Assembly: GCA_964019415.1 (NCBI GenBank)
Contig: OZ025871.1
Span: forward strand, 1,464,629-1,528,628
Length of the DNA: 64,000 bases
Direction of reading: 5' to 3'
Source of the DNA: Ianthella basta
Lineage: Eukaryota; Porifera; Demospongiae; Verongiida; Ianthellidae
Shown here: piece by piece, positions 1 to 64,000 of the stretch
How the letters are laid out: each line of letters starts with the position of its first letter
Numbering within the stretch: position 1 is the stretch's first letter
Program-made: the position numbers and the translations under genes
The notes under the pieces: model-generated
Seen by the model: only the letters and a program-made list of their open reading frames with translations
What the model was told of the DNA's origin: nothing
Database searches by the model: none

Positions 1-463
1 CACCTTCAGCTGTGCTACCAACCTGAGGGAGGAGAGGGAAGAGAGGGGAGAGAGGGGAGGGGAGGGAAGAGAAGGGGAGAGAGGGGAGGGGAGGGAGAGA
101 AGAGAAAGTCCCAGAGCAGTGTCATCGTCCTCTCCAAACTATCACTGCTCTCCGCCAGTCACAGTATGTGCAGTCAACAAGTACCCAGTCCACATTTTAC
201 CACTCAGCCACACACCTTGTCTAGTTCAGCAAGGAAGTTGTCCAGTGTTTCGTCCATCAGTTTACCAACTTCAAACATGGTCACTGCATGATTCTTCAAG
301 CCCTGGACACCACAACAAGAACAGATTGTTAATGAGGATGTCCTTGAAGAACATGCCCAATAGAGACAGACAGTCATAATTATATGTGCAGTACAGATAC
401 ACAAACACATGTGCAGATACAACCAACCACACACACACGTACATGCACACACACACACACATG

Positions 464-514
<51 letters not shown>

Positions 515-3500
515 CCAGAACACACTGTGCAAGTGACATATGGTGACTCACAGGAGACAAATTGCCCATCATCAAAAATGCTGTTAGTGAAGAGTCAAAA
601 AGGAACCCAATCCTCTTCTGGCCCAGCAGGGAAGGAGATGAAGTCTGCAAGCTAATCAGGTTACCCACTGGAGGTGCAGGTTTCTCCGGAGGTGGAGAGG
701 CTTTCTCCTCGACCACTGAAGGAATGAGAGCGGTCACCGGAGAGAGAGCGACAGCCTTACCATTCTCATCACTAAAGCTTATACTGGGAAGAAGCTCTGG
801 AGATGGTAGTGGGCTGTCAGACGAGAAAGGCTTCCTTGCCCTGGGGAGCTGGGACCATGATGGATGGAGGTTACCAGCTGAAGGCTCAGCCATGTTCTTC
901 TTGTGAGCGAAGCCCAGTCGGATGAACACAGACACTGCCTGCTTCACTTGTTCCAAGTCAATCTGCAACACTGCTGCAAGCTGGAGTTGGAGTGGAAATT
1001 TGAAAGTAACACACTTTATTACAATTCACTACAGCATGGTATAGTACTCGACAATACACACAACACAACACATAACAAACCAGAGCTCAGCACAACACAG
1101 TGCAACACAATAAAACACAGCACACAAAACAAACGAATAAAAACACAATGCAACACAAACAACAACAAACACAACACAATGCAACACAAACAACAAACAC
1201 AACACAACATAATGCAACACAAACAACAAACACAACACAATACAATGCAACTCTCACAACAAACACAACACAACACAACACAATGCAACACAAACAACAA
1301 ACACAACACAACACAATGCAACAAAACACAACACAATTCACAAACATAATTATTTGTAACTTGATCAGACCATTACATCAGCTTCCAATAATAGTACCAC
1401 TTACATCTTCCATATTTGTCCGTTCATCCAGAGACACAAATATCTTGTACAAAAGATTTTCCAGGTAGTCGCCTTGGATACGATTCATCACAAAGCCTTG
1501 CAGGGTGGGCACTAAACAGAGAAAGGTATCACTATACAGTAGCTATCATATCCAAAGTCAGCCATAGTCACAATTTGAGATGAGTCATCCATCTGGTGGG
1601 TGACTGACTCACCGACGATGAAGTCCTCGTCGGAGATGGGTATGTTGAAGTACACCAGTCCCCTGCGGTAGAGGTTCCGCACCATCCCGTAGTCAACCAC
1701 TCCTGCCTCCGTGCCGTTGTTGTCAATGATAAAGTCGATCAGATCATGTTCTTCTTTAGGGCAGTTCTGAGCAGTGGGGGCGGAGTAGAGGTGGGTGTGG
1801 GGGAGGGGAGGGAATGAAGTCCCTTTCATAGCTCCAAATGGAAGTGTGTTACACTTCATATTAACAGCTGCTTGTGTGTGTGTGGCATATATAGTCTTTA
1901 ACAGCTGACGAAGGCCTTCGTGGTCAAAACGTCCAGTGTCTGATCTGCACTCTGCTACACTAGTTGCTTAGAACCTCTCTCTTTCATTGCCCTATGCAGC
2001 AATGAACCTCTACAGCCCTAGTGCTACCTAGATGTGCACAGTGTGTTCATCCCACCACAGACCACATATGGCACTACACACTTGCAGTTACCTTCACATC
2101 CTCTTCGGTGATGTACCCAATGTGGACTCGCCACCACCACTCAAAGCTGACGTCCTCCACCGGCTGAGTAGGAAGAAGGTCCTTCGGATTGCGCCGACGA
2201 AAGAATTTGTTCTACAGGCAAAGAGAGGGAGGAGGGAACGAGAGGGAGAAGATGTGAGGGTTGCTGGTGAAAGACAGACTGCAAAGAAGCTGCAAAAGGG
2301 TTTGCAAGTAGAAGCAAACGAAACATCTTTGTTGGAAAATTCTGTGACTGTTCATGACTTGACTGTTTCTTTGCATCTTCATTGATGCTGGAGTACTGTA
2401 AAGCTACATAGCTACCACTCTTGGAGTTTGCTTCAATACGCACATAGTTTCACCACTGCTGAGGTAGGTACACATACGTACACATCAAAGACTTATGTAG
2501 CATACCTAAAACACATCCCACGAGAGGTGAAGAACTTTATCATATACTGTTACATCATGCACGTGTGGACATCCGACTAAACCAACAAGAACACAGACTA
2601 CTCCCCAAACACTACACCCTGATGACTCACTTTGGCTCTGTAGCTGTTCATGATGTCAATGTACTGGTTTCGGCCAATACCAAGCAAACGCACACCTGCA
2701 AAGGGACAGTAAGCACGGATCAATCAAACATTTCTTAATTTGCAACCACTTTCCACATCACATCAATACTGTATCTTCAGCTAATCTTAGCGAGGGTAGT
2801 CTATTGAGCGATAGAACAGCCTCTGGAGATCACAAACAAATTTATGCCATATGAAGAAGATCTACGGATTGAAACGTCCTGGACATAGATTGATTTGTTT
2901 GTGATCTCCAGTGGCCGTGCTATCCCTCAATACACTACCCTCAGTACACTTTTACGCAGCAATGAGCTTTTACCAAATCAGCTAATCTTAGGTAACCACT
3001 TCTTCCACTAGCATCTCTGCAATGATGCAATGCGATAAAGGGTCATGCTACAGTGGTGAATACACTCAGGTGTATAGTGAGCCGACACGTAGCAGTGACT
3101 GTGGTACAGTGTTACATAGGGCACATAGGTCTTCATGAACTGAAACAAAAAGAATTTCAACATCCTCCAATGCCAAGATTGGTGCACTCAGATGAGGCAA
3201 CTGTAGAAGCAAACGTTTTACCATACCAAAGGAATTTCTCTCCCCCCCCCTGCACCTCATTATACATATGTTAAAGGGGGTTGAGTTCCAACAAAGAACA
3301 GTTGCATTCTTCCATTACCATCCTTAACTCTTAGCCTGTCAATGAGCTAGCTAGGAGTATGGCAATAGAGATATTAAGTACTACCTTGTAAAGCACATAC
3401 CATCTGCTGCAGTGAAGTTTGGCAGTGAGTCGTAGCTTTTCTCATTTTGCATCAACATCTGCATCATCACGTGGTAGTACTGGAACGGCGTTATTCGCAA

Positions 3501-4399
3501 GCCTTGAATTAACATGTCTTGTAAATGATAGGGAAAAAGCTGCATACAAAGGAGAAAGAAAAAAAAACAAAAGGTTAGCGCCCGATGTGGGGCTCGAACC
3601 CACGACCCTAGGATTAAGAGTCCTATGCTCTACCGACTGAGCTAACCGGGCGGTTGTGTAAGCTAGTTTCAAATTACATATTTATAGCATGGTGAAGCCG
3701 CCGCAGTCCCTCTCTCACCATCAGGTTATCTTGGCTGTGACTGACTAGTCGCTCATAGTACTTCTTCTGGTCCTTCACAATACCCTTCACTGGGAATGAA
3801 AGAGGTATAATGTGGCATGTCAGCTCTAAGCATGCACATCCAGGATAGTTTATGAAGGCTGCACTGGACCATTAGCTCCATGTGAGGAGTGGCTAGTGGA
3901 TGGTTGGGTGTGGGAGAGGGTGTCATCTTCCTGTGCACAGTGCAGTAGCTGAATACAGGGAGAGCCTCATGACACAGTGTGTAGTGCATGTAAATGCTAT
4001 TGTCCACACCACATGACTAGTGGTACCTTTCAAGGAGGGTACAGTGCCATGTGCTTATAGCCTCAGTTGTAATATATTCTGCTAAGCATTCACTCAAGAT
4101 CAAACCTCCTTTACCAATGAACATTGCAATGAGCCTCTACTTGTACCACTGTCCCATGTATGGGCCGCCCACATTCGTACGTACCAAGGTTCCCCTTGTA
4201 TCGCAGCTGGTTCCTGATGCTGAAGTCCAGGACGGCTCTTTCGTAAGAAGACTCACTTCCCTGTAGCGTCTGAATTGATTGGGAGGTGGGGAGTGGGGGA
4301 GTGGCAGTCAGGTTATAAACACTATCAACTAAGGTACACTGTTAACACTGTGTGTGTGTGTGAGTGTGTGTGTGCGTGTGCGCGTGTGTGTGTGTATGT

Positions 4400-4480
<81 letters not shown>

Positions 4481-5647
4481 CGTGTGTGTGTGTGGGCAGT
4501 ATCCTACTAATCCTACTATAACCCTTTACAACAAACACATCACACATTGTACCAATCCTTTAGTAGGAGAACCTCAATTGAATGACTACCAATGGAACAA
4601 ACAAAGCCCTTTGTGCAAAATGTACAAGGAGACAGTTGGAGGAAAACCACCTTGCTTCCAATGGATAATAACCATGGAACCATTCTCCACTAACTTGTGA
4701 GACATACGTAGGACAATAATGCTTAAGTGCACTATCACACAACCAAATACCACCAGATCAACTTTACAAAACTTTTAAAGTTTTCACAAACTTTTAAAGT
4801 TTTCACATAAACCGAAGTGGTTGCACAGTAGGGATACTGTAAAAAGCACTGAGTCAAGGTCCCACCATGACAGTGGGCGCCTCTCTCTTATCATCGGTGC
4901 ACTCCCACCATTGAGGTGCCCACGGGTTTTGAAGATAAGAACACACAGATAGACTCAATACATACACTCCACCACCAGCTAAGAGGGTATCCTTCTGTGG
5001 ACAGTGAGAGCATGTGTCATCGAAGCCTACAGACATTCTGGGGACACAGAGCTGTACTGGCAATACGTATGGCAGTCTGGTTGTACAATAACACATAAAA
5101 TTACAAGTACATGTGTGTACACACACACTTTCACATGCATATGTACATTGAGAGCACACATACACCCACACACACGTACACACACACTACACACACGTAC
5201 ACACACGTACACACACACATACACACACAATACGACTGCATACAACACAGACCAGCCAGGAGAAATGGCGGTACATTTCAAGTGATCACACAATCAGTAG
5301 CTAGAGCACACACAAACGTACAAAAGCTGTGCATAATTAGTTAGGCCTACACGCAAACAGTGCAACATGCGACGAAGCAGAGTTCTCTACCATTTCCCAT
5401 GCAAAACTGAACAGCAGTGGCGGGCGCCCCTTGGAACAGCTTCCTATAGTGCAGTTTCCCGCCGCTTAAGAATATCAGCGCATTCATAGATTACTGTGAA
5501 TACGTGTAAACATGTGCACAATTTCTGTACGTGTACAAACACTGTGGAAAATGTGTCTACCTGCTTCACGTTCGCTGGAAGGCGGTCCCAAGTGTACTTT
5601 TGGCGGATACAAAACTCAACCTCTGGGGAGATACTCGGGGAGGCCAT
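1..5647 (-). CDS. FAM91A1: FAM91A1 homologue, N-terminal 455 codons (11 exons, runs off left edge)
   Basis: Exons (minus strand): 5561-5647, 4185-4269, 3719-3789, 3401-3539, 2631-2695, 2092-2211, 1613-1766, 1405-1511, 552-980, 216-302 and 1-22 (continues left). All introns are GT-AG and phases agree. The protein starts [18 protein letters not shown] and keeps family hallmarks: [61 protein letters not shown] and [13 protein letters not shown]. In vertebrates FAM91A1 acts at the trans-Golgi: it binds TBC1D23, which captures endosome-derived carriers held by golgins, and it belongs to the WDR11 complex. About the first half of a protein of roughly 840 residues is present; the C-terminal half lies outside. 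The gene is head to head with ATAD2. Introns hold a tRNA, a (CA)n array, a CA-rich minisatellite and Penelope-like relics. The start is the first ATG and aligns with the known N terminus. Confidence 0.95.
430..514. repeat. (CA)n microsatellite in FAM91A1 intron 9
   Basis: An interrupted CA dinucleotide array on the plus strand (GT on the gene's sense strand), between exons 552-980 and 216-302. It generates long spurious open frames in several phases. Confidence 0.95.
1055..1345. repeat. Minisatellite of AACACAACACAATGCAAC-type units
   Basis: A degenerate tandem array of purine/C-rich words (CAACACAA, CAATGCAACACAAACAACAA) fills most of FAM91A1 intron 8. Several units of about 28 bases can be read; none is exact over the whole array. 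The T-poor strand gives long non-stop frames on both strands, which I treat as artefacts. Confidence 0.9.
1905..1933 (+). ncRNA. Degenerate hammerhead-ribozyme-like motif
   Basis: CTGACGA is followed by a 4-bp stem (GGCC/GGTC) with loop TTCGT, then AAAACGTC. A hammerhead core would read CTGANGA-stem II-GAAAC-GTC, so only the G of GAAA is changed. The same arrangement occurs in the terminal repeats of Penelope-like elements. It lies in FAM91A1 intron 6, antisense to the gene. Probably a dead relic. Confidence 0.4.
2791..2946 (+). mobile_element. Foldback relic with hammerhead-like loop (Penelope-like)
   Basis: Two inverted arms of about 55 bp (2791-2845 and 2888-2946; both contain GGAGATCACAAACAAAT) flank a core at about 2848-2875. 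The core reads TGAAGA, a 4-bp stem (GATC/GATT) with loop TACG, then GAAACGTC. The GAAACGTC end and the preceding TGAAGA match the hammerhead motif of Penelope-like retroelement terminal repeats. Located in a FAM91A1 intron. Confidence 0.5.
3579..3651 (-). tRNA. tRNA-Lys (anticodon CUU)
   Basis: A complete 73-nt cloverleaf. The 7-bp acceptor stem GCCCGGU/AUCGGGC has one G-U pair and a G discriminator base. The D arm carries the A box TTAGCTCAGTCGG, the anticodon loop is CTCTTAA (anticodon CTT, no intron), and the T arm contains GGTTCGAGCCC (B box). A short T run follows the 3' end on the minus strand, consistent with an RNA polymerase III terminator. The gene sits inside a FAM91A1 intron on the same strand. 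Confidence 0.95.
4349..4494. repeat. (GT)n microsatellite in FAM91A1 intron 1
   Basis: A long GT array with occasional GC and GA interruptions on the plus strand, upstream of exon 2 (4185-4269) on the minus strand. Confidence 0.95.
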
Positions 5648-5844
5648 TTTTACTATGTATTGGCCTCTGTGATAATTAGTACAGTTATTTACCCTAACTA
5701 TTAGTATAAATTTGGTATTGGCCTTACCTTGAACAAAATGGACGACCATTTGTGTTGGAGCGTTGAAGGCTGACAGCGGTGAAACAAATTTGAACAAAGT
5801 GCTGTACATTTTGGAGCTTGATTGACTTTATTACTGTAAATACC
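5648..5844. promoter_or_regulatory. Shared FAM91A1/ATAD2 divergent promoter region
   Basis: Only 197 bp separate the two start codons, which face away from each other, so both core promoters and 5' leaders must fit here or overlap coding sequence. I see no clear TATA box. Shared regulation of the pair is an inference from spacing. Confidence 0.7.
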
Positions 5845-14602
<8,758 letters not shown>

Positions 14603-15485
14603 GCCAGGGCCTTCCACAAAGCGTCTAATAGGGTGTAAATTGCATTCTCTCTCTGTGTATTGTTCTTGAATTAGCACTGTAAAATCTATTTCATATTTAT
14701 GTGACATGCCACCATAGAACTGTGTACTGTAAACTGGATGTTTGAATATTATTATTGTTTCAGAGCGTAATTATGTGTATAAATATATACATTGCTTATG
14801 TACGTATGTAGCACATGTCGAGTGCTTAATTATTGCAGTACTGTAACACTTACGTAGTGCACACAGCTCCTATTGACGCCATTTTGGGTAGTTCTATTGA
14901 GTCTCGTGATCAGCCTCTCCTCCAGGGTGCTGAGATGAGGTACATAAATGGAGCTTTCATTGCAAGTGCACGGGATGGAGAGGGAGGGTCAAGCTAGACT
15001 TGGGTCTGTCCCTGCACTAACATTGCAGCGATAACAGTTGGGGGTTCTATAGAAAGCAGATAGCCACGGTAAGGCTAGGACTGTCAATCCTCGTTGGAGA
15101 TGTGTCCTTATTTTAGAGCTAGTTTTGTGCACATCTCTATGTAGCTGGGACAGTAGGCACTGTCCTCATTAGAGAGGCGTCCTTATTTCAGAGGTAGTTT
15201 TGTGCACATCTCTATGTAGCTGGGACAGTAGGCACTGTCCTCATTAGAGAGGTGTCCTTATTTCAGAGGTAGTTTTGTACACCTATCTCTATGTAGCTGG
15301 GATAATAGGCACTGTCCTCATTAGAGAGGTGTTGGTTGTGGGGGATTGCAGTGGATACGAACCACAGTCACTGTTCAAGTGATGTCATCTCATAACATGC
15401 ATATAAACAACACAGACACTACAGGTAAACAGGTGTGTAAGTGCATGTGAGTGTGTTGAGAAACACAAAGAGGGGATTCCTGTTA
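14603..15485. other. ATAD2/PPP1R8 convergent intergenic region
   Basis: The 3' ends of ATAD2 and PPP1R8 face each other across about 880 bp. I see no gene. It holds the second array of the 75-bp satellite. No unambiguous AATAAA signal was found next to either stop codon. Confidence 0.7.
15098..15330 (+). repeat. 75-bp satellite, three units (array 2)
   Basis: Units begin with CCTTATTT at about 15106, 15181 and 15256, in the same orientation as array 1, and share AGTTTTGTGCACATCTCT and GGGACAGTAGGCACTGTCC. Confidence 0.9.
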
Positions 15486-18400
15486 TTATACCAGTAAATG
15501 AGTGGGTTTTCTTCCTGGCCACACCTCCTTCGCGTATTTCTTTTTTCGTGGTAGCATTGCGTCCGTGTCAGAGAGAGGAGGAGGGGTTGTGGGTGAGACA
15601 CTCCCTGGCATACCCACTGGTGAAGTTTGGACTTTACCAGATGAAGAGCGATATGGAGGGAAGGGTTCAAAGGGGAGAGGCATGGAGGGAGAGATGAGAG
15701 ACGGTATTTAGGTGGCTGGCGGCTAAAGAAGGCACGACAAAGATAAACACGCACACCTTGTGTTGGGCTTGTCCTCTGTGTCTCATCCACTGGAGGCGCT
15801 GACGAAATGGGACGCAAACCAAATGCACTAATTCCAAAGTTGAAAGCAGAACCTGAACAAGCAGAGAGCAACTATTGCATAACACACACGCACACACAAT
15901 GCAATGCCATGAAGCAGCTTGCTCACCTCCAAATCCTTCCTTAATATCTCCTGAGGGCAAACCAGTGTCTTGATATAACGAAGACGCCACTGACGGCTGA
16001 GTGAACACCTTTGTGGGCGTGGTCACAGTTGGGCTAGTAGCCGAATCATCTGGTTTGGTCTCCAATTTCATTCTCTGAGAAAATTAAGATTAAAACAGGG
16101 AATTCATATAGCATACCATAATCAATTCCACACTACACACTACTATTGCTATAGTAGTTACACTTACACTATAACAGTATAATTCAAGACTTAGTACAGT
16201 ATATGTAGTTCAAGAAGGAAAGGAACCTAAGTGCATTCACAGCCAGGCCTGATGGAAGGAGCTATGTCCAGAGACGGTAAGGCAACGTGTCGAAACAAGA
16301 CACAATCGTTGTTGTAACTGTCCATAGACTTTTGAAATGACACAGGGCCAGAAAGAGATTGGCACAGTCGGGATTGGAACCCAGGACATCTGTCTTTAGC
16401 CTCCAGTGCTCTAGCCACTGAGCTACGATGCCCTGCCAGCAACCAATCACTTCCCAGTCCTTACAGACCATGCTTGAGGTGATTGCTGCTAGCTTAGCTC
16501 ATCCAGGAAGCTAGCCACAGTATAGTTATTACACTAATGTACTCTTTCAATGGGACTGTTTTGACAGACACAGGTACACAAACACAACAGCCAACCTTAG
16601 CAGGGATGACAGCTGTTTGGACCATGTTCCGGAACTTTCCAATTGTGGGATCAATGTCCTCTGCAGCAGAAATCATTCCATACATCACATCCTCTATTAC
16701 CTGACATATTCAAATGTATATATCACCATGGTAACTAAGTAGGACTAAGGTGGTAGCTGATTGGTTGGATAGCTGACACACTACTATACATGCACCCATG
16801 TACGTATGGGCTGTTTCTCTATCATTACTTTAAGTCAAAACCCCAATTTGCAGAACATAACATGTCAAAATCTTGAACAGCCGGCAGCTTTCCAAAGTCA
16901 GAGTTAGCTGTTTCGGAAACAAGACTGTACAATTTCGCAGTTTTTTTTCATAAAAGTGAGTATTTTCAGGCAAGAAGCTAAATCAGCTGCAAATGGCTCA
17001 ATAACCAGCAAATGAAGTTTCAGCAGTCGCTACTTATGATTTTAACATGTTACATGTTTCTACCTAATTTTGAACCCACTAGACACAATAAATTTATGGT
17101 AGTGGACTAGCAGCCAGTGTGGTGCTCACATGTCCGTTCACCGACGTACCTGGATTGATAATTTCCTCTGTCTCTGAAAAATTAACAGAAACTGACTTTC
17201 TCTTTCTCCTTGCTGAGGCTTCTTCGTCAGTAATGCCTAACATTGAGATCTGTCGGTTGTGGGCCGTGTTGAAGAGGGTAAGATCCTACGTAAGGATTTA
17301 ACCAAGAAAAGAATGGGTCAAGTGAAGAGCAGAGGTGAACTGCAAACACGAACACACGCACACACACACACACACACACACACCACACACATGCACACGC
17401 ACACACACACACACACACACACGCAGAGAGAGACTCACATCCATTTCTGTATCATCCTCTGGAATAATTCCAAGGAGCACTCCTCCCCCTCCTCCTCCCT
17501 CCCCTTCCCCCTCCCCTGACATCATCTGTTGAACCTGTTTCGGTCTCTCCCTCAGCGTGTAAGTGCGAGTGCTGGCTCCAAAGGAGAGAACACTGTCCAA
17601 AGGGACTTGTTGGGGCTTTTGCAGCTCAAGGCGAATACTGCCTATGAAGGTACCATGAGCTGGAGGGATGAGCGGGTCAAGGAGGTCACAAGCAAGTCAC
17701 ATGCAGGTCACACATACATCACATGAATGTCATTTTAATGTCACATGCAAATTAGCAGGTCAAACGCAAGTCACATGCTATTCACATGCAATACAGGAGC
17801 ACAGAAAAGCACTACACACACGCACTCATGCACGCACGCATGCACGCACGCACGCACGCACGCACACACATACACACACACACACACACACGCACGCACA
17901 CACGCACACACACACGCAGATGGATACACATCAGTTTCACACTCTGCAGAGTACCAACACACATGACGTGTACTTCTAGGATGTAGGTATACCATAGTCC
18001 ACATGCATGTGACTAGCATGTGATCTGCACGTGACTAGCATGTGATCTGCATGTGACTAGCATGTGACTAGCATGTGAATTGCACATGTTCCCACTCACT
18101 GCTCCCCAGGTCCATGATGAAGAACCTGTCGAGGTGCTTGTGATAAATGAGTGCTGCATGCAGTCGTGAGCAGGACTGGTGGTCTAGAGGGAAGTCACAC
18201 TGGTCCTTGTTGCGGCCAAACAGGTAGTACTTCTTGTCATCAATCAGGAGTTTCTAGAGTGGGAGTATTAGATATAGACACTAAAAGGTTGGCTGTAAAA
18301 CTGCGGGATGCAGGTAACACATGTGATGGCCATTCTGACCAATGAAATTCATTGACTTAGGCCAATACTGGCACAAACAACTGAGTAGTGTATCTTGAAA

Positions 18401-19019
18401 GCAATTCGATTGGTCCACATGACTATCACATGAATCGTTGTGCAATTCCATAGTTTTGCAACCAATCCCTTAAATGACTGTATACACATGTGACATGCAC
18501 AAGAATTGCATGCGACCATGATGTGACATCCCACCCCACCCTAGTCACCTGTAGTAATGTGTCATTTTTGCACACGTCCAAGTGCATCCCAGGAGGAGGC
18601 TGCCCCGCCCTACAAGGGGGAAACAGAGACAGCACAGAGAGTGAGGGGTACGGCCTCGGGGAGACACTATAGAACAACACTGCATGCACACACCACACAC
18701 ACAAAGGATGAGCTTCGTACGAATGCAGAGGATGAGTATCAGTTTTGTATGGGTGAAGTGGGGCACGCACCACATACCACACAGTAACAACAGTGAGAAT
18801 GCCGCATTCCCCGCTGACCAGTCACCTGTGCAACCTTTGACAGCATCATAGGTTGCACAGAGTTCAGTGGGTTAAGTTAGGCCCGTTCCTACAGTTAAGC
18901 AAGGCCGCTATAACTATTCTGTACAGGACAGTGGCACTGTCCGCTCTGGTACACCAAACGCACGGGTTACAGAAGAGAAGCTGCGAGTCTCACCAAGATG
19001 GGACCTTGAATTCTCCCAT
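15486..19019 (-). CDS. PPP1R8: PPP1R8/NIPP1, nuclear inhibitor of protein phosphatase 1 (9 exons, 356 aa)
   Basis: Exons: 18994-19019, 18549-18609, 18100-18253, 17439-17659, 17150-17285, 16596-16693, 15927-16074, 15757-15852, 15486-15616. Phases agree and the length is close to human NIPP1 (351 aa). The protein starts MGEFKVPSW. The FHA domain is complete: YYLFGRN (FGR 41-43), HQSCSRLHAAL (56-64) and STHGTF. Then follow SFGASTRTYTLRERP, FNTAHN, the basic/acidic PP1-docking region ending SETEEIINPE, the signature GKFRNMVQTAVIPAK, and the C-terminal KKKYAKEVWPGRKP. NIPP1 is a nuclear regulator of PP1 that binds phosphorylated splicing and mitotic factors through its FHA domain. The docking motif is SVNF (187-190) instead of RVTF, so the usual basic residue is missing. 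The last exon was chosen by frame: an earlier AG gives a stop. Confidence 0.95.
16361..16433 (-). repeat. tRNA-like head of a SINE-like element
   Basis: Read on the minus strand, this 73-nt block has an A box (TAGCTCAGTGG) and a B box (GGTTCCAATCC) at tRNA spacing, but acceptor and anticodon pairing is poor. It is followed (down to about 16205) by unrelated sequence, as expected for a tRNA-derived SINE. It lies in a PPP1R8 intron, same strand. No second copy is in the window, so family status is unproven. Confidence 0.6.
17340..17425. repeat. (CA)n microsatellite in PPP1R8 intron
   Basis: An interrupted CA array immediately downstream, on the gene's strand, of the exon 4 donor at 17439. Confidence 0.9.
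17690..18090. repeat. CATGTGAC-word repeat and (CA)n array in PPP1R8 intron 3
   Basis: Irregular repetition of GTCACATG/CATGTGAC words (for example GACTAGCATGTGATCTGCA, repeated at about 18010-18080) flanks a GCAC/CA microsatellite at 17815-17920. Similar word clusters occur at 24590-24660, 28530-28700 and 55000-55130. Confidence 0.7.
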
Positions 19020-19383
19020 GCCTTCTGAGTGGCTAGTTCTGCACACAAGAAAACGCAAAAAATCGCGCGCACAGCGCTCATGTGGGGGTCACGTGACGGA
19101 CACATTTTGGGCGCTCTTTGACTTTGAGCTGAATGACCAAGGAAGCTTTCTGACAGCCTTTTGTACTTGTCCCCGCTTTCTTACGATAGCTCCTATTTGT
19201 GTATGTACGTTAAATGCTTTGGAAGAATTGAAGTGCATTCGAGAAAGTTCCAGCGTTCTAGCCGGAGAAATCAATCACCCCAATTAGCGCCCACTTGCCC
19301 ACGTGTTCGTTCAAAATTTGAAGAAGAGATCTTGTCAAGCCTTCTGCTGGAAAAGGTGACCTTTCATTGCTGTTAAAGGGAAG
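19020..19383. promoter_or_regulatory. Divergent PPP1R8/NUP153 promoter with palindromic E-box
   Basis: 364 bp separate the opposed start codons. It contains the palindrome GTCACGTGAC at 19088-19097, an E-box of the type bound by bHLH-Zip factors (USF, MITF/TFE). No TATA box is evident. Function is inferred from position and motif only. Confidence 0.65.
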
Positions 19384-31311
<11,928 letters not shown>

Positions 31312-32110
31312 CAATGACAAGATGAGATGTCTTAAAGCACCTTTTCCACTGTGTATACATGAGACTGTGTGTGAGCAAGCATGTCCCACACTGCACTATC
31401 ACGCTGTGTGTGCCTTTTGCTGGGTTTAATTAACTGTGAATCACGTTAGTTCATTTCCACACCACACCACACGCATACCACTGCCTTATCAGTTTATGCC
31501 TTCTTTTTCTTACTACTTATTTACTTACGATTTTATCTTTATTTACTTAAGCCTGCATACACTCAGTTGTTTGTGTTATGTCATACTTGTACGTATTGTG
31601 CAATAGTGCCCGCTTTTGTGTATTGAATTATGTAATATCTATATTATATCATAATATATATATTGAATTTTGTATCTGGTTGTGGACATTAGTCTTGTGT
31701 ATAACGGGAGAGGGGAGTGTTGTGTAATAGAGGGCCATGGAGCTGAGGGGCTGCAGCTAGTCTCAATCACACAAGGACCAACATGGTCATAATAGGCTAT
31801 ATGTCATAGAGTGAATAATAGCCCTGCATTCATGTGGCTGGGACAGTCGTGATGGTGCAGTAGACACATGGTTATGTGCTTGTGTGAACTTCCCATGCAT
31901 CCCTCTATATTATCACTGTGCATGCACAAATGGCCATGGCATCCATCATCATGCATACTGTGGATGAGTCTCATGAACAAGACATGAATGAAGGAACACA
32001 CGACATAGCTTTGGAGAATATTGTATAATCACACAATTAATGTTATAAACATACAATTAATGTTCTGTGAGTTCAATTCTGTACTGATACGAACAAACTG
32101 GATGATTTGT
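31312..32110. other. Intergenic 3' flank between NUP153 and the ROC-COR gene
   Basis: The 3' ends of NUP153 (plus) and the ROC-COR-Death gene (minus) converge here. The region is AT-richer, with an ATATTATATCATAATATATAT stretch near 31640. I see no gene. The whole block is repeated, nearly base for base, at 56425-57180. Confidence 0.75.
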
Positions 32111-32942
32111 TCACTGGGGAAGGAACCTGTCTGCCTTGAGTCGCTCTGTGAATGCTCTGTGTCCGGCGTCCTCCACTGCAGACAGGATAGTGCGCCAAGT
32201 TCTCTCCCTCTCCCCTGTGCCTTGTTCCCATGACAACCACCGATCGAATATGTCTGTGCATGAATGTTCGCAATGCCTTGGATGATCTGTTTCAGCCATT
32301 CTTATCACAGAGGAGTCCAGACCAAGATGGATGGCTACTGCACTCCAGTTGGCAGCAACTTCCCTGACAATGAGCTTGTTTACAGCTTGGAGGGTGGGGG
32401 TGGAGTCAATGCTGAAAGTGGTTGGCATATCTGTGGAGAGGATAAGACCAGAGTGTAGGCCCAATGAAATGAGCCACTTAGTACTTGAGTGCTGTTGTGG
32501 CTACCCTTGTGTGAGGAGATTGTACTAGCCTATCCCAACATAACACACCTTACACAGATAAACCTACCACACTTGGTACACTAAGAGGTTCATCAGCTTC
32601 ATAGTGCATAGTGACACTGCATGCACAGAGCATACGTACCTTGCTGTGTGGAGGGTTGCTTGTTGGAAGTACAAACTTCACATTGGGAATGTGACGACGG
32701 TACGGATGGCAAGTCTGAAGAGAGTGGAGCTGCAGCTATAAAGGAAAAGTAAGCAAAATCTCTAGGTTAGCCAAACAACACACTAACATGCACACGTGTG
32801 CACACAGCCACACACATACAGTAGTGCACATGTGCTTACACACACACACACAAACCACACACACACGCACACACACACACGCATGCACACACATGCACAC
32901 GCATGCACGCACACAGACACGAACACACACACAAATGCGCGT

Positions 32943-32977
<35 letters not shown>

Positions 32978-35900
32978 ACACGTGCACGCACGCACACACG
33001 CACGTCATGTCTCAGTTGCAGCATACAAAACAGCAGCCCTCAGTACATTCAGGGGCTATACCATACGGTACCAAGCACTGTGGTAGCATTCCTAATCTTG
33101 GCAATGGTTCTGCCATAAAACACAAGTGAAACAACCCACACAATTACTGCACTGCATGCCCACGCACATCATGCACACGCACACATGTGTATGCACACGC
33201 ACACCATGCACACTTCTCACCATTGGCATCAGGATGCACCCACGCATCTTGTGGTAAAGTTGGTTCACCTTCAGCTGCAGCAAAGGAAGCATGGATGTAC
33301 AGTAATACAATGTCATTTAGGAGGAACAAATCATGCCTGCATGTCTGGTGTGGACTGAGATCAGTTGGAACAGCCCACATTAGTGTGACAATACTGCTAC
33401 TTCCACTTGGATAGAAATGGGAACGGGCTATCAGTATTTGGTTAACAGTTGTTCACACAGACTGCAATTAGTAGCCATTTTGACACAAGCTCCTGCACCA
33501 ACATGCCACTGGTCACACAGAGTGAACTATTGGCTAAGCTGGCTAATCCTATCAGCTGCCGTAACATGGAGAGGACAATGAATAATGTTGCCTGAATGTT
33601 CTGGCATCAGCTTTAAAGATAGTGCATGGACAATCATTCAAACCCTCATCAGTACGACATCAACCACAATATTGTCAATCAAGGAGAACACCACACAGTG
33701 TGTGTGTCAGCAGTGTACGGGGACACACCTACCACAGTTGGTACCAAGTGAGATGCAATTGGGTGTTTACAGTGGCAATGCACAGACCTCATACCATGAG
33801 TTCTTTCTCTGTGAGAGTTGGGATACGATGCTACTGAGGGCACTTCCGAAGAACATGGTGCTGCATATGTGAAGAGGAATAGGCCACAAAGTAACACTCA
33901 GTATTCAAGCTCACTGTTTGATCAGTTAGGTTCCCATTCCCAATTTCTACAGGAATGGAGATCTAACTAGAGTGCATGAGATGTGAAGAGGAAGTACAAC
34001 AATGAAACAAATATAATTTCATATGCATCCAAAGCCAGGCTACAGGGCTCACATACTCACCTCTTTGTAGCTCCATCTTGAAGTTCATGTCCTGTACAAC
34101 TGACAAAGGAGGAGACCATCCTCCAAACAACTCTGGAAGGCTCATCTGGTAAGGAAGACGGCCATCCTGTCTTGGCAGGGATAGAATGTGGTCATCTTCA
34201 TCCTTGATGCAAGAAACGATACTTGATACAGGATAGAGGGAGTCAGGGGGAGGAGCTTTGGGTTCCTCCCACATAGTAGGTATGTAGGGGTGGACAAGGT
34301 AGGATGTGGCCTCCAGCTTTGGCGATTGCTGGGTAATTGTATGGATGACAGTTTGGACAATGGTTGACATGTATCGGTGCAATTTCTCAGGTCTTGCCTT
34401 GCTGCGTCCAACAACTTGGACCACACTCTTGTCACTTATCTGGACCGCTATGTCCACACCTTTGGTGGACCTCCAGGAAAGGCCATTCACCCAAACACTG
34501 CAGCAGTGCTCTTTCACACTGGGAGATAACTCATGGGTGAACACATGATTAGCTGCAAGACGGAGGATGATGGTTTGAAGGAGATGGGCAGAGATGAACT
34601 GTTTATTAACTGTCTTCAGCCGCCAGCACGTCCACTGGAGGTGCTGTGGTTCTGGATCATCTGGGAAGACTTCAAGGGGTTGCGCTGACACTAGGGCAGG
34701 AAAGTACAGCCATCCTTCCACCTCATCTTTTGCTGTCAGCTTCAACATTTCTTCTCTAATGAGCAAGGGATCGACCTGGATGCAGAATTCAAGACAGACT
34801 AGTACCTCTCGGATCATTTCTTGATCCAATTTGGGAAACAGCTCAGCCAGTTGGCTGCAATGGAGGAGACCAAACTTGTTGACCTTGCCCTGGGACCTGG
34901 ACAACAGAGTGCCATACACATTGTGGAGAACGGCTTGGAGGTCCAAAATGAGCCAACTTTTGGAGGGATCTCGCTTGTTGGGGAGAAAGAGCGCATGACC
35001 AACTGCTGTTAGGTCACAACACACCTTCTCAGGTGGGGGGAGGTGCAGTGGGAGCAGTTCAACACTTTCCAGCAGCCATGACTGGAAGGTGTGGAGTGTG
35101 ATGGCTGGAATGGAGAATGCTTTTCTCATTTGTACTAGGACTAAGTGAAGGTTGTATGAGAAACTGTCAGAATTTAACAGAGGGCATTGAATTTCTGAAA
35201 AATAGGTGCAAACTTGATTGATGCCCTCAGATTCTGGCTTGCGGCAGTCAAGGAGACACGGACCCTGGATGTTGAAAGGTAACTCCTCCTGTACTGACTG
35301 AGTGCATCGTAACAGTTTACTGGTTGCATCTTTGCGGGACTTTACTTGGTCCAGGAAACTGGCAACAAGTATCACTTGTGGAGTGGATGGGGTTGATGCA
35401 CATACTAGAGGTTGCAGCCACTGAGTGACCTGTTGTGTGATGATATCTTCATCATCAGTTGCCTTCACTAGAAGTAACAGGGTCACAGGCACTTCTGGCT
35501 TGCTCAGTATAGCCTCCAGGAAAGACTGATGAGGGCCATGGTAATCAGACTGACCAGCAAAGTCATAGAATAGCGTTTCACCATACTTATGACTGGAGAA
35601 AAGGACTGTTTCAATTCCAGTTGTTCGTTGTCTGATGTCATCCACTTGTGTGAACCAGTAAGTGAACTTTTTCCATAGGCTTGTGCTCTCAGCTTGCAGA
35701 GCAGCTATGAATGTACTTTTGCCATAATTAGCATTGCCAATTACTGCAACAACTCTTCTGGTAGAGAAACACAGGGTCTGTTGGATGGACTGCCGGAAAG
35801 GACCTGATGCAAGGTCCAGGGGAGACTTGGAGTCCATGTTCTTTGCGGTCACATCTGCTCCTGCCTCCACTAAAATGACTCCACATTTAATCCTATTCTG

Positions 35901-38900
35901 TTTAGCAGCAAAATGCAATGCTGTTGAACCAGCAAACCAGGAAAAATTTCGTCTATTGTTCTTTGTGGTCACACTGGCATCTGCTCTGATGAGCTCATGC
36001 ACCACTTGGTCATGACCCTTGTAAGCTGCACCCATCAAAGCTGTTCTGCCATCTTCATCTTGTTCATTGACATCAGCCCCGGCCTCAATGAGGGTTTTAA
36101 CAACACTGGAGTCACCTTCACTGCTGGCATAGCAAAAAACTCTTTGTTTTTGTTGCTTGCTCATTGCAGTCACACAAGCACCTGCTTTGATTAGCTCACA
36201 CACCACTTGGTCATGATCCTTGCAAGCTGCATACATCAAAGCTGTTATGCCACATTCATCTTGTCCATTGACATCAGCCCCAGCCTCAATGAGGGTTTGA
36301 ACAACACTGGAATGGCCTTCCCCACTAGCTTTGTGAAGAGCAGTTTGTTGTTTGTTGTCCTTTGCAGTCACACTAGCACCTGCTCTGATCAGCTCATGCA
36401 CCATTAGGTCATGACCACCTAAAGCTGCATTCATCAAAGCTGTTCTGCCATCTACATCTTGTCCATTGATATCAGCCCCAGCCTCAATGAGGGTTTCAAC
36501 AACACTGGAGTCACCTGCCCAGCTGGCATAACCAAGAACTCTTTATTTTTGGTGCCTATTCATTGCAGTCACACTAGCACCTGCTCTGACCAGCTCACAC
36601 ACCACTTGGTCATGACCATTGTGAGCTGCATACATCAAAGCAGTTCCACCATTTTCATCTTGTTCATTGACATCAGCCCCAGCCTCAATGAGGGTTTTGA
36701 CAACATTGGCATGACCTTCCCAGCTGGCTTTGTGAAGGGCAGTTCGTTGTTTGTTGTCCTTTGCAGTCACACTAGCACCTGCTCTGATCAGCTCACCCAC
36801 CACTTGGTCATGACCTTTGGAGGCTGTATCCATCAAAGCTGTTCTGCCATCTTCATCTTGTTCATTGACATCAGCCCCAGCCTCAATGAGGGTTTTGACA
36901 ACACCGGAATGGCCTTCCCCGCTAGATTTGTGAAGAGCCGTTTGTTGTTTGTTGTCCTTTGCAGTCACACTAGCACCTGCTCTGATCAGCTCATGCAAAA
37001 TTAGGTCATGACCACCTAAAGCTGCATTCATCAAAGCTGTTCTGCCATCTTCATCTTGTTCATTGACATCAGCCCCGGCCTCAATGAGGGTTTCAACAAC
37101 ACTGGAGTCACCTTCACTGCTGGCATAGCAAATAACTCTTTGTTTCTGTTGCCTGCTCATTGCAGTCACACTGGCACCTGCTCTGATTAGCTCACACACC
37201 ACTTGGTCATGATCCCTGCAAGCTGCATACATCAAAACTGTTATGCCATATTCATTTTGTCCATTGACATCAGCCCCAGCCTCAATGAGGGTTTTGACAA
37301 CACCGGAATGGCCTTCCCCGCTAGCTTTGTGAAGAGCAGTTTGTTGTTTGTTGTCCTTTGCAGTCACACTAGCACCTGCTCTGATCAGCTCATGCACCAT
37401 TAGGTCATGACCACCTAAAGCTGCATTCATCAAAGCTGTTCTGCCATCTACATCTTGCCCATTGATATCAGCCCCAGCCTCAATGAGGGTTTTAACAACA
37501 CTGGAGTCACCTGCCCAGCTGGCATAACCAAGAACTCTTTGTTTTTGGTGCCTATTCATTGCAGTCACACTAGCACCTGCTCTGATTAGCTCACCCACCA
37601 CTTGGTCATGACCTTTGTGAGCTGCATACATCAAAGCAGTTCCGCCATCTTCATCTTGTTCATTGACATCAGCCCAAGCCTCAATGAGGGTTTTGACAAC
37701 ACCGGAATGGCCTTCCCCGCTAGCTTTGTGAAGAGCAGTTTGTTGTTTGTTGTCCTTTGCAGTCACACTAGCACCTGCTCTGATCAGCTCACACACCACT
37801 TGGTCATGACCCTTGTAAGCTGCATACATCAAAGCAGTTCCACCATCTTCATCTTGTCCACTGACATCAGCCCTAGCCTCAATAAGGGTTTTGACAACAC
37901 TGGAATGGCCTTCCCCGCTAGCTTTGTGAAGAGCAGTTTGTTGTTTGTTGTCCTTTGCAGTCACACTAGCACCTGCTATGATCAGCTCATGCAAAATTAG
38001 GTCATGACCACCTAAAGCTACATTCATCAAAGCTGTTCTGCCATCTACATCTTGTCCATTGATATCAGCCCCAGTCTCAATGAGTTTTTTGACAACACCG
38101 GAATGGCCTTCCCCGCTAGCTTTGTGAAGAGCAGTTTGTTGTTTGTTGTCCTTTGCAGTCACACTAGCACCTGCTCTGATCAGCTCACCCACCACTTGGT
38201 CATGACCCTTGTAAGCTGCATACATCAAAGCAGTTTTGCCATCTTCATCTTCTCCACTGACATCAGCCCCAGCCTTAATGAGGGTTTGGACAATACTGGA
38301 ATGGCCTTCCCAGATGGCTTTGTAAAGGGCAGTTTGTTGTTTGTTGTCCTTTGCAGTCACACTAGCACCTGCTCTGATCAGCTCACCCACCACTTGGTCA
38401 TGACCCTTGTAAGCTGCATCCATCAAAGCAGTATCACCATCTTCATCTTGTTCATTGACATCAGCCCTAGCCTCAATGAGGGTTTTGACAACACTGGAAT
38501 GGCCTATCCAGCTGGCTTTGTGAAGAGCAGTTCGTTGATAGATGTCCTTTGCAGTCACACTAGCACCTGTTTCTATCAATTCATGCACCACTTGGTCATG
38601 ACCCTTGTAAGCTGCAACCAACAAAGCTGTATTGCCATCTTCATCTTGTTCACTGACATCAGCCCTAGCCTTGATGAGGGTTTTGACAACACAGGAATGG
38701 CCTTTACAGCTGGCTTTGTGAAGGGCAGTTTGTTGATAGATGTCCTTTGCAGTCACACTAGCACCTGTTCTGATAACGTCATGCACCTCTTGTTCATGAC
38801 CCTTGTCAGCTGCATCCATCAAAACTGTTATGCCAGCTTCATCTTGTTCATTGACATCAGCCCCAGCCTCAATGAGGGTTTTGATAACACTGAAATGGCC

Positions 38901-40511
38901 TTTCCACCTGGCTTTCTGAAAGGCAGTTACTTTATGATTGTCCTTTGCAGTCACACTAGCACCTGCTCTGATCAGCTCACGCACCACTTGGTCATGACCC
39001 TTGTCAGCTGCATCCATCAAAACTGTTATGCCATCTTCATCTTGTTCATTGACATCAGCCCCAGCCTCAATGAGGGTTTTGACAACATTGGAATGGCCTT
39101 CGAAGCTGGCTTTGTGAAGGGCAGTTCGTTGATAGCTGTCCTTTGCAGTAACACTAGCATCTGTTTTGATCAGCTCACACACCACTTGGTCATGACCCTT
39201 GTCAGCTGCATCCATCAAAGCTGTATCGCCATCTTCATCTTGTTCATTCACATCAGCCCCAGCCTCAATTAGGGTTTTGACAACATTGGAATGGCCTTCA
39301 CAGCTGGCTTTGTGAAGACCAGTTCGTTGATAGATGTCTTTTGCAGTCACACTAGCACCTGCTCTGATCAGCTCACACACCACTTGGTCATGACCCTTGT
39401 AAGCTGCATCCATCAAAGCTGTATCGCCATCTTCATCTTGTTCATTCACATCAGCTCCAGCCTCAATTAGGGCTTTGACAACACTGGAATGACCTTCCCA
39501 GCTGGCTTTGTGAAGAGCAGTTCGTTGATGGATGTTCTTTGCAGTCACACTAACACCTGCTTTGATCAGCTCACCCACCACTTGGTCATGACCCTCGTAA
39601 GCAGCATCCATCAGAGCTGTTATGCCATCTTCATCTTGTTCATTAACACCAGCCCCAGCCTCAATGAGGGTTATGACAACACTGGAATGACCTTCCCAGA
39701 TGGCTTTGTGAAGGGCAGTACGTTGATTGATGTCCTTTGCAGTCACACTAGCTCCTGCTGTGATCAGCTCATGCACCACTTGGTTATGACCCTTGTAAGC
39801 TGCATACATCAAAGCAGTTTCGCCATCTTCATCTTCTCCACTGACATCAGCCCCAGCCTCAATGAGTTTTTTGACAACACCGGAATGGCCTTCCCCGCTA
39901 GCTTTGTGAAGAGCAGTTTGTTGTTTGTTGTCCTTTGCAGTCACACTAGCACCTGCTCTGATCAGCTCACCCACCACTTGGTCATGACCCTTGTAAGCTG
40001 CATCCATCAAAGCAGTTTCGCCATCTTCATCTTCTCCATTAACACCAGCCCCAGCCTCAATGAGGGTTTTGACAACACTGGCATGGCCTTCGAAGCTGGC
40101 TTTGTGAAGGGCAGTTCGTTGATAGTTGTTCATTGCAGTCACACTAGCACCTGCTCTGATCAGCTCACGCACCACTTGGTCATGACCCTTGTCAGCTGCA
40201 TCCATCAAAATTGTTATGCCATCTTCATCTTGTTCATTGACATCAGCCCAAGCCTCAATGAGGGTTTTGACAACACTGGAATGGCCTTTCCAGCTGGCTT
40301 TGTGAAGGGCAGTTCGCTGTTTGTTGTCCTTTGAAGTCACACTAGCACCTGCTCTGATCAGCTCATGCACCACTTGCTCATAGCCCCTTTCAGCTGCACA
40401 CATTAAAGGTGTAATCCCAAATTCATTTGAGGCATTCACATTTCGTCCATCTTGCACGAGCTGCCTCATTCTGACCCAGTCACCCTCTGTACAAGCTTCC
40501 ACAAGAGCCAT
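32111..40511 (-). CDS. Ankyrin-ROC-COR-Death protein, interrupted by one in-frame TAA
   Basis: Exons: 34061-40511, 33221-33274, 32640-32735, 32111-32430 (TGA). The first exon encodes about 45 ankyrin repeats, alternating two types in a 66-residue period, then a ROC GTPase-like domain with P-loop GNANYGKST (about codon 1592), DFAGQ (G3-like) and SFLDQ in the G4 position, then a COR-like region ([19 protein letters not shown]). The last exon encodes a Death domain ([28 protein letters not shown]). Domain order resembles DAPK without the kinase. Such proteins are innate-immune or apoptosis adaptors by analogy. Codon 1323 is TAA (36543-36545) where sister repeats have CAA (HQKQRV); the frame continues openly for about 830 codons. 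It may be a pseudogene, an allele or a sequencing error. The start is the first ATG ([10 protein letters not shown]); an upstream noncoding exon is possible. Confidence 0.82.
32770..33010. repeat. Degenerate (CA)n/CACG array in ROC-COR intron
   Basis: A CA array interrupted by GCATGCACACACATGCAC and ACGTGCACGCACG words, between exons 32640-32735 and 33221-33274. It marks the approximate end of the duplicated block shared with 53597-57870. Confidence 0.85.
35800..40430 (-). repeat. About 23 tandem 198-bp ankyrin doublets
   Basis: Each 66-codon unit joins one repeat of type [29 protein letters not shown] with one of type [27 protein letters not shown]. Many units are nearly identical, implying recent tandem expansion or gene conversion. 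The antisense strand has long non-stop frames only because the repeat unit lacks stops there. Confidence 0.9.
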
Positions 40512-40664
40512 CTGATGCCTTTGTAATTATATAAAAAAGGGGTGAAATACAGACGACATTTATGCAAGGGTCCACTTGTAATGCATATAATATATGTAAC
40601 CAATGTCTGACTAATACTACAATAAATGGTATACATTTAGGATTAGGGTTTCAAGCCCACAATA
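40512..40664. promoter_or_regulatory. 5' flank of the ankyrin-ROC-COR gene
   Basis: On the minus strand a TATATAA-like stretch lies about 25 bp upstream of the ATG (ATATAATTAC, near 40532), close enough that it may belong to the leader or to an intron end (GGCATCAG before ATG). I cannot decide whether the true transcription start is here or in an upstream exon. Confidence 0.3.
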
Positions 40665-40890
40665 GAGAGTTTTAGATCAGCGTTTTTGCTGAAAGTTGAC
40701 ATCACAACACATCATTAATGAGTCACGTGATAAGCCTAAACTGCAACGTACATGGTGAAATTCCAGCATTTAGTATGTGTGAAGAGCAGTTCTAGCATAT
40801 GCAAATTATCTTTTGTATTGTAAACGTTGTGACGTCATGATTCGTCATTTACCATTTAACGTTCAACGTAAGCTCAGATCTAAAACTCTC
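40665..40890. mobile_element. 226-bp MITE with 14-bp TIR and TA target duplication
   Basis: The ends GAGAGTTTTAGATC (40665-40678) and GATCTAAAACTCTC (40877-40890) are perfect inverted repeats flanked by TA on both sides. There is no coding sequence. The size fits a short Tc1/mariner-like MITE. Confidence 0.8.
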
Positions 40891-42251
40891 TAATACAGTT
40901 CCTTGTACTTTGTACAAAGAACTGTCTCCTGCCATTATTATCTCCTATTTACGTACACCACCGCTGTTCATTCTCTGTCCATTGTCCACCCCACATGTTT
41001 AACTTTATGATTGTAACATATGCCCACACAACCACCTGTATTTCCACCCACACATTTTCCCACCCATGTCTTTTTTCCACTCCATGGTTTGCGTATATAA
41101 GTCACGATACCTTGTAGTACTTTGATCTACCGCTGATGAAGGCCCTAGATTGGGCCAAAATGTTTGGTAATAATTGTGACATCAACATCTTTCCTTTGAT
41201 TTTCCGGCTAGTGGAGTTTCCAATTCCCAAGAAGTTACTCTCTCTACTGGTTATTCAATAGTGCACAATAGCACATTTTGTAAAATGGAAGTGCATTCTT
41301 ACATATAAGTGGTCAATTGAAGCCAACAAATATTTTGAGCACATCAACTTAACAAGGGTGCTTGTTTGAAAGCTGACTGGTGCAGATGTGCAGTTGGCTT
41401 CCCGGTCAGTCACAATGGATTTGACAGGATTACAAGTGCCTGTACAGACAATGATTTCCCAGATTGTCCACTGCGAGGTGTACTACCACACAAGAATGGA
41501 TTGAGATTCCAGGACCTGGTCTCTAGCCAGTTGAAAGGCTTTCACTGATTCTCCAGGCAGGCTGATATTTGAGTGCTCTCACTTCAAAAAATATGCATGG
41601 ACTGAGAAATGAAATGAAATGTAGCCAATTCTGCAAGGAGCCCTTGTGTCGGCCTTCCCAAAAAACAAAGCCACTGAAGCACAATCCTTAATGACGCACA
41701 CTAGATGTGTTCACCATGTTCCTTGAAGAAGAAATTCTTGAGTTTAGGATATTCTACCTTCTTCACAATTGCACTGCATGGCCCTGAAAGTCCTTTCACC
41801 ACTTGAAAGTTCATATACTAAAGGTATACATAAATGGTACGTCTGTATAGTGAATTTGAACAGCATTGCCTGTGCGCTTTTATGTTTTGGTCGATTTTAC
41901 GTCACAGCCATTTTTCATTTTAAACTCCAGATCTACCTTAATGGACAAAGTGCTTGGTCAGTCCATTAGGTAGTGCACTGTCTATTCTGTTCACTCTCGC
42001 ATCACACTGTTGTGTTTCCCTGCTGAATTAGTTCTACTGGGCCTCAAACAACAACAACAGCACAGTTGAAGAAATAGTTTCGCTTTGCCAATCTATAGCG
42101 AAATTCAGTCCCCTTATTCCAGACATTAAAAATGGTGTGAATGGTTGAGCCTGTGACAACCACAGTATGTATATGTGACAGGCGCAGTTAAAAACGACGA
42201 ATTAGGCATATGTTGGCGAAATTCACTTCTTTACATTTTACGAAGGATCAC
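40891..42251. other. Gene-free intergenic DNA with Penelope-like traces
   Basis: I find no convincing gene. At 41133-41165 a hammerhead-like relic reads CTGATGA, a 5-bp stem GGCCC/GGGCC, then AAAATGTT. A 130-bp block at 41236-41370 (ACTCTCTCTAC-GGTTATTC, AGTGCATT, AAGG-TGCTTGT) is repeated in diverged form at 51168-51295. Confidence 0.5.
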
Positions 42252-42962
42252 ACTTAGATTTAACTGTCCACCAAGTTTCAAGATCATCTTGTATTTCTAC
42301 GTGATGATTTATGATGTTTTTAGTCAAAAGGTATTTTGGACAAAACGGCCATTTTGGAATACATTATTCATATTACGGGGATACGTTGCAATACATATTA
42401 GTTATAACACCTCATTGAAGGATGTTGCTGATTTATAAGCCCGAGGGGGGAGTGCTTATAAATCAACGACATCCCGAAAAGGAGGTGTTATAAGTGATTT
42501 ATTTGCCGAACAAAGGGAAGCGTGGGCGAATGTTAATTGGTTTCTTGCCAAATAAGGAAAGTGCTAGGGAAACGTGGGCGAATCCACTGCAGCATTAGAT
42601 TTAACTGTCCGCCAAGTTTCAAGATCATCTTGTATTTCTACGTGATGATTTATGACGTTTTTTGTCAATAGGTATTTTGGACAAAACGGCCATTTTGGAA
42701 TACATTATTCATATTACGGGGATACGTTGCAATACATTAGTTATAACACCTCATTGAAGGATGTCGCTGATTTATAAGCACGAGGCCCGAGAGTGCAAAG
42801 CGCCCGAGGGGGGAGTGCTTATAAGTCAGCGACATCCTGAAAAGGAGGTGTTATAAGTGATTCATTTGCCGAACAAAGGGAAGCGTGGGCGAATGTTAAT
42901 TGGTTTCTTGCCAAATAAGAAAAGCGCTAGGGAAACGCAGGCGAATCCACTGCAGCATTATT
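42252..42962 (+). repeat. Two tandem copies (about 341 and 365 bp) with internal hairpins
   Basis: Copy 1 is 42252-42592 and copy 2 is 42593-42962. Each contains TTATAACACCTC and its complement GAGGTGTTATAA bounding an inverted repeat (42402-42493 and 42741-42856) built around CTGATTTATAAGC and GCTTATAA-TCA. Copy 2 carries an extra CGAGGCCCGAGAGTGCAAAG inside the loop. No coding sequence is evident. Confidence 0.85.
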
Positions 42963-43129
42963 ATTGTTTATGCAGGATAGCTAGCGTGGAGGCAGCGAAC
43001 CGGCAGGCAGAAACGTCCGTACGCTACTCCTTGGAAACCTCTTCCTCTGCGAAGGAGACGAACCGGCAGGCAGAAACTTCCGTACACAACCCCTTGGAAA
43101 CCTCTTCTTCTACGAAGGAGATGTCTTAG
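42857..43129 (+). other. Short open frame with two 21-codon repeats
   Basis: The sequence at 42996-43121 is a 63-bp unit repeated twice, preserving frame (NRQAETSV-YSLETSSSAKET type units), ending at TAG. A candidate acceptor (TTTATGCAG) lies at about 42975. No family is recognised and there is no adjoining gene model; the coding status is doubtful. Confidence 0.25.
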
Positions 43130-43529
43130 CCATCTCCTGCAATGCAATCGGAGGCGCCAACTGTGACCAAAACTTGGCTGGTGAATCGTGCCTTGGCAGA
43201 AGATGCACCCGACCACATTGGAGGTGGCAGGAGCCAAGTCGGCTCAGAGGAATCTGACCGAGGGACGGCATGATGGATCCGTAATCAGCTGCAGCGGAAC
43301 TGGCCCTAATCTGAGTCTTTATATTCTTTCCGTAGCTAGCTAGCTACCTAAGATGTGTATTGGTACGTCCTCTCGCTGAACAATCGGCCGGCCACCTTTG
43401 ATGCACAACTTGCTGATCGAGTTGACGATCTTTATGTTGCTTCCTTACCTGCAATATCCACTACACTACCTAACCATACGGTTTAGTAGTGTTGATCTGA
43501 ATGTATTGTGCATCTCAAGACATGATATA

Positions 43530-44105
43530 CAGTGGAACCCCGCCTTGCGGACACCCCTGAAAAGCGGACACCTTGATTATGGGGACACTTTCTAAAGTCC
43601 CAACGATTGGCCCTATTCTACCTGTATAAACTTCCCCTTGAAATGCGGACACCCCGTTATTCTGTATTGTGGACAGCGCCCTGTGCACCGCCCTAATACA
43701 ACTCTGTATAAACCCCACCCAATAATCGGGACATTTCGATCAGCTGCCAGAAAATGGCCTCTCCCTGATTTGCACCACTACCTCTGACAAGTGACAGGAA
43801 CAGCACAGAAGTTAACAAGTGCTGCAAATCGTCTATACCAAGGGCTTTCAAATTGTTTTTAACATGGCAAATTTCAGAGCGAACAGCTACCCATTAGAAT
43901 TGTCTTCAGAAATGATGTGTGAGTCAATTACTCAAGCGAACCATCTCTACCTTTACAAATTCGTCTTATTTTGATACATTTCATGCATACTAGATGATTG
44001 TTTTAACGTATAGGCATATAAGCTGTACTTCTGAAATGGGGAAACCCCTATAATCGGGACACTTCTCTTGTTCTGAAAGGTGTCCGCATTATAGGGGTTC
44101 CACTG
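43530..44105. mobile_element. 576-bp TIR element, CAGTGGAACCCC termini, TA target
   Basis: The left end CAGTGGAACCCCGCCTTGCG and right end (reverse complement CAGTGGAACCCCTATAATGC) form imperfect inverted repeats of about 27 bp, both running into GCGGACACC. TA flanks both ends. No transposase frame is visible. TA target and CAGTGG termini fit the pogo/mariner group. Confidence 0.8.
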
Positions 44106-45586
44106 TATAGCTACTATCAACCCAATGAGACACAGTGCATTCATCCAACCCTCTGTTCCCAAACTTGGGTAATTATTAGGATATGGACTGTGTGATGCAA
44201 TAGCTAGTTGTGCAGGTCACGGGGTTCTAATCATATGATTTGGAACTTTAAGTTTGGAATGGGAATGTGCTAAGTTGTCACAAAGATACTTAGCAGTCGA
44301 ACAGAAGCTGTCAGTCTTCCTCGAGGCGAAGCACGCAATGGTTTTCGGCAGTGGAAACATGTGTAGCTGCAGTCCGCATCGCCACCAGAACTCTGTAAAC
44401 CAGTTAATTGGGATCTATCTCTTAGGATACTTGCCTAATGTGCTTACTTTGTGCGTGACAGGCCTTCCGTACAGCTAGCTGTATCTCCTCAATGGAAGTT
44501 TTCCCAGACGTCTCCTTCAGCGTATATCACTACAAGGTAATGTGGTACGTGTTGCAATTGTCTGTTTTCTTGTACGATTTTTCTCAATGTATCAAATGCC
44601 GTTATTTAAACAAGCAAAGTTAGCTAGCTATATAGTTAGCCGCTAACCAACTAGCATTGGGGGCATCGAACATGGAGCGGCTTTCCACGTCACACTGAAA
44701 CAGCAGCTTGCAAGCCATTGTACAGCAACGGTATGATTCTGTTCCTTTTTTTCAGAGACAAGGGCAAAGAATATCGTAATAGCTACATACTGTATGTACG
44801 TTTCAATCATATCCATTGCCGAAAACCGTTGCGAGTCTCGCCTCGAGGAAGACTGACATCTTTCATTTGACTGACTTCGTGCCAACTTAGCACAATTAGC
44901 GTTTCATTGTAATGATGGAGTGGTTATGTTATACTAGCTAGCTGTGCTGTACCTTAAACCTTTGTTCGAACGCGTGAGCCTGGCGACCTGTGCGCGATCT
45001 ACTTTCTTTTCCATATCGATTCTTCCAGCTGAATAGCTATAGGAATGCATGCAATAACAAAATAGAAAGGATTATACAGACCTGCCATGCTAGCTCACTG
45101 GGCAGTCATGTTGCGCCAAAATGCTGCGCAAATCGTAATATGTTACTATAGCTAGTTACATAGCTAAGACCGTCATCTTAGTAACATTCTGCTGCATACA
45201 GAAAAAATCGTACAGTCCCAGATGCAGCAAGAAAACAAAGTTAAGACTTTGTTGTGTTCTTCTGTCGCTTTCGTTTTCACTGCAAAACTTCTGTTTCTTA
45301 ACTGCCTGCACTTGAAAAGGGGATAAAATATACACGGTCGCTACGCGTGTGGTGAAGGATCAATGATGTAATGCCCAAAACTCCAACTTCCATTTCAAAC
45401 TAAAGGTTACGTGAAAAACAGCCGTGAGAATTAACATGTGAAGTCAGCAGTGCACAATTAGATATATACACCAAAAATTAGATATTCACACCAAAAATTA
45501 GATATAGTCACCTTGGCACAACAAGTAGCAGATATACAGGCAACCAGTAAATATAGCAACCACCTAGCAACGGCAAATAGGTAATA
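44106..45586. other. Intergenic DNA with a long-armed inverted repeat
   Basis: No gene is recognised. Arms of about 85-90 bp at 44268-44355 and 44815-44898 are inverted copies (sharing GTCAGTCTTCCTCGAGGCGA and GGTTTTCGGCA) around a spacer of about 460 bp, suggesting a foldback element. Confidence 0.6.
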
Positions 45587-46269
45587 CAGTGGGCTCTCAT
45601 TTATCTGACAACATCTGTTCCCAGTAAATGTGCTGGATAAATGAGATGTCGGATAAAAGAACAAGCATGGCGTTTCTTGAAGCCCTGCAGCCACCCAGTA
45701 GAATAACTCAGTCCAACAACTCCTAAAGATTCTCCAAACTCTTTGGCTTTCACCCGCAACATATTGTCTGAGATGGCCAAATTTTGAGAACGAATATTGC
45801 CAAACGAAATCCAAAAGCTTCCTCTAGCTCTGTAAAACATCCTCTATATTCTTTGGTTTAGCTCGAATCTTCAGTGCTGAGCCATTTGTCTGCATCATGA
45901 AGGATATCACTGATCATCGTTTGCCCAATGTCTACTGAATCTTCTTCCAAAACGAGTGCGCGAATTTCTTCTTGTGTGGCATTTGGGTGATTCTTCTTGT
46001 AGGCACATATCTTCTTCTTCAAAGTAACTGAGATTGAGACTCTTGGATGCTTGGAACTTGGTTGTGCAGCCATACTATCAACTGACGGATAAACCAATAG
46101 GAAAGTGTACAGAGAAATCAGCAATGGTTCTCACGTGGCAATGTCGGATAACCGGATAACTCAGTATAATTTCCCATACTTATGTATGGCAAATTGTTTG
46201 TTCCAAGCAAATACAACAGATAAACAGGATTTCCGAATAAATCAAGTCCAGATAAATGAAAGCCCACTG
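45587..46269 (-). mobile_element. Truncated pogo/Tigger transposon with CENP-B-type DNA-binding relic
   Basis: Inverted termini (CAGTGGGCTCTCATTTATCT; CAGTGGGCTTTCATTTATCT) are flanked by TA, giving a 683-bp element. On the minus strand, 46124-45858 encodes an N-terminal CENP-B/pogo helix-turn-helix (KKKICAYKKNHPNATQEEI, ISDILHDADKWL). After a stop and a frameshift, 45840-45601 encodes part of the second helix-turn-helix (ISDNMLRVKAKEFGESLGV, LQGFKKRHAC). The DDE catalytic domain is absent: an internally deleted, decayed copy. Confidence 0.85.
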
Positions 46270-46270
46270 T

Positions 46271-46352
46271 ATATATACCAATACCAAGGAAACCATGTGG
46301 AAATAGGTGATATTAGCCTGAGAAAACATGGTTCCTTGGTAACGGTATATAT
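46271..46352. repeat. 82-bp palindromic hairpin next to the pogo relic
   Basis: ATATATACC-ATACCAAGGAAACCATG is mirrored by CATGGTTCCTTGGTAACGGTATATAT. It starts right at the TA target site of the pogo relic, so one element may have inserted into the other. Confidence 0.7.
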
Positions 46353-47880
46353 ATATATAAATAATGTATTGTGCAATAGGACAGCTATTATCAATATACA
46401 TTATACTGTGAACAAATGAATATACTATAGTGTATAGTTTTCAAAGAGTGGAAGTGCTACACTATGTTTTGGCTGTTCCTTCGCTCTTGCTGCTCTTGAG
46501 CATTATTTTGAATGCGTACTGGCTTTATCTATTTCCTTACGAAGTTCTAGTTGTGCTGTTTCGATGCAGTGTCGTGCATACGCTCAGACAGAGACTGTGC
46601 CAGCCTAAGTTTAACTTGCTGCTCGTGTAGGCCTTTCTGCTGCACTAGGACAACAGGTGCTGAGGCCAGCCTGGCACCCAACGACGATGAAGCTCGTGAA
46701 ATCTAGCGCTATCAGCCGGGTGGACACTGAGAAGATGACAAAGCAACTGCAACGGGAACTTTGCAAGGTCCGTACATACACAGTCTGCCAGAATAGCAGC
46801 AAGAACAATAACAGCCGGCAACCAGCGACGAACAGTACCTGCCAATGCTCTTGTCTCTTTCTCCATTCTGTACACCGTCTGTCAAAATCTACAGCCATCA
46901 CCTGTATAGGGATCAGGTAGTCTTCTTCCAACAGTGCCCACGGCTGCTGTTCGATGTCCTCTGTAAGTACATCAGTATCAGTGTGGATAACAGCCTTGCT
47001 TGTGCCAGCGAGGCAGTTGTACAACTTACATGCCCCGTAAGTGCTTCCAAAGTATATAGGCAGTGCTGCTGTTGAAAGATACTCAAGTGAGGGCTTCTCA
47101 GCTGGCTCAGGCATCGGAAAGGGTTGCACAGGGTAGTTATAACATGAAACCGCTAATATAGCCGCTAACTTTGCACCTTTTTGAAACGTTATATGTTCGC
47201 TCTCTGAATGACTCTAAGGATAAAGATTGGCAGGATAATAAAGTATGATCTTAGCTTTATCGGAAAAGCCAATCAGCGCACCGGTAAAAGCTTGGATGAC
47301 GATGTTTGATAGTGTTGAAAATAGTATAGTCGCCGACATTCAGAGCAAAACCGGCATATCTAGACGACGCCTGAAACACGCGTAGTTGCGCTGGTTAGGT
47401 GTAGGGGAATGTAAAGCTTCAGAATCGACTGAGAACTGGGCATATACGCATCTGTTTGCAGAGAATATAAAGAAAAACACCTTTTCGGTAGAAATTTTGC
47501 CACAATCCACACGTTTGAATGCAATTTTCTCTGAAACAGACTACGGTACACTTCTGTTCTCAGTCAAATATGAAGGTATATTTACTACTAAACACGATGA
47601 TGTGCAGCACACTCACCGAGAAGGAGCTCTAGCTATGCCGTTTTTTTTATACAAAATTCTCTGAGCAACAAGCCGGCCATTGTGATGACGTAAACATACG
47701 TCACTATAAGTTATCGAATAGCAATGTGTTAAAGGGATGTTAGGACGTCGCTCGTCAACCGAAGTGCAGCAAATCGAGGACAGCATCTGTTATTGTTGTC
47801 AGGCCCACAGAACTGGAAGAGTATGATTTAGTGAAGGTACGTTGGGGTGCATCCATGTGTGCCGCACTGCACGCTCCCTA
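46353..47880. other. Intergenic DNA with an unassigned 172-codon minus-strand frame
   Basis: A minus-strand open frame at 46611-47129 begins MQPFPMPEPAEKPSLEYL and includes VIHTDTDVLTEDIEQQPW; its last third is Leu/Phe-rich. I do not recognise it, and another frame at 46645-46875 looks equally protein-like, so a shifted coding relic is possible. The rest shows nothing definable. Confidence 0.3.
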
Positions 47881-48165
47881 ACTCATCGCACAGCCTCAAT
47901 CCACGCTCTGTCTCACTCCACGCGCTGCCTAACTCCACACGCAGCCTCAGTCTGCGCATGGCCTCTCTCCACGCGCTGTCTCACTCCACGCGCTGCCTAA
48001 CGGATACGCCTGACTAGGCTCGGCCTCTCTCCACGCGCTGTTTCACTCTACGCGCTTCGTATGTAACTCAACACGCAGTCTCATTCGACGCACTGCTTCA
48101 CTCTACAAACGTTTTCTCTTTCCACACGCTGTCTCGCTCCACGCGTACTCAGTACTAACTCAATA
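47880..48165. repeat. Degenerate minisatellite, CTCACTCCACGCGCTG-type
   Basis: About 15 imperfect units of roughly 18-20 bp built on CTC-CTCCACGCGCTG-CT are scattered through this stretch. Confidence 0.75.
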
Positions 48166-48554
48166 ATTGCTGTAGATAAATACTGGAATACAGAGAATAA
48201 CTTCATTAGGCAAAGACTGTTGTGTGAGCACTGTAGCCAAGTGCTTGTCTGTTGTGTAAGCACTCTAGTGGAGTGCTGGTCTGCGTATAAGCACTCTAAC
48301 TGAGTGCTAGTCTTCTTCTCATCCTTCTTCCTTTCCTGTAATACTGCTACTGCAAAATGTGAATGTGGGTAGCCATGCTGCTTCATTGATTGTGTGAGGT
48401 TGGTGTATGTACATGATGACATCTTATGACATCAGTGGTGATGTCACTGATGACATCACATACTTCTACCTCAAAATGTGATAACGATCAAAATTTAGTG
48501 GTTATCTACACCTTTCACCCAAAGTAGAGGTTTCATGTTATAACTACCCTGTGT

Positions 48555-48696
48555 GGTTCTCCAATACCAGCTTCACAACAGGGTTGAAAACCTTGCCGAC
48601 GTTTCGACCAGATGCTCTGGTCTTCTTCAGGGCGAAGATCTTCACCCTGAAGAAGACCAGAGCATCACCCTGTTGTGAAGCTGGTATTGGAGAACC
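48555..48696 (-). mobile_element. Foldback Penelope-like terminal fragment
   Basis: Arms of about 28 bp (48555-48582 and 48668-48696; both contain CCAATACCAGCTTCACAACA or its complement) enclose a second inverted pair built on CTGAAGAAGACCAGAGCAT. The minus-strand copy contains a complete hammerhead-like core, annotated separately. Confidence 0.65.
48591..48637 (-). ncRNA. Hammerhead ribozyme candidate with intact core
   Basis: Minus strand order: TTCGCC, CTGAAGA, a 7-bp stem II (GACCAGA/TCTGGTC, loop GCA), GAAAC, GTC, GGCAAGG. All conserved core positions (CUGANGA, GAAA, NUH=GUC) are present. The bases before CTGA and after GTC can pair as stem I (CTTCGCC with GGCAAGG, one mismatch). Stem III is minimal, as described for Penelope-like element hammerheads, which are thought to act best as dimers. 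Confidence 0.6.
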
Positions 48697-51600
48697 AACC
48701 CTTTCTGAAAGATACTCATTTTCGCCGTACTCAATCGTGAGTGAACTTTCGCCCATAACTTCGCCAAACAAAGGACTTTTTCAACGGTTCCAACGTCGGC
48801 AGGAAGAACACCCCTCGGTGCACAAAGTGGGCATGTTTCAATGTGATCGAACTAATGGCTTCGGAGTTACAAATGCAAACATACCAACAAGTTTTGCCAA
48901 CTTCCTGTGAGGAATTTCGGATCCTGAATGATTCGTCGTTTCTAAATGCACCTGCCACATACAAGTAACTCAGTGTTCTTAGAAACAAACTGTGAAGGTG
49001 TGATTAGTAAAAACAACTGAAAGAAGGTATGAGAAAAACGATATCCTAGAAAATCAATCAGTGACATTATCACAATGTATAATGCCTATAAGTGGAAGCA
49101 GATGGGACTAGAACAATTAAGAAGCACTGCAGCCATTGGAAAGACAGTCAGAGTAGCAGCGAAACAGAATATTGAGATCGTTCAAAAAGAAGTTTGCATT
49201 TTAACCAGCCATTGATAAGTAGTGTGCAACGTGTTCCATCATTACATGCTGGTCACATGGTGTACATGCACGAATGTAAGCTCACCCAAATTGGTTTACG
49301 CAGATATACAGGGCATTCAATGACGAAAGGAATAGTTCCTGCCTGTCATTTATGCTATACTGAGCAGTGATAGTTGCATAACGGAGGTGCCCCACTTTGC
49401 ATGTATTGGGTGCATCAAATTTGTACGTACATGGATCACCTGATCCGTCATTTACATATGCCTGTATGGCAAAATACGAGACGGACATTCGGACAAAACA
49501 GGTGAATAATGATTGAGCTATTCAGTACTGAATAAAACAATTGAGATGATTTGGTGCCCGGTGAATGAAACCAATACAAATGGTCAGATGCAGGCAGGAA
49601 ACACAATTTCAAATGGTTGGGCTACTGCTGCACACCAATACCACATGTTTAACACTACGAGTACACTCCAATACCTTTGGATGGGGCCTAATTGTTCTGT
49701 GTTGCACCTCAAATTGGTTCATTCTGTAACTGTTATTTTCTAAACTGGAATGAAGCAGACAGACCGTAGAACGGTTTAACCTTTTCCGTAACAAGTATTT
49801 CGAGTTAAAAAAAAACTTGTGGGGTGCCTTGGCACCCCTGAATTCGAGGTACTTGCTAGCCCCCGTGTATGTTAAATAGTGCAGATAGTTGGGGATGCAG
49901 CATTGCTGGTGGCCTAAAAGATACATCACGATGCCATAGACTGTTGGGGTTGCAAGAGTTTCAAGTCCCCAGATCAGCAAGCCATCCAGTGAAAGCACCC
50001 CTACCACACTGTCAAAATGCTTTGCTGGTGCCTTCTGATCTACAAAACATTATTAATGAGGATGTACATGTTACTTTGTACCTAGAAGAGGAGTGTGCTG
50101 GCTAAAAAGGCTACCCTAAGTGGGAATGCCATGATTCCATTGTCTCTCATAGGCCAACGGGCTGTTCAACCTCTGTTGTATTTTGGACTGTACCTCGCAG
50201 GGGAATAGTTAGGTAAGCTTTCTACTACAATACTATTGCTTAAATGTGTTCTACACAGACTTTGCATTCTCTGGATATACGGCAAAATACAAAGAAAGAT
50301 GATTTTGAGCCTAGCAAACTAGGAGGCGTCAAGTGCAGCCATTTTGCAACGTTCTTTCGTGATAATTAAAAGTTGTATATCGCAAAAGCGTCTTTTGTTA
50401 AATAAGTATCACTCTATTAACACATGTTATTGAACACATTTCGGTCGATTGAGAGACGTGAAACGCCATTAGAGATGATTTTAAGGTAGGGAGGTGTAAA
50501 AGTGTAAAACCGAAGAAATGGCCGTGACGGAAAATCACCTGAAACTTGCTAAGCGTGCATGCAATGTCCTTCAAAATCGCTGAGAATGTACACTTACTAA
50601 CCTACTTCTAGAAAACCAATTTTCAGCTGGCCAAGATACTCGAGCGCAATACAGCACAGCCGCAACCGAAAGAGGAATTTCCCCAAAATTCTGGAATTTC
50701 TTCTTCGAGGAACATGGTAGAAACATCTACTTTACAGCATCATGGGAAGTGCTACAGTAGCTACGTTTTCCGGGCAGGCCGCTACTAGAGCTCTGTCACA
50801 AAGCCAGCTAGGGTCGCTTTTCCCACATTGCTACTACTTCGTAGAAAGCATCATATTTCCTGCAGTATGGGTGCTACAATTGCGGCCTGCCTGGAGAATC
50901 AGCGAACGCCTTTCATCTTGCCAGGAACCACGTTTCGGAATCTCAGTCCATTCCCTTATGGAGTTAGACCTCTCAGTAACCTTATGAAACCGTCGTCCAC
51001 AAAAATGCTGGTAATCTTGTCAAAACAAGCGCGTATGAAGACTCACCCGGAAGCCGACAGCATATCCACACCAGCCATCTTTCAGTCAATAGGAAATGGT
51101 GACGTAGCACAGATTGTGCAAAGCTACGTGTAGCAATCGTCTACTGAAGTCTTCCATACCATCATAGTAACTCTCTCTACCGGTTATTCGATAACGGCAG
51201 CAACGCATGTGGTGAACAGAAGTGCATTTTTACGTATTAGGAAATTGATAGAAACCAGCCTACATTTTGACCACAACAAGGATGCTTGTAAAAACAATAG
51301 CAATAGTTATTACAAGGAATACGCGTTTGTAAATACAGATTAGGTATACTTTACAGGAGTGTTTCGGTGCAGTGCAAGCACTTTCAGAGGCACTTTGCTC
51401 GTATTAGCAGAAGATTTGGAAGCACAAATAACATATGTGACTTTCAAAAGATTCTGAAAGGCGACCCTAGACTCCCTTCCTACCTTAACTTAGTAAAATA
51501 TGACATGAAGACTTGCAATGACATGTGCAGAAATGTACATACATACATGATTACAAACATGAAGCCATACGAATATCTAAATCTGAAAACAATATAGGGG

Positions 51601-53150
51601 CGCCTTTGGCGCCCCAAAAAAACAGAACAAAAGGTCACATACCGTATATGCACTCGTAAAGTACAGGAATGAATGCATATCTAACAGATGTACCAGGCGC
51701 ATGCATACACATGCATCCTTGGGCACCTCACATGCTTTTCAGTGGCATCAACACATTTAGTAGATAACCATTATTAATGAACAATATAAATGAACACATG
51801 CATTACTGCATTAAACTCGTACATGCAGACTCTTCAGCCATATGGAGATGATACACACCAGCAAGACAACTTTAGATGGTAGAAGACAATTCCACAGCAC
51901 AAGGCCTTGTACATGGCATTCTAAAACAGTAGTGCCTTGACTGTGGGAGAATATCACAAATGCCATCTTCCCGTTCCTACCTACAGTAATTTTACACATG
52001 CATCTGCCCTTGCTCATGCTCTAACATTGGGCAACTCATTCCAGAGACTACAGCATGTATCATACATGGGTATAACCAGTAGCATCTCTGGCATTCGTAA
52101 TTGGAATTAACAGAAAACCCATCTAAAATCATGTGTGTGGATACACTACGGCAATGCAGTCTAGAGCACTCACCAATTGTTCACTTTCCAGGGAGCTGTA
52201 GAGGTGCTGGCCTGTTACTGTCAGGTGGTACGGGAGCAGAGACTTGTTCACAGCAATGTCGCTATCGGATAGTGCTGCAGCTGGTGCACTGGTGGGTGGT
52301 TAACAGTGTACAGCTTGGACTATGCTAATAAACAAGAGTGTTATGAATATACAGAGAGTTGTAAAGCAGTGCTGTATTTGGCAGTGGAGGTTCTTGTGGT
52401 GGAAGACAACTTCAGATGATAGCTACTCAAAGGAGAGTGTCAGAAGAGTGATGGTTTCTCAGATGATGTTGCTATCGGTATTGCTACTTCTGGTGGCTGA
52501 AGAGAAGTGTACAATTCAGATGGTGTAGTTGATGTCGGGGATGGAGGGTAGCACAACTGCTGACCAGTGCTGTGTCTGGTGGTGGCTGAAGAGTGAAGTG
52601 TTGCCAGATGGTGCTGGTATAGGGGGGTGAAGGAGAGATGTCTAGCAGTGCTGTTTTGGGAGTTGTTGCTTACAACAGCAGAACAGTGGAGACTTTGTAC
52701 AGCAGGTGCTACCGTAGGAGTGTAGACGTGTCAGCTGGATGTGCTGTGGTGCACGTGATGGTGATGGAGGACCACTACGGGTGAGACTGGGCCTGGTCTG
52801 TGGGACAGTGGTAGCTAGCCAGATCAGCAGAAGCTGACAGACACTGTGGGCACCATATAGGGGGCAATGGAGAGAGGTGTGACCTGCAGGAAGAATGGAG
52901 AAATTATGTAACTTTAGGTTGTTCTAGTTCCAGAGTATAGCTTAGTGCTACTCGTGTTTAGTTTAATAGAGGGTAAGGTTGTTCTGTAAATTTAGGGTTG
53001 ACCCAGTTAGCTAGAGTCTAAGGGAAAAGAATGAACCTTACAAGTATCATAACAGGCAAGTCATGGACATGTACTCTAAAAGGATTAATAGACAGCTTAC
53101 GCTGATCAGTAAAACGACCCCTCGTAGTCAGACGCTGCTGACCAACAGTT
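48697..53150. other. Gene-poor intergenic DNA
   Basis: No convincing exon chain. Two short GC-clamped hairpins stand out: GGGGTGCC-TT-GGCACCCC (49821-49838) and GGGGCGCC-TTT-GGCGCCCC followed by A8 (51597-51623). A diverged copy of the 41236 block lies at 51168-51295. From 52200 to 52900 the sequence is rich in GGTGCTGG/GTGGTGGC words without a clear period. Confidence 0.5.
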
Positions 53151-53159
53151 TCAGTATCC

Positions 53160-53206
53160 TGCGCATGCGCACGAACACGTGTCAGGAAAGAAGGTCCATA
53201 TAAAGG
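53160..53206 (+). promoter_or_regulatory. Candidate promoter: NRF1-like palindrome and TATA box
   Basis: TGCGCATGCGCA (53160-53171), the consensus-like palindrome of NRF1, and TATAAAGG (53199-53206) precede an ATG at 53311 by about 105 bp. A short upstream frame (ATG at 53240, 11 codons plus stop) would lie in the leader. It would drive the NUP153-tail gene. Confidence 0.5.
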
Positions 53207-53310
53207 AAGGCCCACCACGCCCCCTTACGTTCAATTCCAATGTCAAATTTCCTCGTCACTTTGGAGTTCGTCTAAGGAGGATCGAAGTTTAACGCGGAGA
53301 AGTTTGGATT

Positions 53311-55346
53311 ATGCCACCTCCAGCTGTAAATACCATTGTGGACGTGATAAGGAAAGAGCAGTTGAATATTGATAATTATTCAATCCAGCGACGTGAGTGC
53401 ATGTTTCTGCTCTTCTCTATTGCCCATACCTTTATTGTACGTTACAGTTTCTCGGTCTAATGATTTCTTTTCACCGTCCTTTTTGTTACATTTCCTATGT
53501 CTGTTGCGTAGGTCGTGTAGACAGGCCAATTAGAGCAGCTGTGAGCCCTTCAATCAAATAAACTGTATGTCTGGTTGCCATGCACCAATTTAGCTAGCAA
53601 AGAGTGACTTAAGTGTTGGTGTGAAAGCAAGTGGAGTTGCAACAACAGCGCCTGGTTTGAGTGGTGGCCTAAAGTTGGGGGATGCTTCTTCATCTGGTGC
53701 ACTCTTTAAAGGTGCAAATTTGTCATTCTCAAACAATTTCAACATAGCACCCAGTGGTGGATTGAAGCTCGATGGGGATATGAGGCTGAATAATCTTCCA
53801 CTGTTGCCTGCAACTTTGGCGACCGTATCCAAGGAGACAGCCAGTGGTGTTCCTGCCGTGGGTGGTCTCAGCTCCAGTGGCACTGCACTGGGTTCGGAGG
53901 GTGCACAGCAGAGCAGTACTGTGGGTAGGTTGGGATGGGCACTAAGAATCACTGGGCTCTTATTTGGGTGCGCCTTAACCAAGTATAACATTGTATGTAC
54001 ATTGTGCTTTGACAGGAATAGGATTGTTCTTGAGTAACACGTAACAAAGGAAAGTAAATTTGTGTGATATTTAGATATTTCAACCAAGAGGGTCCTCGTC
54101 AGCCGCTAAAATACATCATTGTGCTGGTGTATTTATAACAGCCCTGGGCTCTTCAGATTGAGTATAATATGGCTAAGCCCTTGGATTCATTCTGTAGCAC
54201 TGCATTGTGGGGAGGTTTTAAAAGGCCTGGGCTCTTATGTATTTGAATGCTAATGCTATGTTGCAAGCTTTTAACAGACCTGGGCTCTTATGTGTATAAA
54301 CGTACCCTATGTTGCAGGCTTTGCCTTTGGTGCTGATGGGGTGAAACCCGGGCTCTTATCTCAGTCAACTCCGTCCACAGAAGCGAAGAACAGTGGTCTT
54401 GTGTTTGGAGGCTTGAATGAAGGAGTGACAGAGCAGAAAGCTGCCACATCGTCATCCACAGGGCTCCAGGTGCCTTCATTCTTATCAACATTCCAGAAAG
54501 AGGGAAGCAACTTGTTTGCTGCCTCTTTGAAGAGTGATGCAAGTTTGGAGCAGAAGTTATCGAACTCCAACCCATTGAAAGTGGTGGCGTCATCCAGTAG
54601 TGTGCCTACGCTTGGTGGTGGTGTTGGTCTATTCCCTTCACCTGGGCTCAAACCCTTCACACCAGCAGTAGGAGGCACTGCCCCACAGCTCACACTAGGT
54701 GGCCTCCCATCAGCTCCCACTGCCTCTGCAAGTGGTCTATCCAATAGCACACAGGGTGGTGGTCTGTTCTCACAGCCCCCTACAGGGCTGCAGCTCTCGC
54801 GAAATGCTGAGTTGCCCAATGCTGGGTCCCTTGGTCTGCCTGAGAGTAAGCCCCTGCAAGTACTCAACACTGGACCAGTGGGCGGGACCACAGCACCTTT
54901 TCAATTTGGAACCCAAGGTACGTACACATCATGTCATAGTGTTCTTGTATCATCCCTTCTCGTTGGGGTTGCATGGTGATAGGTGGATAGATGAGGTTGG
55001 CATGACAGTCACATGGTTGTCGTGTCACAGTCACACAGATGGTTGTATTGTGACAGCTACATGCATGGCTGACATGTGACTGTCACATGGTTGTCACATT
55101 GCAATGTGACCGTCACATGGCTGTCATGACGACTACGTAGTTGCCCTCCCCACTTGTAGGCTCCAGTGGTACTCCATCGGATAGCCCGTTTGCTGCTAGT
55201 CTCACTGCCCAGCCATCGCAGCAGAGCCAACCACCATCACTGTCAAGTACTGCATTGAACTTCTTTGGACAACCGTCAGCAGCAACCACACAGCAGGCCC
55301 CAAGTGGAGGTGAGCAGTTGTGTCCATCTAGTGTGTGTGCGTGTGT

Positions 55347-55422
<76 letters not shown>

Positions 55423-55475
55423 GTGTGTGTGTGCGTGCGTGCGCACGCATGTGCGTGTGTGTGTGTGTGTTTGCA

Positions 55476-55510
<35 letters not shown>

Positions 55511-55950
55511 TAGGTAGTGTGTGTGTTGTTTGTCTAGCTGCTAGTTTCTGCTGCTCATCTCTTGCTGGGGGGAAGTAATGTTTTCTTGGTTTGCTGATGA
55601 TGAAGTATGGGCTAGCAGCTAGCAACTGTGGTGTGTGTTGTGTGTGTACATGTGTGTTAGGTGTGTCCATTCATAGTTCTGGCACCATGCATCTTCCATG
55701 TGTCGGTTTCACAAATGGACTATAGTGAAATGGTAGCAGGCATTGCTCACCAAGCACTGCACATCATGTGCATGTGATGTGCTTGTGACTGTCACCTGAC
55801 ATAATTGTATTCATTACCTGTTGTATCATGTGTAGTGGTGTTAGTGATGTGTGATGTGTGTTTGTGCAGGGTTTGCAGGAGGTCTTGCATTAGGAGAGCA
55901 AAAGCCACTGGTAAGTCCTGTCTCTGGTTGTGGTGTGTGTGTGTGTGTGC

Positions 55951-55993
<43 letters not shown>

Positions 55994-56424
55994 CATGTGT
56001 GCGTGTGTGTGAACGTGTGTGTGTGTGTGTGTGTGCGTGTGCGTGTATGTGAATGTGTTTGTATGTGTGTATGTGTTTTGTCAACTAATAACCACTCCAT
56101 GTTCCATAGGGAGGAGGAGGTAGTGGAGGCGTCTTTCCAGGACTTCAAGGTCCTTCAACTCTACAATCTTCCATTTCAGCAGGGACTGCACTAACTTTCA
56201 AGTTTGGAGAAGCAAATCCCACTCCCAACTTTACATTTGGAAGTGGGAACACAAACCCACTAGTCCCCCAATCAGCCGATAATCCTTTCCTCTCAAACAA
56301 GTCACCCAGTGCAACCCTCAACTTCACATCCACCGACGCTGTGCAAGGAACAAACATGTTTTCTCCCGCTGCCGTAAAGAATACCCATATTGTCAAGAAG
56401 GCAGTACGGCGAGGAAAGAGATAA
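53311..56424 (+). CDS. NUP153-tail paralogue with a new first exon (predicted 504 aa)
   Basis: Proposed exons: 53311-53392, 53598-53924, 54318-54917, 55160-55309, 55870-55910, 56110-56424 (TAA). The last five are copies of NUP153 exons 12 (3' part) to 16, with splice sites and frames conserved; exons 13-16 have exactly the parental lengths. The homology starts abruptly at 53597 within former exon 12. Upstream, an 82-bp exon (MPPPAVNTIVD...) ends in GTGAGT at phase 1, and TAG at 53595-53597 supplies an acceptor that keeps the NUP153 frame. The product would be FG/GLKL-type tail plus the basic C terminus, without zinc fingers or the N-terminal pore-anchoring region. An 18-bp insertion near 53770 keeps frame. 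The first exon is a prediction; without it this is a 5'-truncated pseudogene with no stop codons. Confidence 0.6.
54074..54102 (-). ncRNA. Hammerhead-like motif, paralogue of 27603-27631
   Basis: Minus strand CTGACGA, stem GACC/GGTT with loop CTCTT, GAAAT-ATC. Stem II pairs better than in the first copy, and the flanks TTTAG/CTAAA give a different but still complementary stem I. Confidence 0.4.
55332..55501. repeat. (GT)n microsatellite in duplicated NUP153 intron
   Basis: A GT array of about 170 bp with GCGTGCGCACGCATG interruption. It is the uninserted counterpart of 28886-30400. Confidence 0.95.
55933..56075. repeat. (GT)n/(GC) microsatellite
   Basis: A GT array with GCGCGCGC centre, longer than the homologous array at 30915-30965 in the parental intron. 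Confidence 0.9.
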
Positions 56425-57180
56425 CAATGACAAAATGAGATGTCTTAAAGCACCTTTTCCACTGTGTATACATGAGACTGTGTGTGAGCAAGCATGTCCC
56501 ACACTGCACTATCACGCTGTGTGTGCCTTTTGCTGGGTTTAATTAACTGTGAATCACGTTAGTTCATTTCCACACCACACCACACGCATACCACTGCCTT
56601 ATCAGTTTATGCCTTCTTTTTCTTACTACTTACGATTTTATCTTTATTTACTTAAGCCTGCATACACTCAGTTGTTTGTGTTATGTCATACTTGTACGTA
56701 TTGTGCAATAGTGCCCGCTTGTGTATTGAATTATGTAATATCTATATTATATCATAATATATATATTGAATTTTGTATCTGGTTGTGTACATTAGTCTTG
56801 TGTGTAATGGGAGAGGGGAGTGTTGTGTAATAGAGGGCCATGGAGCTGAGGGGCTGCAGCTAGTCTCAATCACACAAGGACCAACATGGTCATAATAGGC
56901 TATATGTCATAGAGTGAATAATAGCCCTGCATTCATGTGGCTGGGACAGTCATGATGGTGCAGTAGACACATGGTTATGTGCTTGTGTGAATTTCCCATG
57001 CATCCCTCTATATTATTGCTGTGCATGCACAAATGACCATGGGATCCATCATCATGCATACTGTGGATGAGTCTCATGAACAAGACATGAATGAAGGAGC
57101 ACACGACTTAGCTTTGTAGAACATTGTATAATCAAACAGTTAATGTTATAAACATACAATTAACATGCATTCTGTGAGTT
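56425..57180. other. Duplicated NUP153 3' flank
   Basis: Near-identical to 31312-32070 with a few short deletions and point changes. No gene seen. Confidence 0.85.
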
Positions 57181-57189
57181 CAATTCTGT

Positions 57190-58014
57190 ACTGATACGAA
57201 CAAATTGGATGATTTGTTAACTGGGGAAGGAACACGCCTGCTTTGAGTCGCTCTGTGAATGCTCTGTGTCTGGTGTCCTCCACTGACCAAGATTGATGAA
57301 TTATTGATTAGATGGATGACTACTGCCATTCTTATCACAGAGGAGTCCAGACCAAGATGGACGGCTACTGCACTCCAGTCGGCAGCAACTTCCCGGACAA
57401 TGAGCTTGTTGACGGCTTGGAGGGTGGGGGTGGAGTCAATGCTGAAAGTGGTCGACAATATCTGTGGAGAGAGTAAGACCAGAGTGTAGGCACAATGAAA
57501 TGAGCCACTTAGAGTACTTGAGTGCTGTTGTGGCTACCCTTGTGTGAGGAGATCGTACTAGCCTACCCCAACACAACACACATACACAGATAAACCTACC
57601 ACACTTGGTACACTAAGAGGTTCATCAGCTTCATAGTGCATAGTGACACTGCATGCACGGAGCATACGTACCTTGCTGTGTTGTAGTCCGTGCCTTTGTC
57701 ACTGTGGAGGGTTGCTTGTTGGAAGTACAAACTTCACATTGGGAATGCGACAGTGGGACGGATGGCAAGTCTGAAGGGAGCAGAGCTGCAGCTATAAAGG
57801 AAGAGTGAGCAAGTGGTCAACCTCTAGGTTAGTCAAACAACATGCAAGTGTGTTCAAACACATGCATGCGCGCACACACCACACACACACCAGTAATGCC
57901 CACACTCACCTGTGACAGAGTGTTGCGTGTTCATGTGGACAGACACAGCCACAACCATATGGGGAATTTGAGGGAAACAAGGATCTCTGCGCTCTAAATC
58001 GGTAGTAGCCATTT
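57190..58014 (-). pseudogene. Decayed 3' end of an ankyrin-ROC-COR-Death gene
   Basis: Homologues of three 3' exons: about 57672-57792 (linker, [12 protein letters not shown]), 57910-58014 (linker ending VHMNTQHSVT) and the Death exon at about 57190-57463. The Death exon has one extra base right after its acceptor (GTCGACAATAT against GTTGGCATAT in the intact copy), and its second half is replaced: about 110 bp present at 32180-32300 are missing and unrelated sequence follows. No ROC-COR or ankyrin exon adjoins it. Confidence 0.7.
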
Positions 58015-59635
58015 CTGGTGGAGATGAACACCTCAGGAAGTCGAATGGTGGAACTGCATCATGAATTACTGCCTTTTCTCAACCGGCATTCCTTCAGAAA
58101 CAGCTCCACTTGGGGACTTAGTTTGTGGGATGAGTATGCGGAAGGTGGCCATCTGTAGTGCAGTCAACATGGTGGACTGGGTAGGTGCTGAATTGGGAGG
58201 GGAGGGGAGAGGAGGGAAGGGTGACAACTGCAATAATGGCACAACTACTCCCATTAGTGAGTTGGTCACTCACTAAGTGCAGAGCCAATGTAACAGTGCT
58301 AAGGTCACGAACATGTATGAGCATAGGCGTAGGAACCATGGGGGCCGTGGGGGCCATGGCCCCCCCAGATTTCACAAGGGGGGGACCAGGCCCCCATAGA
58401 TGTTTAGCCCTGTCTCACCTCTGCAATCTTTGATTAGTAAATGCTAGCAAATGCTCAGGCCATCTCACCAAAGTATACAGAAAGAGTCCGCAGCATTTTC
58501 GTTCGGATCTATATCCAACAAAACCTGTTGTTCAAAATTCTGGTTTAGTGGCTTGCTTGGAAGCCATTTTATTGGTTGCGCAATTGATACATTACCTGAA
58601 TCTAATATATAGAGCCGACCGTGTCTGTGTGTGTGTGTGTGTGTTCGCGATACGCGCGCGCGTTTCTTGCTCCGTCGCCCTCAAACTCGCTGTGGTTGCT
58701 GGGGGCATCGGGGATCAGGTTATAGCGGGGTTGACGTCGCTCGTCTTGCGGTTGACAGAGAGTTATCCGTCCATTTCCGCTTTTTCCTTCGCGGACGACG
58801 GCCATTTTCTAATTATTGTTACCATCGATTCCCGGTTTTTACCAGTTGATTCGCTGTCGTCCTACGTTCGAATTTAAACCGATAATCATTATATTTTTAG
58901 CCGTAGCAGTAGCATGGTTGCTGAGAGCATCGGGGTACAGGCATATGGTGCCGTAGCTCGCCGAAGGCGGGTCACTCTGCTAGTATGAATATAATATCCT
59001 ACCGCGCTATAATATTTGTTTGTCTCAGCAATCTCTCCTAAGTTTTCTGGAAAAGCCAGCAAAGAGAAGAAAAAGCAATGCAACCAACAGGTGGCATTGC
59101 TTTTGGCATCATAGCTGTTAATGAAATGTAAATTACTATATAATAGAGGAGTATGCAGATCTGTAACTGAGCTCGTGAGGTTTGCACTCTCATTTCCCTA
59201 CTAAATTTTAATTAGCCTCAAAAAATTTTTCGCTCCCTTCGCTCGCAAATCTACCTCTCATGTACCTGCTATCTTCGGCCCCCCTAGTTTTGAAAGTGTT
59301 CCTACGCCCCTGATGAGTGTGCAGAGGCACAAACACAAGCCAGTTCACACCACAGCAATGCACTCTCACTACCTTGGTACATTGGCCAGAGCTCTTCCCA
59401 GTTGGCTGAATCATCCTCTGATGAGGATCTTAGATGCTTGGTGTGGAGTGAGGAAGATCACCTTGCAGCCCCACCATGGAGAAGAAGCAAACAAGACAAC
59501 AAACAATTCTGGGCATGAAGTACTTTCGGCTAATCAGTGTTAGCCGGGGAATCCCCCTCCAATGTCCAGTACAGTGATCATGAGGTCCACCACTTGGGGG
59601 GGAGGGGCTGGGCACAAGATTAGCTGAATAGGTGA
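58015..59635. other. Intergenic DNA filled by a roughly 1-kb insertion
   Basis: Between the decayed Death fragment and the second ROC-COR gene. Mostly occupied by the element at 58322-59313; the rest shows no gene. Confidence 0.6.
58322..59313. mobile_element. About 1-kb element with inverted GGCGTAGGAAC ends
   Basis: The left end CATAGGCGTAGGAACC and the right end (reverse complement CAGGGGCGTAGGAACAC) are inverted, and both run into G/C-rich stretches (GGGGCC). Inside, 58610-58985 appears to be a second inserted unit beginning with a (GT)n run and ending near GAAGGCGGGTCACTCTGC. No transposase recognised; class unknown. Confidence 0.45.

Positions 59636-64000
<4,365 letters not shown>

Follow-up and report, generated by a model that had tools for sequence, protein, structure and literature searches.

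Whether a partial gene duplicate placed behind a foreign promoter has become a gene in its own right, or merely survives as the intact member of a decaying array, is the question raised by a locus of the sponge Ianthella basta, at which the last exons of a NUP153-like gene follow a promoter and a small ATG exon of different origin. The window, that is, the whole stretch of DNA analysed (64,000 nt, C4:1464629-1528628), was examined together with 120 kb around it (184 kb in all), and the assembly (209 Mb, 96 contigs) was searched; positions are window coordinates extended past 64000, to which 1464628 is added to obtain the C4 position. The best explanation, which we consider probable, is a fusion by tandem duplication, with the copy in the window (A) being the best preserved and no new function shown; the structure of the array and of the fusion is secure.

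The parent gene (P) contains a RanBP2-type zinc-finger exon (25162-25626, plus strand; PF00641 match) followed by the counterparts of A, from part of exon 12 to exon 16 (27153-31311, plus strand). The zinc-finger exon has one 100% match in the assembly, the three others being short and 84-89% identical. Solved structures gave it 24 matches, 16 under the name Nup153 and eight under RanBP2/Nup358, the best being RanBP2; because both names occur, the zinc fingers alone cannot separate the two proteins. No Pfam Nup153 family was found at E values up to 10 for 20248-21060, exons 13 and 16 of P or exon 16 of A, nor at 0.01 for 20248-21300 and 26237-27526. We take P to be NUP153 from its layout, in which zinc fingers precede an FG tail that runs to the stop. 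Exon 12 of P lacks 18 nt relative to A, and this loss seems to be P's, as a related exon-12 frame on another contig (P0001) has the longer form by eye. The sequence GLQVPSFLSxFQKE of exon 13 (27851-28447), which contains no FG, recurs in all 12 aligned exon-13 sequences except for one V in place of L (P0004), and may serve the NUP153 tail of these animals as a binding motif.

In the self-alignment, A 53597-57285 aligns piecewise to P 27152-32178, from P 27152 on. The copy, on the plus strand, comprises a truncated exon 12 without its native acceptor (53598-53924; 327 nt, a multiple of 3), exon 13 with its native acceptor (54318-54917; 600 nt), exon 14 (55160-55309; 150 nt), exon 15 (55870-55910; 41 nt) and exon 16 (56110-56424; 315 nt with the stop, encoding the protein end KKAVRRGKR), with GT donors and AG acceptors in place; exons 13-16 and 20 nt on either side are 96.3-98.4% identical to P. 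The five copied exons are still separated by their four introns, ruling out a processed retrocopy. Joined to the 82-nt exon at 53311-53392, the five tail exons give 504 codons with no stop, and only A among the tail copies keeps a frame from ATG to stop. The initial annotation had described just such a duplicate of the NUP153 3' part, with its splice sites, an open frame and exons of 600, 150, 41 and 315 nt, and the description holds for 53597-56424. Starting at P 27152, 3' of the zinc-finger exon, A has no zinc fingers, and it presumably also lacks the N-terminal pore anchor of NUP153. Its FG-rich tail has six FG in 476 residues, four of them as FxFG.

Upstream of the tail, the elements reported in the initial annotation were found in place: TGCGCATGCGCA, a perfect NRF1-type palindrome (53160-53171, unstranded) in what reads as a BLCAP-derived promoter, the TATA-like TATAAAGG (53199-53206, plus strand), and the 82-nt ATG-to-donor part of a presumably BLCAP-derived exon 1 (53311-53392, plus strand), which ends in phase 1 with the donor GTGAGT at 53393. 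Within the 184 kb, TGCGCATGCGCA occurs only at 53160, 74354, 123268 and 155840, corresponding to units A, B, D and E; a single site of the window, found on both strands, fits the 12-mer consensus YGCGCAYGCGCR, against none in 100 dinucleotide shuffles. TGCGCATGCGCA is given as the NRF1 site of the FMR1 promoter in PMC3820735. The TATA-like element reads TATAAAGA in B and is absent from C and E.

The likely source of these elements is indicated by unit E, whose 5' region (to 156332) carries no tail, tracks A as far as the junction and then diverges. It precedes, on the same strand, the only BC10 match of the genome, a complete 65-position match to the right of the array: an 82-aa frame after the E donor matches PF06726 (BC10, the BLCAP family; E=1.6e-17), BC10 starting about 0.47 kb past that donor, and an acceptor-like ATGCAG lies at 156512-156517. 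As the E 5' region leads to this single match, the 5' end of A is read as BLCAP's; by position, strand and promoter motif, what was captured is most simply the promoter and 5' exon of BLCAP, cut upstream of the coding exon. The stretch at 53393-53596 (plus strand) would then be what is left of BLCAP intron 1; an alternative acceptor lies within it at 53510-53511 (TTGCGTAG, followed by G). In E, GTG replaces the ATG of A, and the frame of exon 1 is broken by an insertion of 7 nt, which would fit an exon that is not translated in this unit; B retains the complete ATG exon. An open stretch of 27 codons is a weak sign of coding. Passages of PMC1626109 say nothing on a 5' exon of BLCAP. A tail duplicate joined to a foreign promoter and exon, as proposed from the window itself, is confirmed; the probable BLCAP source and the tandem-duplication junction had been missed.

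The array comprises five tandem units, extends about 92 kb beyond the window and is flanked by the NUP153-like gene on the left and by single-copy BLCAP (BC10) on the right. Within about 92 kb past the right window edge lie three extra tail copies, B (74794-76432), C (99579-100894) and D (127458-130342), and four extra copies of the 5' region. In a search of the sponge's own genome, exon 13 sequence was found at four places (P, A, D and in part B) and the 5' region once in each of the five units A to E, all inside the examined stretch. The 5000 bases directly left of the window are N, and they follow about 9 kb of minisatellite-like sequence (L005/L006, C4:1450069-1459446) whose long minus-strand frames repeat motifs such as SCLILPHLVSS. 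Not part of the copied units is a tandem repeat of 75 bp, seen at 8286-8526, 15088-15332 and 21428-21604 with a spacing of 6-7 kb. Farther right, two open frames of 326 residues on opposite strands (L014/L015; 142875-143852 and 143389-144366) share identical first 50 residues, so that 142875-144366 is probably a long inverted repeat; the one frame tried had no Pfam match.

Two junctions are distinguished in the array. Junction J1 (53597-53599, unstranded) is a GCA microhomology common to the sequences of E (..CTAGCATAAACC), P (..CATGGCAAAGAG) and A (..GCTAGCAAAGAG), the AG at 53596-53597 matching the BLCAP side; it is common to A, B and D, all of which start at the same P base. Unit C continues for about 65 nt of extra BLCAP-intron sequence before entering NUP153 intron 13, and because of this additional intron sequence its junction (J2) is separate from J1. 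Both the junctions and the order NUP153, units, BLCAP are what repeated tandem duplication predicts. The copies beyond the window are preserved to different degrees. In B, exon 12 has 3- and 43-nt deletions, a larger deletion reaches exon 13, the frame is lost, and exon 16 was not found; C has exons 14-16 only, with a stop four codons ahead of the natural one. All five exons of D are open; its ATG exon is absent by eye, its exon 12 has no in-frame ATG, 3.6 kb interrupt its promoter between the positions equivalent to 53200 and 53212, and its exon 1 shows, by eye, a short insert whose ends are inverted. A DDE_1 transposase frame (L013:258-1163, minus strand) lies inside the 3.6-kb interruption.

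Each of the five units also carries a minus-strand ankyrin-repeat gene; the two units scanned showed many ankyrin repeats and a weak Roc/GTPase match. The copy in unit 1 (33963-40511, minus strand) is split into two frames by a stop at 36543-36545, and that of the A unit (62199-64000, minus strand) runs past the window. A single open frame is kept in A (1774 aa), B (1428 aa) and C (1979 aa), whereas unit 1 and D have it split. The 480 codons compared, which start at the P-loop region, give a dN/dS of 0.20-0.32 in 10 of 10 pairs, with dS of 0.17-0.26. The clearly constrained gene of the unit is this ankyrin-GTPase gene, not the NUP153 tail, and with constraint being clear there, the tail may merely ride along.

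Taken together, these features suggest the tandem duplication of a stretch bounded by a point within NUP153 exon 12 and another shortly past the start of BLCAP intron 1, which would have placed the BLCAP promoter, 5' exon and donor upstream of the last exons of NUP153 at the junction. Unequal exchange would then have produced five units with the ankyrin-GTPase gene as cargo, and a second, separate junction would have arisen in unit C. The best-preserved junction is A, and some transcription of it from the captured BLCAP promoter is probable. In the initial annotation, the AG at 53596-53597 restored the NUP153 frame. The resulting frame is indeed open (504 aa), but this AG is one of several acceptors and is not judged the likeliest; its competitors are two further AGs (53511 and 53593) along with the native exon 13 acceptor. 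Pyrimidine counts in the preceding 20 bases (12 for 53597, 14 for 53511, 12 for 53593 and 11 for exon 13) do not decide among the four. An acceptor giving an exon start at 53512 ends the frame after 43 aa, and one giving a start at 53594 ends it after 31 aa. Splicing from 53392 to the exon 13 acceptor skips exon 12 and leaves the frame open (395 aa), since the truncated exon 12 has 327 nt. From what is generally known of splicing, a transcript of A would more likely join BLCAP exon 1 to NUP153 exon 13, giving the 395-aa form, than use the weak AG at 53597 for the 504-aa form.

That A is a functional new gene, producing from the BLCAP promoter a soluble FG-tail protein that lacks zinc fingers and anchor and is under selection, is in our judgement unlikely, even with several features in its favour. 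The frame is open from ATG to stop in both splice forms, exons 13-16 keep their native splice sites and the promoter palindrome is retained. Between the copies, dN/dS, a measure already suggested in the initial annotation, is below 1 over exons 12-16 (P-A 0.39, P-D 0.37, A-D 0.46; Fisher p 0.0008-0.014 across the pairs) and lowest in exon 13 (P-A 0.21, A-D 0.26). The best sign of constraint is the lack of exonic indels between A and D, with none in 1433 exonic nt as compared with 15 in 1746 nt of non-coding tail (conditional p=1e-4), the non-coding parts holding simple repeats; the headless C follows the same trend less strongly (0 indels in 506 exonic nt, p=0.034).

Private changes were counted as well. 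In one-sided tests, with the neutral share of replacement changes put at 68% from the spectrum seen in the tail introns and 3' flank, replacement and silent changes number 11 and 9 in A (p=0.15), 11 and 10 in D (p=0.09), 22 and 19 in A and D together (p=0.034), and 14 and 14 in P (p=0.03). By exon, A and D together give 7:6 in exon 12 (p=0.20), 5:7 in exon 13 (p=0.05) and 10:6 in exons 14-16 (p=0.39). In a four-copy count over exons 14-16, A has six replacement and two silent changes, which is the neutral expectation, C has six, two and one stop, and D and P have 3:3 each. The excess of silent over replacement changes is weak for A by itself, and it does not track the chimeric frame, because D, with no usable ATG exon, has the same ratio. 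A new FG-only gene is possible, with the open frame in A set against the decay of other copies such as B and C, the counts for A alone, the GTG of the E exon and a proposed acceptor that is not the likeliest; the competition for transport receptors suggested in the initial annotation would be a putative role.

Relatives of the tail bear on the same question. A search with the 504-aa chimera gave one match, a NUP153 exon-12-like frame, among 7991 candidates sharing most words; P exon 13 gave nine among 519 candidates, eight of them at 53-81% identity and one tail-like (P0002). No second tail copy was present among these nine relatives, in which clustering at 90% identity could hide one. The 1774-bp public contig P0002 has an open, tail-like exon 13 with 97% identity to P; it begins MCINVPYVAG as A and D do (P has ICINVPYVAG), LNTGP and FGTQ are also common to them, and it has a single residue change in common with each of A, D and P, a mixture to be expected of recombining copies. 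At sites that set P apart from both A and D, the nearest outgroup, P0003, agrees with A and D at KEG, VVA and NTG. A thus holds the commoner residue where P has changed, which speaks for function; yet at KEG the relative P0009 has KEE, as P does.

Much of the conservation of the tail may be explained by gene conversion with NUP153. In the introns and 3' flank that were compared, differences among P, A and D amount to 2-9%, and pairs with B differ by up to 12% in intron 12. Divergence over the whole tail is 0.036-0.053 (seven pairs measured) and over the 3' flank 0.027-0.048, against 0.051-0.125 in the upstream blocks, 0.066-0.166 in the intergenic blocks and 0.063-0.111 in the ankyrin-GTPase block, the flank values being low estimates because they come from BLAST-aligned parts only. 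With the microsatellite part of intron 14 and the whole of intron 15 left out, the non-coding tail differs between A and D at 72 of 1746 sites, compared with about 294 of 4009 in the upstream and intergenic flanks (p=2e-6; the 5' region and ankyrin blocks, also higher, were excluded), and between A and P at 78 of 1832, compared with about 191 of 1153 in the intergenic block (p=2e-29). The A-B pair shows no such contrast (tail 0.052, upstream 0.051, intergenic 0.066), and an older or faster-evolving block is another possible reason for the higher ankyrin divergence. The identity of the odd copy out also varies across seven segments (p=0.009; exons 14 and 15 left out for having few sites), P being odd at 21 of 31 sites in intron 12 and at 6 of 41 in the 3' flank. 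From these patterns, tail sequence seems to have been exchanged with NUP153, in which case low dN in A need not show that its own protein matters; the near-equal similarity of A and D in non-coding tail (72/1746) and exons (44/1433) is likewise what gene conversion would give. The open frame of A would then be the result of a modest age and of gene conversion with its parent, selection being weak at most.

A more specific proposal, which we regard as improbable, is that A works as a BLCAP-driven soluble FG decoy. On this view, fusions of one gene pair (J1 and J2) would have arisen at least twice in a single array that also carries ankyrin-GTPase genes, and a transport-modulating nucleoporin fragment would be co-amplified with a diversifying gene cluster while conversion prevents its divergence from the parent. 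Passages of a review of nuclear pores and the export of mRNA (PMC4198930) contain nothing on soluble Nup153 tails. Quite improbable, too, is an independent tiny two-exon gene ending before an untranscribed tail fragment, with exon 1 up to 53392, exon 2 from 53512 and a stop overlapping AATAAA near 53557. The AG at 53511 is followed by G, and splicing there does give the 43-aa frame with its stop inside AATAAA; however, AATAAA is present in E but is AATACA in B, C and D, exon 1 of E has the 7-nt insertion and GTG for ATG, no Pfam match was found for the 43-aa peptide, and BC10 starts about 0.47 kb past the E donor on the same strand. An assembly artefact, in which unpurged haplotypes were joined in tandem, is very improbable: a tail divergence of 3-5% could be allelic in an outbred invertebrate, but the zinc-finger exon and BC10 each occur once in the assembly, both of which joined haplotypes would repeat, the units differ in insertions and have two different junctions, and most flanking blocks are 5-17% apart, with ankyrin-GTPase dS of 0.17-0.26.

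The preferred reading, fusion by tandem duplication, places the locus on a known route to new genes. It offers a worked case of chimeric-gene birth, with the parents, the unfused end, two junctions and variously decayed copies within about 130 kb, and a caution that, where a parent may be converting its copies, dN/dS measured between near neighbours can look like selection. Our literature search found nothing on Nup153 duplication in sponges and, by title, no nucleoporin chimera from tandem duplication matching this locus. A nucleoporin gene multiplied by segmental duplication is seen in the RGPD genes derived from RANBP2 (PMC6920530); these are dispersed in the genome, are expressed and bear marks of positive selection. 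In the sponge, copying was confined to the FG-containing end of a NUP153-like gene. In Drosophila yakuba, 76 chimeras from tandem duplications are described in PMC5460883, with 24 showing increased expression over at least half of the duplicated exonic sequence. As in A, duplication that ignores gene borders joins the 5' end of one gene to the 3' end of another; those chimeras are population variants with RNA data, whereas A belongs to a diverged multi-unit array. The closest likeness is to Sdic of Drosophila melanogaster, an expressed AnnX-Cdic chimera whose removal gives a sperm-competition phenotype (PMC3395120). There, as here, duplication made a chimera of neighbouring genes in tandem copies between both parents, with promoter elements derived from the fusion, a coding region from one parent and a new 5' exon giving a novel N-terminus. 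In the sponge, correspondingly, P lies to the left and BC10 to the right of the array, A, B and D have their junction in common, and E is unfused. The two systems differ in that the whole BLCAP promoter and exon 1 were presumably captured here, that the unit also carries an ankyrin-GTPase gene, and that, compared with the nearly identical Sdic copies, those of Ianthella are more diverged and mostly decayed.
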